This document shows positions 1 through 64,000 of a DNA stretch of 64,000 nucleotides, in pieces; position 1 is the stretch's first letter; each line of letters starts with the position of its first letter. This stretch comes from Selenomonas sp. Its GTDB lineage: Bacteria > Bacillota > Negativicutes > Selenomonadales > Selenomonadaceae. The stretch is taken from contig JAKVOG010000007.1 of assembly GCA_022482925.1 (NCBI GenBank), forward strand, positions 1-64,000, in the 5' to 3' direction. The translations under genes were made by a program, and so were the position numbers. Under the pieces are notes generated by a model. It saw only the letters and a program-made list of their open reading frames with translations. It did no database searches and was not told the DNA's origin.

Positions 1-534
1 GCCAGTAATTCTTTCTTCAGCGTTTCGAGACGTCCGGCGACGCTGCCATCAATGCGGCGATCACCAATCTTCACGACTACGCCGCCAATGAGGCCCTTAT
101 TCTCATGAAGCCTGAGCTCCACTTTCTTGCCGGTCACCTGCGCGAGCTTTTCGCGGATCTTGTCCTGCTGCTCCGTGCTGGCCGGCTCTGCCGTCGTCAC
201 GTCAGCGATAAGGATGCCCCTGGCCTGGTTGGAAAGCATCTGATAATCTTCTGTGATTGCCTCCAGCAGTGCAAACCGGCGTTTGTCTACCAAAAGCATC
301 AGGAAACTATACACATTCTTGGAAAGTTCAGCCGGCAAAAAGTTTTGCCAGGAGCTCTTTCTTTGCTTTCGTCTCGACCTGCGGGTTGGTCAGGAACGAC
401 ATAGCTGCCGGAACAGAACCAATATCTGCCTGGACGCCAGCCAGTTCCTTGCCGTACTCCACAAGCTTATCTTCTTCCTGTGCAATCTCGAAGATTGCCC
501 GGGAATATTTTCGTGCAAGCTGTAAGTTTAGCAT
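1..534 (-). CDS. atpH: F1Fo ATP synthase delta subunit, 3' end cut by window edge, frameshifted
   Basis: The delta subunit (OSCP) joins F1 to the peripheral stalk at the cytoplasmic face. The first frame gives a 68-residue N-terminal OSCP segment starting MLNLQLARKYSRAIFEIA. It stops near position 328, but the rest of the family (a valine-rich C-terminal part with GLIGGVVVKIGDRRIDGSV) continues to the window edge in the next frame. One extra base around 330-340, beside a T5 run, explains the break. The start overlaps the end of atpF by 7 nt, as in a translationally coupled operon. The last residues lie beyond the edge. I read it as a sequencing indel, because loss of this subunit would uncouple the synthase. 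Confidence 0.9.
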
Positions 535-1031
535 GGCAGATCACCAATCTTGTCTTTATCCAGCTTATTCACGAAATCCGCGATAAGCTGCTCATTTTCC
601 GTATTATCGATATTCTTGGAGATGATTTTACCAGCAGCGGCCATGGACAGAGCCACGACTTCGCCTTTGAGCTGCTCAACCGCACGCTCGCGATCGCGCT
701 GAATCTCAGCTTCTGCAGCTTTCTTCATCTGCTCGATCTCACGTTTTGTCTCTGCACGCTGTGCCTCGCGTTCCTCACTGGCCCGCTTCTCGGCATGACG
801 AACGATGTCGTCAGCCTTGGCATTCGCCTTCGCCAGTTTTGCCTTGTATTCGGCCAGGAGCTTGTCTGCTTCAGCAGCATCTGCATCCGCTTTGTCGAGG
901 CTTTCCTGGATCTTGTCCTGGCGTGCCTTGAGCATGCCGACAACCGGTTTGTAGGCAACAGCGCGAAGGATCGCAACCAGAATCAGGAAGTTCAGAATCT
1001 GAGCAATCAATGTGCCATTAATCTCTATCAA
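528..1031 (-). CDS. atpF: F1Fo ATP synthase b subunit
   Basis: This is the peripheral-stalk b subunit, 167 residues, normal for the family. It has one N-terminal membrane helix (about residues 7-27) followed by a long, highly charged Ala/Lys/Glu-rich coiled coil that reaches up to F1. It lies between atpE and atpH in the standard F1Fo order and overlaps atpH at its 3' end. No second b-like (b') gene is seen, so the stalk should be a b homodimer. The frame is intact. Confidence 0.95.
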   Translation of the reverse strand: MIEINGTLIAQILNFLILVAILRAVAYKPVVGMLKARQDKIQESLDKADADAAEADKLLAEYKAKLAKANAKADDIVRHAEKRASEEREAQRAETKREIEQMKKAAEAEIQRDRERAVEQLKGEVVALSMAAAGKIISKNIDNTENEQLIADFVNKLDKDKIGDLPC

Positions 1032-1074
1032 TTGCTATGCCCCCTTTAATAGAGTATTTCATCAAAATATGGAA

Positions 1075-1326
1075 TTATTTGATGAGCGGGTTAGCATAGA
1101 GCATGATCAGGGCAACAACGGTTGCGATGATAGCCATGGACTCGATCAGGCCGACAGAGATCAGCGTGTTCGTGAAGAGCTTGCTCTGAGCCTCCGGCTG
1201 ACGAGTGATGCCCTCAATGAAACGGCTCGTTACCATGCCATCGCCCAGACCGGCGCCAATTGCTGCGAGACCCATGCAGATACCTGCACCAATCAGAGCT
1301 GCTGCTACCATAATTGCGTTTTCCAT
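1075..1326 (-). CDS. atpE: F1Fo ATP synthase c subunit with two-carboxylate motif
   Basis: This is the 83-residue rotor-ring hairpin: helix 1 about residues 5-36, polar loop RQPEAQ at 42-47, helix 2 about 50-76, ending LYANPLIK. The conserved ion-binding acid is Glu62, followed by Ser63 as in Na+-coupled rings. Where Na+ rings such as Ilyobacter carry Gln32, this protein has Asp29 (GLGDG), and the 33-residue spacing to Glu62 is the same. It therefore carries two carboxylates per subunit, like the published Fusobacterium nucleatum ring (Glu32/Glu65). That suggests Na+ coupling, but this is inferred from motif alignment only. A ribosome site (AAGGAGGA) precedes the start. Confidence 0.96.
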   Translation of the reverse strand: MENAIMVAAALIGAGICMGLAAIGAGLGDGMVTSRFIEGITRQPEAQSKLFTNTLISVGLIESMAIIATVVALIMLYANPLIK

Positions 1327-1379
1327 GAAAAAATCCTCCTTAAAAGTACAAAAGAACTAGGTTTCTTGTCCAGTGGACC

Positions 1380-2058
1380 TTACGACTCTTCCTCATCTTC
1401 CTTTACTGCATTGGCAAAATATGCCATGGACAGCATCGTGAAGATGAATGCCTGAACTCCACCAATGAAGATACTGAATGCGAGCCAGATAACTGACGGC
1501 ACCGGCATCCAGATTGGCATCAGCTGAAGCAGGATGATGATGAGAATCTCACCTGCCAGGATATTGCCGAATAGACGAAACGACAGCGTGATCGGCTTGG
1601 CAATCTCCTCAATGGCATTGATGATGACAAATACTGGTGTTGGCTTGAAGAAGTGTGCGATATAATGACCGCCCTTCATATACAAGCCCAGTACATGGAC
1701 CATAACAATGACCAGCAGGGCTAAGCCCAGAGTGGTGTTCAAGTCATTCGTCGGCGATGACAGCGTCGGGATAAGTCCCAGCCAGTTGGAAACCAGCAGG
1801 AACATGAACAGTGAGATGATGAACGGAGCCAGGAAGCTCCCCCGTTTTCCCATTGTTCCTTCGATCTGCGTACTCAGGCCTGTGACGACCATCTCCAGCA
1901 CATTCTGCCAGCCAGTCGGAATAAGCTTCAGACTGCGTGTGGCCAGGAATGCGATAAGGATGACGATTGCCATAGGTAAGCCATGTCATACACAAGGTCT
2001 CCCAATTGAAGGTCAAGCCGGCAAACTGCACTACTTCGCGAACACCGATTTCATGCAT
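1380..2058 (-). CDS. atpB: F1Fo ATP synthase a subunit, frameshifted near the N-terminus
   Basis: This is the stator a subunit, which carries ions to and from the c ring. The long frame (from 1973) contains the signature regions, including the essential Arg in helix 4 (ITLSFRLFGNILAGE) and the C-terminal helices. The family's N-terminal part (MHEIGVREVVQFAGLTFNWE) lies in another frame starting at 2058. The two join if one extra T near 1977 is removed, giving about 225 residues. It sits between atpI and atpE. The break is most likely a sequencing indel. Confidence 0.92.
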
Positions 2059-2102
2059 AACCTCTACCTCCCTACCAGGTTAGGGAATTTCCCCACCCTT
2101 AG

Positions 2103-2483
2103 TTATTTTTTACCGGATTGTATGTTATACCGCACCAGATGAACCATGGCTAACGCATAACACAGGAGAAATCCCAGCGTGGTTATGGCAAATACACGCG
2201 TCGAAATCTGGGCCGCCACGGCCAGGACAGTAAAACACGTCACTAACCGCAAGATCAGGCCCCAAAGCATTTGCTTCTTAGCGCTGGCCACATCCAGGCT
2301 GGCACTTCTCCAGGTACGATAGACAAGGGTCCAGATGCAGACGGCAGCGGCCAGATAGCCGACAATAAGCGCGCCAATGAGTGCTCCCTCTCCTGCTGAC
2401 AGGAGCGAAACGACAATCACAAGCGTGCAGATTGACAGACTGCGAGCCAGCTTCCGCACATACCCCGATAAAACTTCCTTCAT
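2103..2483 (-). CDS. atpI: ATP synthase subunit I (AtpI family)
   Basis: This is a small hydrophobic protein of about 126 residues with four predicted membrane helices (ICTLVIVVSLLSAG; IGALIVGYLAAAV; GLILRLVTCFTVLAVAA; ITTLGFLLCYALAMV). That matches AtpI, which assists c-ring assembly or Mg2+ uptake. The start at MKEVLSGY is preferred to an upstream in-frame ATG because GGAGGAAT lies just ahead of it, and the 56 extra residues upstream are Cys/Arg-rich and non-family-like. It is the first gene of the visible atp operon, with a promoter candidate at 2728-2756. Confidence 0.8.
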   Translation of the reverse strand: MKEVLSGYVRKLARSLSICTLVIVVSLLSAGEGALIGALIVGYLAAAVCIWTLVYRTWRSASLDVASAKKQMLWGLILRLVTCFTVLAVAAQISTRVFAITTLGFLLCYALAMVHLVRYNIQSGKK

Positions 2484-2727
2484 ATTCCTCCTCCAACGGC
2501 AGCAATCCCGTCGTCTTCGTTGAATATCGACACAACTGCATGCGGCAATTAAAGAATCACACGCACCGCTTACTTTCCTATTTCGACATAACTCCAGAAA
2601 ACCCTTTGCGATCTTCAAAAATGCTTTTGCAAATCCCATATGAATTTCCATGAGTAATCATAAATAAGAATTATTTATACTACCATAAACCAATAAAATC
2701 GATTTATCGCAGTTGGTCGCAATGCCT
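2484..2727 (-). other. Long leader region upstream of atpI
   Basis: About 240 nt without a convincing gene. The section next to 2660-2700 is AT-rich, and the part near atpI reads open in the atpI frame but encodes an unlikely Cys/Arg-rich peptide. I see no clear attenuator or riboswitch. It probably serves as the 5' leader of the atp transcript. Confidence 0.4.
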
Positions 2728-2756
2728 ATTATATGCGATTGTTTATTGGATAGCAA
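2728..2756 (-). promoter_or_regulatory. Candidate sigma-A promoter of the atp operon
   Basis: On the minus strand TTGCTA (2751-2756) is followed after exactly 17 nt by a consensus TATAAT (2728-2733). This would start transcription about 240 nt upstream of atpI, giving a long untranslated leader. The promoter overlaps the last codons of the preceding MFS gene. No other well-spaced promoter was found between that gene and atpI. Confidence 0.55.
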
Positions 2757-4157
2757 GCTTTTTTTATAAGAACCGCTTTGCAGGCACAAAATACCATTAA
2801 TATCGTTAATACTAATAATAACACAAATGCATCCTGGGTTCCAATCAATGTTCCCAACATCATATCATCAGCCTGTTCCTGCTGTGCAGCAGCAACGATA
2901 GTTGATACCACGGATGTTCCCACAGCACCTGCCAGCTGCTGGCAGGTACTGAATACCGCATTGCCATCTGCATTCAAATGATTGGGAAGACTTCTCAGAC
3001 CATTCGTCATGATATTGCCAACCGTAAACCCCTTGGCAATCGCAAAGAAGATATAAAACCAGTCAGTCCGGCAGTAGAAGCAGATGTAACGAAAACAGCA
3101 AACAGAAATGATGCGAACTAGGGCAAAGGCCTGTACCGAGCAGGATTGGCACCGCAGCTCCACAACGATCCAAGCAGATTACCAGTAAAAGGATTCAACA
3201 GCAGCCCCAATCACGCAGCCTGGTAAAAGAATACAGCCTGCTGTCAGTGCATTTTCTCCCCATGACCAGCTGCGAATAGTTTGGCAGCAGAAAGCCGATA
3301 CCCAGGCAGATGAACTGCAGCAGGATCAGGAACAGCACACTGAAAGTAAACTGCTCTGCTGGAAAATACTCAGGTTGATGAGCGGCTTGACCTCCGTTCT
3401 GCCTTGAGTGCCGAACAAACAAGCACAGTGCCAGCAGGCAAATCACGAACAACAAGCCAACACGACAGCTGATCCAGCCTTCACTGCTGGCAGAATTGAT
3501 GGCAAAAATAAAACAGATAAAGCCGATTGCCAGCAGCAGATATCCTGGTACATCAAAGGAAATAAGCTCTGTTGCAGATGACTGCCGTATGGCATAGATG
3601 CCAAACACCATAGAAAGCACCAGCAATGGCAGCAAAAATGCAAATATCATCCGCCAGCCAAGTGTATTGACGACCAGGCCGCCAAAAGACGGTCCTACCG
3701 CAGGAGCTATTGCCGCAATCAAAGAAGCAATCCCCATCATAAAACCCATTTTCTCAAAAGGAGCCTGTTCCAGTACGATATTGAACATAAGAGGTAACGC
3801 AATACCTGCCCCCACCCCCTGCAACAGCCGTCCGACCAGCAGGAACATGAAATTAGGAGCGAGCATGCACATCACCGTTGCCAGGATGAAAACGACATTG
3901 GCAAAAAGGAACAGCCGCTTCATCCGGAATCGCCGTTTTAGGAATGATGATAACGGTATGATGATAGCCAGCATAAGGAGATAGCCCGTCGTGATCCATT
4001 GCACCATAGCAATATCTACACCGAACTGCTTCATTAATGTCGGAAACGTGACATTCATAGCTGTCGCAACAACCACACCAGTAAATGACATGAGTCCGGC
4101 TGCGATGACGGACATGATTAATTTCAGGTCCAGTTTTCGTTCAAATTCAGTTTCCAT
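2729..4157 (-). CDS. DHA2-type (EmrB/QacA-like) multidrug MFS transporter, frame-disrupted
   Basis: This is a drug:H+ antiporter of the 14-helix MFS class. The first 300 residues are intact, with the usual helix pattern, the motif-A-like loop SFLKRRFRMKRLF after helix 2 and motif C features (GRLLQGVGAGIALP; IAPAVGPSFGGLV). Between about 3050 and 3200 the frame changes several times within 150 nt, after which the C-terminal helices (TCQQLAGAVGTSVV... VLLLVLTILMVFCA) resume. Intact length would be about 470 residues. It lies 105 nt downstream of a marR gene on the same strand and is probably controlled by it. The dense breaks could be sequencing error or true decay; comparable stretches in lpxB favour error. 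Confidence 0.8.
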
Positions 4158-4262
4158 TTATCTTTGATCCTTTCCGGGTTGATATACCCGTTCTTGTTCC
4201 CATACGATATCCTCGTGTGGATACCCTATATGGCATTGTCTTGATCTCATGGACAGATCAGC

Positions 4263-4715
4263 TCAGTTCCGTCTTACGATCTGGTCATGATCTGATAAGC
4301 CCTTATGGATCACCTGCGCGGTTATCGCTATATCCGTTTCAGAGATTCCGGACAGTTGTACCGCCACTTCATGATGGTAGTCATCCAGATATCTCTTATA
4401 GTATGTCTGCCCCAGCCCGGTAAGACTGACCGTAAAGACCCGCTTATCTTCAGCGCTCTGCGTCTTTCCGACTACACCAAGCTTCACCAGATCATTGACC
4501 AGCCTCGTGATGCTGGGATTCGTAACATGCAGCGCTGCACCAATATCACTGATCCGGACCACTCCATTCGCCTCCTGCAGTTGATAGATGATATCCACTA
4601 CATGAATATGGCTGGGTTTCATTCCCTTAGGCAGTTCCGGCATCAACTCGGCAATCCGCTTTGCTTCATAGCAGGCCCCCAATAATTTCGTTACGCTTTC
4701 CACCTTCATATACAA
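4263..4715 (-). CDS. MarR-family transcriptional regulator
   Basis: This is a 150-residue winged-helix regulator. The recognition-helix region and wing are visible (VVRISDIGAALHVTNPSITR, then KRVFTVSLTGLG), with flanking dimerisation helices. Length is typical of MarR proteins, which usually repress an adjacent efflux gene and release DNA on binding phenolic or lipophilic compounds. It is encoded directly upstream of the MFS exporter, and two inverted repeats lie in its own upstream region, consistent with autorepression of a regulator-pump operon. The inducing ligand cannot be predicted. Confidence 0.85.
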   Translation of the reverse strand: MYMKVESVTKLLGACYEAKRIAELMPELPKGMKPSHIHVVDIIYQLQEANGVVRISDIGAALHVTNPSITRLVNDLVKLGVVGKTQSAEDKRVFTVSLTGLGQTYYKRYLDDYHHEVAVQLSGISETDIAITAQVIHKGLSDHDQIVRRN

Positions 4716-4775
4716 TTCTCTCCTTTTCTGGTCAGCATCCGCTGTTATCTTATCCTCTCAAAACTATATTATTTT

Positions 4776-4804
4776 TAATTACCTTAAGTAATTATCTTAG
4801 ATAA
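4776..4804 (-). promoter_or_regulatory. Two overlapping palindromes upstream of marR (candidate operators)
   Basis: TAATTAC-CTTAA-GTAATTA spans 4776-4794 and TTATCT-T-AGATAA spans 4792-4804. They share bases and lie about 60-90 nt upstream of the marR start, in an AT-rich stretch that also holds -10-like TAATAT/TATAGT sequences. Spacing and symmetry fit MarR dimer sites overlapping the promoter. This is inference from position and symmetry only. Confidence 0.5.
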
Positions 4805-4851
4805 GTATATACTATTCAGAGCAGATGTCAATAGCTTTATTCAACAAAAAT

Positions 4852-4889
4852 CCCCCTGTAAAAACTAACTCCGTAGTTTTTACAGGGGG
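4852..4889 (-). terminator. Strong intrinsic terminator after atpZ
   Basis: A perfect 15-bp stem (CCCCCTGTAAAAACT with its complement, 8-nt loop) is followed on the minus strand by ATTTTTG. It lies 38 nt past the atpZ stop. It separates atpZ from the marR unit. Confidence 0.75.
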
Positions 4890-4926
4890 CAGGAATAAAA
4901 GCGATTCTATCCTTGCAGGACAGGGA

Positions 4927-5166
4927 TCAAACCAGCTTATTTTGTTTCAATTGACGATACAACGTGTAGATCGCACCAGGGAAGCCTATGATAATTCCTA
5001 TTAATTTCCGGCATAGCCCAGGGCAAATGTTTCATCAGCCAGATTCCCGAGGAATACACAGATTCCCACGAATACAACCAGATAGATGCCCACGCCGCCA
5101 AGGAAAGAAAACGCCTTGACGGCCTGCCTGAGGCCTTCATATTTTGATTCATCCTGCTTTTGACAT
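4927..5166 (-). CDS. atpZ: AtpZ/AtpI-family small membrane protein, twice frameshifted
   Basis: Joining three short frame pieces gives a protein of about 78 residues: MSKQDESKYEGLRQAVKAF, then FLGGVGIYLVVFVGICVFLG, then GKLIGIIIGFPGAIYTLYRQ and a Lys-rich tail. This is the AtpZ pattern of two membrane helices around a Gly-rich turn. One extra G near 5152 and one missing base near 5005 account for the breaks. AtpZ genes normally directly precede atpI; here the marR-MFS cassette separates the two. GGAGGCGGCT precedes the start. Function in the family is a Ca2+/Mg2+-linked or assembly role for the F1Fo complex and is not settled. Confidence 0.65.
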
Positions 5167-5198
5167 AGCCGCCTCCGATCTTTCCTCTCAATAACATA

Positions 5199-5226
5199 AG
5201 GCTCCCTCCGGACAGAGGGAGCCTTT
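5199..5226 (-). terminator. Inverted repeat/terminator between wecB and atpZ
   Basis: AAGGCTCCCTC and its complement form a perfect stem around CGGACA. The minus-strand 3' flank (TTATGTTATTG) is only moderately U-rich, so termination may be partial. Confidence 0.5.
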
Positions 5227-5231
5227 ATTTA

Positions 5232-6396
5232 TTATTTACCCATGAACACTCCCGGTCTGTCCTCGGCCAGCCCATAATGATACAGGATAGCCTGGATGAT
5301 ACGCGCGGAAGCCTTGCCATCCCCGTAGGGATTGACAGACTCTGCCATGCGGCCATATTCCTCTTTATTCGTCAGAAGTGCCTTCGCTTCTGCATAGACA
5401 CGCTCACGATCCGTACCGATCAGTTTGACCGTCCCAGCCTCAACAGCTTCCGGACGCTCGGTCGTATCGCGCAGTACCAGTACCGGCTTGCCAAGTGCCG
5501 GAGCCTCTTCCTGGACTCCGCCTGAATCCGTCAGGATCAGATAAGCCCGATGCATCAGATTGGCAAACGGCTCATAGTCGAGCGGGTCAATCAGATGAAC
5601 CTTGGCCAGTCCACCCAGTTCCTCATTGACGACTTCACGTACCTTCGGATTCTTATGAACCGGGAATACGATTTCTACATCATCAAATTCCTCGACCAGC
5701 TGGCGCAACGCCTTATAGACATGACGCATCGGCTCACCAAGATTCTCACGACGATGCGTCGTGACCAGGATGATCCGTTTTCCCTTAAAGTCGATCTTCT
5801 GAAGCATTTCATTCTCAAACTGGAAATCCTCACGGACCGTATGATGCAGCGCATCAATGACCGTATTACCCGTGACGAAAATCTGCTCTGCCGGCACGGA
5901 TTCTGCCAACAGATTGCGCTCCGATGTCTCGGTCGGGGCAAAATCCAGTTCCGCAATGCAACCAGTAAGCTTGCGGTTCATCTCTTCCGGGAAATGGCGA
6001 ATACTTGTTGTGCGTGCGCAGACCAGCCTCTACATGCCCCACCGTAGTCTGGTGGTAATAGGCGGCCAAAGCGCCGGCAAACGTAGTCGTTGTATCACCA
6101 TGAACAAGAACAATATCCGGTTTTTCCTCAGTCAGTACCTTGTCCAGGCCAAGCATTGCTTTAGAGGTAATATCAAAAAGGGTCTGTCCCTGCGCCATGA
6201 TATCAAGATCGTGATCCGGCACAATATGAAACAGGCTCAGGACCTGATCCAGCATCTCACGGTGCTGTGCCGTTACCGCTACGACCGGCGTAATCGTATC
6301 CGGATGCTTCTGCAGTTCCAGTACGATTGGCGCCATCTTGATTGCCTCAGGACGCGTCCCGAATACAGTCATCACCTTGATTTTCTTCTTGTCCAT
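5232..6396 (-). CDS. wecB: UDP-N-acetylglucosamine 2-epimerase (non-hydrolysing), frameshifted
   Basis: It interconverts UDP-GlcNAc and UDP-ManNAc, the ManNAc donor for surface polymers. The N-terminal frame shows [20 protein letters not shown] and [18 protein letters not shown]. The C-terminal frame shows [32 protein letters not shown] and [17 protein letters not shown], all hallmark motifs. The frames meet at about 5985-5992 in a CCCGG run, where one extra base is likely. Intact length would be about 388 residues, normal for the family. It is 75 nt downstream of the WecA/TagO-like gene, so the pair probably starts an undecaprenyl-linked GlcNAc/ManNAc polymer. Confidence 0.92.
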
Positions 6397-6470
6397 TCAA
6401 ATCCCCTTCCTGCAAATAAAGGCAGGACCAAGCCTGCCTTCTGGGTTCCTATCTATCACTGCCGATTGCT

Positions 6471-7523
6471 TCAATGCTGATGAGCAGAATCATTCATATG
6501 GAAAATACCGATCTTCTTGGCACCAAACAGGACTGCTGCCACAACAACAGCCACAATCAGGATTGCCAGCTGACTGCTGACCTCAGTCAAGGCTACCGCA
6601 CTAAGTCCCAGCAAAGCTGAAATGACATACATCAACAAAACGGCCTGACGCTGACTAAAACCAAGGTCCAGCAGACGATGATGCAGATGCCCCTTATCCG
6701 GTTTAAAGATTGGCACACCACCACGATAACGGCGAACAATCGCAAACGTCGTATCCAGGATTGGCAGGCCAAGTGCCAGGATTGGTACGATCAGCGCAAT
6801 CGTCGCAGCGCTCTTCACCGCACCAATGACCGAGATGCCGGCCAGCATATAGCCGAGGAACATACTGCCGGAATCTCCCATGAAAATACGGGCCGGGTTG
6901 AAGTTGTAATACAGGAACCCGAAAGCTGCACCAGCCAAAGCAGCCGTCAACACGGCGACCAGTACGATATCCTGCTGCAGGGCAACCAGGAAGATCGTGA
7001 TTGAGGCAATAGTCGATACACCTGCAGCCAGACCATCCAGGCCATCAATCAGATTGACCGTATTCGTCAAACCCACGATCCAGAAAATGGTTGCTGGAAT
7101 AGCCAGCCACTCCGTATAGATATAATCTCCGAACGGATCCGTAACGAAATCGATCCGGACATCAAAGCAGATAACCAGTATGGCTGCCGCAATAATCTGT
7201 CCGACCAGTTTCACCTTAGCCGGCAGATTCTTATAGTCATCGATAACGCCGACCAGCACGATAAGCGATCCGCCTACCATCAGGCCTTTAAGCTCCTGCA
7301 TCACTTCCGGAGACACCTCCACAAAGGACATGATACTGAGCATTGCCACCATGAAGGCAGCATAGATACCAAGTCCGCCGATACGCGGAATTGGTTTTTT
7401 ATGTACTTTTCTAGCATCTGGAGCATCCATTGCTCCCGTCTTGGCCGCCAGGAAAATCACACCTGGCGTAATGAGCAGCGCTACCCCAGCAGCAATGACA
7501 AACGCCAACATATAATCTGGCAT
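6471..7523 (-). CDS. Undecaprenyl-phosphate GlcNAc-1-phosphate transferase (WecA/TagO/MraY family)
   Basis: This polytopic protein of 350 residues, with about ten or eleven helices, transfers a HexNAc-1-phosphate from UDP onto undecaprenyl phosphate at the cytoplasmic face. Visible family motifs are VHKKPIPRIGGLG, VIDDYKNLPAKVK, NLIDGLDGLAAG, the GDSGS segment (IFMGDSGSMFLGY) and the C-terminal HLHHRLLDLG. The HLHHR box and the adjacent wecB favour the WecA/TagO branch over MraY. The polymer made (O-antigen, teichoic-like or other) cannot be told from this window. Confidence 0.9.
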   Translation of the reverse strand: MPDYMLAFVIAAGVALLITPGVIFLAAKTGAMDAPDARKVHKKPIPRIGGLGIYAAFMVAMLSIMSFVEVSPEVMQELKGLMVGGSLIVLVGVIDDYKNLPAKVKLVGQIIAAAILVICFDVRIDFVTDPFGDYIYTEWLAIPATIFWIVGLTNTVNLIDGLDGLAAGVSTIASITIFLVALQQDIVLVAVLTAALAGAAFGFLYYNFNPARIFMGDSGSMFLGYMLAGISVIGAVKSAATIALIVPILALGLPILDTTFAIVRRYRGGVPIFKPDKGHLHHRLLDLGFSQRQAVLLMYVISALLGLSAVALTEVSSQLAILIVAVVVAAVLFGAKKIGIFHMNDSAHQH

Positions 7524-7626
7524 ACAAGTCGCACCTCTTTTTCTTCGCGATAATCAAATTTCAATAGCAAGCCTATTTTACCGCACCCGCTATGGAGTGT
7601 CAATGAAAATAAGCTGGAGACACGAT

Positions 7627-8091
7627 TTAATCGTGAATTTCGTCCGGTCGGCAGGAAATGATCTGCCCATCGGTTTCATAATAGACAACCTGCGCCAGTT
7701 TGGCATTCCGGAGCATACGCCGGCAAAGCAGACAGGGTTTTCCTGAGGCCAGCGTCCCATCCGCATTGAAGCCTACAATATATATTGTCGCTCCTTCCAT
7801 CTTTACCGGATCGGCATTGATGATGGCATTCTGTTCCGCATGAACGGCCACGCAGAGCTCATAGTTCTGCCCTTTCGGCACATGCAGACGCTCCCGCTCA
7901 CAGACGCCGGTATCGATACAATTGCTTTCCGCACGCGGGGCACCATTATAACCTGTACTGATAATGATCTTATCTTTTACGATGATGGCCCCATAGCGGC
8001 GACGCAGGCAGGTTGCCCGGCGTCCTACAGCCTTAGCGATATCCAAAAAGTATTCCGTCCAATCCGGGCGAAGCTGCTTATCTGTTGTCAT
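7627..8091 (-). CDS. Deoxycytidylate (dCMP) deaminase family protein
   Basis: This 154-residue zinc deaminase has HAEQNAI (Zn His plus catalytic Glu) and PCLLCRRML (Zn Cys pair). It also has the GYNGAPRAESNCIDTGVCERE insertion, typical of dCMP deaminases and their ComEB relatives. It would make dUMP for dTTP synthesis. The start overlaps the end of the RuvX-like gene by 14 nt, so the two are probably coupled. The C-terminus ends near a hairpin-like GATTTAATCGTGAATTTCG. Confidence 0.88.
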   Translation of the reverse strand: MTTDKQLRPDWTEYFLDIAKAVGRRATCLRRRYGAIIVKDKIIISTGYNGAPRAESNCIDTGVCERERLHVPKGQNYELCVAVHAEQNAIINADPVKMEGATIYIVGFNADGTLASGKPCLLCRRMLRNAKLAQVVYYETDGQIISCRPDEIHD

Positions 8092-8497
8092 GATTCTTTT
8101 CCTCCATCTGCTGCAAATAACGTCTGGCCAGTATGACCGCTACGAAATCATCGACGGGTACCGGTGGCACCTGCATGGTCACTGGCAGCAGCCGCCGCCA
8201 TCCTCGTGGCGGATACGCTTTCCAGTATTCACCCTTAGCCAGTTCCGTAGTCCGATATTCATCAACGACCAGAATTGTCAGATCAGGCAGCGCCTCAGTC
8301 AGCCGCTGCCGGGCCGACTGGCTGGTCGTCCCATTTCCCTCAATCAATTGAGTAAATCCATATTGCAGCTGTGCCGCCTGCACTTCCTGCTCAAGCGCCG
8401 CAGTAGCGATCACACGCTGCATGCAAACCCTGCCAGAACGTTCCAATACGGCAAAACCACACTTATCCCGCCCGGGATCCAAAGCTGCTATTGTCAT
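8078..8497 (-). CDS. RuvX/YqgF-like RNase H-fold protein
   Basis: The 139-residue protein shows the RNase H-fold acidic set of the YqgF/RuvX group: Asp in ALDPGRDKCGFAVL, Glu in VVDEYRTTELA and Asp in PVDDFVAVILARRYL. These are the positions used for metal-dependent cleavage of Holliday junctions or pre-16S rRNA. Similarity to standard RuvX outside these motifs is weak, so the precise substrate is open. The start MTIAALD is chosen because AAGGA lies 6-10 nt ahead; the longer frame upstream lacks a site. It sits between DUF3084 and dCMP deaminase. Confidence 0.6.
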   Translation of the reverse strand: MTIAALDPGRDKCGFAVLERSGRVCMQRVIATAALEQEVQAAQLQYGFTQLIEGNGTTSQSARQRLTEALPDLTILVVDEYRTTELAKGEYWKAYPPRGWRRLLPVTMQVPPVPVDDFVAVILARRYLQQMEEKNHDNR

Positions 8498-8549
8498 AAA
8501 ATCCTTCTTTATAACGGAACCGGATGCAGCATAGCCGCATCCGGTTGGT

Positions 8550-9794
8550 TTATCGTATCGCACTATCCGGCTGCTGATCCATTTTCAAGGTCAACCGCAA
8601 CGGTCCCAGTGCATCCGTATCGCCATTCGCATAAGCGGAAAGCACGACCGGACCTCTTACGCTGCGAAGACTGTTGACCATCCCATAGAACTGCACGCCT
8701 TCTATGACACCGACCGACCCGCGAAGCGGATCCGGCAGGATGCCTTTGGTCGTTGCCGCCAGATTCACTTCCTGCAGGAAATTCATCACCGTCTGCTCCG
8801 CCTCGCTGTCACTTCCACCTGTCAATGAATACGGTTTGGCAATGATGAATTCCTTGTTCTTATAGATGATGCTGTTCTTATACAGCTCCAATGATGTACG
8901 TACGGCCTCACCGCGAACCAGGTTACCAGCGGCCACAATACGCACCACCATATCCTGCTGGCTGTCCGCTATGGTCTTCACCGCCGCATCATATTCCGGC
9001 TGGTAAATCCACACATCTTCATCCGAATGGTCCTTCCCGAGACGTGCCGAGACATTACGGTTGGCCAGCTGAGCCAATGCCTGAATATCATTAGCCACTT
9101 CCGCACTTGAACGGTTGCCGCGGATAACGCCGCTGGCAATGACCTCACCGGCGCGGAAAGTGATATCGCCCTCACGCATCGTGATCAGGCCATCACGCAA
9201 ATCCTTCGCCCGCCGCTCCAGCGTCTGATTATCAGCCGTCAGATGTTCATTGCGGCCAGTAAGTGTCAGATTGGCTCCTGCCAGCTCTCCGTTTTGCTGC
9301 CCGAGCGCAACATTCTGCAGACTCAGCGAATCATTACGCTGCATGAGCAGTTGTTTCGCCTGTTCCAGCTGATGATTGCCTTCCATCAGTCTGGCGGAGT
9401 CCGCTTCCAGCTGCAACTGCTGATCCTTGAGCTGTTCAACATCTGCCTTGGACTGGCTCAGAGCATCATCCGTACGATCCCGCTCTGCCTGAGCATCCTG
9501 CAGAGCGCTCTGCGTATCCGCAAGGTTCGTCTGCGTCTCCTGCATCGTACGATTCAAACGCTCCATACCAAAAAGTGCCGTGCGAACATTCTCCGATGCT
9601 GCTGCCATAACACCAAATGTCAGCGTCGTAATGCAAATACCAGTAAATATTGTGATGACAATCGACGTATGTCGTGGTCTGAGTCCGAATATAGACAGCC
9701 TCTTCTTGCCGATTTTCGTTCCCAGCCGATCACCAATAAACGCAATCGCACCGCCGGTAATAATCAGCACGACAATCAAGAGAACTCCATACAT
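8550..9794 (-). CDS. DUF3084 membrane-anchored coiled-coil protein
   Basis: The 414-residue protein has a hydrophobic N-terminal segment (about 1-22), a basic stretch with KKRLSIFGLRPRHTSIV, and a second membrane helix (about 48-68). A long coiled coil (about 80-200, rich in Gln/Leu/Asp/Ala) and a folded C-terminal domain follow. This is the DUF3084 layout. The family has no firm function. Its place directly after lptF in the LPS export operon suggests an envelope role, but that is only context. It starts 39 nt from the end of lptF/G. Confidence 0.75.
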   Translation of the reverse strand: MYGVLLIVVLIITGGAIAFIGDRLGTKIGKKRLSIFGLRPRHTSIVITIFTGICITTLTFGVMAAASENVRTALFGMERLNRTMQETQTNLADTQSALQDAQAERDRTDDALSQSKADVEQLKDQQLQLEADSARLMEGNHQLEQAKQLLMQRNDSLSLQNVALGQQNGELAGANLTLTGRNEHLTADNQTLERRAKDLRDGLITMREGDITFRAGEVIASGVIRGNRSSAEVANDIQALAQLANRNVSARLGKDHSDEDVWIYQPEYDAAVKTIADSQQDMVVRIVAAGNLVRGEAVRTSLELYKNSIIYKNKEFIIAKPYSLTGGSDSEAEQTVMNFLQEVNLAATTKGILPDPLRGSVGVIEGVQFYGMVNSLRSVRGPVVLSAYANGDTDALGPLRLTLKMDQQPDSAIR

Positions 9795-9833
9795 CCCTCA
9801 TCAATCCACCTTTCAATAATAGGATCGGCACCT

Positions 9834-10931
9834 TTAACGCGATGCCCGGCGTATCAATATCCCACCAGCAATCAGGCCGATAATGTTCGGCAGCCATACT
9901 GCCAGCAATGGTGCAATCGCGCCGCTGCGGGCCAAAGCATTGCCCATGGTCATCAATGCATAATAGAAGAAGATGATGATGACACTCATGGCAAAACCAG
10001 CCGACGAACTGTTACGGGTTGGCTGCAGGCCAAGCGGCACACCGATAAGCGCGAAGATCAGGCTGGCCATCGGCACAGTCACACGCTGATACAGTTCAGC
10101 TTCCAGCTTCTTGGTATCCACGAATTGTGTCTTCATGATTTCGATCTGTGCCTTGAGTTCCTTCATTGTCAGCTCTTCCGTATCCTTCTGTTCCCGGACG
10201 ATCTGATTCGGATTGGCTTTGACCGGCAGTACCTGCGTATCAAACCGGATCGTATGCTCACTCTGTCCATCACCTGATGCAATATCATAGAGCATACCAT
10301 TGTGCATGGTCCAGGAAGAACCGCTCCAGTCCGCATATTCCGCATTCTCTACATGACGGACGTGCCCATCCGCATCAAAGTCCTGCAGTGTCACCCCCTG
10401 CAGTGTCTGTGTATCCGCATCATAGAGACGCGCATAGACGAGTCGCTGGATTTGATCTTTCTCGATATCCTTCAGGATGATGTGCTCCTGCGACTTCATC
10501 GTAGTGCCCTGTATCTCATAGGCCAGAACATTACGATAAGCAGTATTGGCCCATGGCACCACATACTCGTTAAATGCAATTGCACCAATGCTCACAATGA
10601 GTCCCATGACAATAGCCGGTGCCGCAATACGGCCAAAGCTGATTCCGCAGGATTTCATTGCCGTAATCTCACTGGATCCGGACAGACGTCCAAACGTCAG
10701 CAGTGTCGCCAGCAGCATCGACATAGGAAACGTCCACATGATAACCCCCGGCAGACCAAAGATGAAAATCTTCACGACAGCCTGCAGCGAAGCACCATAA
10801 TCCGTAATGTACTTGGCAATCTTGAACAGGGTTCCCGAGCCAATAAACACAGCGGAGAACGCACAAATGCCAAACAGGAAGGCCATGAAGACTTCCCGGA
10901 ATATGTATTTATCTAAAATTCGTAAATGCAT
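9834..10931 (-). CDS. LPS export permease, LptF/LptG (YjgP/YjgQ) family
   Basis: This is an inner-membrane permease of the LptB2FG complex that extracts LPS from the inner membrane. The 365-residue protein has three N-terminal helices (FREVFMAFLFGICAFSAVFI first), a large periplasmic beta-jellyroll (about residues 125-265) and three C-terminal helices. The start at MHLRILDKY is chosen because GGAG precedes it. Only one such gene is present, whereas E. coli has two, so either a homodimer works or the partner is elsewhere. It is 13 nt downstream of lptB. Confidence 0.9.
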   Translation of the reverse strand: MHLRILDKYIFREVFMAFLFGICAFSAVFIGSGTLFKIAKYITDYGASLQAVVKIFIFGLPGVIMWTFPMSMLLATLLTFGRLSGSSEITAMKSCGISFGRIAAPAIVMGLIVSIGAIAFNEYVVPWANTAYRNVLAYEIQGTTMKSQEHIILKDIEKDQIQRLVYARLYDADTQTLQGVTLQDFDADGHVRHVENAEYADWSGSSWTMHNGMLYDIASGDGQSEHTIRFDTQVLPVKANPNQIVREQKDTEELTMKELKAQIEIMKTQFVDTKKLEAELYQRVTVPMASLIFALIGVPLGLQPTRNSSSAGFAMSVIIIFFYYALMTMGNALARSGAIAPLLAVWLPNIIGLIAGGILIRRASR

Positions 10932-10944
10932 CGTCGTTCTCCAA

Positions 10945-11664
10945 TCAAAGAGTAAAATTCTCACCCAGGTAGAATTTCTTGGCTACAGGGCTGTTGGCAA
11001 TGGTCTGGCTGTCACCTTCCAGCAGGATCTTCCCCTCACTGAGAATATACGCACGATCGACGATATGAAGCGTCTCACGAACGTTATGGTCGGTAATCAG
11101 AATGCCCATGCCGCGCTGGCGCAGGTACTGGATAATCTCCTGAATATCCGCCACGGCCAGTGGATCAACACCGGCGAACGGCTCATCGAGCAAAATGAAC
11201 TGTGGCTCCAATGCGAGGCAGCGGGCAATTTCCACCCGGCGGCGCTCACCGCCGGAAAGTTCGGTTCCCTTGCGGTTCCGTACATGCGCAATATGGAATT
11301 CCTCGAGCAGCTCTTCATATTTGGCACGCTGTTCTGCCTTGGATAACTTTGTCGTCTCCAGGATTGCCATGATGTTCTGCTCCACGGTAAGTTTGCGGAA
11401 TATCGAAGCTTCCTGCGTCAGATAACTGATTCCGAGCGCAGCCCGGCGATACATCGGCATATCAGAAATATTGACATCTGACAGGAATACCTCCCCTGAT
11501 GTCGGCTTTTCCAGACCGACAATCATGTAGAAGGATGTCGTCTTGCCGGCGCCATTTGGTCCGAGCAAACCAACGATCTCTCCCTTATCTACCCGCAGGG
11601 ACACGCGATCAACAGCCGTATGCTCCTTGAATCTCTTTACCAGATTTTTCGCTTCGATATGCAA
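10945..11664 (-). CDS. lptB: LPS export ABC transporter ATPase LptB
   Basis: This is the cytoplasmic ATPase that powers LPS extraction with LptF/G. At 239 residues, it has Walker [12 protein letters not shown] (about 34-44), the ABC signature [13 protein letters not shown], Walker [14 protein letters not shown], and the switch His in ILITDHNV. Length and motifs match LptB (YhbG). It lies between lptA and lptF/G with 37-nt and 13-nt gaps. Confidence 0.96.
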
Positions 11665-11700
11665 AGCTTATACCCTCCAACACATGGTTTCCGTCAAATC

Positions 11701-12387
11701 TTATTTTACCTTAGCCGAACCATCCTGAGCAAGATAAATCGTCAGGTGATTGCTTTTCATTGAATTATTATCCTGTACCGCCCAGGCATTACCAGTCAGA
11801 ATGACCCTGCCCTGATCCTGGCCATAGTAATCCGCCCGATCACCACCAGCCTCCAGGTTACGAGCCGGACTGACTACATGCGCGTTACCGGTACCAATAT
11901 AATGGGCATCGCCCAGCCAGCCTTCCATGCGGTCAGCCGTAAAGGTCCCGTCCGGGCTGGTGATCGTGCCGCCGGAGGAAATCAGGATATACTTATTCTG
12001 ATTGGGATAGTAATCTACCTGTTCTCCTGAAAAGCTCTTGTCCCCCTGGCTGCCCTGGACCCCGCCGGTCGCCAGCATATGGCCCTGTCCATCCGTCAAC
12101 ACCTTGGCACAGGTAATGCGTGTATCATCACGCAGGGCAATTACATTGCCCTCGACCATAGCCTCCTGCGTCTTGGAATTGTAAGTAGCATGGCCACCAG
12201 ACACGCGGGCTGTCCCTTGTTTCATCAATACATCCCCGGTAGCTGAAACCAGTCCGGAAGACATATCATATTCCACTGTATCTGCATCGAGCTCAGCTGG
12301 CTCGCCAGCAGCACTCAGGCTGCTCATCGGCAGGATCAGGCTGGCCGACAGGGCCAGCAGCATTACCTTCATTTTCCGTATATTCAT
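11701..12387 (-). CDS. lptA: Periplasmic LPS bridge protein LptA (OstA-like)
   Basis: The 228-residue protein has a signal peptide (about 1-27, cleaved after SLSAAG) followed by repeating beta-jellyroll strands of the OstA/LptA domain (VEYDMSSGLVSATGDVLMKQ; ATGGVQGSQGDKSF; LTGNAWAVQDNN). LptA polymerises into the periplasmic bridge between LptC and LptD. It is longer than E. coli LptA (185 residues), leaving room for extra jellyroll turns. The start overlaps the lptC stop by 4 nt, and GGGAGGAG precedes it. Confidence 0.9.
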   Translation of the reverse strand: MNIRKMKVMLLALSASLILPMSSLSAAGEPAELDADTVEYDMSSGLVSATGDVLMKQGTARVSGGHATYNSKTQEAMVEGNVIALRDDTRITCAKVLTDGQGHMLATGGVQGSQGDKSFSGEQVDYYPNQNKYILISSGGTITSPDGTFTADRMEGWLGDAHYIGTGNAHVVSPARNLEAGGDRADYYGQDQGRVILTGNAWAVQDNNSMKSNHLTIYLAQDGSAKVK

Positions 12388-12935
12388 TTTGCTTCTCCTC
12401 CCTTGACCAGATGAGCCTTACCGATAATTCTGATCTTATTGAACCCATCGGTGCTCTCGATCCGATTACCATTGGCCTGCATATCATCCTTGGACACATT
12501 TGCATTGCCGATTGCCGCGAGCATGGAATCCTTGCCGGTCCATTTCAGTTCATCGCTGGCAAGCTTTGCCCCGTCACTGGTCGTAATATCCACACTGCCG
12601 ATGATACTGATGTCCTTCGTCCCATTATCGTAGCTGCCGTTATCGGCCTGCACATCTACCGTGCGGCCATCCTGCATATAGAAATGTCCAACCACTTTTT
12701 CCATTTTGACATTCTGTGTATCTACATCGACTTCAATATGATCAGCCGTCAGTTCCCAGATCTTGCGGCCATCTTTTTCCTCACTGATCGTATTCCCGTC
12801 ATAGGTCATAACCTTGGAATCCGATGTCTCTACCTGCGACTGCGGTGGTGCTGGTACAGTCATAACCGCCCAGGCCACCAGTCCTGCCACCGCAACCAGG
12901 AGGAGCGCCAGCAGGATCTTCTTTTTCTTGTCCAT
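12384..12935 (-). CDS. lptC: LPS transport protein LptC
   Basis: The 183-residue protein has a single N-terminal membrane anchor (ILLALLLVAVAGLVAWAVMT) followed by a beta-jellyroll periplasmic domain. Family features include KIWELTADHIEVDVDTQNVK and the Asp/Gly-rich strands DVQADNGSYDN and DITTSDGAKLASDEL. LptC receives LPS from LptB2FG and passes it to LptA. It overlaps lptA by 4 nt and abuts the upstream acyltransferase, consistent with one transcript. Confidence 0.88.
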   Translation of the reverse strand: MDKKKKILLALLLVAVAGLVAWAVMTVPAPPQSQVETSDSKVMTYDGNTISEEKDGRKIWELTADHIEVDVDTQNVKMEKVVGHFYMQDGRTVDVQADNGSYDNGTKDISIIGSVDITTSDGAKLASDELKWTGKDSMLAAIGNANVSKDDMQANGNRIESTDGFNKIRIIGKAHLVKGGEAK

Positions 12936-13846
12936 CAGCTATCCCCCTGTGACTTCACCGTATGGTGTTTGCCTGTCTTCTGCATGTCTGGCGTAGTATT
13001 CCAACGCTTCTGGAACCACAGCCACTGCGTCGGGTTCTCCCGGATGATCTGCTCGACGATTTTTGTCATACGGGCAGTGAACTCAAACAAATCCTTATCG
13101 GTATCCCCCGTATCCTCATAGCGCATAACCTCGCCAATCACGACTTTATGCTTGCCATTTGGCTGGCGCAGGATGAAAGCCGGAACCACCGGCGAATTGA
13201 ATTTATGCGCAAACACCGCCGGTCCCATCGGTGTCGAAGCCATCTTCCCTAAGAACGGCAGGAATGCACCGCCCGGACCAGCATCCTGATCAGCCAGGAA
13301 CCCCAGGATCTTGCCCTTTCTGAGCGCCCGTGCTGCCGACAGCAGTTCACTGGTGCCACGCGAAAAGATCTCGACATGGATCGTCTTGCGGATATCATTG
13401 AGTGCATTCGTGAACTGCATGTTCGGCTGAGGTTTGGCAATAGCCGTAACGGGCAGACCATTCAGCGTGAACGCTGCCGACAGCCACTCCCAGGTACCAA
13501 TATGCCCGGTAAGAATCACGACGCCCTTCTTCTCTGCCAGCGCCGCCTTCAACCGATCCAGATGATCGATCTCAATGTACTGCTCAAAGTTCCGTTCATT
13601 CAAATGCGGCATATAGAGGATTTCCAATACATTGCGTGCCAGATTTACGAAGGACTCGCGAACGGTCTTGCGTGCCTCCGCTTCCGAAAAGCCAAGCGCC
13701 GGCATCATCTGATCAACAGCCCGTTCTCTCTCCTTCTTAATCAGGAGATAATAGAGATTGCCCAGCCCCCGGCCCAACAGCATAAGCAGACCATACGGAA
13801 GATGGCTGACCACCCGGCTCATGAACATCACGAATTTATACTGCAT
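12935..13846 (-). CDS. LpxL/HtrB-family lipid A late acyltransferase (copy 1)
   Basis: This is an inner-membrane acyltransferase of about 303 residues. It carries the family His-x4-Glu catalytic motif in VVILTGHIGTWEWLS and a DQDAGPGGAFLPFLGK segment typical of LpxL/LpxM. It should add a secondary acyl chain to lipid A. The start at MQYKFVMFMSR is preferred to a longer frame because GGGGGA lies 9 nt upstream. The gene sits inside the kdsC-lptC unit. A second family member lies at 25935-26801, so the lipid A probably gets two late acyl chains. The order of action is not visible. Confidence 0.88.
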   Translation of the reverse strand: MQYKFVMFMSRVVSHLPYGLLMLLGRGLGNLYYLLIKKERERAVDQMMPALGFSEAEARKTVRESFVNLARNVLEILYMPHLNERNFEQYIEIDHLDRLKAALAEKKGVVILTGHIGTWEWLSAAFTLNGLPVTAIAKPQPNMQFTNALNDIRKTIHVEIFSRGTSELLSAARALRKGKILGFLADQDAGPGGAFLPFLGKMASTPMGPAVFAHKFNSPVVPAFILRQPNGKHKVVIGEVMRYEDTGDTDKDLFEFTARMTKIVEQIIRENPTQWLWFQKRWNTTPDMQKTGKHHTVKSQGDS

Positions 13847-13874
13847 GGATAACGTTCCCCCATAGTGTACCAAC

Positions 13875-14441
13875 TTACTGGCCCAGCCCCCGGATCTCGC
13901 CGCTGACTGGTGCATAGAATTCTTTTATCAGTTCACCCCATTTGCTCTGCGCCTTCAGGATGAATTCAAGCAGCTCGCGGACAGCGCCGTGGCCACCTTC
14001 AAAGCCGGCTATCAGCCTGGCTTCTTCACGGACCTCTGGTACCGCATCGGCCACTGCCATCGGCAGACCGACCTGGCACATGATTGGCAGATCGATGAGA
14101 TCATCACCGATATAGGCAATCTCTGCGTCCTGCAGTCCCGTCCTCTCTTTGAGCTGCTGATAAGCCATACGCTTATCCAGACTGCCCTGAAACACCTCGG
14201 ATATCTTCAGTTCCCGGGCACGAAAAGCAACCTGCTTCGACTGGCGCCCTGTGATGATAGCCGTCTTCAATCCAGCCTTATGGGCCAGTGTAATGCCCAG
14301 TCCGTCCCGGCAGAAGAATGGTTTATACAGCTCGCCGGCCTCACCGATATAGATGCCGCCATCAGTCAGCACACCATCCACATCGAAAATAACCAGTTTG
14401 ATCCGGACTGCGCGTTCCAGCGCATCACTTTTCTGCTCCAT
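13875..14441 (-). CDS. kdsC: Kdo-8-phosphate phosphatase KdsC (HAD family)
   Basis: It removes the phosphate from Kdo-8-phosphate in CMP-Kdo synthesis. The 188-residue protein has the HAD catalytic motif I VIFDVDGVLTDGG, motif II ITGRQS and motif III IAYIGDDLIDLPIM. The short capless form with GGHGAVRE near the C-terminus is diagnostic of KdsC, where this tail closes the active site of the tetramer. It follows kdsD with a 1-nt gap. Confidence 0.94.
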   Translation of the reverse strand: MEQKSDALERAVRIKLVIFDVDGVLTDGGIYIGEAGELYKPFFCRDGLGITLAHKAGLKTAIITGRQSKQVAFRARELKISEVFQGSLDKRMAYQQLKERTGLQDAEIAYIGDDLIDLPIMCQVGLPMAVADAVPEVREEARLIAGFEGGHGAVRELLEFILKAQSKWGELIKEFYAPVSGEIRGLGQ

Positions 14442-14442
14442 A

Positions 14443-15418
14443 TCAGACCACTCCCTGACGCAGCAGATCGGTCAAATGGACAATACCGATCGGATTCTTG
14501 TCGGCATCAATGACCGGCAGAACCGTAACCGGACGCGGTTTATGCTTCTCCATCACGGAAAGGGCTGATGCCGCCAGCGCATCCTGCGTGATGGTGAGCG
14601 GCTGATCGAACATGATATTCCCGACTGCCTCGTCCATGAACTTATAGTCCTTGGCCAGCGCCCGGCGAATAATGCCATCTGTGATAAGACCAACGAACTT
14701 ACCGTTCTCATCGATAACAGAAGCGGCACCCAGCCCCTTGTCTGTCATGATAAAGAGTGCATCTTTGGCGGTCTTATCCTTCTCAACGATTGGATTGTCG
14801 TCGCCAGTATGCATGACATTGGACACCTTCAACAGAAGCCGGCGTCCCAGTGCCCCACCCGGATGGAACAGTGCAAAGTCCTGACTCGTGAAATTGCGTA
14901 CCGACATAAGTGCAACGGCCAGCGCATCACCCATGGCCAGCGTGGCTGTCGTACTGGCAGTCGGTGCCAGCCCCAGCGGACAGGCTTCCTTTCTCCACAC
15001 CGATATCGATGAAGAAGTCGCTGTTATGGCCCCAGCTGTGATTCACGGCGGCCACTCATTGCAATGATCTTTCGCACCAATCCGGCGAATGATCGGCAGG
15101 ATATTGACAACCTCTGAGGATTCGCCACTATTGGAAATAGGCAATCACGACATCATTTCTCCGTAACCATACCCAGATCACCGTGGAAATGCCTCAGCCG
15201 GATGCATGAAGAATGCAGGTGTGCCCGTGCTGGCCAGCGTTGCTGCGATCTTCCGCCCAATATGGCCGGATTTTCCCATACCAGTCACGACGACACGTGC
15301 CTTGCAATCCAGGATGCAATGTACCGCTGCCTCGAACTCATCATCTGATGCGATCTTTCAGCTTAGTCACCGCATCTGCTTCTATCTCCAGTGTTTCAAT
15401 CGCTTTTTCTCTTATCAC
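14443..15418 (-). CDS. kdsD: D-arabinose-5-phosphate isomerase KdsD/KpsF, frameshifted
   Basis: It converts ribulose-5-phosphate to arabinose-5-phosphate, the first Kdo precursor. The clean C-terminal frame (from 15000) covers the end of the SIS domain (FALFHPGGALGRRLL) and two CBS domains. Upstream, the SIS domain is recoverable only by changing frame several times between about 15000 and 15360. Visible pieces include VVTGMGKSGHIGRKIAATLA and AYSNSGESSEVVNILPIIRR. A GTG start at 15416-15418 after GAGGAAAAG gives about 325 residues, normal length. The clustered breaks look like poor sequence quality rather than decay. Confidence 0.88.
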
Positions 15419-15453
15419 AGGTCTTTTCCTCTCACCAACCAACACAACAGCTT

Positions 15454-16284
15454 TTAATCGTTGACTTTATGACGGACGATCTCATGGATAGCGACTGCAT
15501 CTTTCAGCAGATCTTCCAGTTTGTCCAGGTAGACCATATTGGCACCATCAGACAGAGCCTCTTCCGGATTGTCATGGACTTCCAGGAATAATGCATCGAC
15601 ACCTGCCCCGACAGCAGCCCGTACCAAGTATTCCACATACTCACGGTTACCGGCCGAAGTCGTGCCATTGCCGCCTGGCAGCTGTACGCTGTGCGTGCCA
15701 TCCATGACCACCGGATAACCAAATGAACGCATGATTGGCAGAGACCGCATATCCACAACCAGATTATGGTAGCCGAATGATGCGCCACGCTCCGTCAGCA
15801 TGATCTGGTCGCAGCCGCACTCATGCAGTTTGTCGACTACATTGCGCATATCCTCCGGTGCCAGGAACTGCCCCTTCTTGACATTGACCACTTTTCCCGT
15901 CTGGGCAGCGGCATGCAGGAGGTCCGTCTGACGACACAGAAATGCCGGAATCTGCAGGATATCCGCCACTTTGGCTACCGGTTCTGCCTGATAGGTCTCA
16001 TGGATATCCGTTACGATTGGCACCTGCAGCTCATCTTTGATCTGCTGCAGCATCTCCAGCCCCTTCTTCAGACCCGGGCCACGGAAGCTGTTATACGAAG
16101 AACGGTTCGCCTTATCAAAGGATGCTTTGAATACATAGTTGATATCCAGACGCTGACAGATTTCCTTGACGGTCCGGCCGATCAACAGGCAGCGATCCAG
16201 CCCTTCCAGCACACATGGACCAGCCAACAGCGTCAGCTTTCCGCCGCCGCCGATTTCAAAATTGCCTACTCTTACCTTATTCAT
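15454..16284 (-). CDS. kdsA: 3-deoxy-8-phosphooctulonate (Kdo-8P) synthase
   Basis: It condenses PEP with arabinose-5-phosphate to give Kdo-8-phosphate. The 276-residue TIM-barrel protein has [30 protein letters not shown]-like FLCRQTDLL and the HSVQLPGG segment of the family. Whether it is the metal-dependent or independent class cannot be decided safely by eye; Asn after KANRSS-type loops and the CxxC-like residues would need alignment. GGAAGGAG lies before the start. It is 41 nt downstream of kdsB. Confidence 0.95.
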
Positions 16285-16325
16285 TGCAATTCTCCTTCCG
16301 TTGGGGTGCCATTGCTGCCCCGTTA

Positions 16326-17057
16326 TTATACGCCCATATTCTTATAGATTGCATTAACTTTTGCCAGATCTTCGGCCGTATCGACCCCGACAAACTTTGC
16401 CCTGGTCTCGACGACTTTGATGCGGTAGCCATTTTCCAGTGCCCGCAGCTGCTCCAGCGACTCTGCTTCCTCAAGCGGGGTCGAAGGCATCTTAGCATAT
16501 TCCAGCAGAAAATCCCGCTGGTAGGCATAAATACCGATATGCTTATAGACCGGGCAGCCTTCATGCCGCGGATATGGCAGCAGGGAACGTGAGAAGTACA
16601 GAGCATAACCATTCTGATCAGTTACGACCTTCACATTATTGGGATTCCGCTGCTCAGCCTCATCCTTGATCTCCGTCTTGACCGTAGCCATTTTGAGCTC
16701 CGGGTCCGTTTCAAATACACGGGCCAGCGCATCAATCAGTGACGGCTCAATCAAAGGTTCATCGCCCTGCACATTGATGATGAGATCCACGTCAGGGAAG
16801 GATGCTGCCACCTCGGCCAGACGGTCTGTACCCGTAGGGTGATCCACCCGCGTCATCATGGCTTCGCCGCCATGTTCCCTGACCGCCTGCAGAATGCGTT
16901 CATCATCCGTTGCTACCAGTGTCCTGGAAACCAGACTGGCTTGTGAAGCCCGATCATACACACGGCAAACCATCGGCTTACCGGCAATATCCTTAAGCGG
17001 TTTCCCCGGCAAACGGGTCGATGCATACCTTGCGGGAATGACACATAGAACTTTCAT
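16326..17057 (-). CDS. kdsB: CMP-Kdo synthetase
   Basis: It activates Kdo as CMP-Kdo for WaaA. The 243-residue protein has the nucleotidyl-transferase N-terminus [16 protein letters not shown] and the motifs [10 protein letters not shown] and [13 protein letters not shown]. Two in-frame ATGs exist; [11 protein letters not shown] at 17057 is chosen because AGGAAAGG lies about 12 nt ahead of it but directly abuts the upstream ATG at 17069. The gene is packed between kdsA and the waaA-lpxK fusion. Confidence 0.95.
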
Positions 17058-17090
17058 GGAATCGTTCATCCTTTCCTGATAATGGAATAC

Positions 17091-19607
17091 TTAGTCTTCA
17101 TGAACGGGATCACGACGCAGCTGGCGCTGGCCAAGACGTGCCGCCAGCTTCTGCTTCAGCAGCTGCTGGAACTCATTTTTGCCTTGCTGGAAGGTCACCT
17201 CAACACAGATCACATAGACGGGAATCCCCAGTCCGGTATGTACGATCTCAGCCGGGATCTTAACCGCATCCTTCTCGGTGATGATAATAGCCTCAGCGCC
17301 CATACGCTCTGCCTGATGCAGGATATCCTTCATTTCCTGGATATTGTAATCGTGATGATCCGGATAGCGTAGGCTTTCAAGAATAACCGTGTCCAGATCA
17401 GACAGCGTCTGCTCAAAGGAAGCCGGGTTGCCGATTGCCGACACCGCCATGACTTTCTTGCCCTTCATGCTGCTGACATCAATGCCATCGCTGGCAATAT
17501 TTTCATACCAATCCCCCAGCGGAATAAAGCAGCGTGGCTGATGGATGCTCTCGACGATCTGTGCCTCGGCATTGTACCGGTGCACTGTATTGCGGATATG
17601 CTCACAAGATCCGTCAGCAGCCTGATCGACCTTTGTCATCAGGCAGACATCCGCGCGGCTGATATGTGAGATTGGCTCACGCAGCGTACCACGCGGCAGA
17701 ATATAATCATTGCCGAACACATTGACCGCATCGACCAGCAGAATATCCATATCACGGTCCAGCTGCCAATGCTGATAGCCATCATCAAGGATCGCTACTT
17801 CAGCGCCAAAATTATCAATCGCATACTGACCAGTCACAGCTCGTTCCGCGCCAATCAATACTGGTACCTCCGGCAGATGCTTGGCCAGCATGAATGCCTC
17901 ATCACCGGCCTCAGCCGCTGACATATGCAGCCGTTTGCCATCCGAGACAATGCCGATCTCACCATGCCACTTGGCACGATACCCGCGGTTCAGGATAACG
18001 ACGCGATACCCCATATCACGGATATCACGGGCCAGCCGCTGCGCAGTCGGTGTCTTACCAGTACCACCAACCGTCACATTGCCCAGGCTGATAACAAAAC
18101 AGTCCAGTTTCTGGCGTTTGAACAGTCCATAGCGATAGCCAAACAGCTTGAAGTTGACAAGCTGCGCATAAATCTGTGAAAAGACATATAAGATGCCCAT
18201 GATCATGCGCATGCAGATTCCATCGACCTCTTTGGTATGTACCAGCTCAATGAAATAGGTCTGGAAATTATCGATTTTCTGAGTAAACCGTGCCCGCTGA
18301 CGATTTTCCGGACGGCTTTCATAGTCTTCAATCGTCTCACGCAGGATAACAGCCGACTTGCGGGAAGCGCCTTTATTCTCCTGTACGATGGCGAGTGTCT
18401 CCTGCTCCATACGATGACGGTGATCCGGTTCCTCAAACAGGCGGACGACCTCCCGTACGAGTTCCTGCTCATTATTAACGGTAATGCAGGCATCGCGATT
18501 CTTGAACAAGGCATGCGTATCTTTGAAATTAAACATATAATGACCAACTATAATTGCCTTGCCATGCGCTGCCGGTTCCAATATATTATGTCCGCCATGT
18601 GGAATCAGACTGCCCCCCACATAGACCACATCACCGATACTGTAAACTTTTCCCAGCTCACCAATCGTATCCAGGATGACAATATCCGCGCCGCAGGCAG
18701 CTGCCTGCCTGGATGTCCTGGTTGTGACCGTAAAGCCAGCTTTTTCACACAGCTGTACCACTTCATGCGTGCGCAACAGTTCACGCGGCGCAATGACCAG
18801 TTTCACATTGGGATGTGTCTTGCGCACGGCAGCAAAGGCTTTAAGCACATAGCCTTCTTCCCCGCGATGCGTCGAACCGGCCAGCAGGATTCCGTCATTA
18901 TCCTTCAGCCCCATATCACTGATGATCTGCTGCTTCTCTTCCGGACTGACATCCGTATAGGTCTGGTCGAATTTCGTATTTCCCGTCACGGTAACCAGCT
19001 CCGGCGAAGCCCCTAAGCGCATGATGTAATCCGCATCAATCTGCGATTGCATGGCAAACCGTGTCACGGTACCAATCATATCCGTCAGCAGACTGTGCAG
19101 ATGCTTATACTGCTTCACGCTGCGGTCACTGATTCGTCCATTGACCATCATGACAGGTACATGGATCTGCCGGGCCGTCTTAAGGAAATTCGGCCACAGC
19201 TCGGTCTCGACCGGTAAAAATACCCTTGGATGGATCCGGCGCAGCACATGACCGGCCAGGAATGGCAGATCCAACGGGAAATAAATGATAGCATCCGCAT
19301 CCTTGATGATGCGGTTCGCCATCTCATACCCGCTGGTCGTGACTACCGATACCAGAATTGGTGTATGCGGGAATTCCTTATGGAATTCCTTGATCAACGG
19401 ACTGGTTGCCACGATCTCACCCACAGATGCCGCGTGCACCCAGATGCAATGCTTCTTTTCCACCTTATCCAATACGTGATCCGGGAAAAAGCCAAGACTT
19501 TGCCTGATGCGCTCTACAAAGCCTTTTTCGCGGACTGAACGCACCATGAATACTGGAATAATCAGTATTGCAATGATAACTGCCGCTATATCATAGAGGA
19601 GTTGCAT
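17091..19607 (-). CDS. Fused Kdo transferase (WaaA/KdtA) and lipid A 4'-kinase (LpxK)
   Basis: This is a single uninterrupted 838-residue frame carrying two consecutive enzymes of Kdo2-lipid A synthesis. Residues 1 to about 430 are WaaA: an N-terminal membrane anchor, HAASVGE with the catalytic Glu (about 57-63), LPVETELWPNF, GSTHRGEE and the GGSLIPHGGHNILEPA donor loop. About 480-838 are LpxK: a hydrophobic N-terminal helix, Walker A-like VTVGGTGKTP (about 509-518), ILDDGYQHWQLDRD and RYPDHHDY. LpxK phosphorylates the disaccharide immediately before WaaA adds Kdo. The linker around 430-480 is basic and polar. There is no frame break or internal start signal strong enough to suggest two proteins. 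RBS GGAAAG precedes MQLLYD. Confidence 0.93.
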   Translation of the reverse strand: MQLLYDIAAVIIAILIIPVFMVRSVREKGFVERIRQSLGFFPDHVLDKVEKKHCIWVHAASVGEIVATSPLIKEFHKEFPHTPILVSVVTTSGYEMANRIIKDADAIIYFPLDLPFLAGHVLRRIHPRVFLPVETELWPNFLKTARQIHVPVMMVNGRISDRSVKQYKHLHSLLTDMIGTVTRFAMQSQIDADYIMRLGASPELVTVTGNTKFDQTYTDVSPEEKQQIISDMGLKDNDGILLAGSTHRGEEGYVLKAFAAVRKTHPNVKLVIAPRELLRTHEVVQLCEKAGFTVTTRTSRQAAACGADIVILDTIGELGKVYSIGDVVYVGGSLIPHGGHNILEPAAHGKAIIVGHYMFNFKDTHALFKNRDACITVNNEQELVREVVRLFEEPDHRHRMEQETLAIVQENKGASRKSAVILRETIEDYESRPENRQRARFTQKIDNFQTYFIELVHTKEVDGICMRMIMGILYVFSQIYAQLVNFKLFGYRYGLFKRQKLDCFVISLGNVTVGGTGKTPTAQRLARDIRDMGYRVVILNRGYRAKWHGEIGIVSDGKRLHMSAAEAGDEAFMLAKHLPEVPVLIGAERAVTGQYAIDNFGAEVAILDDGYQHWQLDRDMDILLVDAVNVFGNDYILPRGTLREPISHISRADVCLMTKVDQAADGSCEHIRNTVHRYNAEAQIVESIHQPRCFIPLGDWYENIASDGIDVSSMKGKKVMAVSAIGNPASFEQTLSDLDTVILESLRYPDHHDYNIQEMKDILHQAERMGAEAIIITEKDAVKIPAEIVHTGLGIPVYVICVEVTFQQGKNEFQQLLKQKLAARLGQRQLRRDPVHED

Positions 19608-19624
19608 GTCTTTCCTATCCCTTC

Positions 19625-21361
19625 TTACACTTTATCCTTACCAAATTGGATATTGTACAGATGGCTGTAGAGACCCTGCTGCTGCAGGAGCTCTTCATGC
19701 GTGCCATGTTCCTTGACCTGTCCATTGTCAATGACAAAGATCTGATCCGCATTGAAGATGGTCGACAAACGATGGGCAATGACAAACGAAGTACGGCCTA
19801 CCATAAGCGTATCCAACGCTGCCTGAACGATCTTCTCGCTCTCCGTATCCAGGGCTGATGTTGCCTCATCCAGGATCAGGATGCGCGGGTTCTTCAGGAT
19901 GGCACGGGCAATCGCCATGCGCTGCCGCTGTCCACCAGAAAGATTCAGTCCACGTTCACCGATTTTCGTATCATAGCCATGCGGCAGTTCACGGATGAAC
20001 TCATCCGCATTCGCTGCCTTGGCAGCAGCCACCACTTCCTCATCCGTCGCCTCAAGCCGGCCATAACGGATGTTTTCGCGGACCGTTGTCGAGAAAAGCA
20101 TCGTCTCCTGCGGCACGATACCAATCTGCTCACGCAGTGAAGCCAGGGTCACATCACGGATATCATGTCCGTCGATGGAAATCCTACCTTCGCTCACTTC
20201 ATAGAAAGCGCGGAATCAGATTGGCAATCGTCGACTTGCCGGCACCACTGGGACCAACAAATGCAATCATCTGCCCCGGCTTCACCTCCAATGACACGTC
20301 TTTAAGCGCCGGCGTTCCCTTCTTGTATTCGAAGGTCACATGCTCCAGCGACACCCTTGCCATCCGTAGCCGGCAAAGCCACTGCATCAGCCTTTATCCG
20401 TAATGGTTTCCTTCAGGTCGATGACCGCAAAGACACGATCCACCGCTGCCATTGCCCGCTGCAGATTTCCATAGACACGGGAAAGACGCTTGACCGGATT
20501 GGCCAGATTGATGGCATACGTCAGGAAGGCCACCAATGCGCCAGCGGTCATCTCGTCATTGACGACTTCATAGCCGCCAAACCAGACGATGAACGTAACC
20601 GATACAGCTGCCAGGAACTCTACTGACGGAGTCAGCAGGCTCGTGAGCTGCACATTCTTCATTGCTGCCTGGAAGTTCAGGGTATTTTGTTTGGAGAAGC
20701 GATCCATCTCATATTTTTCACGAACGAACGATTTGACCACACGAACGGATGAGATGCTTTCCTGCAGCAATGACGTGATATCCGCCATCCGCTCCTGGAT
20801 TACCGTACCATTGCGCTTGATCTTCCGCCCGAATATCTTCATGGCCTGACCAACCAGGGGAATAACCACGATGGTCAGCAGGGAAAGCTTCCAGTCCAGA
20901 TACACCATCAGGACGATAGAACCGATCAGCGTGGAGCCTTCCGTTACCAGCTCAATGAGCTGATCGACCAGTGCCGACTGGATTGCCGCCACATCATTGG
21001 TGATATAGCTCATGGTCTCGCCCGGTCTGATGCTTATCGAAATACGCCATTGGCATGCGCTGGAAACTTGCGGAACATGACCTCGCGGACATCGATGATG
21101 ACCTTCTGGCCGATAAAGGATACCAGATAGGATTGCCCGTAGAAGAATATACCGCGCACCAGGAATACCACCACGATACCGATACAGATCATATTCAGCA
21201 TCGCCATATCCTTGTCGGCCAGTACCTTATCGATCATATCCTTGATGATCCACGGCAGGTACAGATTGCAGCCGGCAGCTACGATGATGCAGATGATTGC
21301 CAAAAACAAATGTTTCAAATAAGGCCGTATATACTGGAGCAGCCTCTTATAGTTTCTTCAT
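19625..21361 (-). CDS. msbA: Lipid A flippase MsbA (ABC exporter), frameshifted
   Basis: It flips Kdo2-lipid A across the inner membrane. The pieces join into a half-transporter of about 575 residues. Membrane helices come first ([19 protein letters not shown], then [20 protein letters not shown]), followed by the nucleotide-binding domain. That has Walker A in [20 protein letters not shown], the Q-loop ([11 protein letters not shown]), the signature [14 protein letters not shown], Walker [13 protein letters not shown] and the switch His in VIAHRLSTI. Breaks occur near 20200, 20390, 21030 and 21350. The last is one extra A in the codons after the ATG at 21359-21361. The start overlaps the lpxB end. 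The gene precedes waaA-lpxK by 18 nt. Confidence 0.9.
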
Positions 21362-22537
21362 GTTCTTCCCCCGATAAATTGTTTCCTGCCGCAAAGCGGC
21401 GGGCAGCAGCCAGTATCTTCTCAGCCACTCGTCCCGACGCGCCAGGGTGCTCCCAGGCGCGCACATGCGTCCTTCAGCTTTGCCATTACCTCTGCGCGAT
21501 GCGCAGCTCCCGGATAAAGGCGTTCCAGCTCCTGCTGCAATATGCTCAGCTGTCACCTCATCCTGGAAGCAGTTCTGTCTCAAACGACTCATCCAGCAGG
21601 ATATTTCGGCAGGCTGAAATTCTTTCACATGGACCAACAGTCTCCCCACAAAATAGGAAACCGGCGACAAGCGGTAAAGTACCACACAGGGCAGCCCCAG
21701 CAGAGCTGCTTCCATAACCACGGTACCAGACGTAGGCAACTGCCGCATCAGCAGCAGCCATCAAGGCATAGCGGTACTCATGGGTCAAGGTCACCGGAAC
21801 TCCGGCCGCATCGATGAGCGACTGGATCCTCGCTTCGTTGATTCCATCTGCTACTGGCAGCAGAAACACCGTATCTGCCCGCTCTGCCAGCAGCTGTCCT
21901 GGCTCCCCTGCAGCATAGCCGGAAGCAGTAACTCGATTTCCTGTTTGCGGCTGCCCGGCAGCAGCAGGATAGGCCGTCTTGTCCGCCGGGATCTGGAAAA
22001 ACTCGCGGGCACGTTCCCGTGGCATCTCAGGCCGCACGGCATCCACCAGGGGATTGCCGACAAACGAGATCTTCGCCCCGGCAGCCTCATATACCGGCAG
22101 TTCATGCGGGAAAATCGCGACGAATTCATCGGCCAGCTTTCGCACAGGTCCTTAGCCCGGCCTTTGCGCCAGGCCCAGGCCGACGGCGGGAATATAGGAA
22201 AACACGGGAATTCCCAGTTTTCTGGCCCGTTTTGCCAACCGCCAATTAAAGTCCGGATAATCGATGAGCACCAGCAGATCCGGTCTTTCCTGTTTCATGA
22301 ACGCCGTCAGTTCATCCAGCAGGCGCATGATAGCGCCGCAGATTAATCAGGACCTCCCAGACGCCCATTACATTATAATCAGCGAAATTCCGGCATAGCC
22401 GGACCCCGGCCTGATCCATCCGCGAGCCGCCAAAGCCAATAAGTTCTACCGATGGATCCATCGCAGGATCGATTTTGCCAGGCTTCTCGCCATGGACATC
22501 ACCCTGAGACCTCTCCCGCCGAAAACATGATCTTCAT
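21350..22537 (-). CDS. lpxB: Lipid-A-disaccharide synthase LpxB, heavily frameshifted
   Basis: It joins UDP-diacylglucosamine and lipid X into the lipid A disaccharide. The protein starts [13 protein letters not shown] at 22537 after GGAGGTGAG. Recognisable LpxB segments then appear in turn in different frames: [103 protein letters not shown], then an Ala-rich end overlapping msbA. Intact length would be about 390 residues. At least six indels are needed. LpxB is required for lipid A, and both flanking pathways are intact, so I favour low sequence quality. Confidence 0.85.
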
Positions 22538-22644
22538 GATGCTCACCTCCTTCTATCTCATAATAGTCCATTCTCTATTATACACGAAAAGAGACGCCAG
22601 TGGACACAAATTTTTACGTATCCACTGCGTCTCTGCGACTAATG

Positions 22645-23448
22645 CTACATCGCAACAATCGTAATACCATTGGCTTCAGCCAGCTGCAAGACCTGCGCCT
22701 TTTCCACCAGCAGCGTCTGCCCGGCTTCAATGACCAGTGCCTTGGCCCCGGCCTCGATCATTGATTCGATTGTCGTCCGGCCAACAGCCGGGACATCGAA
22801 CCGCTTATCCTGCTGCGGCTTGGCCACCTTGGCAACCACTGCGCCGCCACGGGCAAGTTGTCCGCCACGACGGATGCAGGCATCGGTACCTTCGATTGCT
22901 TCCAATGCCATGACTGCCAGATCCTTTACTACGACGGTCTGCCCGACATCCAGCCGACCGATTTCCTTCGCCATCCGAAAACCGAATTCCATGTCCCGCT
23001 TCTCATCATCGGTAGGCTCACGCTTCGTCAGCGTGCCCTTTTCCGGCATCAGCGGCCGGATCAGCGCCGTCTGATCCACGACCGTTGCCCCGGTGCTCTC
23101 TACCGCCGCAACCAGAGCCTGCATGACCGTATCATCTTTGCGGTCATGCAGGCTCATCAGGATCTGCATCGTCTTGAAATCCGGCATGGCTTTATGCGCA
23201 TATAGCAGTTCTTTCGTAACCTTGCCGATCATGGTCACCTTGTCTACCTGTTTCTTTTTCAGGTAACTCAGGATCTTACCGACCTTGAAAACGCTGATTT
23301 CCTGATAGTCCGTGGCATAGTCCTTCAACGATTGATCCGTCTCCGGCAGCAGGGCCACAACGTATACCTCATAGCCCTGTTCTCTGGCCGATCTGGCACA
23401 TTCCACCGGAAGCGCACCGATACCAGCCAGCAAACCTACTCTCTCCAT
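22645..23448 (-). CDS. lpxI: UDP-2,3-diacylglucosamine pyrophosphatase LpxI
   Basis: It hydrolyses UDP-diacylglucosamine to lipid X, the step done by LpxH in E. coli. The 267-residue protein starts MERVGLLAGIGALPVECARS, the typical LpxI (DUF1009) N-terminus. The C-terminal catalytic domain has the conserved DKRFDVPAVG and a GADIVVxQ-like GATVVDQTALI region. The start at 23448 is chosen for the GGAGGAG directly upstream. It lies between lpxA and lpxB. LpxI rather than LpxH is usual in alphaproteobacteria and Negativicutes. Confidence 0.9.
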   Translation of the reverse strand: MERVGLLAGIGALPVECARSAREQGYEVYVVALLPETDQSLKDYATDYQEISVFKVGKILSYLKKKQVDKVTMIGKVTKELLYAHKAMPDFKTMQILMSLHDRKDDTVMQALVAAVESTGATVVDQTALIRPLMPEKGTLTKREPTDDEKRDMEFGFRMAKEIGRLDVGQTVVVKDLAVMALEAIEGTDACIRRGGQLARGGAVVAKVAKPQQDKRFDVPAVGRTTIESMIEAGAKALVIEAGQTLLVEKAQVLQLAEANGITIVAM

Positions 23449-23466
23449 GTCACTCCTCCGAACCAA

Positions 23467-24285
23467 TCAGTCATTGTCGCGGCGCTCACGGCAGATCCCG
23501 CGTTCTGCATTGCGCAGGAAGCGCAGCAGATGGTCTACCTCATCGCAGGCTGCAACTTCCTGCTCTATGACCGCCACTGCCTGCTGCAGACTCAGACCAG
23601 AACGATACAGGATCTTATAAGCCTGTTTGATATTTCTCCGGGCGTCAACCGCAATGCCAGACCGGGAAATCCCGACGCTGTTAAGGCCAACGACCTTTGC
23701 CGGACGACCATCCACGATCGTGAACGGAACAACATCCTGCGTGAGCTTGGACATACCGCCGACCATAGCGTTGCGCCCGATCTTCACAAACTGGTGCACA
23801 CCGGCCATACCGCCGATAACGGCCCGGTCCTCGACCACAGCGTGCCCGGCCAGACTGGCCAGATTCGACATGATAACCCGGTTGCCAACCACACAGTTGT
23901 GCGCAACATGCGTGAGTGCCATCAGCAGGCAGTCATTGCCGATACGGGTCTCCTCGCCCTCGCCGGTAGCCCGGTGGACCGTTGCCCCTTCCCGGATGGT
24001 CGTGCGATCACCGACAAAGGTATAGCTCTTTTCGCCTTTGAATTTCAGGTCCTGCGGCTCTTCACCAATCGAAGCTCCCTGAAAAATACGGCAATCCCTG
24101 CCAATCTCGGTCCAGCCATGTATCACGACATGCGGACCAATCTTCGTCCCTTCGCCAATCTCTACATTCTCACCAATTACTGAATATGGACCGATTTCCA
24201 CATTATCAGCAATCTTCGCTCCGTCGGCGATAACAGCGGTTTCATGTATATTTGCAATTTCACTGATATTATGATCAGCACTCAT
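23467..24285 (-). CDS. lpxA: UDP-GlcNAc O-acyltransferase LpxA
   Basis: This is the first committed acylation of lipid A. The 272-residue protein has a left-handed beta-helix of hexapeptide repeats (IHETAVIADGAKIADNVEIG onward) and the catalytic His in ALTHVAHNCVVGN. A C-terminal helical domain follows (GLNSVGISRSGIAVDARRNI). The start at MSADHNISEI is chosen because AAGGAG precedes it by 9 nt; the longer frame has no site. It lies 18 nt ahead of lpxI. Confidence 0.94.
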   Translation of the reverse strand: MSADHNISEIANIHETAVIADGAKIADNVEIGPYSVIGENVEIGEGTKIGPHVVIHGWTEIGRDCRIFQGASIGEEPQDLKFKGEKSYTFVGDRTTIREGATVHRATGEGEETRIGNDCLLMALTHVAHNCVVGNRVIMSNLASLAGHAVVEDRAVIGGMAGVHQFVKIGRNAMVGGMSKLTQDVVPFTIVDGRPAKVVGLNSVGISRSGIAVDARRNIKQAYKILYRSGLSLQQAVAVIEQEVAACDEVDHLLRFLRNAERGICRERRDND

Positions 24286-24508
24286 CTGCTCCAACTCCTT
24301 CAACCTTCCTCTGATGCCTGCTCCCACAATATCATGCAGACTTCCTTGCTCTTCAATCTCTAACCACGGAATATAGCCTCGCTATAACCGGTTTTATTTA
24401 TACTCCCGAAAAAGCTCTGTATTTCCGTATCGCCCAAAAGCACAAATCAGAGTATTTCCTGAGCTGAGCAAAGACTGACACCGTTTATCTTGTCAATACC
24501 AGTGAAAA
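24286..24508. other. Intergenic gap between fabZ and lpxA
   Basis: About 220 nt without a gene. It holds short symmetrical stretches such as ATAGCCTCGCTAT but no stable terminator with a U run and no clear promoter. It is the largest gap inside the LPS block, so a second promoter for lpxA downstream genes could lie here, but none is convincing. Confidence 0.35.
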
Positions 24509-24949
24509 TCAAAGGTTTTCATCCTTTTTAAAAGCAAACTTGAAATCAGCAGATGCCACCAGCTTATCATCTACATACCCATCGCAATGCAGCAGGCCGA
24601 AATCGCCCCGCATGCGAACCAGTTCCGCCTTCGTGACCAGCTGATCGCCAGGAACAACCGGGCGCTTGAATTTGACATTGTTCATCCCGCCAAACAGCGC
24701 AATCTTGCCGCGGTGTTCCTCCGGATAAAGCATCGCTACACCACCGACCTGGGCCATCGCTTCAAGGATCAGCACACCAGGCATGATCGGATGTCCCGGA
24801 AAATGACCACGGAACTGCGGCTCCATCATCGTAATGTTCTTAATGCCGGTAGCAGACTTGAACGGCTCCAGCTCGATGATACGGTCAACCAACAGCATTG
24901 GTGGACGATGCGGCAGGATCTTCATGATGTCATTAATATCTAAAACCAT
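24509..24949 (-). CDS. fabZ: 3-hydroxyacyl-ACP dehydratase FabZ
   Basis: It dehydrates 3-hydroxyacyl-ACP in fatty acid elongation and competes with LpxA and LpxD for the same substrate. The 146-residue hot-dog protein has the catalytic motif FRGHFPGHPIMPGVLILEAM (His and Glu). The start MVLDINDIMKIL is chosen because GAGGGA precedes it. The lpxC-fabZ-lpxA arrangement balances phospholipid against lipid A and is common in diderm bacteria. Confidence 0.95.
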   Translation of the reverse strand: MVLDINDIMKILPHRPPMLLVDRIIELEPFKSATGIKNITMMEPQFRGHFPGHPIMPGVLILEAMAQVGGVAMLYPEEHRGKIALFGGMNNVKFKRPVVPGDQLVTKAELVRMRGDFGLLHCDGYVDDKLVASADFKFAFKKDENL

Positions 24950-25013
24950 TGTAATTCCCTCTTCCTGTTTACTATACACTGCCGATGCAGCCATACTGCA
25001 TCCGTTTTGCTAC

Positions 25014-25844
25014 TCATCCTAACGATTCTGCAATGAGCTTCGCCAACTGTGTATTGAGTGCATGGCCCGAAGCCACGGCAATAACCTGTCCCCGGATCTT
25101 ACCGGCCAGGCGCAGATCGCCAATCACATCCAATATCTTATGACGAACCAGCTCATCTTCGAAATGAAGCGGATTCAGCCAGCCTTCATCGTTATAGACA
25201 ATAACGCTTTCCAGCGTTCCACCAAGGCCAAGGCCCATCTGCTGCAAAGCAGCAATCTCTTTTTCATAAGCAATCGTACGGGCTGGTGCAATCTCCCGGT
25301 GATAGGTTTCAGCATCAATATCAAAATTCTCATACTGAACACCAATCAGCTTATGCGGATTCAACGACGTGAAACTGACCCGGAACCCATCATAAGGCAG
25401 AACCATGACAAAACGCTCATGCTTGTCGTCATCAATGCGGTATACCTTATCGATGACAATCTCATGCCGCTCTTTTTCCTGTTCACGGAAACCAACCTGC
25501 TGCATGAGCTCAAAGAATGCCAGTGAATTGCCCTGCGCCACTGGCGGCTCCTCTGCATCCATCTCTACCAGGCAGTTATCAACGCCCAGCGCATGAAACG
25601 CACTCATTAGATGCTCAATCGTGAACACCCGGTGTCCATCTTCTTCCACAGTCGTTGCCCGCAATGTCGATGTGACATTTTCCGCTACCGCATGGATCTC
25701 CGGGCGCTCCGGAATGTCCGTACGGACAAACACGATCCCGGTGTCCACCGGAGCCGGTTTCAGCACCATGTGGACTTCCTGTCCCGAATGCAGGCCGACA
25801 CCAGTGTAGGCTGTCTCGGCTGCCAATGTAATCTGGTTCTGCAA
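25014..25844 (-). CDS. lpxC: UDP-3-O-acyl-GlcNAc deacetylase LpxC
   Basis: This is the zinc deacetylase of the committed step in lipid A synthesis. The 276-residue protein has the zinc-site His in TIEHLMSAFHALGVDN, and the second zinc site (His, Asp) in ELVRHKILDVIGDLRLAG. The catalytic base region is MDAEEPPVAQGNS and the C-terminal GHALNTQLAKLI carries the general His. There is no fusion to FabZ, unlike some Bacteroidetes. GGAGGAG lies just upstream. Confidence 0.95.
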   Translation of the reverse strand: MQNQITLAAETAYTGVGLHSGQEVHMVLKPAPVDTGIVFVRTDIPERPEIHAVAENVTSTLRATTVEEDGHRVFTIEHLMSAFHALGVDNCLVEMDAEEPPVAQGNSLAFFELMQQVGFREQEKERHEIVIDKVYRIDDDKHERFVMVLPYDGFRVSFTSLNPHKLIGVQYENFDIDAETYHREIAPARTIAYEKEIAALQQMGLGLGGTLESVIVYNDEGWLNPLHFEDELVRHKILDVIGDLRLAGKIRGQVIAVASGHALNTQLAKLIAESLG

Positions 25845-25934
25845 AAACTTCTCCTCCTGACAGATTAATACCTTATTATATTTTAACCAACAATCGTCCG
25901 CAATGCAAGCATTGGTCGCTGTGCCAGCTGCGTA

Positions 25935-26801
25935 TCATTCCTCACGCACAGACTTCCAGCGATCATGCAGCCAGAACCACTCCTCCGGATATTTACGGAC
26001 ATGTGCTTCAATCGCATGCGTCAGCAGCTGAGTGGTCTTACGGACGTCCGCGCGCTTATCCTTTGTTTTCTCTACGTGAAATGGTCCATCGACAAACAAC
26101 GTATGGTTTCCCTGCTCGTCCCGATGCATAAAGGCCGTAACAATGGGGACATCCTGAAAACGGGCCATCGATGCCGCCCCCGGGGTACAGTTCGTCGCCT
26201 GCCCGAAGAAATCCAGAATGATGCCATCATGCCGATTGGTATCCTGATCCATAAGCAAGCCAATCACCCAACCCTTTTTGAGCATATCAAACATCTCACG
26301 GACACCGGTCTTATAGGTAATATGCATGCCGATCATCGTCCGGTACTCATTGATGAACCGGTCGGCGCCAGATGATTTCTGCTTCATAGCTACACCAACC
26401 AGCGGAATTCCGGCCATAGCAAAGGCCCCCCCCATAAGTTCCCAATTGCCACTGTGTGCGGTAGCAATGATGGCGCCTTTGCCATCATTCAGGCATTGCT
26501 GCAGCTTTTCCAGACCATCGATCCGTACATAATCCGCAATCCGCTGCTTGATCAGCGGAAAGCGCAGCACCTCAAAAATCATAGGTCCGAATCGTACCGT
26601 GCTCGCCTTGACGATCCGCTCTGCTTCACGCTCATCCACCTGCAGGCATTGCTGCACCTGATTCATTGCCATGGCTTTTCTTTTTTCCGGAACCACCTGC
26701 CAGGCCAGATTTCCCAGAGCAGTGCCAGCAGCCTCGCAGACAAAACGCGGCAACAGGCAAGCCAGCCAGCTGATGGCCTTGAAAATATGATACGACAGCA
26801 T
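25935..26801 (-). CDS. LpxL/HtrB-family lipid A acyltransferase (copy 2)
   Basis: The 288-residue membrane-bound acyltransferase has the His-x4-Glu motif in TAHSGNWELMGG, LMDQDTNRHDGI and the C-terminal PEEWFWLHDRWK box of the LpxL family. It differs clearly from the copy at 12935-13846 and was probably an old duplication. It lies between lpxD (separated by a strong hairpin) and lpxC, and should add a secondary acyl chain to lipid A. Confidence 0.9.
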   Translation of the reverse strand: MLSYHIFKAISWLACLLPRFVCEAAGTALGNLAWQVVPEKRKAMAMNQVQQCLQVDEREAERIVKASTVRFGPMIFEVLRFPLIKQRIADYVRIDGLEKLQQCLNDGKGAIIATAHSGNWELMGGAFAMAGIPLVGVAMKQKSSGADRFINEYRTMIGMHITYKTGVREMFDMLKKGWVIGLLMDQDTNRHDGIILDFFGQATNCTPGAASMARFQDVPIVTAFMHRDEQGNHTLFVDGPFHVEKTKDKRADVRKTTQLLTHAIEAHVRKYPEEWFWLHDRWKSVREE

Positions 26802-26823
26802 TTGCTCTGCCTCCTCTATACCT

Positions 26824-26867
26824 GTAAATCAAAAGCCTTCCACTGCACGGGAAGGCTTTTGATTTAC
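26824..26867 (-). terminator. 18-bp perfect stem-loop between lpxD and lpxL
   Basis: GTAAATCAAAAGCCTTCC (26824-26841) pairs perfectly with 26850-26867 around an 8-nt loop. The stem ends in CTTTTGATTT rather than a clean U tract. It starts just after the lpxD stop end and lies ahead of lpxL. It is a likely terminator or processing element dividing the OM block from the LPS block. Confidence 0.6.
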
Positions 26868-26871
26868 GAAT

Positions 26872-27891
26872 TTACTCTTTTTCGTATTGTGCCAATTTCT
26901 TTTCCAACCGCTTAAGCTTCTTGCTCATCTCTGGCAGATGCTTCATCGCGGCCTGCATCCGCAGCCAGTCTGTATGCGGCTGAACCGGGAACCCGGCGCA
27001 GAAAACACCTTCCGGCATATCGCCGATGATACCGGAACGGGCTGCATAAACCGAGTTCGCACCGATATGAATATGCCCAACCGTACCGACCTGTCCACCG
27101 AACGTCACATTATGGTCGACAATCGTTGAACCGGATATCCCCGTCTGTGCAACAATCAGGCAATTCGGCCCGATCTTGCAGTTATGACCGATATGGACCA
27201 GATTGTCGATCTTCGTGCCATGGCCAATAACCGTAGACCCCATGGCCGCCCGGTCGATGCCATCATGCGCCCCAATCTCGACATCATCTTCCAGAACCAC
27301 ATTACCGACCTGTGGCACTTTGGTATGAACACCATCTTTGGTTGTAAAGCCGAATCCATCCGAACCGATGACCGCGGAACTATGGATCACGCAGCGTTTG
27401 CCGACGCGGCAATGTTCACGTACGGTTGCATTGGAATAGATCACGGTATCGTCACCGACCTCCACATACTGGCCAATATAAGTATGCGGATATAGCGTAA
27501 CATTGCTGCCGATCACAGAATGATCATCCACCACTGCAAATGGCATGATCGTCACATTCTCGCCAAGTTTTACATCCTTGCCGATATGGGCTTTATCACT
27601 GACGCCCTGCGGGAACTCCAATTTCGGCGTGAAGAACTCCAGCAGCTTTGCAAACGCCGCCCGTGGCTCCTCCACATAAAGCGCAGTCTTCGGAAAATCT
27701 TCGATTCCCTCCGGCAGCATGACAGCAGCAGCCTTGCAGCCTCGTGCTTCATCAATATGCGGCTCAACTGCAAACGTCAGCTCCTGCGGACCAGCTCCAT
27801 CAATGTTATCCAGTCCGTGTATCTCCAGCGAAGCATCGCCCACAATGCGGCCACCGACAAATGCTGCGATTTCCTGCAAAGTCTTTTTCAT
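26872..27891 (-). CDS. lpxD: UDP-3-O-acylglucosamine N-acyltransferase LpxD
   Basis: It adds the second primary acyl chain to the lipid A precursor. The 339-residue protein has an N-terminal uridine-binding domain (HGLDNIDGAGPQELTF), then a left-handed beta-helix of hexapeptide repeats with the catalytic His in the DNLVHIGHNCKIGPNCLIV segment. It ends in a C-terminal helix (KKLKRLEKKLAQYEKE). It follows an OmpH-like gene by 16 nt, a skp-lpxD linkage common across diderms. Its 3' end meets a strong hairpin. Confidence 0.94.
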   Translation of the reverse strand: MKKTLQEIAAFVGGRIVGDASLEIHGLDNIDGAGPQELTFAVEPHIDEARGCKAAAVMLPEGIEDFPKTALYVEEPRAAFAKLLEFFTPKLEFPQGVSDKAHIGKDVKLGENVTIMPFAVVDDHSVIGSNVTLYPHTYIGQYVEVGDDTVIYSNATVREHCRVGKRCVIHSSAVIGSDGFGFTTKDGVHTKVPQVGNVVLEDDVEIGAHDGIDRAAMGSTVIGHGTKIDNLVHIGHNCKIGPNCLIVAQTGISGSTIVDHNVTFGGQVGTVGHIHIGANSVYAARSGIIGDMPEGVFCAGFPVQPHTDWLRMQAAMKHLPEMSKKLKRLEKKLAQYEKE

Positions 27892-27907
27892 GTCAACGCT
27901 CCAATCC

Positions 27908-28357
27908 TTACTGCAGCTGCTGGATTACATCGTCCGTTACATCAACGGCTCCCGTAATCGCAACCGGCTGTTCCTGAGAATTATTGACAACTGCATCAAG
28001 TTTCTTGCTCTTGGCTACAGAACCGAGTGCAACATCCAGTTTCTGACGAAGCTGAAGCGCATAGGACTGATTGAGTCCCTGCAGCTTACGCTGTGCTTCC
28101 ATTTGTGCTTTCTGGGCATCTTCCTGACTCATGTTCGGATTCTCCTGCATCTTCTGCTGGAGTTCCTGCTGAGACTTCGTCTGCTCTTCCTGCATCTTCT
28201 GGTTGCCCTCTTCGACAATAGCCGAAATCTGCGGTGCTTCCTTCGAGACACGATTGCCATCGATATAACCGATCTTTGCCTTGCCGCAACCGCTCATAAG
28301 CACCATTGAAGCCAGGGCTGCCAAAAGCAGTACTGTTGATTTCTTTCGTAATTTCAT
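27908..28357 (-). CDS. OmpH/Skp-like lipoprotein
   Basis: This 149-residue protein has a lipoprotein signal (VLLLAALASMVLMSGCGK, Cys as the likely acylated residue). It continues with IGYIDGNRVSKEAPQ, matching the start of the OmpH/Skp fold, and a Gln/Lys/Glu-rich hairpin of helices. It ends with the strand-rich TGAVDVTDDVIQQLQ typical of the family. Skp proteins are periplasmic holdases for outer membrane proteins. A lipidated version would stay tethered to a membrane. It is the third of three skp-like genes in a row. Confidence 0.75.
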   Translation of the reverse strand: MKLRKKSTVLLLAALASMVLMSGCGKAKIGYIDGNRVSKEAPQISAIVEEGNQKMQEEQTKSQQELQQKMQENPNMSQEDAQKAQMEAQRKLQGLNQSYALQLRQKLDVALGSVAKSKKLDAVVNNSQEQPVAITGAVDVTDDVIQQLQ

Positions 28358-28409
28358 GTTATGATTCGCTTCTTTCTATACCTTAGATTCTTCTTGTTTT
28401 TCATGAATG

Positions 28410-29562
28410 TTACGGACTATTCTCCGCCGTCCCCGAAAGGGATGCCATTTCCTGTACCAGTTCATCCGTGACATCAATCGTCTTCACACCCACTGCAATG
28501 CTTGATTGCGTCTGAAGCGGATCGATAGATTCCAGATTCTGATCGAAGCTGGACAGGGTACGCGGATGATCGACCAGGATCAGCGTAAAATGATGCAGGA
28601 TAGCAATCTTGGCCGCCTTGCCTGCTACATCATTCAGGATATGCGCTTCAAGCGCCTGCATTGCCGACCGCTTATCGGCCAGCTGCTGCCGCTTCTCCAA
28701 TCGTTGCTGGACCTTTTGAGCCAGCTCCAGCTGCTGCGCAACAATATCCGTATTGCGGGCATCTGCCTCCGATTGCTTACGGGCTGCATCCGATTCCTGC
28801 TCTGATTTGGTCTGTGGCAGGCTCTGCTGCCATGCCGCCAGATCCGGTCCCAATGCCGACTGGACATGCGCAGCAATATCCTGCTGCCGTGCACGGTAAA
28901 GTTCCATCTGCCGTGCGCCGCGCTCCTGCTGGAGCTGCCAGCGTTGCTGCTCCCATCCGGCCTGTTCCGCTGCGATATCCTGCTTGGAATCCAACGGATT
29001 ATGCATGGCCGCCTGGTTATCCAGCCTGAGATTCAGGTTCAGGATTGCATTGAGATATTCATCATCAATCGCCTTGACCCGGGCCTGGAACTCTTCCTCA
29101 GTCGCTTTCGTATACTCCGCGCGAATCTTATTGGCCTTGCGTTCCAATGCCACTTTTCCGCCAATGACATCATGGGCATTCTTCTGCCAGACCGCATCCT
29201 CGAACGGCTTGGGATTGCCGTCCGGCGGACTGACCTTGAACAGATCATCCACCGACTGCGTCTGAAGCTCAAGTGTCTTGCATTCATCCTGCAGGCTTTG
29301 AAGCTGCTGATAATCCGGATGGGCCTCGATAACCTGCTGCCAGTCAATCAGACCGGCATCTGCCTCCACGACAGTGGACGGACCGACCGGACCATGGCTG
29401 TCGATGAAATGATGAAATAAGCCAGCGCCCGCAGCAATAAGACAGACAGCGATGGCAGATCCAATCAGAATTTCCTTGCGTTTTTTTGCTTTACGCTGCG
29501 CTGCTCCCTTCGCCTCTGATGGCGAAGATGCAACAGGGCTGATTCTTCTCCTGCTCTGTCAC
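28410..29562 (-). CDS. Large membrane-anchored OmpH/Skp-like protein, frameshifted at the N-terminus
   Basis: The intact reading is about 384 residues. A GTG start at 29560-29562 after AGGAGAGGA gives a short polar N-terminus. The frame changes near 29530, and the restored frame shows KRKEILIGSAIAVCLIAAGA (a membrane anchor) then a long periplasmic part. That begins AGLIDWQQVIEAHPDYQQLQ, similar to the Skp N-terminal strand, and is dominated by Gln/Ala/Lys/Glu coiled coil. It closes with VGVKTIDVTDELVQEMASL, again Skp-like. It is more than twice the usual Skp length, suggesting a duplicated or extended tentacle. Function is inferred from neighbours and fold only. Confidence 0.6.
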
Positions 29563-29663
29563 TGCTGTCCTCTCCTGTTAAAAGTAATACCGAGCGCAAC
29601 GAGTGGCTCGGTACTATAAGGCTCATATAACCGCATCGGAACGCTGTGCATTCTGTCTCAGAA

Positions 29664-30129
29664 TTATTTGCTGATCTGCTTAACGACATCCTGCGTGATA
29701 TCCGTGCCACCGTAAACGACAGCACCCTTCTCCAGAACGACCGACAGGCCCTTCTGCTCAGCTACCTTCTTGACAGACTGCCTCAACACTCTTCGTGATT
29801 GGTTCCATCAGTTCCTGATTCTTCTGCTGGAGACGCTGCTGCGTCTGCGTGTAATAGTCACGTTTCTCCTGATCGTTCATGTTTGCGGACTTGGACTCAA
29901 ACTCCTTCTGTGCATCCTGAACAGCCGTCTGCATCTCGGAGCTGGCGGACTGAACCTGCGGATGCTGGCTCATGATCTGATTATAATCCACAACACCTAC
30001 GCTGGAGCTGGCAGCATTGGCCAGGCCAGAGCCGGACTGCGTCAGAGCCAGAGCGACCACCGAGCCGACAAATACGAGTGCAATCAGCACGCTGATAATC
30101 TTAACCTGCTTTTTCTGTAATTTGACCAT
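29664..30129 (-). CDS. OmpH/Skp-family periplasmic chaperone, frameshifted near the C-terminus
   Basis: The intact reading is about 155 residues. It has an N-terminal hydrophobic segment (IISVLIALVFVGSVVALALT) acting as a signal or anchor. VGVVDYNQIMSQHPQVQ and a coiled coil (DAQKEFESKSANMNDQEKRD) follow. After a frame change near 29775 the standard Skp end appears: VAEQKGLSVVLEKGAVVYGG and TDITQDVVKQISK. This is the closest of the three to ordinary Skp. It probably escorts unfolded OMPs to BamA, encoded two genes upstream. TAA stop at 29664-29666. Confidence 0.8.
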
Positions 30130-30274
30130 TTTAAATTACTCCTTTTCCCTCTCGGGCTTTATGGTTAATTATTCCTGCAATGGTCAGCCACAACACTGCC
30201 ATACACGAACATAATTATAACAAACTCTTATTTCTTATTCAAGCAAATTCAGTGAAATTCCAGGCAACCGGGCA

Positions 30275-31569
30275 CTAAAAGTCTCCAATCACCCGAAGCC
30301 AGTTCTGATGACGATCCAGCACATATTCCAGACTCAGGAAATCATGCATCTTATAGCGCAGACCTGCCTCACCAAGATGATCGGCAAATCGGTACTCATA
30401 ACGCAGCTGCCAGCGCGGTGCCAGCTGCTGCGAAACGCCCGAGCACAAACCGGCTGGAACGCATGTCGTAGCGGACCTGTCCATGAAACGCGAATTCAGC
30501 CGCCGATCCAGTCCCATCTGCCAATCCCAGTTCATCTGCTGCGGCATAAGATCGAACAACAAAAAATATTCATCCTGCTGACTCAGCATTCTGCCGGCAT
30601 GAACCCGGAAGAGCAGATTATCGTCAGCATTATGCTGCAGAATATCCTTGCGGCCAATATCCTGCCACCCCGTCAGCCTGAGCCGGTAACGGCTGGTATT
30701 GGAACGACTCATCATACGCAGCCGCTCGGCCGCATCGATATCCACATTGGTCTTCATATGAAGTACCCGGAAATCGGCGAGTGTATCCATTTCCTGCCCG
30801 AATTCCTGCTCAAGCTCAGCCTGATGGCGCTGAACAAACGCCACCGGCACGCCTACCAGTTCATCAACCTTGGACTGTGCCAGATCCCGGTGCCCGAGCA
30901 GAGTAAAGCTCGGAATCGTATCGGAACGCATCGACAAATCAACCGTCCGGACCACCGGCAGCTTTGGATAAACCACCAATGTCACTTTGGCCATTGGTTC
31001 CGGCTGAAGCTCAAAATCACCACGAAACTCCGGCAGATGACTGGCCAGATACTCATTCAGATGGTGCTTAAGCACTCCATTCGTCCAATCCGATGCTGCA
31101 GTAGGCAAGCCAATCAGTGCATCATCGAAAACCCGATCCACATCAGCAAGATCCTGTGCACCAGCTTCTCGATTCGTGGCGGCATACCCTCAACAGTAGT
31201 CTCAACCGTTACCTGCCGGATTACTTCCGACCATGGCAGCAGGTGCACATCTACCTGTGTCTGTTCGACCTGGCACGATGATTACCTGCTGGACCGTATA
31301 GCCGACCAGGACCTTATCGAACACCTCGCGGATCAGCTGTTCCTTGGCGCTGCAGCTTCCAGTAACCAAAGACACGTCCTGTCCGGACAACAGCTGATCG
31401 GCTATCGTCTGGACACTCCGGTTCATACGCTCACGCACCAATGGTGGCAGACTATGATCCGCCTGTCACCTGTGCATCGACTGACTCAATACGTGATCCT
31501 GCCTCAACAGGAAGCACCGGCCCCAGAAATAAAGCGGCCATCATGAGCCAGACCAGCGTCTGTTTCATA
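30275..31569 (-). CDS. Unrecognised secreted beta-rich protein next to bamA, frameshifted
   Basis: Joining four frame pieces (breaks near 31155, 31265 and 31460) gives about 430 residues. A signal peptide (MKQTLVWLMMAALFLGPVLP, then VEAG) leads a region with POTRA-like alternation: SVQTIADQLLSGQDVSLV, VLVGYTVQQVIIVPG, QVTVETTVEGMPPRIEKLV. The second half is strand-rich and ends NWLRVIGDF, with a terminal Phe as in outer-membrane barrels. I do not recognise the family. Its place between bamA and skp suggests an outer-membrane or periplasmic protein linked to OMP assembly. The PxYxxF-like barrel signature is absent, so it could also be wholly periplasmic. Confidence 0.6.
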
Positions 31570-31604
31570 CGACCGCTCACATCCTTTCTCAGCACCAGCT
31601 GCGA

Positions 31605-33557
31605 TCAGAACGATCCGCCGACAGTGAAATGAACACGGCCGCCATCGCTGCCACGACCATAGTCGAGACGCAACGGACCGATTGGCGTAGTCAGGGACAA
31701 GCCAACACCGATGCTGCCATGAACATCCTTCGGCTTATAGCCATCGGACCAGGCAGCACCCCAATCGGTAAAGAGCGCTCCCTGTACCTTGCTGACGATT
31801 GGGAAGCGATACTCTAACGTGGCCAATGCCATCCGGTTGCCGCGGAACTGATCCTCGCGGTAGCCGCGCAGACTGCTCTGACCACCGACCTTATACTGGT
31901 TGAACTCCGAGATCTCCCCCCAGCCGGCACCATACTGGCCGCGCAGTGCGAGGACCTGGGCATGACCGACCTTATGATAGCGCTGATCCTCGATCGTCAG
32001 TTTCTGGAAATTGAAATCGCCGCCGGCACCGGCTACCTCGCCAGATAAGCTGACCCGGCCGCCCTGCGTCGGATTATAGATATTGTCGCGGCTATCCGTG
32101 ACATGCTCGAGCGTGATGCTGCGGGTCGTACCAAAGTTCTTATTGAGCCAGGCTGTATCCGTACTGCGATCTGTCGGGTTGGAATTACCATCGCTCTCAT
32201 GCTTGACATACTCATCCTTACGATTGCGCAGCGTGATGTAGTTCGTCGAGTACTCACTGATTGGACGGCCGAGTGTCAACTCACCGCCGGAATACTTACG
32301 CATATAAGTCTCTTTCAGATCACCATTGGTATCATAATCATCATACTCATAGGTACGGTTATAGACACGGATTGTTCCTACCGTTTCCTTGCTATCGATC
32401 CATGGATGGCGATAGGACAGGGAATAACCATGTGCGTCCGTATCATCACCGCTGGTCTCATACGTCAGGCTTACAGCATCACCCGTCCCACGGAAGTTCG
32501 TATCGCCAATGCTGACCATTCCGATAACACCATCTTCAGAGCTGTAGCCTGCACCAATGCCGAACGAGCCCGTACGTTTCTCTTTGACATCGAGTTCCAT
32601 GACTACCGCATTCGGATTCACGCCCGGATTCATCTTGATATTGACATCTTCAAAGAAGCCCAGATTGTAGACACGCTGCATGCTGCGACGGGCCTTCTTG
32701 GAATTGAATGGCTCACCCGGCTTCTGGCGCATCTCACGCAGGATGACATGATCCTTCGTCTTAGTGTTGCCCTTGACTTTATAGCCTTCCAGCACGCCTT
32801 CATTGATCTTGAGTTTCAGATTGCCCGCCCGGTCAATATCCATATCGGTAACCTTCGCCAGGATATAACCATCCTTGCGATACTGATCCTGGATAGCCTG
32901 GACATTCTGCTGCAGCACCCGGCTGTTAAGGATTTCTCCCTGCTTGACCGTCAGCAGTGCATTCAGCACCTCGCTCGTCTCTACCGTATTGCCCTCAATC
33001 TTTACACTCGACAGCACCGGATTCTCCAGTACATGATAAGTGATGATTACACCCTCAGGCACTTTCTTGAAGGTTGGATAGAGATCATAGAAATAACCTG
33101 AATTATAGATCGCATCACGGTCTTTGGCCAGTCCCTTGTACGTGAACATATCGCCCGTACGCATCGAAATAGCGGCCTTGGCCGTAGATGCCGTCAGCGG
33201 AGTGGTTCCTTCGAACACCGTATCCACGATGGTCTGCCCCTCATACTGCTTACTGGTATCCTCAAGGACTTTATCCTCAGGACGGTTCTTTGCCCACTCC
33301 TTCGTCCGCTCATCTTCTTTGGATGCTGCTGCAGCCGTTTTTTTTGCTGCATCAGTTGCAGGAGCAGCTGCACTGGCAGCAGTTGTTGCCGTGGTCACCG
33401 GAGCGGTTGCCGCTGCGGGTGCATCAGATTTTGCAGCATCAGCAGCAGCCGTCGTATCCACACTGGCGGCAGCCGCATAAGATGTTCCCGGTACTACAGC
33501 AAAACTGGCAGCCAAAGCTACCGCATAGGCAAGGAATCGTTCATTCTTTCTCTTCAA
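31605..33557 (-). CDS. bamA: Outer-membrane protein assembly factor BamA (Omp85)
   Basis: This is the insertase for outer-membrane beta-barrel proteins, 650 residues. After a signal peptide (about 1-30) comes an unusual Ala/Thr-rich low-complexity stretch (about 30-85) and a charged segment. About three POTRA domains follow: QTIVDTVFEGTTPLTAS, LSSVKIEGNTVETSEVLN and GYKVKGNTKTKDHVILREM. The 16-strand Omp85 barrel comes last, with the lid-loop motif SSLRGYREDQFRG and terminal Phe (VHFTVGGSF). Five POTRAs are usual in proteobacteria; fewer are known in Negativicutes. Neighbours are skp-like and tamB genes. Confidence 0.94.
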   Translation of the reverse strand: MKRKNERFLAYAVALAASFAVVPGTSYAAAASVDTTAAADAAKSDAPAAATAPVTTATTAASAAAPATDAAKKTAAAASKEDERTKEWAKNRPEDKVLEDTSKQYEGQTIVDTVFEGTTPLTASTAKAAISMRTGDMFTYKGLAKDRDAIYNSGYFYDLYPTFKKVPEGVIITYHVLENPVLSSVKIEGNTVETSEVLNALLTVKQGEILNSRVLQQNVQAIQDQYRKDGYILAKVTDMDIDRAGNLKLKINEGVLEGYKVKGNTKTKDHVILREMRQKPGEPFNSKKARRSMQRVYNLGFFEDVNIKMNPGVNPNAVVMELDVKEKRTGSFGIGAGYSSEDGVIGMVSIGDTNFRGTGDAVSLTYETSGDDTDAHGYSLSYRHPWIDSKETVGTIRVYNRTYEYDDYDTNGDLKETYMRKYSGGELTLGRPISEYSTNYITLRNRKDEYVKHESDGNSNPTDRSTDTAWLNKNFGTTRSITLEHVTDSRDNIYNPTQGGRVSLSGEVAGAGGDFNFQKLTIEDQRYHKVGHAQVLALRGQYGAGWGEISEFNQYKVGGQSSLRGYREDQFRGNRMALATLEYRFPIVSKVQGALFTDWGAAWSDGYKPKDVHGSIGVGLSLTTPIGPLRLDYGRGSDGGRVHFTVGGSF

Positions 33558-33589
33558 GGGTCAAACCTCCTAATAGTTGATTGCATCTG

Positions 33590-34159
33590 TTATTGCCGCA
33601 AAGCTTTTCCTGCGGACTGCATTAGTTTCTGCGTTTCCGGTGTTGGTGTCGTCCCCACAGCGGAACGATCCGGCTGACTCACAGTCTGATGAGGTGTCTC
33701 TGACACAGCAGCTGGCTGCTGGACAGGTGCCGCAACGGCAGCTGCCGTTTGCGAAGGGGATTCCGCTCCGGCCGCATGCGGCTCTGGAACAACTTCATCA
33801 ACGGCCGGCCGCGTGACCGTCTGCTCAGGAACACGGCTGTTCAACGTCTCATTGCTCCCCGCCAGAACAGTCTCGCTTCCCGTAACCGTTGACGGCCCGG
33901 AATGTGAACCATCCTGCCAGGCCAGCCAGCCACCAGCAGCTATTGCCAAAGCAACGACTGCCGGTATAAACCGAAGCCCCCAACATTTCAGCCGGTTCCC
34001 ACGCGATGATGCCTGGACCCGTGACAGCTCAGCCTTAGCCAGCATAAGCTTCAGATCCCCCTGAACATCATTTTCATGATCCAGAGAATGTTCCGCCTGG
34101 CCCAGCCAGTCTCTTGCTGCCCGGATATGATTCTTTTGCGTCTTACGCTGGTCTGACAC
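33590..34159 (-). CDS. Single-pass membrane protein with Pro/Thr/Ala-rich exterior, downstream of sigma factor
   Basis: This protein of 189 residues is not recognised. A GTG start at 34157-34159 is chosen because AGGAGGGGA lies 5 nt ahead. The N-terminal cytoplasmic part (about 1-60) is helical and charged (ARDWLGQAEHSLDHENDVQG). One membrane helix follows (GLRFIPAVVALAIAAGGWLA), then a long Ser/Thr/Pro/Ala-rich periplasmic tail. It lies 162 nt downstream of the sigma-70 family gene and 33 nt ahead of bamA. The topology (cytoplasmic helical domain, one helix, disordered tail) and neighbour raise the possibility of an anti-sigma factor, but no anti-sigma motif (such as zinc HxxxCxxC) is present. 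Confidence 0.55.
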   Translation of the reverse strand: MSDQRKTQKNHIRAARDWLGQAEHSLDHENDVQGDLKLMLAKAELSRVQASSRGNRLKCWGLRFIPAVVALAIAAGGWLAWQDGSHSGPSTVTGSETVLAGSNETLNSRVPEQTVTRPAVDEVVPEPHAAGAESPSQTAAAVAAPVQQPAAVSETPHQTVSQPDRSAVGTTPTPETQKLMQSAGKALRQ

Positions 34160-34321
34160 AGCAGTCCCCTCCTGTCTTCCAATCTCAATTTCTCTTGAAA
34201 TTATATTCCAGACGACCTGCCTGTTTTTCCCCCGCCATATTCCGCGAATATAAGAAAAGAACATCAATTATTCGCAATTTCCTACAACTTACATCATATT
34301 GTCACTGTTTTTCTCTTATAT

Positions 34322-34963
34322 TCACCAATGTTGCATAAACCGTGACAACATCCCCCGGACCCGGCGGATCCCACTTTTCTGTAACCGATAAATATGTGAC
34401 GTACTCAGTTGCAGCCCATCGGCTACATCGTTTGCCGTCTCACTTTGCATATATATGCTCTCAAGGACTGTTTTTTCTTTTACGGGCAATCTCTCCATCG
34501 CCTGCTGAACCTTGAACATCAGCTCATGATCCTCAGCCTGTTCAGCTACCGATGGAGACATATCCATTAAATTGTCCTTGAGTGTCATACCACCATCAAT
34601 TGCCGACGCATCCATGCAGGCAATATCGATCGATCCCTCTTTCCTGAGAAAATTCAGCATCCTGCCCCGGATACGATGCACTGAGAACAAACTAAACGCC
34701 ACCCCACGGTCCGGATCATAATGCTCCACCGCTTCGATCAGTCCGATTGTCCCTTCCTGCACCACATCCATGATATTCTCAAGTGCCCGATAAGGCAAGG
34801 CCTGTTTGAACACCAATGGCTGGTACGATTCGATGAGCAGACGCCTTGCCTCTTCATCGCCATCTTTCTTGTAAGCCTGCCAGAGACAGCGTTCCTGCTC
34901 TGGTTCCAACAGCTTTACCCGGCTGAGCTCGGCCACATATTGTTCCAAGCGCAAACTGCTCAC
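34322..34963 (-). CDS. Sigma-70 family alternative sigma factor
   Basis: The 213-residue protein has region 2, including LLIESYQPLVFKQALPYRAL, MDVVQEGTIGLIEAVEHYDP and AFSLFSVHRIRGRMLNFLR. A short middle and region 4 follow, with a helix-turn-helix (LPVKEKTVLESIYMQSETAN, then VADGLQLSTSHIYRLQKSGI). It is longer than ECF sigmas and shorter than sigma-A, closest to the sigma-28/sporulation-type group 3 layout. It lies between tamB and bamA. Its targets are unknown; a role in controlling the outer-membrane genes around it is inference. Confidence 0.88.
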   Translation of the reverse strand: MSSLRLEQYVAELSRVKLLEPEQERCLWQAYKKDGDEEARRLLIESYQPLVFKQALPYRALENIMDVVQEGTIGLIEAVEHYDPDRGVAFSLFSVHRIRGRMLNFLRKEGSIDIACMDASAIDGGMTLKDNLMDMSPSVAEQAEDHELMFKVQQAMERLPVKEKTVLESIYMQSETANDVADGLQLSTSHIYRLQKSGIRRVRGMLSRFMQHW

Positions 34964-34985
34964 CTCCTTAGTTCAATAAAATCAG

Positions 34986-37900
34986 TTAAAAAGTCGTTCT
35001 TGCTTCCAGTCCGACAACATACGCCCCGCCTTCTCGTTCCAGGGTAAGGCCGAGCCTGTCATTCACATCGTACTGAACGCCATAACGGTTGATATTCTGT
35101 TCCACCAAGGCCACGCGTGTACTTCAGCATAACCTTGTCTGAGATATATTTTCCCATCTCAACATTAAAATCATATTTGTTCGTATCCGTTTCGGCCGTA
35201 TGCGTATCGAACGCCGAGCCGTTGCCACGGGAAATCGCAAACTGATCCAGATAGAGGAAATCCTTCATAGCACCCTCGACCTCAGATAAGAAACTCATCT
35301 GCAAGCCAACGGATAACAGATCACCAACATCCATGTTCGTCTGCCCGCTCTTATACGCATTGCGCAGCGTGAGCATCTGAATGATCTGAGTCTGGCTCAT
35401 CTCCGGACTGGAGGTCAGCTGCAGATCCATATTCCCGCCCAATGGCCCTTTAGCCGACAGGAATACCTTGGCCTGCGTCAGACGGGTATCCGCCAGGAAA
35501 TCAATACTTGGCAGGAACGAACCGACCTGGTTAAAATAGGCCGTACCTTCACGTACCTTGAACACCGTCTTTAAATAATTGATTGTACCGCCCTGCTTTA
35601 CCTGCAGGCTGCCCGACATCTTTGGATGACTGGTGATGCCACCGGCATGGAACTGCCCGGTGAGATACAGATCATACAGATAAGGACTATAGAAATGAAC
35701 CTTATTCCCGACATTCACCTGAACATCAAGGACGATATCCGGCAGCGAGCCATCGCTGTCCGGAATCGCCGGCACCGAAACCACGCAATCCTTGAAATCG
35801 ACCTGCCCTGAAAGCTTCGGCCAGTGATGCCCGTAAAAATCGGTATCAGCCAAATGAAACTGCGCATTCAACGGCCCCCGGAAGAACTTGCTCTGGATAT
35901 CCAGATGGTCCAGGACCAGGTTAAAATCATAATGATTCGGTTTCACCCCATCCAGTTCCAAAGATCCATCCAGCCTATACATACCATTGCCCATTTTACC
36001 AGAAAACTCTTTTACTGTCACTTTATTCCCCGAAAAAACGACCTGTGCCTTCATATCGGTAACCGGCTTTTCCAACTCCTTGAGCTTCATCGACCCGGAC
36101 GGAATCGACACATTCCCATCAATCAGCGGATGTGCCAGTGTTCCATGAATCTTCAGACTGCCATCAGTCGCTCCCAAAGCCCAATCCACCTGCTTGGAAA
36201 GTGTCGGCAGCAGGGAAAGATCGGCGTCATCCAGATTGACAGTCAGCTGAATCTGTTCCTGATCATCCAGCCACTCATCACTGCCAGCGGTAACAGCCCG
36301 CCATGGCACAACCCCCTTGACCGTAGCAGAGCAATTATTCGTCCCGACCAGCTTCTGCACCGTGAACGTTTCTACATTGACCAGACCATTCTTCAGATGG
36401 AAAACTCCATTCAGTGTATCAAAGGTCGACCCCTGTACCCCGCCATTTTTCGCCGTCACGGTAACATCAGCGGATGGATTATTCGTATAACCGCCAAAAT
36501 CAGCAGTCACATCGGCGGTCCCGGTTACAGCTGTATCGACACCGGCCATCTTCGTAAACATCCCGGCCGCTAAACCGGTCGCCGTCAGCCTGGCCTGAAT
36601 CGGACCATCCAGGGCTACATTACCCGAGGCCTGGAACTGTCCATTAGCGCCCTGATAGCCAGACAGTTTATTCACATAGACCACATGGTTCAATAACCGC
36701 AGGTCCAGTTCAACCTGATGGATATCATAACCACCAATCGTCCCACTGGCAATCTCACCAGTTACTGTTGCCGTCGGATTATCGGCAGTACCACTGAGCT
36801 CAATCCCACTGGTTAAGCGTCCCTGTATCAAATCATTTTTCTGATTCATCAAAGCCGATATCGCATTGATATCGGCTTTCTGTACCACGACATTTCCTGA
36901 CAGAGCCTTCGTATTGGTATTCACGGCCACTGCCAGATCATAGCTGCCGTCGTTCTGTTGGAAGCCGAACTGATCAACAGACAGCAGACCATGGCTGTAC
37001 TGGACCAGACCATGAACATTCGTGATGGTCTGATCATTCATGACCAGCTTCGGCGCATCAAGAATACCATGAAAATCCGGTGCGGAAATCGTCCCGCCGA
37101 TCTTGCCCTTAAACGTGCCATGGCCGCTGACCTCATAGGGCAGCTTATGCTCAACCCGCTTGAGATCGATATCCTTCGCTGCCACCACCATGTCCAGTTG
37201 CATCTGCCGGTTGATCGTACCATTAAGCACCATATCGATCATCGGCGAATACGCATGGAAATCCTGCAGACGCAGCAGACCATTCTCGAGGAAATAGTCA
37301 CCATCCATACCGGATAGCAGGACCCCATGATAACTGCCCTGATAGAAATGAATATAGCCGGTAGCCGATGGATTATCCAGCGTCCCGGTTACCTTGATGA
37401 TGTTATCCACATTACCAGTGATTGGCTGATCAGGCGCCAGCAGCGCTGCAATATCTTCCATCCGCGCGCCCATGGTGTCGAGCTGCAGATTGACTTTCTT
37501 TTCACCAGTGAAACCAACCGCACCAACCGCACGCCAGGTCTCCTTGCCATCTTTTTCCATCAGGAAGCTGTCAATGCCGATACCATCAAGACTGCCACTG
37601 GCCGTAAACAGCAGACTGTCAAATGGCTGCTTGAAGATCGCGCCATGCTGTCCCAGGAACCTTACCGCCACCTGCGGATTGCTCGCATCACCATGGACAG
37701 TCCCCTTGAAGTCCGCCAGACCGCTCATGTCGATCCGGCTGTCCAGCTGCTGCAGCAGTGACAAATCCACATGCCCGCCATAGAAAGCCAGATCCAGTTT
37801 TGGCGTTTCCAAAGCGTCTTTTATCGATCCTTCCAGACCAATACTGGTATGGTTCGGCAGATTTGCACTCAGATAATCAATCGTAATATCATCACCAGCC

Positions 37901-39330
37901 GCATAGAAAGAGGTCGTCAGCGAGTCAACTGACAAGCCCCGATAGGTTCCCCGATTCAGGCTGGCATTACCATAAACCTGAAGGCTGCTACGATCCAGCC
38001 CCTTGCCGGTAATACCTACATCCGCAGATACCTGACCGGTAACCGCTGCCAATGATGGCTCATAGACAGCGGCCTGGGACAGATCGATTCCATCCGCCTT
38101 AATGTGTGCGGTGTAACTCAGATCAGCCGCTGAAACAACTGCCTCGCCGGCAATTTTACCGCCTAATACACTTGCCCGCATATCCTGCACAAATACATGC
38201 TGATCCTGATAACGCACTTTCGCAGCAGCATTCTGAACCGGAATATTCTCAACCGTCCCCTGATCCATCTTCACACTGCCGTCCACCTGGGGATCCGTCA
38301 AGGGTCCCTTGACTGCGGCCTCAAAAGATACGGATCCCTGAGCTGGAATATTCTTCAGGATCTTCGACGGGTCGAATGCTGATGAGGACACAGTAAGATC
38401 CAGGTAAGGGGTCCCCGTATCCAAACGGATCTTGCCATGCGCATTGGCCTTCTGGCCAGCTGCTTCCGCATCCACAAAAACCAAAGCTTCCTTATCCGTA
38501 AAGGCAGAATGCCCATGAATAGCGGTAATATCAGTCCCCAGCACATTCACGGCCCCATCAGAAAAGTCCGTTTCCCCGCTGAATGACAGCGTACTGCCAT
38601 CACGGAATACATGCAATACCATATTCTGGACCTTGCCGCCTTTCACGGTGACCGTATCCGGAATCGTCCCCTCAGGAATCCACCCCAGATAATCCGCCAG
38701 GTCCAACGCATCCACCTTCGCCGTCACGATCTGACGATCGCTGGAAACTGTTCCTGATGCTTCAACTGCCGATTCCTGATTTGAGGCAGTTGCCTCAAAT
38801 CTCATGACCGGATAATCCGCACAGTCCAGAGTCCCGGCTGCATCCGTCAGGGTTACTTCTTTACCTTTCATCTGCCCCGTAATTGTCGCCCGTTCCACCC
38901 GGACTTTCCCATGAAACTTCTGCGCGCTGCTGGTCCCGGACATCAGGTCCTGGACGTTCCAGCTGCCATCCTGCCGCTGCCTGATCGTTGCCGTAACATC
39001 CGACACCACAACTTCTTTTACCATGTCAGCCGGTGCGGAAAGCGCAGAAAACAGGCGGTAGGTCACCTGGGCTTTATCAGCCCGGGCAATCAGTTCCGCC
39101 TGTTTATCATAAATAGCCAGATTATGGATTTCCAGATCATGCAGAGACTTCACTTGAATGTCGCCAACATCCACCTGCACCCCCAGGGACTCCGAAACAG
39201 CAGTACTCACCGTCTGCCCCGCCATCTCCATGAAGGCACTGGTCTGTATATAGTATCGGAAGCCACCCAGTCCCAACAGGATCACAGCCAGGACCGCGGC
39301 CAATATTCCTAATGTTCTCCGCTTCATCAT
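34986..39330 (-). CDS. tamB: TamB-like AsmA-superfamily bridge protein, frameshifted near the C-terminus
   Basis: The protein of about 1450 residues has an N-terminal membrane anchor (LGILAAVLAVILLGLGGFRY) and an immense run of repeating beta-strands (DUF490/AsmA-like groove). A C-terminal DUF490 domain follows (GGNMDLQLTSSPEMSQTQII, then QMLTLRNAYKSG). TamB-type proteins span the periplasm and carry phospholipids to the outer membrane. One extra G near 35110 breaks the frame; the restored end reads NINRYGVQYDVNDRLGLTLE and finishes RTTF at 34986. The start MMKRRTLG follows AAGGGGAAC. It is 51 nt downstream of tolC. Confidence 0.9.
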
Positions 39331-39381
39331 GTTCCCCTTAGAAATAACCAATCCCTGGCTGCTTTTCCTTTGTACTTACCG

Positions 39382-41025
39382 TTACTTTGCCATCTCAGCG
39401 GCCACTGTTTTCGTGTCAGCTGCCGTTGCAGCCGGTTCAGCAGCCGTTGATTTAACAGCCGTATTTCCCGCTGTTTTAGTGGCAGCTTTAGCTGTCTGCT
39501 TGTCATGTTTGGCTGCGGCTTTAGCTGCAGCTTTGGCTGCCCGATCAGCTTTCTTATCCTCAGCGGCCTGTTTCTTCGAAACTGCCTTGGCTTCTTTCGT
39601 CGTTTCAAGAATCGCGTTATCATGCAGCAGGGCATCCTTACGAACCTGCTTCAGAGCATTACCCGACTGCTGGGAGGCCTGATACTTCACAACATCGATG
39701 TCGATTGGCAGCCCCATAGCCTTGTCCAGAGAAGCCTTTGAGGTATTGAAATCATACAATGCCGTAAAATAGTTTGTACGGGCCAGCGTCAATTTTTCCT
39801 CTGCATCCATGACATCAAGGTTCGTGCCAACACCGGCCGCATAGCGAACCTGCGCAATCTTATAGTCCTCTACTGCCTGATCGACAGCAGTCTGCGTCGT
39901 CTGAATGTTCTTCTCTGCTGCCTGCAGGTTCAGATAAGCCGTACGGACTTCAAGCTGGATGGACTCATCCTTGGCTGCCGATGCTTCCTGTGCTTTAAGA
40001 AGCGTAGCCTCAGCGGAATGAACCGCAGCGTTTGTCACGCCATTATCGAAGATATCCCAGCTGGCCGAAACGCCAGCGGTAGTAGAATCACTGTTCGTAT
40101 GATTTGTCTCGAATGGCTTCTCACCTGCAAATGCACGGGTAACTGCCGCATTCACGGTCGGATACTTGCCAGCCTTGGCACTGTTGATGCCAGCCTCCGC
40201 TTCCTTGATTGCATAATAGGCAGCAGCACCATCGGCGCGGTTAGCCAGGGCAAACTTCGTGCAATCCGGCAGGCTTGAATCATACTTCGTATACTTGAGC
40301 TGGTCGCGGATATCGAGAACTGTATCCGTCGGCAGGCCGATGACATTATTCAGGGTAGAGACCGCAACATCGTAACTGTTCTGATACGTGACCAGGGACT
40401 GCTGGGCATTGGCCAGCTGTACCTGCGAGGCAAGAACATCCGACTTCGCAACCGTACCAACCCGGTACTGCGCATTGACGTTATCCAGATGTTCCTGCAG
40501 CGTATTGACTGCATCCTGCTGCACGTTGATCAGGTTACGGTACTGGAGGATCTGGTAGTAATCTGCCGTTGCCTGATAACGGATTGTCTGCTTCGTATTC
40601 TCCAGCGTCACATCGGCCGCATTGATGGCATAACCCGCCTGATCGATACCGGCCCGCAGGGAACCATTATAGAGTGGCATTCCCAAAGCAACCGAATTAG
40701 AAAATGCCGAATCATACGCTGGTTGCCCATGACCAGCATTCTGGGCTGTCTCATATGCTTTACCATCCAGTGTAGTGCCCGAAGCACTCCAGGTCAGCGA
40801 CGGCCCCATCTTCCGGCGATAGCTCGACAGGTTCCAGCTGGCCGCATCGACATCCGACAGCGCCGACTTGATATTGCGGTTGTTCTCCAGCGCCATTTGC
40901 ACGCTGTCCTTGAGATCCAGCTGCACGGTATCAGCCGCCATAGCAGTGCCCGAAACCGTCATCATCATCAGGCCACTGATCACCATAGCCGTCAATTTGT
41001 TATACACACGATTATTCTTTTTCAA
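39382..41025 (-). CDS. tolC: TolC-family outer-membrane factor with Lys/Ala-rich tail
   Basis: The 547-residue outer-membrane efflux duct has a signal peptide ending GTAMAADT. Two OEP repeats follow with long helices and Leu/Gln/Asn-rich hairpins (MALENNRNIKSALSDVDAA; IDQAGYAINAADVTLENTK; AQVRYAAGVGTNLDVMDAEE). After about residue 455 a tail of roughly 90 residues is dominated by Lys, Ala and Thr (KKQAAEDKKADRAAKAAAKA onward), absent in standard TolC. A TTG start at 41023-41025 is preferred because GGGAGG precedes it; the upstream ATG at 41052 has no site. It sits between mlaD and tamB. Confidence 0.88.
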   Translation of the reverse strand: MKKNNRVYNKLTAMVISGLMMMTVSGTAMAADTVQLDLKDSVQMALENNRNIKSALSDVDAASWNLSSYRRKMGPSLTWSASGTTLDGKAYETAQNAGHGQPAYDSAFSNSVALGMPLYNGSLRAGIDQAGYAINAADVTLENTKQTIRYQATADYYQILQYRNLINVQQDAVNTLQEHLDNVNAQYRVGTVAKSDVLASQVQLANAQQSLVTYQNSYDVAVSTLNNVIGLPTDTVLDIRDQLKYTKYDSSLPDCTKFALANRADGAAAYYAIKEAEAGINSAKAGKYPTVNAAVTRAFAGEKPFETNHTNSDSTTAGVSASWDIFDNGVTNAAVHSAEATLLKAQEASAAKDESIQLEVRTAYLNLQAAEKNIQTTQTAVDQAVEDYKIAQVRYAAGVGTNLDVMDAEEKLTLARTNYFTALYDFNTSKASLDKAMGLPIDIDVVKYQASQQSGNALKQVRKDALLHDNAILETTKEAKAVSKKQAAEDKKADRAAKAAAKAAAKHDKQTAKAATKTAGNTAVKSTAAEPAATAADTKTVAAEMAK

Positions 41026-41104
41026 GATTGTATCCTCCCTTGAATCATTCATACTTTATCTATGTCAGCCAGCCGTCGAAACGGACCAGCATGAATTATC
41101 TACG

Positions 41105-42391
41105 TTAAAAGCTCTGCCGCAGTCCGACATAAGCTGCCCGACGGTCCCTGTCCGTCACATCGTTCCACTGCCCCATGAGCCATGTACCATTATTGCCCAG
41201 GCGATACTGGGCTCTCAGGCGCAAAGCCGGGTCATTGAAATCATAGGCATCGGCAGAAAACCGGAACTTCGAGCCCGCATAGGCATCCAGCCCGACACCA
41301 GCTTCACCATAGATGATGCCTGCCCGGGCCCCCATATTGCCGAACCTTGTCCCCGCCTGGAAATTTCCACGATCGGCATTACCGATATCATCGACACCGA
41401 AATTCAGGAAAGGTCCCTTGTCCGTGCCAACATTGACATTAAAATTGGTACTCCAGTCATTCTTCATGCCACTGTACAGGACGTCCGCATCAGAAGTCAC
41501 CTTGATATTTTCGAGCTTCTCTTTGAGTTTTCCTGCTTTATCCGTCAATTTACGCGTATTATGAATAATCGCTTTCGTATCCTCGATGACCTTGTCATCG
41601 CCGGTTACCTTAGCCACGCCTTCACTGATTGTCTTGATCTTGTCACTGGCCTGCGCAATATTGTCCAGTGTCAGCCGCAGATTTTCCGCAGTCTGCGGAT
41701 CAGCCCCGACGGTCTCCAGATTCGTCATCATAGCTTCAACCGCACTCGCTGTACGGTTCAGACTGCCCACCATCGTATTGAGGTTCGTCAGGATCTGATT
41801 GACATTGCCCTGATTCGACTGCGCCATCGACTCAAATGCTGCCATCATGCCATTGATATGAGCGGTAGTATCACGCAGATTCACCGCCACCTGCACCATA
41901 GAGCCCTGGAACTCCGGGTTGCCGACAATATTATTCAGTCCGGTCAGCAGTTCCTGTGCCTGGGCAATCACCTTACCGGCACCAGCCATGAGGTCTTCCA
42001 TTCCCGCCTCATCCTGTCCAATCAGATAGTCGCCATCTTCGGCCCACCCCTTTGAACTGTCTGACGGCAGGATATTGACGAACTTATCGCCCATGACCCC
42101 GGCAGAGCCAATAACGACCTGCGATCCCTTCGGAATCTTGGCATCCTTGTTGATCTGCAAGGTCACGGTAACCCCACGGCCATCATTCTGTACCGTCTTG
42201 ACCGTGCCAACCGGCACACCGGACAAGCGCACCGTCGACTGTGGCTCCACGCCAATTACCTGCTTGAAGCCGGCATACAGGGTATACCCTTTGTCTCCGC
42301 CCAGCTTATAACCACTGAGCAGGATCAGGACTCCTGCCAGGAGCAGCAGCCCTGCCATAGTAAAGGCTCCCACCTTTGCTTCCGTCGTCAT
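41105..42391 (-). CDS. mlaD: MlaD (MCE) protein with C-terminal beta-barrel-like domain
   Basis: The 428-residue protein has an N-terminal membrane anchor (AGLLLLAGVLILLSGYKLGG) and one MCE domain (about 35-115; VRLSGVPVGTVKTVQND). A long helical section (about 130-290) follows, then a strand-rich C-terminus of about 130 residues with alternating aromatic strands ending RAAYVGLRQSF. E. coli MlaD lacks this last part. Work on Veillonella parvula describes such a MlaD as a trans-envelope bridge whose barrel sits in the outer membrane, and this protein fits that design. It is 5 nt from mlaF. Confidence 0.9.
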   Translation of the reverse strand: MTTEAKVGAFTMAGLLLLAGVLILLSGYKLGGDKGYTLYAGFKQVIGVEPQSTVRLSGVPVGTVKTVQNDGRGVTVTLQINKDAKIPKGSQVVIGSAGVMGDKFVNILPSDSSKGWAEDGDYLIGQDEAGMEDLMAGAGKVIAQAQELLTGLNNIVGNPEFQGSMVQVAVNLRDTTAHINGMMAAFESMAQSNQGNVNQILTNLNTMVGSLNRTASAVEAMMTNLETVGADPQTAENLRLTLDNIAQASDKIKTISEGVAKVTGDDKVIEDTKAIIHNTRKLTDKAGKLKEKLENIKVTSDADVLYSGMKNDWSTNFNVNVGTDKGPFLNFGVDDIGNADRGNFQAGTRFGNMGARAGIIYGEAGVGLDAYAGSKFRFSADAYDFNDPALRLRAQYRLGNNGTWLMGQWNDVTDRDRRAAYVGLRQSF

Positions 42392-42396
42392 CTCTG

Positions 42397-43137
42397 CTAC
42401 TCCTCCTTTATCGTACGCAGACTATGGAAAAAGGCCTGCACTCTAACATCCTTGATTTTCTTGAAATTTTCCACGGTGTCTACCGCAATAAGGCTGCCTC
42501 CATAAATCATCGCAATGCGATCCGCAATGCGGCAGGCACTGGCCATATCATGTGTGACCACCACTGAAGTAACCTTCAATGTTTTCTGTGTGTGAATAAT
42601 GAGCTCATCAATCTTCCCGCTCATAATCGGATCCAGACCGGAACTCGGCTCATCATAGAAGATGATCTCCGGCTCAAAGGCGATAGCCCTCGCCAGGCTC
42701 ACACGTTTCTTCATACCACCGGAAAGTTCCCCCGGCATCATACCGGATACATCGTCCAGCCCAACCAGATGCAGCTTATCCTGTACCACCTGCTGGATAT
42801 CGTCCTCACTGAGCTTCGTATGCTCACGCAGGCCGAACGCGACATTATCCCCAACGGTCATCGAATCAAACAATGCCGAATACTGGAATACCATGCCCAT
42901 ATGCAGGCGCACCCGGTCGAGCTCCTTTTCGCTGATACCGGAAATCTCCTGGTCACCGATCCAGATCTCACCAGCCGTAGGCCGGATCAAACCGATCAGC
43001 AGTCGCAGAAGTGTGCTCTTGCCTGAGCCGGAACCCCCAATGATGGCAAGCGTCTCCCCATCTTCGATTGTCAGATTGATATGGTGCAATGCCTCTTTGC
43101 TGCCAAAGGACTTGCACACATCTACAAGTCGGATCAT
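42397..43137 (-). CDS. mlaF: Mla phospholipid transporter ATPase MlaF
   Basis: The 246-residue ABC ATPase has Walker A GGSGSGKST (about 35-43), the signature LSGGMKKRVSLARA, Walker B IIFYDEPSSGLDP and switch His in VVVTHDM. The LSGGMxKRV form is typical of MlaF/TTG2A. It powers lipid movement through MlaE to or from the MlaD bridge. Gene order mlaE-mlaF-mlaD with short gaps indicates one operon; no mlaB or mlaC is present. Confidence 0.95.
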   Translation of the reverse strand: MIRLVDVCKSFGSKEALHHINLTIEDGETLAIIGGSGSGKSTLLRLLIGLIRPTAGEIWIGDQEISGISEKELDRVRLHMGMVFQYSALFDSMTVGDNVAFGLREHTKLSEDDIQQVVQDKLHLVGLDDVSGMMPGELSGGMKKRVSLARAIAFEPEIIFYDEPSSGLDPIMSGKIDELIIHTQKTLKVTSVVVTHDMASACRIADRIAMIYGGSLIAVDTVENFKKIKDVRVQAFFHSLRTIKEE

Positions 43138-43171
43138 GATTCCTCACAAAACTACGATTCAGCGTCCTGAC

Positions 43172-43942
43172 TCAATACAGGATAAACGTCAAAACCGCAT
43201 TCAGTATAAAGATAACGATAATAGAAGATACGACCGTTTTCGTCGTAGCTTTACCAACCCCCTCGGCCCCATCCGGACTATGCAGGCCATAGTAACAGCC
43301 CAGCACAGCAATCACATTGCCGAAGAATATCGCCTTGATAACACCACCCGTCAGATCGAATGGATCAACGAATGTATGGATCGAGTTCATATAGGTATAT
43401 GAGCTGATTCCGGAATAATATACCGCAATCACCCAGCCGCCCACGACACCGATCACATCACCAAATACGGTCAGGATTGGTACCACTACCATGCAGGCCA
43501 GCATCCGCGGCACGATAAGATAATTGACCGGATTGACCGCCATGACACGCAACGCATCGATCTGCTCTGTGACCTTCATGGTCGATACCTCAGCCGTAAT
43601 CGCTGCGCCTACACGACCCGCACAGACCACGCCAACCAGGACCGGACCGAGCTCACGACCGATGGCAATCGAGATAATGCCACCAATAGTGCCCTGTGCC
43701 CCGAACCGGATCAGGATATCTGCCGTCTGCAGCGTAAATACCACGCCCGTGAACATCAACGTAAGGCTCACGATGAGCAGGGAATCCACGCCCAGATGAG
43801 ACATCTGAGCCAGGATATGCTTAGGCCGCGGCCGACGTCCCAGTTCCCGCATCGTTTCCCGATACAAGAGAACAATCGTGCCGAACTCTTCAAAACGGTG
43901 CAGTACAAACGCGCCGATTACTTCCAGTGCCCGGACCAGCAT
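43172..43942 (-). CDS. mlaE: Mla phospholipid transporter permease MlaE
   Basis: The 256-residue permease of the MlaE/TTG2B family carries conserved segments SLTLMFTGVVFTLQTADILI, AIGRELGPVLVGVVCAGRVG, EVSTMKVTEQIDALRVMAVN and NPVNYLIVPRMLACMVVVPI. It forms the membrane core of the MlaFE(D) complex. It is the first gene of the mla-tolC-tamB series. A promoter probably lies in the 130 nt between it and rnhA, which are AT-rich near 44000-44040. Confidence 0.95.
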   Translation of the reverse strand: MLVRALEVIGAFVLHRFEEFGTIVLLYRETMRELGRRPRPKHILAQMSHLGVDSLLIVSLTLMFTGVVFTLQTADILIRFGAQGTIGGIISIAIGRELGPVLVGVVCAGRVGAAITAEVSTMKVTEQIDALRVMAVNPVNYLIVPRMLACMVVVPILTVFGDVIGVVGGWVIAVYYSGISSYTYMNSIHTFVDPFDLTGGVIKAIFFGNVIAVLGCYYGLHSPDGAEGVGKATTKTVVSSIIVIFILNAVLTFILY

Positions 43943-44078
43943 GCTATTCCCCTTTCCTCAATACAGACCTTACCTCTCGATTGTAGCAGTTAATAGACAA
44001 TTAGTAAAGATAAGTGTACTATTTTTCGCAACAAATTTCAAGTACCGATAATACGCTGCTCATGGAAACAGCAGCGAC

Positions 44079-44782
44079 TCATCGATATTTCATTGCTTCG
44101 CCCTTTGCCAGCTCATCGCAGCGCTCATTATGCTCAATGCCGACATGTCCCTTGACCCAGTGGAACCGCACCTGCCGGGTCGAAAAAAGATGATCCAGCT
44201 GCTGCCAGAGATCCTGATTCTTGACATCACCGCCAGCTGCCGTTTTCCAGCCCCGGCGTTTCCAATTTTCCAGCCAGCGCTTGGTGAACGCATTCTTCAG
44301 ATACTGGCTGTCCGTATAAAGATCAACCAGTTTCCCCGGCTGAACAAAGTCCAGGGCAGCAATCGCCGCGGAAAGTTCCATGCGGTTATTGGTTGTTGAG
44401 GGGTTGCCATCATGCAGCTCAGCCAGTTTCTCCTGCCGGGCATCCATGATCACAGCCGCCCAGCCGCCAGGGCCGTCCGGATTCCGCAGGCAGGAACCAT
44501 CCGTATAAATCACATAATCAGCAGGCACCGCTGCTGCAGCCGTTGCAGCGGGCGCTGTCCTGCTGCAGTCGTCGCGTTTCGCCGTGTCGTACGCACAGCA
44601 CGCGGTGCAGCAAAAAGCTCCATCTGTGCGGCTCCGCCCTGCAGCCAGGCCATTGCCTCACCCGCATCCGGAAATCCCTTATAACTTGCACCTGCATATC
44701 CTTTCACCTGTGCTTCACAGTCTGCCCAGGTATTGAAGATTCCCGTCTGCCGGCCTTGTCTCACCGCATAGATCTTCTTCAT
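44079..44782 (-). CDS. rnhA: Ribonuclease HI with N-terminal hybrid-binding domain, frameshifted
   Basis: It degrades RNA in RNA-DNA hybrids. The first frame starts MKKIYAVRQGRQTGIFNTWA, the viroplasmin-type hybrid-binding domain (about 1-45, with YKGFPDAGEAMAWL). The second frame is the RNase H domain with catalytic acids in YTDGSCLRNPDG, NNRMELSAAIAAL, LYTDSQYL and the C-terminal VKGHVGIEHNERCDELA. The frames join through an Ala-rich linker if one missing base near 44565 is restored, giving about 234 residues. Alternatively a GTG at 44526-44528 could start the catalytic domain alone. Confidence 0.88.
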
Positions 44783-44825
44783 ATTCGTCCCCTTCCGTCA
44801 CCAGCTTAATCCATCTATAACGCAA

Positions 44826-44855
44826 GCGAGTCATGACTATACCGTCATGACTCGC
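44826..44855 (-). terminator. 12-bp inverted repeat between FlxA-like gene and rnhA
   Basis: GCGAGTCATGAC pairs with GTCATGACTCGC around a 6-nt loop. The minus-strand flank (TTGCGTTATAG) is not strongly U-rich, so it could be a weak terminator or a protein-binding palindrome. Confidence 0.45.
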
Positions 44856-44925
44856 TAAAACCTCTCAACGCATGAGCACCAGGGAAACAATCCCCTTCAC
44901 TTCCCTGACACGCCTGCGCATTCTC

Positions 44926-45441
44926 TCACTGCTCCTCAGACAATGTATCCGCCGCCTCAGTCCCCACCGACTGCTGCGAAGATAACTCAACCTGATAGGC
45001 AGGTCCAAAAGTTGCGGCGCTCTCCGCCGCTGTCTGCTGTGCCGCCTCCGGCTTTGTCCCGGCCGACGCCTGTGCAGCATCGGCTTTAGCCGTCTCATCC
45101 GTTGCAGCAGCTTCCGCCTTGGCCAGCTGCTTCTGCAGCTCAGCAATCTCATTCTTCAGTTTCGTGATCTGATCATCATTCTGTCCATTATCATTGGAAG
45201 ATGACAGCTGCGTAACCTCGTTCTGCAAGGACTGGATCTGTTTCTCCAACGTTTTCGGATCAGTCGACGATGAACTGCTGACCGACGAGCTGCTGCTCGT
45301 ACTACTTGAGCTGCTTGTACTGCTGGTCGTTCCCGACTTAGTTGAAGCAGTCGTCCCCGGATTATTCACTACATTTTTCCCCGTTCCCGAAAGCTTCCCA
45401 GCCATCTGAGCAACGCTTGATGTCGATGAAATCTGCATCAC
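44926..45441 (-). CDS. FlxA-like Ser-rich coiled-coil protein
   Basis: This 171-residue protein has no signal peptide. An N-terminal Ser/Thr-rich low-complexity stretch (about 30-60, with runs of Ser) is followed by a heptad-type coiled coil (KTLEKQIQSLQNEVTQLSSS; DQITKLKNEIAELQKQLAKA). The tail is Ala/Glu/Thr-rich. The coiled coil resembles the FlxA-like family. Function is unknown; no flagellar genes are in the window. Upstream GGAGGGG precedes the start. Confidence 0.6.
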   Translation of the reverse strand: MMQISSTSSVAQMAGKLSGTGKNVVNNPGTTASTKSGTTSSTSSSSSTSSSSSVSSSSSTDPKTLEKQIQSLQNEVTQLSSSNDNGQNDDQITKLKNEIAELQKQLAKAEAAATDETAKADAAQASAGTKPEAAQQTAAESAATFGPAYQVELSSQQSVGTEAADTLSEEQ

Positions 45442-45579
45442 TGAACCCCTCCTCTGTATCTATACATGAATCATAAGCAGGCATCCGTTCCTATCTCTCT
45501 AGTTTATATCGAATCATTTCTCCATTTTGATAAGTATTTTTTCAAAAAAGAAACAATATCGGCACATCGAAATAAATGA

Positions 45580-46134
45580 TCAGCCCTGCCAGCGGGCAAA
45601 CAGCTGATGCTCAACCCCCAGCATATCACAGATTTTCCCGACCATCATATCCACCAGATCGTCCAGAGTCTGCGGACGATGATAGAATCCCGGACAGGCA
45701 GGCATGATCCGGGCCCCGGTCTGCGCCAGTTTCAGCAGATTCTCCAGGTGTATGGCATGCATCGGCGTCTCTCTTGGCACCAGGATCAACGGCCGGCCTT
45801 CCTTTAGTGCCACATCAGCCGCCCTGGTCAGAAGATTATCCGAAATGCCATGGGCAATACTCCCAGCCGTTTCATCGAGCAGGGCACCACCACCATGGCA
45901 TCCATACGGAATGATCCCGCTGGCAATCGCTGCGCTGATATTCTCCACATCATAGAGCACATTCACCTGTTTGGCCAGACTTTCCCGACTCACGCCGCAT
46001 TCATAGTCCAGCACCTGCCAGCCGCTCTGCGTGACCACCGCATGCACTTCGTGCCCGGCCCGCCGGAGCACCTCGATGAGCCGCACCCCATAGATACTGC
46101 CACTGGCTCCGGTAATCCCCACAACGATCTTCAT
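45580..46134 (-). CDS. ubiX: UbiX-family flavin prenyltransferase
   Basis: It makes the prenylated FMN cofactor for UbiD-type decarboxylases. The 184-residue Rossmann-like protein starts MKIVVGITGASGSIYGVRLI. It contains the Ser/Gly-rich SGIIPYGCHGGG loop, LVPRETPMHAIHLENLLKLA and IMPACPGFYHRPQTLDDLVD, all diagnostic. No ubiD is visible in the window. It lies 77 nt downstream of serS, past a terminator hairpin. Confidence 0.95.
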   Translation of the reverse strand: MKIVVGITGASGSIYGVRLIEVLRRAGHEVHAVVTQSGWQVLDYECGVSRESLAKQVNVLYDVENISAAIASGIIPYGCHGGGALLDETAGSIAHGISDNLLTRAADVALKEGRPLILVPRETPMHAIHLENLLKLAQTGARIMPACPGFYHRPQTLDDLVDMMVGKICDMLGVEHQLFARWQG

Positions 46135-46172
46135 AAAGACACTCCTTGCTGCATCTGCACGACGCAGATAAC

Positions 46173-46198
46173 AAAAGCCTCCCTCTGACAGGGAGGCC
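46173..46198 (-). terminator. Intrinsic terminator after serS
   Basis: GCCTCCCT pairs with AGGGAGGC around a short loop (CTGAC), followed on the minus strand by TTTTGTTA. It lies 13 nt past the serS stop. Confidence 0.7.
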
Positions 46199-46210
46199 AG
46201 TATTTACTTC

Positions 46211-47500
46211 TTACTCCGGTTTGCGGATAACTTCCACACCACCCATGTACGGAACCAAGGCTTTCGGAATGATGACCGAGCCATCTTCCTGCTGATAGTT
46301 CTCCAGGATCGCTGCCACCGTACGTCCAACAGCCAGACCGGAACCATTCAACGTGTGTACGAACTCCGGCTTGGACTTCGTATCCCGGCGGAATTTGATA
46401 TTCGCACGACGAGCCTGATAATCGAGGCAGTTCGAACAGGACGAAATCTCGCGATACTTGTGCTGGCTTGGGAACCAGACCTCCAGATCATACGTCGTTG
46501 CCGAGGTAAAGCTCATATCACCGGTGCAGAGCTTTACGACATGGTACGGCAGCTCCAGAATGCGCAGTACATCCTCTGCAGCATCGACCATGCTCTCAAG
46601 CTCATCCCAGCTGGTTTCCGGCTTGACGAACTTGATCAGCTCGACCTTATTGAACTGATGCTGGCGGATCAGGCCGCGCGTATCGCGTCCGGCACTGCCT
46701 GCCTCCGCACGGAAGCAGGCAGTATAGGCACTGTAGTATTCCGGCAGTTTGTCGCCATCGAGGATCTCGTCACGATGATAGTTCGTGGTCGGAACCTCAG
46801 CCGTCGGTACCAGATAGTAATCCAGTCCTTCCAGCTTGAACATATCCTCAGCAAACTTCGGCAGCTGACCAGTGCCAATCATGCTGTCCTTATTGGCAAT
46901 ATATGGTGCCAGCATCTCCGTATACCCATGCTTATTGGCATGGAGATCCATCATGAAATTGATGCAGGCGCGCTCCAGACGGGCACCGAGGCCCTTATAA
47001 AACGTAAAGCGGGCACCGGTAACCTTAGCCGCACGATCTGCATCGAGGATATCCAGGTCCGAACCGATATCCCAATGAGCTTTCGGCTCATAGGCAAAGT
47101 TTTTCGGCGTGCCCCATTTACGGACTTCCGGATTCTCTGTGTCATCTTTGCCAATTGGCACATCATCTTTCGGCATATTCGGGATATGCAGCAGGATATC
47201 GCGAAGCTTCTCTTCGATTGTCTTCAGCTCATCATCCAGGGCAGATATCTTCTGGCCGACTTCGCGCATTTCCTTGATGCGTTCATCCGCATTCTCTTTG
47301 TTCTTCTTCATGACGCTGATTTCCTTGGAAACCGCATTGCGCTGGCTCTTCAGCGACTCCGTCTCCTGCAGCAGTTCACGGCGTTTCTTCTCCAGCTCTG
47401 CAAAATCATCAAGCTCCAGCGGATTGTGGCGGTTTTTAAGCATCTGACGAACATCATCAAGATGTTCACGGACAAATTTGATATCTAACACAGTCTTCAC
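46211..47500 (-). CDS. serS: Seryl-tRNA synthetase
   Basis: It charges tRNA-Ser. The 429-residue class II synthetase has the N-terminal antiparallel coiled coil that holds the tRNA variable arm (about 30-105), motif 2 ([20 protein letters not shown]) and motif 3 ([18 protein letters not shown]). All length and motif features are normal. The 120 nt upstream hold no T-box leader that I can recognise. Confidence 0.97.
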
Positions 47501-47620
47501 TCTCCATATCTCAGTATACCTGCCATCGTCTCACAGACAGACATACATTCACGATTCCGTCAACTTTACATCTTTATATTATATATAGGCAGGAAATCCC
47601 TGTCAAACATAAACCATAAT

Positions 47621-48433
47621 TCAGACACGGACCTCAAAATGCCCCTCCTCATCTTTCTTAGGCACAGGCTTGCGGACCACCTTCTTCGGCTGTTCCGGCA
47701 GCATGGTAGTCAGCTGGTCCCGATACTGCCGGGCCGCCTGCTTCGGAACAGCGGCCTTGGGTGGATCCGGCTGTGGCTGAAGCCTCCCGGCTTCCCGCAG
47801 CCGTTCCCTGGCCTCTGCCCGCGCCTGACGCAGTTCCTCCGCCTCGGCTTCCTCAAGCTGGCGCAGTGCCTCATCCGGTGTAAGTCCACGCAGATTCACA
47901 TCACCGCGAATCTCACGGTCAGTATCTTCTCCCTCTGTCTCGTTGATGTCCCGGAATGACAATCCCGTCTTTCCATGCTTCCGCTTCATCAGTACACGGA
48001 ACAAGGCATAGGCCATAACAAAGACCAGCACAAAGAATACGCCCCAGAAAACCGGGCCGCGGGCAGATGGTGTAGACGGTGATGGCGCTGTCTGCTGCTG
48101 CGTCTGATCTCCGCTCCCCTGCGAAGCAGCGGCTGCCTGCTGATCGGTCTGCACTACCGTCTGCCCATCCTTGCCATTATTGGCGGCAGAATTCTGCTGC
48201 CCGCCGGATTGCTTTCCCGGCTTGGCTGCCGGCTGCTCCTGCGTTGTCTTGGCCAGTGGCCCGTCTCCGCGGGCCACAGCCTGCCGTGCCTGTGCTTCCT
48301 GCCGATCCGCATCCGACTGGTAGCCGCTCACAGGTGTTGTCGATTCGGTCACGCTGCCACCGCCACCCAATGTCACTGCCGGAACCGATGGCGGTGTTGG
48401 TGGCGTCGGCGGCGTCGGTGCTGTTACTGCCAT
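47621..48433 (-). CDS. Unknown single-pass membrane protein with Pro-rich N-terminus
   Basis: This 270-residue protein is not recognised. Residues 1-20 are a TPPTPP repeat without signal peptide character. About 25-125 are Gln/Ala/Ser-rich low complexity, about 126-146 form one membrane helix (WGVFFVLVFVMAYALFRVLM), and the rest is a highly charged Arg/Glu helical tail. The tail includes LTPDEALRQLEEAEAEELRQ and a basic end. The layout suggests a bitopic scaffold with disordered arms on both sides. Orientation is uncertain: the positive-inside rule favours the charged tail in the cytoplasm. It precedes serS by 120 nt. Confidence 0.6.
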   Translation of the reverse strand: MAVTAPTPPTPPTPPSVPAVTLGGGGSVTESTTPVSGYQSDADRQEAQARQAVARGDGPLAKTTQEQPAAKPGKQSGGQQNSAANNGKDGQTVVQTDQQAAAASQGSGDQTQQQTAPSPSTPSARGPVFWGVFFVLVFVMAYALFRVLMKRKHGKTGLSFRDINETEGEDTDREIRGDVNLRGLTPDEALRQLEEAEAEELRQARAEARERLREAGRLQPQPDPPKAAVPKQAARQYRDQLTTMLPEQPKKVVRKPVPKKDEEGHFEVRV

Positions 48434-48489
48434 AGCCGGAACTCCCTTCTGCCAATATGCTGCTCACTACACATATTATAACGCAAAAA

Positions 48490-48517
48490 CTCCCCACCTG
48501 TATAGCGGGGAGCTCCT
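48490..48517 (-). terminator. Short GC-rich hairpin with minus-strand U run
   Basis: CTCCCC (48490-48495) pairs with GGGGAG (48507-48512), and on the minus strand the stem is followed by TTTTTGCG. It would stop minus-strand transcription coming from about 48.5-49 kb, where no minus-strand protein gene is seen. Confidence 0.5.
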
Positions 48518-48575
48518 TCACGAGAAAAATCGCAAACTACCTGTTTCTCTTGTGTACAATTCCTGCAGAAACAGC

Positions 48576-48581
48576 TATAAT
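48576..48581 (+). promoter_or_regulatory. Candidate -10 box for the DUF896 gene
   Basis: TATAAT lies 52 nt upstream of the DUF896 start. A weak TGTACA (48553-48558) is 17 nt ahead. The whole is flanked by an 8-bp inverted repeat, CTGTTTCT (48541-48548) with AGAAACAG (48567-48574), which could be an operator. Confidence 0.45.
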
Positions 48582-48632
48582 AGGTAGCATTGCAGGAAGG
48601 CAATGTAGTGAAAAGAATGTGAGGTTTATGTT

Positions 48633-48872
48633 ATGATCACACCGGAACTCATCACCCGTATCAATGAACTTTCGCGCAAGAAGCGTTCCGTCGGCCTGTC
48701 TGATGACGAGGCACAGGAACAGCAGCTGCTGCGCCGTGAATATCTCGACAGCATCAAAGCCCAGGTCACCGGTATGCTCGACAATATCGAAGTAGTCGAT
48801 GCCCCGCAGACCGAGCCTAAGATCACACGGATCAACGAAGTCTCATTTTCCCTGAAGCATCAGCTTCATTGA
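48633..48872 (+). CDS. DUF896 (YnzC-like) small protein
   Basis: The 79-residue helical protein starts MITPELITRINELSRKKRSV and continues LSDDEAQEQQLLRREYLDSI, the DUF896/YnzC family signature in Firmicutes. The family forms a short helical hairpin. Bacillus YnzC is associated with the SOS-regulated yneA operon, but no LexA box is evident here. GAGGTT precedes the start by 8 nt. It is separated from the next plus-strand gene by a structured RNA region. Confidence 0.85.
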   Translation: MITPELITRINELSRKKRSVGLSDDEAQEQQLLRREYLDSIKAQVTGMLDNIEVVDAPQTEPKITRINEVSFSLKHQLH

Positions 48873-48906
48873 ATAGGTTGATCACGGATTTTGTATTCTA
48901 TATACG

Positions 48907-48947
48907 TGAAAAGGGACTGCCAGCCCTTAAGGCAGCAATCCCTTTTC
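48907..48947. terminator. Imperfect hairpin downstream of DUF896
   Basis: TGAAAAGGGACTGCC pairs with GGCAGCAATCCCTTTTCA (two-base bulge). It could terminate DUF896 on the plus strand or form the end of a minus-strand small RNA at 48950-49075. Confidence 0.5.
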
Positions 48948-48950
48948 AAA

Positions 48951-49075
48951 GCAGGGGTCCAAAATGCCGTTCGCTTTATATGCCTAAAACCTGCGACTAG
49001 CAGGTGGGTGCCCTAAGTCTGGATTCAGTTTCCGCCGAAGCGAACATCCCCCAGAGTCAAATCAGGCTCCCTCAA
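48951..49075. ncRNA. Structured RNA candidate, possibly 6S-like
   Basis: No protein fits here, but the bases fold well. GTTCGCTT (48969-48976) pairs with AAGCGAAC (49038-49045), inside GGGG/CCCC pairing (48954-48957 with 49048-49052). A central open region contains a CCTGC-GACTA-GCAGG hairpin (48990-49004). A long closing stem, large internal bubble and short apical hairpin match the 6S RNA plan. Read on the minus strand, GGGGGATGTTCGC at one end and GCGAACGGCATTTTGG at the other resemble the ends of enterobacterial 6S. At about 125 nt it is shorter than usual 6S (about 180-200), so strand and identity are uncertain. Confidence 0.42.
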
Positions 49076-49226
49076 AAAAATGTAGGTTAGACATAATCAA
49101 AGCCCGCGCACATCCCAGGCTTGTCCTTCTTTGTATGTATAATATCATAAAAAAAAAAGCCACGCAAGACTTGACAATACAGGATAGTTTGCAGTTGCTG
49201 AAAAATCCGACAACCATCATTCTACC

Positions 49227-49256
49227 TTGAACTTTCCCTATGAAATCGCTTATAAT
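49227..49256 (+). promoter_or_regulatory. Strong sigma-A-type promoter for the 104-aa unknown gene
   Basis: TTGAAC (49227-49232), an 18-nt spacer and a consensus TATAAT (49251-49256) lie 38 nt before the start codon at 49294. An AAGGAG ribosome site follows at 49279-49284. This is one of the best promoter matches in the window. Confidence 0.65.
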
Positions 49257-49293
49257 GAAGCTGTATGCTTTATCTAAAAAGGAGTTTTCACTT

Positions 49294-49608
49294 ATGGCAA
49301 ATACATTCAGTGTAGCGATCAGCTACAAAAACGCACTGGGTTGGATTGATTACGATGCAGATGCCCAAAAAGCCACGGTCAACCTTGACCAGGCTGAGGG
49401 CAAGAAGCTCACCGAGGATTACCTTGCGGCATCTCATGAGATCAACGTTCCCCATGAGACCCTCATGGACTTCACGAAAATGACGGTTGAGCCGTTGGCT
49501 GATATCAAGAGCTTCCAGACCGCGCTCACGCGCCTTTGGAATGCCACGCAGGTCCACGTCGACTGGAGCCGTCCAATCGACTACGTAAAAGCACATCCAC
49601 ACTATTGA
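49294..49608 (+). CDS. Unknown 104-residue cytoplasmic protein
   Basis: I do not recognise this family. The start MANTFSVAISYKNALGWIDY is chosen because AAGGAG lies 9 nt upstream and the promoter -10 box overlaps any longer reading. The protein has no signal peptide or membrane helix. It looks like a small alpha/beta fold with conserved-looking Trp (GWIDYDADAQK; RLWNATQVHVDWSRPIDYV). It stands alone as a monocistronic unit with its own promoter and a strong terminator, which argues that it is a real and possibly well expressed gene. Function is unknown. Confidence 0.72.
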   Translation: MANTFSVAISYKNALGWIDYDADAQKATVNLDQAEGKKLTEDYLAASHEINVPHETLMDFTKMTVEPLADIKSFQTALTRLWNATQVHVDWSRPIDYVKAHPHY

Positions 49609-49616
49609 TCCACACA

Positions 49617-49658
49617 AAAAGAGCAGGCCATCTGTTAAAGCAGACGGCCTGCTCTTTT
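49617..49658. terminator. Bidirectional terminator between the unknown gene and the SNF2 helicase
   Basis: AAAAGAGCAGGCC pairs with GGCCTGCTCTTTT, extended by TCTG/CAGA inside. It has A/T runs on both sides and lies between two convergent genes, so it can serve both. Confidence 0.8.
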
Positions 49659-49669
49659 GCTCTGCAATT

Positions 49670-52600
49670 TTAACGCTGGAACAATTCCTTGATCTCATCT
49701 TCTGACAGCTTGGAAAGGAAATTCTCACCCGGCTGGATCATCTGATCGATCAGGGATTTCTTCTTCTCCTGCAGCTTATATATCTTCTCTTCCACGGTAT
49801 TCTTCGTAATGAATTTCAGGACCTGCACATTGTTCTTCTGCCCCAGCCGGTAAGCACGGTCTGTGGCCTGATCTTCAACCGCCGGATTCCACCAGGGATC
49901 GAAATGGATGACCATATCCGCACCGGTGAGATTGAGCCCGGTCCCTCCTGCCTTGAGGGAAATGAGGAATACCGGCGTTGTCCCGTCGTTGAACGATTTC
50001 ACCAGATGGATGCGTTCCAAAGCCGGCGTCGAGCCATCCAGATAGAAATAAGTGATGCCGAGGGTCTTGAGCCGTTCGCCGATATGTCCCAGCATCGTCG
50101 TGAACTGCGAGAACACCAGTATTCGATGCCCGCCTTCCACCGCTTCGCTGACGACCTCTTCCAGCATATCCAGTTTCCCCGATCCACCATCATAGCCCTC
50201 CAGGAACATCGATGGATCGCAGGCAATCTGGCGCAGGCGCGTCAGGATGGCAAGGATCTTGATGCGGCTCTCGCCAAAGCCATTGGCCTTAAGCTCAGCA
50301 GCAAACTCCCGCTGACTCTTGATGAACCAGCCCTGATAGATCTTCTCCTGCTTCGGAGTCATCTCATTGACCATCTTGCGCTCTACCTTATCCGGCAGCT
50401 CGGTCAATACGTCCTTCTTCATACGGCGCAGGATGAACGGCATGACATGCCGTTTGAGATCCGTAAGAGAGCGGGCATCCTGTTCTCTTACGATTGGCGT
50501 CTCAAACCGCTCCTTGAACTTCTTCTGATTCAGCAGATACCCCGGCATCAGGAAATCAAAGATCGACCACAGCTCCGTCAGTGTATTCTCGATTGGCGTA
50601 CCCGTCAGCGCAAAGTAACCGGTCGTCTTGATCTTCTTCACTGCCCGTGCATTCTGTGTCGTCGGATTCTTGATATGCTGGGCCTCATCCAGGAAGCAGT
50701 AGCGGAACCGCCGCTTCTCATAAAGGCTGATATCCCGCTTAAGCATATTATAAGGTCGTGATCAGCACATCGAAGCTCGCATCTGCCCCAGCTCAGGATT
50801 TCCTCACGTTCTTCCTTGCTGCCCGCCACCACGCAGGCCTTGAGTTCCGGCGCAAACCGCTCGATCTCGTCCTGCCAGTTATACATCAGGGACGTCGGTG
50901 CCACGACCAGCGACGGCGGCTGCGTATAGTCCTGCTTGGACAGCAGGAAGGCGATTCACCTGCAGCGTCTTGCCGAGGCCCATATCATCAGCCAGGATAC
51001 CGCCCAGATGATAGGATGACAAGGTCGTGAGCCAGTTGAAGCCCGTCACCTGATAATCACGCAGGACACCCTTCAGACTCACCGGCACCTCAGCCTCCAC
51101 ATCCTCCGGATGGCGGATATCACGCACGATGGCCCGGAATTCCTTGCTGCGCTCAAGCCGCAGACTTTCATCAGCCCGCACCAGCTCATCGAGATACATC
51201 GCATTCGAAAGTGGCAGCTCGACTGTACCGCCATCCGCAGCATTGGCCCGCGTAATGCCCGCATTATCCACGAAATCAGACAATGCCTGCATCTGCTGCT
51301 CGCCCAGTGTCACGAAGGTCTTATCCTTCAACCGGTGATACCGCCGCTTCTGCCGATAAGAATCCAGGATATCCATCAATTCATTGAAATCCAGGTCCTT
51401 CATGTTGAATGTGACTTCCAGCAGATCCATATCATTGACACTGACCCCGGCCGTAACCTTTGGCATTGGCCGGACTGGGCGCTTCACGAAGCTGTCTTCA
51501 TAGAACACATCCACCCACTCCGGCAGGTTCGGCAGTTCCTCCGTGAGGAAATCATAGCTCTTTTCCTCATCTTTCTGGACCAGCTGATCCTTTTCCGGAC
51601 GGAACCCATAGTTCGAAAACCGGGTCATTAGCTCCTGCTCCCCATTGAGATCACGGACCAAACGGCGGCCATCCCCCAATGGCGGTTCCTTGGACACCAG
51701 CGGATTGAACCGCGCATCCCCATAGGCCAGCACGGGCTTCACGGCAATCCCATCGCCCGCATAGTCCACATACAGCTCCGCACTCAGAGGCTGCAGCATA
51801 TACTGCTCCAGGAACTTCGGGTCTACCTCGACCTCAGCCGCCTTCTCGAGACGCGGCAGAATCTCCGCAAAGAACCGCCCCATCTCCGATTTGACGATAT
51901 CGATATGAGACGTTGTCCGGAAAGACTGCCACAGCGGCTTCAATGCCCGCGAGAACCTTGGTGCCGCCATATAGATCTGTTGCTGATGATACAGATAGCG
52001 ATACTGGTCATCCAGCGGAATCAGGTCATCCGCCAGCAGCGTGACCTGCCCATGCCCGGCCCGTTCCGAAACCGTCACCTTCAGCTCCGGATCGCCATGA
52101 ATGCCCCGCACTTCCTCAGACTCCGAGCCATTGATGCGCATCTCAAAGGTCATATCCCCCATGATTTCGAGGAAACGCCCCATATTCTCCGGCGACAGCT
52201 TGAACTGTTTCTGCTCAAAGATATAGCTGCGGCTGCCGGCATAATAATACCCCATCGGCTCATAAGTCAGGACTCCCTGCTCCGTACGGTAGGCATCCTG
52301 CAGCAGCTGATAAAGCTTTTCAGATACCGGATCAGCCCAGCGCACCTGCGAGAGGTCCACCTCATCATGCTGCCCCAGCGGCCAGATTTTCCCCAATTCC
52401 TTATCCCGCATGAACTGCAGGATATTCTTCACGACATAAAGCCGGCTCATCCCAAAGCGGAATTCCAGCCAGCGCTTCGTATCGCCATAATTCTCCTCAA
52501 CAAACAGACGGGGAACCAGATAGGCAAACTGCGGTGCTGCCGCATATTTCGGATGATCCGCCTGTGCCGCATCCTCAAAGAACTTGAACATACGGCGGCT

Positions 52601-52993
52601 GCCCGCCGAGCCAGCGCCATCCTCCTGCTCACGCACATCAAAAGCTGCCTTGAGCTGATTGAATACATCCTGCCGGCTCTTAGGTGCCGACGCCTCTTCA
52701 TTCTGTTCCTGCTCCTCCTGAATGGCTTTGAGTACCGCTACCGCATGCTTACAGGCACCCAGATACTGCTGGGCAGCCGGGCAGTTGCAGTCACAGCTCT
52801 CAATACCATTGGCATCCCGGGACAGCCGGACATCAACCGCATACAGCTCACTGCCCTGTACCTCGGCATGGAACCTGGTATAATCATCATTCAGCGCTTC
52901 ACAATGGATAACCGCACCCTTATTGAAATAGCGTACCCCGCGGCTATATGCCAGATCACTGGCAACCGAACGGATTGTCATATCCTTCAGCAA
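49670..52993 (-). CDS. SWIM-domain SNF2/RapA-type helicase, frameshifted
   Basis: The intact reading is about 1105 residues. A SWIM zinc finger comes first (CDCNCPAAQQYLGACKHAVA, about 67-87), then a long bacterial SNF2-associated region (about 90-620) and the SNF2 motor. The motor has motif I ADDMGLGKTLQV, a Q-type LRDYQVTGFNWL, DEAQHIKN and LTGTPIEN. The helicase C domain carries ILVFSQFTTMLGHIGERLKT, LISLKAGGTGLNLTGADMVI and DRAYRLGQ. Frame changes near 50753, 50790 and 50956 interrupt the motor and look like indels. Such proteins are thought to remodel nucleoprotein or RNA polymerase complexes; the exact role is unknown. Confidence 0.9.
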
Positions 52994-53057
52994 AATGACT
53001 CGCTCCTTTTCCTGTATCTCTGCTTGAATCTTCTATCTTTCCTATGCTAATATAAAG

Positions 53058-53121
53058 GAATCAGTTGGTCGCTTAGAAGAGTCAATTTTATAGCTTAAAA
53101 GAATCAATTCGTTTATAAAAG
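53058..53121. repeat. Three tandem imperfect 21-22 nt direct repeats in the divergent promoter region
   Basis: GAATCAGTTGGTCGCTTAGA (53058), GAGTCAATTTTATAGCTTAA (53079) and GAATCAATTCGTTTATAAAA (53101) follow each other without gaps at a period of 21-22 nt, two helical turns. They share GARTCARTT and a CTTAnAA-like end. They lie between the minus-strand SNF2 gene and the plus-strand GT9 gene, close to the likely promoters of both. Confidence 0.6.
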
Positions 53122-53181
53122 TCTATCCTTTCATTTTACTATGAACTGAGAAGAAAACCAACCTCCAGAAAAGAGAAATTT

Positions 53182-54261
53182 ATGTTTGAAAAAAAAGTGT
53201 CCCTGCCGGACGACGCTAAAATCCTGATTGTCCGGCTTAGTGCAATCGGTGATGTTCTGCATGCGACATCCGTCATCCACAACCTCAAGCGCCTGCGCCC
53301 GGACTGCCATATCACCTGGCTGGTCAGCCCACCGGCCGATAGCCTGCTGCAGGGCAATCCTGACATTGACCACCTGCTGGTCTGGGATCGCCGCCGCATG
53401 GACAAAGCCTTTGCCGGCTTAAAATTCAAAAAAGTGATTGCCTGTCTGAAGGAAGCCCGTTCCCTGATGGCACCGTACCACTTCGATGTTGCTCTTGACA
53501 TACAGGGACTGTTTCTGAGCGGTCTGCTCACGCGCCTCAGCGGCGCCCCCTGGCGCATCGGCATCCATGAACGCCATGAGGGCAATTTCCTCTTCATGAC
53601 CGAAATGGCCCCGGACATCACAGACCGGCATAAGATCCGCCGCTATGCGACTGCCCTGCAGCCACTGGGTATCGGGCCAGATGACTTTCAACCCGGACTC
53701 GTGCTGGCCCTGCCGGATAAGCTTCATGCCTTTGCTGAAACCTTCTGGCAATCACACGGCATCAAGCTGCATGATCCCGCCCATCCCCTGCTCATGGTCA
53801 ACACTCGAACCACCTGGCCCGACAAGAACTGGGCACCAGAAAATTTTGGCCACGCACTGCGCAGCCTGCCCGAATCCATCCAGATTGTCTTCAGTGGCGC
53901 GCCTGGCGATGAAGCCTACATCAGGAAGGCCCAACAGGCACTCGGCCGGCCAGCCCTCTCCATCGCCGGCGAGACCAGCCTCCTTGAGCTGGCTGCACTG
54001 CTGCATACAGCCGACCTGCTGCTCACGGGCGACACCGGACCACTGTATATTGCCGAAGCTGTCGGCACAACCACCGTATCCCTATGGGGTCCGACCCATC
54101 CGGACATCTACGGTCCGCTGACATCGGGGCATCACTTCATTCTGAGCCCTCATGGCTGCACGGCCTGTTGCAAAACGCACTGTCGCTATAAGACCAATGC
54201 CTGTATGCATGCGATCAAACCAGCTGCTGTAACCGCAAAGTTAAAAGAGCTGCTCGGATGA
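53182..54261 (+). CDS. Glycosyltransferase family 9 (heptosyltransferase-like)
   Basis: The 359-residue GT-B enzyme of the WaaC/WaaF family starts with the N-terminal motif ILIVRLSAIGDVLHATSVIH. It has LDIQGLFLSGLLTRLSGAP and FSGAPGDEAYIRKAQQ, and the donor-binding C-terminal half is TADLLLTGDTGPLYIAEAVG, then WGPTHPDIYGP. It should add heptose (or a related sugar) to the LPS core at the inner membrane, directly after WaaA. The C-terminus has a Cys-rich patch (HGCTACCKTHCRYKTNACMH), seen in many GT9 proteins. The ribosome site is weak (AAGAGAA). The stop lies inside a terminator. Confidence 0.88.
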   Translation: MFEKKVSLPDDAKILIVRLSAIGDVLHATSVIHNLKRLRPDCHITWLVSPPADSLLQGNPDIDHLLVWDRRRMDKAFAGLKFKKVIACLKEARSLMAPYHFDVALDIQGLFLSGLLTRLSGAPWRIGIHERHEGNFLFMTEMAPDITDRHKIRRYATALQPLGIGPDDFQPGLVLALPDKLHAFAETFWQSHGIKLHDPAHPLLMVNTRTTWPDKNWAPENFGHALRSLPESIQIVFSGAPGDEAYIRKAQQALGRPALSIAGETSLLELAALLHTADLLLTGDTGPLYIAEAVGTTTVSLWGPTHPDIYGPLTSGHHFILSPHGCTACCKTHCRYKTNACMHAIKPAAVTAKLKELLG

Positions 54262-54272
54262 GCAGCTCTTTT
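54243..54272. terminator. Bidirectional terminator between convergent GT9 and DAK2 genes
   Basis: AAAAGAGCTGCT pairs perfectly with AGCAGCTCTTTT around CGGATG. The GT9 stop codon is in the loop and downstream side. A/T runs flank the stem on both strands. Confidence 0.75.
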
Positions 54273-54292
54273 GCCAATATCATAACCGATTA

Positions 54293-55555
54293 TTATTTTA
54301 CACCGGCTGCCTTGCACATCGCCGCTGCATTCTCCGCTGCAGATTTCTCGCTGTCAAAAGCGCCAACGGCTGCGTCCTGCTGATCTTTCGTCTCACAAAG
54401 CACCAGTTCCACACGATTCCCAAGCAGACGCTTTGCCTGCCAGAATGCCTGCCAGAAATCACGGTTCCAGGCCAGCATGACATACGAATCAGCAAAATCG
54501 CTGTGTGCGGCAGTGACCAGCTCGGACACGGACGGGCTGACCTGTTCACTGCCATCGACAATGACATGAGCACCGGCTGCCTGCAGGGTACGCGCCTGCA
54601 CCTTGTCCCCGGCTACCGCCAGCAGTGCCACCCGTACCAGCGCGCCATGAGCCTCCAGCGTATGCGGCTCACTCATGTTCGTGATATGGACATTCGTCAA
54701 CGCGCCCCAGCCCACAGCCTGTTCCAGTACCGTGCCGGGATGATCCGTATGGACATGGACTTCCACCCCGCGGGCATACGGCTCAACCAGCGCAAACGGC
54801 GAATAATCCTTCAACAGTTTCTTCAGTTCTATCCCATCGATTTTCGTATTCTTTACCGCAAACCGCACGCAATAAGGACGAACAATGTCCTTACGCGGAT
54901 CTGGCATATTCGTTTGACGCGACTCCAGCCCCAGCGACAAACTGAGGGCCGGCGAAACAAAGTTCCCGTCCAGCCCCTTCAGGCAGCCTTTCAGGAATGT
55001 GACCATAAGACGGGCACCAGCATCTTCCCTGCCCACATCCTCCAGCGATTTCTCCCCGGCAGCGATTGCCGCCGCAAGAATCTCCGAAATCGGCACATTC
55101 GCACGCACTGCATGGTAGGCCCCTTTGGCCACCGCCTTGGCCAGCGTAATGATTGGCCGCTCCGGATTCTCCGGAATTACCCGCTGTGCATAGAGGATGC
55201 CATACTGGAACGCTTTGCCGAACTCCGAGGACGTGGCATCATACTTGCCAGAAAGGCCCTTGCTGATGCCACGGAACATCTGCGACAGAACAACCCCGGC
55301 ACTGCCGCGCGCACCAAACAAAGCCCCGGAGGCCACCCGCTGTGCCAGACCGCCGATGCTATCATCTTTCACCTCACGCAGAGGCATAACAGCTGCCCCG
55401 ATTGTCCGCAGCACATGAGTTCCCGGCAGACTGCCCGCTCCCGGTAGCTGATTTATCTCCTCATAGTCCAGCAGGAACTCGCTGTAAGCACCTGCTATCA
55501 TACGTTTGAAATCACTGCCCGTAATTACTTCTCTGTTTCCTGTCATAACTATCAC
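54293..55555 (-). CDS. Divergent DAK2/FakA-like protein lacking the DhaL kinase loop
   Basis: The 420-residue protein has the FakA architecture: an N-terminal DhaL-type helical domain (about 1-200), a middle domain and a C-terminal domain. It keeps VASGALFGARGSAGVVLSQM (family GARGxSG) and an EVHVHTDHPGTVLEQAVGWG segment, the FakA middle-domain signature. Where active kinases have the Mg-ATP loop DGDTGTN, it reads LPGAGSLPGTHVL (about 38-50), so the coordinating Asp residues are missing. It is therefore probably not an active fatty-acid kinase. A regulatory or lipid-binding role is possible. The frame is intact and unbroken. Confidence 0.78.
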   Translation of the reverse strand: MIVMTGNREVITGSDFKRMIAGAYSEFLLDYEEINQLPGAGSLPGTHVLRTIGAAVMPLREVKDDSIGGLAQRVASGALFGARGSAGVVLSQMFRGISKGLSGKYDATSSEFGKAFQYGILYAQRVIPENPERPIITLAKAVAKGAYHAVRANVPISEILAAAIAAGEKSLEDVGREDAGARLMVTFLKGCLKGLDGNFVSPALSLSLGLESRQTNMPDPRKDIVRPYCVRFAVKNTKIDGIELKKLLKDYSPFALVEPYARGVEVHVHTDHPGTVLEQAVGWGALTNVHITNMSEPHTLEAHGALVRVALLAVAGDKVQARTLQAAGAHVIVDGSEQVSPSVSELVTAAHSDFADSYVMLAWNRDFWQAFWQAKRLLGNRVELVLCETKDQQDAAVGAFDSEKSAAENAAAMCKAAGVK

Positions 55556-55669
55556 ACCCGTTTCTTCTTATAGGATTTGAATTTTTCATCAAAAAACAGG
55601 ATTATACTATATAGTTCTCGAAATAAGAGAAATAACCTTTTTATTTTCTTCAAAGCAAGGAGTTTTTTT

Positions 55670-58114
55670 ATGCCAACGATAACAAAACCAGCTGCCACGA
55701 CCAACTCAGCTGCCACTGGCAAACAAACCACAATAAAGAAAACCACCAGAAAACGCAATTCAGGCACCAAAAGCCGGACCACAAAGTCAAAAACAAGCCG
55801 CAAGACAACCAGGGTAAGCAAGCCCAGACGGGAACGCATCTTTGCCCTTGATATCGGCACCCGCAGCGTCATCGGCATCATTGCCGAACACGATGACAAC
55901 GGCAACCTGCGCATCATTGCCACGGACCGCCTTGAACATAAGACCAGGGCCATGCTGGACGGGCAGATCCACGATGTTCCCCAGGTAGCCGCTATCATCG
56001 AAAAAGTCAAGGAATCCCTGATCAAGAAAACCGGCCCGATCCACAACGCTGCCGTTGCTGCCGCCGGACGTGCCCTATACACTATGACCGCCGAAGCAGA
56101 AATGGATGTCAACGGGCTCATCACGGCGGAACAGCAGCGCAACCTGGACTTTGCCGGTGTACAGGCTGCCCAGACCGCACTGACCAATTCACATGCCGTA
56201 GACGATCCGACCCGCTACTACTGCGTCGGCTACAGCACAATCCGCTATGTACTGGATGACAACGAGCTCAAGATGCTGATCGGACAACGCGGCAAGAAAG
56301 CAAAAGCCGTCGTCATTGCCACCTTCCTGCCACGCCAGGTCATCGACTCCATGCAGTCAGCGCTCCACGCCTCAAAACTGGAGATGCGTGCTCTGACCCT
56401 TGAGCCGATTGCGGCAATCAATGTACTGATTCCGCCGACCATGCGCCACCTGAACCTGGTCCTGGTCGATATCGGCGCCGGTACCTCCGATGTAGCCATC
56501 ACGAAGAACGGTTCCGTCGTTGCCTATGGCATGGTCCCACTGGCCGGCGATGAAGTCACCGAGGCAATCAGCCAGCGCTTCCTGCTGGACTTTAATATCG
56601 CAGAAGATATCAAACGGAAAGCAGCCAATGGCGAAACCGTCCATTTCACCGATATACTCGGAACGGAATACGAACTGACCAGTCAGGAAATCCTTGAACC
56701 GGTCCTGCCAAACATCGAAAATCTGGCGGGCTCTATCGCCAAGCAGATCCTGGATCTCAACGGCGAGGCCCCGCAGGCAGTCATGCTGGTCGGCGGTGGC
56801 TCGCTGACACCACATCTGAGCGAATACGTTGCCGAAGCTCTGGGCATGCCGCACAACCGTGTAGCCGTCCGCAAACCGGATAATGTCGACGGCATCGACG
56901 ACCTGCCGGAAGAACTGCATTCACCGGATGCCGTCACGCCGCTCGGTATCCTGAAGATTGCCTCGCTGAACACCCTGCACTTCCTGTCGGTCCATGTGAA
57001 CAACGAAGAATACAGCCTGTTCAACTTCCGCGAGCTTACCGTATCCGATGCGCTCCTCAACGCCGGCATCAACATGCGCAAATACAATGGGCACCCGGGG
57101 CTCGGCCTCATGATCAATCTCGGCACTGAGAAGAAATTCTTCCCTGGAACCCTGGGAACCTTTGCCAGCATCACCCTGAATGGCGAGGACGCGAACCTGG
57201 ATAGCGTCATCCATGACGACGCTAATATCACCGTCATCCCGGGCAAGAACGGTGCTACACCGACGGTTCATCTGAGCGATATCATCGCCGCCGGCCAGGA
57301 ATATACGATCTATGTGAACGGCCGCGAAAAACATATCCGCCAGCGCATTACAGTCAATGGCAAAGAAGCCGCTGCCGACCAGCTGCTGGCTGATGGTGAC
57401 AGCATTGAAAGCCGTGAATTCAAAAGCCTTGGTGAAGCACTGCTCGCAGCCGGCTATTCGCCAACGGGCCAGAAGATACACTATACCCTCAACGGGCAGC
57501 CGACTGTCTACAACAGTCTCCCGGAAATCCTGCTGAATGACCAGCCAGCCAGCATCTCCCTGCCAATCCACGAAGGCGACCACATTGAATACATTGCCGA
57601 TGAAACGCCAAAACTTGGCGACATCCTGAACCTGCAGGACAAGGACACCTCTATCAGCCTCTATTATGAGAATCGGGAATACACGATTCCGTCGGCTAAT
57701 ATCGAGCTGTCTGTCAATGGCCGCTCAGCCAGCCCCGGCACGTTGATTAACGAAGGCTGCGACATCACCTACGTGAAATCCGAACGGGCAGTAACCACCA
57801 TCAGTGACGCACTGCTGGCCATCAACTTCCAGCCGCCGGCAGCTACCAGCCATGTGACCTTTACGATCCTGCTCAACGGTCAGCCGGTAGACTTTATCGA
57901 TCCGATCAAAAACGGGGATACCCTGGAAGTTCGTCTGACCGATCTCAATAACAGCAACAGCCAGGCCGACGCGGCCGTACCGGCACCAATGATGACAGTA
58001 CCAGCCTTGTCCAGCCTCAACACCAATGCAGTGCCAGCCAGGCAGGAACCAGCTGCAAAGCAGCCGTCATCAACTGTCCATCCATCAATTTCCGACTTCA
58101 TCCGTCACGACTGA
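55670..58114 (+). CDS. Long FtsA-like actin-fold protein with repeated C-terminal modules
   Basis: The 814-residue protein starts MPTITKPAATTNSAA after AAGGAG; an ATG 93 nt upstream is rejected for lack of a site. Residues 1-57 are Lys/Arg/Thr-rich and disordered. About 58-410 are an actin-like FtsA/PilM domain: phosphate 1 loop FALDIGTRSVIGIIAE, SHS2 region, phosphate 2 loop LVLVDIGAGTSDVAITKNG, and adenosine loop AVMLVGGGSLTPHLSEY. About 440-790 hold several small repeats (for example QRITVNGKEAAADQLLADGD and TFTILLNGQPVDFIDPIKNG). These look like beta-grasp or ubiquitin-like units, and a Pro/Ala tail follows. The FtsA C-terminal membrane helix is not obvious. It is probably an envelope or division-linked protein distinct from FtsA proper. 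Confidence 0.78.
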   Translation: MPTITKPAATTNSAATGKQTTIKKTTRKRNSGTKSRTTKSKTSRKTTRVSKPRRERIFALDIGTRSVIGIIAEHDDNGNLRIIATDRLEHKTRAMLDGQIHDVPQVAAIIEKVKESLIKKTGPIHNAAVAAAGRALYTMTAEAEMDVNGLITAEQQRNLDFAGVQAAQTALTNSHAVDDPTRYYCVGYSTIRYVLDDNELKMLIGQRGKKAKAVVIATFLPRQVIDSMQSALHASKLEMRALTLEPIAAINVLIPPTMRHLNLVLVDIGAGTSDVAITKNGSVVAYGMVPLAGDEVTEAISQRFLLDFNIAEDIKRKAANGETVHFTDILGTEYELTSQEILEPVLPNIENLAGSIAKQILDLNGEAPQAVMLVGGGSLTPHLSEYVAEALGMPHNRVAVRKPDNVDGIDDLPEELHSPDAVTPLGILKIASLNTLHFLSVHVNNEEYSLFNFRELTVSDALLNAGINMRKYNGHPGLGLMINLGTEKKFFPGTLGTFASITLNGEDANLDSVIHDDANITVIPGKNGATPTVHLSDIIAAGQEYTIYVNGREKHIRQRITVNGKEAAADQLLADGDSIESREFKSLGEALLAAGYSPTGQKIHYTLNGQPTVYNSLPEILLNDQPASISLPIHEGDHIEYIADETPKLGDILNLQDKDTSISLYYENREYTIPSANIELSVNGRSASPGTLINEGCDITYVKSERAVTTISDALLAINFQPPAATSHVTFTILLNGQPVDFIDPIKNGDTLEVRLTDLNNSNSQADAAVPAPMMTVPALSSLNTNAVPARQEPAAKQPSSTVHPSISDFIRHD

Positions 58115-58133
58115 TCCTGCCCGAAAAATTTGC

Positions 58134-58162
58134 TTGCATTCACTGAAAAAAAAGGGTATCAT
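58134..58162 (+). promoter_or_regulatory. Candidate promoter of rpmF
   Basis: TTGCAT (58134-58139), 17-nt A-rich spacer and TATCAT (58157-58162) give about 100 nt of leader before rpmF. It starts just after the FtsA-like stop codon. Confidence 0.5.
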
Positions 58163-58273
58163 AATATCATGTGTCAACACACATACGAATTTGTGAAATG
58201 AATCCATTCAGCATCAACCCATTGCATGGATTTCACTAACAGTAATACGGATAGCTCCGGAGGTGAAAATCAA

Positions 58274-58453
58274 ATGGCAGTACCAAAGCGCAAAATGTCC
58301 AAAGCCCGCCGCGATCAGCGTCGTGCCAACTGGAAGCTGGAAGCACCAGGTTTCGTAGCCTGCCCGCAGTGCCACGAACCGAAAATGCCACATCATGTAT
58401 GCCCGGAATGCGGCTACTATGATGGCAAAGAGGTCGTAAAAGCAGCAGAATAA
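58274..58453 (+). CDS. rpmF: 50S ribosomal protein L32
   Basis: The 59-residue ribosomal protein starts [20 protein letters not shown] and has the zinc ribbon CPQC ... CPEC ([24 protein letters not shown]). The start is set by the strong GGAGGTGA 8 nt ahead; the 16 extra in-frame residues upstream are not family-like. In Firmicutes rpmF usually sits between a DUF177 gene and plsX; here neither neighbour is present. Confidence 0.97.
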
Positions 58454-58462
58454 TGCTTGCAA

Positions 58463-58503
58463 TAAAAATAGCAGGACATCATCCGATGTCCTGCTATTTT
58501 TTT
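58463..58503. terminator. Bidirectional terminator between rpmF and the histidine kinase
   Basis: AATAGCAGGACATC pairs with GATGTCCTGCTATT around ATCC, with A run on the left and T run on the right. It lies between convergent genes. Confidence 0.85.
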
Positions 58504-58506
58504 GTA

Positions 58507-61299
58507 TTACGAACGCTTTACTGCCGCCAGCATCATCTTATAAAGCTTTCCCGCATCGACAGGTTTTGATAGATGCCCATTCATACCAGCTTTCAGACAA
58601 CGCTGGATGTCTTCATCAAAGGCATCTGCTGTCATTGCCAGGATTGGTACTGTCGTGGCATCCGGCCGCTCAAGAGCCCGGATTGCCCGGGTCGCTGCAT
58701 AGCCATCCATGACCGGCATATGGATATCCATCAGGATCACATCATAATACGATAACGCAGAACAACGGAACTCATTCACGCCCAGCAGTCCGTTATCTGC
58801 CACCTTGACCAGTATCCCCTGTTCCTCAAGGATTGCTGCCATGATTTCCTGATTCAACGGATGATCCTCACACACGAGCACATGTCTGCCTTTAAGCAAG
58901 GAGAAATCATTGCTCTCCACCTGCGCTTTACGCCCCCACTCCCGATGATCCTCCACATAATCCACTTGCAATGAGAGGAAAAACGCCGTACCTCGCCCGA
59001 TCCTGCTCTCTACCCGGATTGTCCCCCCCATGATGTCGACCAGCTGCTTCACGATAGAAAGCCCCAGCCCCGTTCCATGTGCCTCAGCCTGGACCGTCTG
59101 ATTCTCCTGTGAGAATGGCTCAAACAGGACTTTTTGAAAGCCCGTGCTCATACCAATACCCGTATCCCGGATCTCCGTCAGCAACAGCAGCTTGTGATCA
59201 TCCGTCAGTTTACAGCGAAGCTGGAACGATATCCTGCCACGCTCCGGCGTATACTTCACCGCATTCGAAAACAAGTTAAAATAGATCTGGTTCATACGCA
59301 GCATATCGACAAGTGGAATCACACCTTCATACGGCAGGATATCCACGATCAGCTGCTGGCCTTTTTCCTGGCAGAGTGGCTGTATGACAGCCCGAATATA
59401 ATCATCAAAAGCCGCAAAAGAATATGGCTCTGGATGCAGCTCAATATGGCCGCTTTCCACCTTTGCCATGTCCAGCACATCATTGATCAAGCTCAGCAGA
59501 AACTTTGAAGACGTATCGATCTTTGCTAAATTCGCCTTTGCAGCTTCTGGCAGTTCCATCTTCTGCATCAGATACGTCATCCCGATAATCCCATTGAGCG
59601 GCGTACGGATATCATGACTCATACGAGACAAGAATTCCGATTTTGCCAGATTCGCTGCCTCTGCCTGCTGTTTAGCCTCGTTCAGGACAGCCATCTGCTG
59701 CTTCTCCTTGTGATAGACCTCCGTCACATCCTGTTGCACAATCAGGATCTCCCGATGGTTCTCATTGAGCCAGTCAAACCGCACCAGCTTCTGCTGTTCA
59801 TTCTGCTTTTCTGTCGGTTCAACATTATATGCTACCGTTACCGTGCCTTTTTTCTCTAATTCATCGCAAAGCTTAGATAACGCTGACAGCTGGCGCAACA
59901 TTCCCCGCGCAGCCGGCTCGACATATTTTGATAAGATCCGCTCACGGGAAGTGTCATAAGGCAATACCGCCCCCACAGCTACACCCCGATCATTCCAGGA
60001 TCCATCATAGAGCTCAAATGTCTCATCCACCACATCGATAACACCAATATAATCACTCGTCCGGCTTGCGATCTGCCGGATGATCTCCTGACGACGCTTC
60101 TCTCTGGTGATATCTTTAGCCAGGGAGACCCCCTCTACCTCTCCCGAATAGGGATTCCGAAGCATGTATATTGTAATTCTGAGCCATCGTACACCGCCAA
60201 ATGACGTACGAACCTGATATTCGTCACACAGATGATCCTGCCCACTCTGGTATAACCGTACCAGATTTTCACAGGTATACAGACGGAATGCCCTTTCCCG
60301 TTCTTTTTTCTCCACAATACGCTGAGCCATAATTCGAAAATGCTTGTTAGCATCCTGCGAGGGCTCGACCTGGTTTCGCACCGTAGGATGGGCACTATAT
60401 ACATTCAGGCAACGATTTCGTGATAAGTTCAGATCAAAACTACCCACATATTCCAGTAGATTGTGCTCCAGTTGTGTCCTCGCCCGATGATAGCCACGCT
60501 CAGCCTGACGCTGAGCCGTGATGTTCTGTCCGATTCCATAGGCCTTGATTGGCCTGCCCTTCTGCATCCAGAACCGTTGTATACGAAATCCGCTCGCAGC
60601 GAGGTTCGCCTCCCAGCCTGGAGTTCATACCACACCTCACAAGAAGCTATTGGGCTTTCCCGCCTGAACCTCACGATACATATTCAAAAAAGCCGCCTGG
60701 TAATCCTTATCAATATAACGCAGCAGCGATTGTGGTACATCCTCAATATTCCGCGGCAAACCAAACTTTCGATAATCATACGCCTGTGAACTCGTTCTGC
60801 CGCCATAACAATCCGTCGATTGGGAATATCATATTCCCAAACCACCAGTTTCCCTTCCTCTACCGCCGCTTCATACATTCTGTCGGGCCTCTTCCCTGGC
60901 CCGTTCTGCAGCCTTCTGCGCATCCAGATCCACATAGGATGCATAGAACCGTTCGATCCCATTCCCCACCGGCATATGATTTGCCTGTATCCCCATCCAG
61001 CTATAACTGCCATCATCCCTGCAGATCCGACACGTCAGACGACAGATCCGATGCTCCGCAATAGACGCACGGACCTCCTTCCACAGTTCTTCCCTGTCCT
61101 CCGGATGAATCGCCAGTAATGTACCTTTCCCAAAGTATTGCTCACGTCGGCTGCGATCGGATCCCAGCATCTTATAATATCCATCATTCAGGAATCGCAG
61201 CTCAAGCGTATCGCCCTTTACATCGAATACACCAATCCCAGTAGCCAGCCGCTGGTACAGATCCTTGACATATTCTTCCCTATATACCATTTCATCCAT
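58507..61299 (-). CDS. PAS-containing hybrid sensor histidine kinase, frameshifted
   Basis: The intact reading is about 930 residues without obvious membrane helices, so a soluble sensor. The N-terminal PAS domains lie from about 61299 to 59800 ([40 protein letters not shown]). The HisKA domain has the phospho-acceptor His in [20 protein letters not shown] (near 59615). The HATPase has [23 protein letters not shown] and [18 protein letters not shown]. The C-terminal receiver has the acceptor Asp in [20 protein letters not shown]. Several frame changes lie between about 60560 and 60900 in the second PAS domain. No dedicated response regulator is next to it. The ligand is unknown. Confidence 0.9.
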
Positions 61300-61417
61300 T
61301 ACCGCTGCACCTCCCCTGCCTATATACTATTATCAACATACTATGAATTTCCCGGCTTGTCAATCTATCTACATAATTTTCTATATCTTCCAATATTTGC
61401 AGTGCCTATGACACCAA

Positions 61418-61460
61418 CAAAAAAATCCCGCCAGCAGATCAACTATGAATCTGCTGACGG
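61418..61460 (-). terminator. Intrinsic terminator after the alcohol dehydrogenase
   Basis: On the minus strand CCGTCAGCAGAT pairs with ATCTGCTGGCGG and is followed by GATTTTTTTG. It is a classic terminator 20 nt past the stop. Confidence 0.82.
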
Positions 61461-61479
61461 AACAATAACGATAGGATCA

Positions 61480-62660
61480 TCAGAAATCTACCGGACTGCC
61501 ATAATAAGCCGCTTTCAACAGCTTCGCCATCTCAGCCGGTGTAATCTTGCGCGGGTTTGCCAGCGTACAGGCATCCCCAACAGCCAGTTCCGCTACACGA
61601 TCCAGCTTCTCCAGGAACTCCGACTCCACAATACCAAATTCCTGCAGCGTATGCGGGATATTCAGGGCCGTATTATACTGATCGATCTTCATACAAAGTG
61701 CCTCAACCAGTGCAGCATCAGAATCACCCTCCAGCCCAAGGTGACGGGCAATCAACGCATAACGCGCCGTTGTCGCCTCATCCTTTGCGTTGAATCGAAT
61801 GACAAACGGCAGATAAATTGCATTCGCACAACCATGCGGGATATGTCCGGTACTATAAGCCGGCCCTGTCTTGTGTGCCATCGAGTGGGTGATTCCCAGC
61901 AACGCATTACTGAATGCCATTCCAGCCAGACACTGCGCATAATGCATCTGCTCGCGGGCTGATTTATCCCCGCCAAAAGAAGCCAGCAGATACTGATCCA
62001 CCATCATGATGGCCTGCGTTGCCAATGGATCAGTGAACGGACAATGCAAAGTTGACACATAGGCTTCAATGGCATGCGTAAGCGCATCCATCCCCGTATG
62101 AGCCGTAAGCTTAGGCGGCATGGTTTCAGCCAGTGCCGGGTCAACCAATGCGATATCCGGCGTAATATTGAAATCGGCCAGTGGATATTTTGTCCCCTTC
62201 TCCGGATCCGTAATGACCGAAAACGCCGTTACCTCAGTCCCGTCCCTGATGTAGAAGGAATTGCCAGAAAACGAGCCTTCTTCCGCAGCGTTGGGAATGA
62301 AAATGGCTGAATAATTGACTCGAAATCCGTATCCGGGTATTCATAGAACACCCACATCGCTTTGGCTGCATCAATAGGAGAGCCACCGCCCATCGCAATG
62401 ATCCAGTCCGGCTGGAACTCACGCATCTTCGCCGCGCCCTTCATAACCGTTTCAACCGAAGGATCCGGCTCAACATTTTCGATGAGTTCCGTTTCTATTC
62501 CTGCTTCTTTCAGATAAGCCAGGACTTTATCCACAAAGCCAAAACGGCGCATCGAGCCGCCACCCAAAACGAGCACTGCCTTTCGGCCATCCAACTTCTT
62601 AAGCTCCTCAATAGCGCCCTCTCCCCAATAGATATCGCGCGGCAACGTAAACCTGTTCAT
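61480..62660 (-). CDS. Iron-containing alcohol dehydrogenase, frameshifted
   Basis: This is a group III NAD(P)-dependent dehydrogenase (butanol/1,3-propanediol dehydrogenase type), about 393 residues. The first frame has the nucleotide-binding KAVLVLGGGSMRRFGFVDKV and MGGGSPIDAAKAM. The second has the iron ligands in GMDALTHAIEAYVS, GITHSMAHKTG and GHIPHGCANAIYLPF. The frames meet near 62237 in a GGGACGGGAC run; one missing base restores SGTGTEVTAFSVITD. The substrate is not decidable by eye. It has its own -10 box and an AAGGAGGA ribosome site. Confidence 0.9.
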
Positions 62661-62695
62661 AACAATTCCTCCTTTTCGAATTTTCTTACGTTATT

Positions 62696-62701
62696 ATTAT
62701 A
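62696..62701 (-). promoter_or_regulatory. Candidate -10 box of the alcohol dehydrogenase gene
   Basis: A consensus TATAAT on the minus strand lies 36 nt upstream of the start. It is preceded by the near-palindrome ATAACGTGTTAT, which could be an operator. No good -35 hexamer is found. Confidence 0.4.
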
Positions 62702-63089
62702 ACACGTTATGACAAAAATATGCGTAGTATTTCGATAAAATGATATTTTTTTCACAAATTATATTCAGACAACACAATGAAGCCCCTCTGAGAACCGTTG
62801 ATGTTCTCATTGGTCCCACGTTTCCACTTCAAACACCATTATACCAACGGCCTATGTGGTAATTTTTATTTTGTGCATTATGAACTGTTGTACTTAGATT
62901 GTAAATCCATCCGTCTAATATGAATTTTAAAAGGAATATAACTGGAAGTTAATAGTCACACGCTGCATTATATATAGATCATCTTTTGGAATAAAAGAAT
63001 TATCAACAAAAATTCGGAAACGAATTATAGATATTTTAAAGACAAATTAACCGTTTTTTATAAGGGGTAGTCTCACATCAATTGTAAAG
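62702..63089. other. AT-rich non-coding patch with a small inverted repeat
   Basis: About 390 nt much richer in A/T than the rest of the window. TGAGAAC-CGTTGAT-GTTCTCA forms a 7-bp hairpin at 62789-62809. The minus strand also has a GGTATAATGGTG box beside it (about 62833-62844). I see no protein. It could be the decayed edge of an insertion element or a phage-type island; no pair of terminal repeats or target duplication is evident. Confidence 0.45.
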
Positions 63090-63470
63090 CTACAAATACC
63101 ATGTTTTATAAAAGAAATGAGCTTGTATATCCCACCAGTTATCCATTAACTCCCTGCATAAGTAGTGGTATCCAAAGGGATTGGGAATTCCCATTGTTCT
63201 TGGTACGCTGTTATTTCTCATCACATCAAAACTAATCCATTTGTGCACTCCCTTTTGAAAACTAGGATTCATTTTTTTCCTTTTGCAGAATTTATAAAAT
63301 GGTTCCGATGTGAATATCGGTGGAAGTTTTTCAGTAAACATTCCATATCCTAGCAATCCTTCATATAGTTCATCTGCACTAATCTCATTCATGCATTCTA
63401 TATAGGTTTTTGGGTGCTTGTACATATTATTGTCATCCCTGTCTTTAATTTTTACGAATAAAACTTCCAC
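63090..63470 (-). pseudogene. N-terminal fragment resembling a defence-type reverse transcriptase
   Basis: The 126-residue frame ends in a TAG after only the N-terminal part of the presumed family. Segments ISADELYEGLLGYGMFTEKL, PPIFTSEPFYKFCKRKK and VPRTMGIPNPFGYHYLCREL resemble, from memory of the family, the start of reverse transcriptases of the abortive-infection/DRT type. No catalytic YxDD region is in the window. Translation could begin with GTG at 63470 or ATG at 63425 (MYKHPKTYIECMNEI). It is 11 nt downstream of an integrase and clearly more AT-rich than its neighbours, suggesting an acquired and truncated gene. The family assignment is inference. Confidence 0.45.
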
Positions 63471-63481
63471 CTTTGAACATG

Positions 63482-64000
63482 TTATTTCGTTTCCAGTCTT
63501 TTTCGTTTCTCCCCCATGTCGATAATGTTGCTGACGTCGTCTTCGAGCCAGCTGCTGACGGCGGTTTTCTGCTGTTCATCGATGTGGGTGTAGATGTCCA
63601 TGGTGATCTGGATGGTCGAGTGGCCGAGCTGTTCCTGAATGTCCTTGAAGTCGAATTTATGGGATGCTTTCATGCGGCTGGCCATGTCGTGGCGCAGCAT
63701 GTGGAAGGTGGTCTTGATGCCGAGTTTCCGGCGGATCTTGCAATACTGGGAGGAGAATACGCTGGGGTTGATGTACCGGCCGTTCTTGAAGGTGAAGACG
63801 AGGTCCGGATGCTGCCAGTCTTCGGCGCGCAGCCGCATGGCGGACTGGCGGGCTTTGTAGGCGGCCAGTTCTTTGCAGAGGGCTGGCGGGATGAAGATCT
63901 GCCGTTTGCTGGTGGCGGTCTTCGGCTCGGAGAGGAAGATGGGTTTTTCTGCCATGTCCGGCTCGCGTTTGCCGTTGGTCAGGGAGTACCGGACGCGGAG
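63482..64000 (-). CDS. Tyrosine-type integrase/recombinase, C-terminal part
   Basis: The reading frame is open to the window edge, so the N-terminus is missing; the visible 172 residues are the catalytic domain. It shows the beta-hairpin Lys (SEPKTATSKRQIFIP), the His-x-x-Arg box TTFHMLRHDMASRM, the second His in IQEQLGHSTIQI and the nucleophile Tyr in TMDIYTHIDEQQK. The Arg I motif lies upstream of the window. It is a phage/ICE-type site-specific recombinase. No tRNA or att repeat is visible in the window. Codon use is GC-rich, unlike the downstream AT-rich fragment. Confidence 0.9.
   Translation of the reverse strand, partial: LRVRYSLTNGKREPDMAEKPIFLSEPKTATSKRQIFIPPALCKELAAYKARQSAMRLRAEDWQHPDLVFTFKNGRYINPSVFSSQYCKIRRKLGIKTTFHMLRHDMASRMKASHKFDFKDIQEQLGHSTIQITMDIYTHIDEQQKTAVSSWLEDDVSNIIDMGEKRKRLETK

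Follow-up and report, generated by a model that had tools for sequence, protein, structure and literature searches.

A sigma-70 family factor and a putative membrane-bound partner in the tamB–bamA cluster of Negativicutes: a possible trans-envelope control circuit

The window, that is, the whole 64,000-nucleotide stretch of DNA analyzed here, lies in contig 7 of a 22-contig genome. Read along the minus strand, it carries the genes tolC, tamB, a sigma factor gene, a gene for a predicted membrane protein (the "partner"), bamA, a gene for a secreted protein (the "third component"), and ompH-like genes, in that order. The features relevant to this study are as follows.

34986..39351, minus strand: tamB, directly upstream of the sigma gene; its frame shifts near 35100 in this assembly
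34322..34954, minus strand: sigma-70 family factor that has a region 1.2-like N-terminus as well as regions 2 and 4 and lacks region 3; start TTG 34954, GTG 34963 being possible
34224..34232, minus strand: -35-like element of the partner promoter, consensus [GT]G[TC][CG]AAAA
34202..34208, minus strand: -10-like element of the partner promoter, GAATATA, 49 nt before the partner start
33590..34159, minus strand: inner-membrane partner and putative anti-sigma factor (189 aa) with a helical cytoplasmic domain, one transmembrane helix, a disordered linker of approximately 90 aa, and a conserved C-terminal helix
31605..33557, minus strand: bamA (Omp85 barrel and POTRA domains), presumed second gene of the partner operon
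30275..31568, minus strand: third component, a secreted protein predicted to combine three POTRA-like domains with a 10-strand barrel; approximately 430 aa in relatives and frameshifted here

The tamB open reading frame is listed as 35059–39351, and comparison with the tamB end of another locus (L038) placed the real stop at 34986–34988, past the frameshift. The sigma open reading frame is listed as 34322–34963 on the minus strand; a ribosome-binding site and alignments indicate TTG 34954 as the start, and the gap between the tamB stop and the sigma start amounts to 22 or 31 nt, depending on the start chosen. The start of the partner is GTG 34159, as judged from a conserved block and the ribosome-binding site GGAGGGG. 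A longer partner reading frame, starting at 34267, was rejected because the extension is not conserved.

Of the 48 untruncated loci with a sigma gene (L051 and L108 being one record), 47 have tamB just upstream of it, the exception being a genome in which the sigma gene is found on a different contig (G298, locus L139). Since the gap after the tamB stop is short in the loci with printed sequence, the sigma gene is probably read together with tamB. Inspection by eye revealed a terminator-like hairpin 3′ of the sigma gene in several loci (L041, L042, and L045). The partner and bamA come close behind the sigma gene, as a rule together with the third gene. In the window, frameshifts affect the third gene (30275–31568) and the 3′ end of tamB, and the orthologues are intact; because tamB is affected too, the frameshifts in the third gene are probably indel errors of the assembly. 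Between the third gene and lpxD, at 27908–30129 on the minus strand, three open reading frames in a row have the appearance of OmpH/Skp proteins.

Curated models place the sigma factor in the sigma-70 superfamily by regions 2 and 4. Pfam Sigma70_r2 was matched with 57 bits (cut-off 24), Sigma70_r4 with 27.7 bits (cut-off 24.1), and the superfamily model TIGR02937 (sigma70-ECF) with 86.5 (cut-off 42.9). The initial annotation, which had described a sigma-70 factor with these two regions between tamB and bamA, is hereby confirmed, and the flanking genes are as described there. Region 2 is similar to that of group 3 sigma factors of the FliA/WhiG/SigB type. Unlike these factors, which would be recognized by region 3 together with a curated equivalog or subfamily score, the present protein gave no match to a region 3 model at E ≤ 1 and stayed below the cut-off of every equivalog shown, the FliA, SigB, and WhiG models being far under theirs (e.g., 74.7 of the 189.6 needed for FliA_WhiG). 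It is thus not assigned to group 3. Other sigma factors are also encoded in the genome.

The AlphaFold2 model of the partner (mean pLDDT 69.5) consists of a helix (residues 2–51), a second helix (residues 53–85) that would contain the transmembrane segment, a stretch of low confidence without secondary structure (residues 86–174), and a C-terminal helix (residues 175–189). Conservation follows the same layout: an N-terminal domain with the pattern H-x-x-AA-x-x-WL ... L-x-x-MLA-x-AEL is followed by the transmembrane helix, a Pro/Ala-rich linker, and the C-terminal helix with the motif Q-x-LMxxAGKxLR. Most of the invariant residues lie in the cytoplasmic N-domain. The C-terminal motif, scored by eye and then with a loose pattern, was present in 76 of 77 distinct tails (taken from 115 open reading frames, several of which came from overlapping loci), with G318 as the sole exception; outside Negativicutes, the tail carries a related amphipathic motif. 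Model and conservation together bear out the earlier description of a single-pass protein with a cytoplasmic helical domain and a disordered periplasmic tail. The partner belongs to no Pfam or NCBIfam family. When 21 partner rows were searched against Pfam, nothing scored better than E 0.034, the only anti-sigma model listed was NrsF (one row, E 0.053), and neither the RseA N-terminal domain nor another known anti-sigma domain was matched, in line with the earlier statement that the protein is unrelated to RseA in sequence. A Foldseek search with the partner model returned five matches, the best with an E value of 7.

The third protein has approximately 430 residues and a signal peptide, and it usually ends in Phe. 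No credible Pfam match was obtained for four orthologues. Its predicted structure (pLDDT 88) contains three beta-alpha-alpha-beta-beta units followed by ten barrel strands. Foldseek ranked TamA and BamA first (E 1.9e-10, with a TM-score of approximately 0.2 over the whole), and predicted POTRA-like domains preceding a barrel are a feature that the third protein may share with these Omp85 proteins. Whereas Omp85 barrels have 16 strands, the model has 10; moreover, there was no Pfam POTRA or Omp85 match in the four orthologues (for Omp85 at E ≤ 10), sequence profiles did not relate the protein to BamA of the same clade, and a profile search against PDB chains gave three weak matches only (E 0.12 or worse). 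In the VIA structure comparison, which covered mainly the barrel (residues 289–429), this part matched OpcA (135 residues with Z 12.2 and rmsd 3.4) and a designed membrane barrel of 10 strands (130 residues with Z 13.0 and rmsd 2.9); soluble barrels, nitrobindin among them, were listed too. From the signal peptide, the POTRA-like part, and the C-terminal Phe, we infer that the third protein is a membrane barrel. No TonB-dependent receptor or plug domain was matched in the orthologues searched (four against Pfam, two against NCBIfam).

Among 60 relatives, own genome included, 54 have an orthologue of the sigma factor, and the partner occurs in exactly these 54; in the remaining six, the sigma search returned nothing but distant paralogues (E 2.5e-12 or worse). 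Given this shared distribution, the two genes are no chance open reading frames. Among 300 genomes of Negativicutes, matches numbered 233 for the sigma factor, 236 for the partner, and 237 for the third gene. The lists of these genomes, which do not name the unmatched ones (47, 44, and 43, respectively), were compared by eye; on this basis, every genome with the sigma gene also has the partner and the third gene, and there is no clear exception in the class. Five genomes were non-matching. In G061 and G228, the sigma gene is cut by the end of a contig, and in G174 and G253, the contig breaks off shortly past bamA or within the third gene. The partner match in the fifth, G203, was partial and located elsewhere on the contig, and it was rejected as a true partner.

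Ten loci from genomes that have lost the module (referred to below as losers) were read. All ten genomes keep bamA, which is the next gene after tamB in nine of the loci, with gaps of up to approximately 400 nt; tolC is present in eight, and the tenth locus (L127) has no tamB in the stretch examined. None of the ten loci contains the third gene. Genome-wide absence of the third gene was listed for seven losers (G005, G028, G033, G132, G188, G261, and G271), and for G203 it follows from the genome having been sampled and not being among the matches. It is probable for G044 and G050 as well, which have no third gene within their loci and are not among the matches. On a BamA tree of 61 rows, in which loser rows were coded as missing the third gene, eight changes are needed, of which at least seven fall on branches with support. 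Third gene and sigma gene change together in seven of seven independent pairs (p 0.016) when L050, whose contig ends before the third gene, is coded as present, and in six of six (p 0.031) when L050 is left out. Because the third gene lies across bamA, the joint loss of all three genes with retention of bamA cannot be the result of one deletion. Linkage is also broken in some genomes that have the module: the third gene is on another contig in L140 (G287) and L146, and in G287 (third gene) and G298 (sigma; L138 and L139) these members are unlinked on other contigs, yet all three genes are kept.

Outside the class, 6 of 145 genomes had a sigma match above 200 bits, the next match having 92 bits. 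The order tamB–sigma–partner–bamA is preserved in all six, and an lpxD match in four of the six loci points to LPS-type envelopes. Five of the six have the third gene; for the remaining one, G318, none was found at E values up to 10. Three genomes without an orthologous sigma factor (G314, G328, and G343) had no third gene either. No genome other than G318 was found to combine sigma and partner with absence of the third gene, and the partner of G318 keeps the N-domain but has no C-terminal helix. As one natural experiment in a single genome, which is not proof, G318 would link the C-terminal helix of the partner to the third protein.

The spacer between the sigma gene and the partner holds a conserved element. 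The motif GAHTRTA occurred in 41 of 56 non-redundant sigma–partner spacers, compared with 3.9 expected (maximum 11 in 300 shuffles) and 10 of 56 on the reverse strand as a control. It was missing from 15 spacers, and two of the 41 positives belong to the oral group described below (L054 and L056). None of the ten loser spacers before bamA contained it. At a fixed distance from GAHTRTA lies the block [GT]G[TC][CG]AAAA, whose columns were not used in selecting the sites. This -35/-10 pair does not fit sigma-A, and the spacer thus contains a conserved promoter sequence that is not sigma-A-like. A weight-matrix scan of the window gave the spacer site a score of 19.0, followed by 14.7 at 6370 on the minus strand, which is at shuffle level. 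In a scan of 56 loci, the sole recurrent position was ahead of the partner, where 28 of the 47 loci with a sigma gene had the site (in the losers, 0 of 9 loci had it ahead of bamA), although the matrix had been trained on sites that were then rescanned, so that the rescan adds only the absence of other recurrent sites. A shared motif ahead of tamB and the lpx genes, which the initial annotation had proposed to look for, was accordingly not seen, whereas the spacer promoter and the third co-inherited gene had both been missed. A known RNA element in the spacer was rejected; the only Rfam match in the window is a 6S RNA gene at 48952–49124 on the minus strand (RF00013, 63.6 bits).

The promoter consensus of FliA is similar in shape to the spacer promoter. 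FliA scored over the cut-off in 10 of 18 genomes tested and was not found over the cut-off in G131, G190, and G234. Two of these carry the full promoter site (G131 with a score of 15.9 and G190 with 16.7), and G234 has the -10 core only. Conversely, the losers G005, G033, G261, and G271 have FliA over the cut-off and lack the core motif before bamA; G261 and G271 show, by eye, sigma-A-like boxes 18 nt apart in that position, and G005 has only a 38-nt gap. FliA was therefore rejected as the reader of the spacer promoter. In eight oral Selenomonas/Centipeda loci (L051–L057 and L060), the sigma gene is kept and the spacer promoter is sigma-A-like, TTGAAT-N18-TATAAT.

The initial annotation had proposed that sigma factor and partner form a sigma/anti-sigma module linked to the envelope. 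The adjacency of the two genes, their joint loss, the predicted single-pass, N-in geometry of the partner, and the presence in most loci of a promoter unlike those of sigma-A at the head of the partner–bamA operon make this the best reading, on circumstantial grounds, and we extend it to a trans-envelope circuit that controls the partner–bamA–third operon, with a probability of roughly 0.6. The gene order, the co-loss, the conserved promoter sequence, and the predicted domain layout are observed; what we infer is binding of the sigma factor by the partner, the direction of the signal, and recognition of the promoter by this sigma factor. The partner, located in the inner membrane with its helical N-domain predicted to face the cytoplasm, would hold the sigma factor. 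Its disordered linker could span the periplasm, and the conserved end helix would find its docking site in the POTRA-like part of the third protein, itself a likely BamA client in view of its predicted barrel and usual C-terminal Phe. A change in outer-membrane assembly would alter docking and free the sigma factor, which would then use the conserved promoter immediately 3′ of its own gene to transcribe the partner–bamA–third operon. Transcription of the operon would raise BAM capacity and restore the inhibitor, closing a negative feedback loop. Such feedback cannot be universal, because the oral Selenomonas/Centipeda group has a sigma-A-like promoter in the spacer. Also counting against the circuit are the 15 of 56 spacers that lack the core motif, the two motif-bearing spacers of the oral group, the 10 of 56 matches in the reverse-strand control, the retention of sigma and partner without the third gene in G318, and the lack of clear similarity between the partner and known anti-sigma domains.

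The last of these points would be expected if the partner were a part of the envelope rather than an anti-sigma factor, for example a tether or a BAM/TAM helper that joins the inner membrane to the third protein, with the sigma factor just switching the operon on. The covariation of the periplasmic half of the partner (linker and C-terminal helix) with the outer-membrane protein is also consistent with such a role. We nevertheless regard it as unlikely, since it is the N-domain that contains most of the invariant residues and that is kept in G318, where both the periplasmic helix and the third gene are missing, and since sigma factor and partner are not clearly separated in any of the 300 genomes. 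A different doubt concerns the promoter, which could be read by another sigma factor while the targets of the present one lie elsewhere in the genome. The genome does encode other sigma factors, the motif resembles FliA promoters, and the oral clade has a sigma-A-like promoter at this very position; however, the -35/-10 pair is unfit for sigma-A, G131 and G190 carry the full site without FliA over the cut-off, and the four FliA-positive losers lack the core motif before bamA, which leaves this explanation with a low probability.

Finally, the joint loss could reflect nothing but proximity, the genes being neighbors in a cluster prone to decay in certain lineages and having no shared function. 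All three genes do lie within approximately 5 kb in the window, and losses occurred in several lineages. This account is improbable given that bamA, which sits between the partner and the third gene, is retained in the ten loser genomes, with tamB beside it in nine of the ten, and that G287 and G298 keep all three genes despite unlinked members. We thus favor the trans-envelope sigma/anti-sigma circuit. A more specific version of it, which we put forward only tentatively, is a three-part alarm common to several lineages of two-membraned Firmicutes, comprising a POTRA-barrel test client assembled by BamA, an anti-sigma factor with a disordered line and a helical hook, and a released sigma factor that directly sets bamA transcription. 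If this were true, the cell would be gauging the output of BAM or how far apart its two membranes lie.

How the diderm cell plan arose is a matter of debate, and the module bears on outer-membrane sensing and control in diderm Firmicutes. Conserved through the Negativicutes and in lineages outside this class, it sits as an insertion within the bam/tam cluster. Its sigma factor falls into no named subfamily, and the other two proteins fall into no family at all; together they provide a promoter of defined sequence along with candidates for the inhibitor and for the sensor in the outer membrane. No description of the module was found in the open-access journal literature searched. In the accessible part of the main text of an eLife 2016 paper on the cluster (PMC5007114), the word sigma was not found, and the accessible part of a Veillonella proteome paper (PMC5491611) mentions sigma only for RpoS and in a reference. 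According to the same part of the latter paper, TamB and BamA of Veillonella parvula have consecutive locus tags (PMC5491611), so that this studied diderm Firmicute probably has no sigma factor or partner between them. This may be why the module has been overlooked.

In its logic, the proposed circuit resembles FecIRA, RseA, and Dma, although none of these fits by the features tested and the parts belong to no named family. SigmaE/RseA of Escherichia coli combines an alternative sigma factor with an adjacent single-pass, N-in membrane protein and is tied to outer-membrane protein assembly. The present module shares the alternative sigma factor next to a single-pass, N-in protein and the tie to outer-membrane protein assembly; unlike RseA, the partner has a disordered linker and a C-terminal helix and gives no RseA match, and a predicted outer-membrane protein is co-inherited with it. 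The FecI/FecR/FecA system consists of a cytoplasmic sigma factor, an inner-membrane regulator, and an outer-membrane protein, and the same three kinds of parts are found here, but the outer-membrane part has POTRA-like domains and a 10-strand barrel instead of being a TonB-dependent receptor, and the genes lie in the BAM cluster. Dma, which is described as confined to Bacteroidota, is an anti-sigma factor in which a single protein bridges the outer membrane and the cytosol; the sigma factor of Dma1 belongs to ECF21 (PMC13088901). An anti-sigma function with this reach is what we propose here as well; unlike in Dma, the span would be split over two proteins, the modeled partner ending in a 15-residue helix with no barrel and the barrel being encoded by a separate gene.
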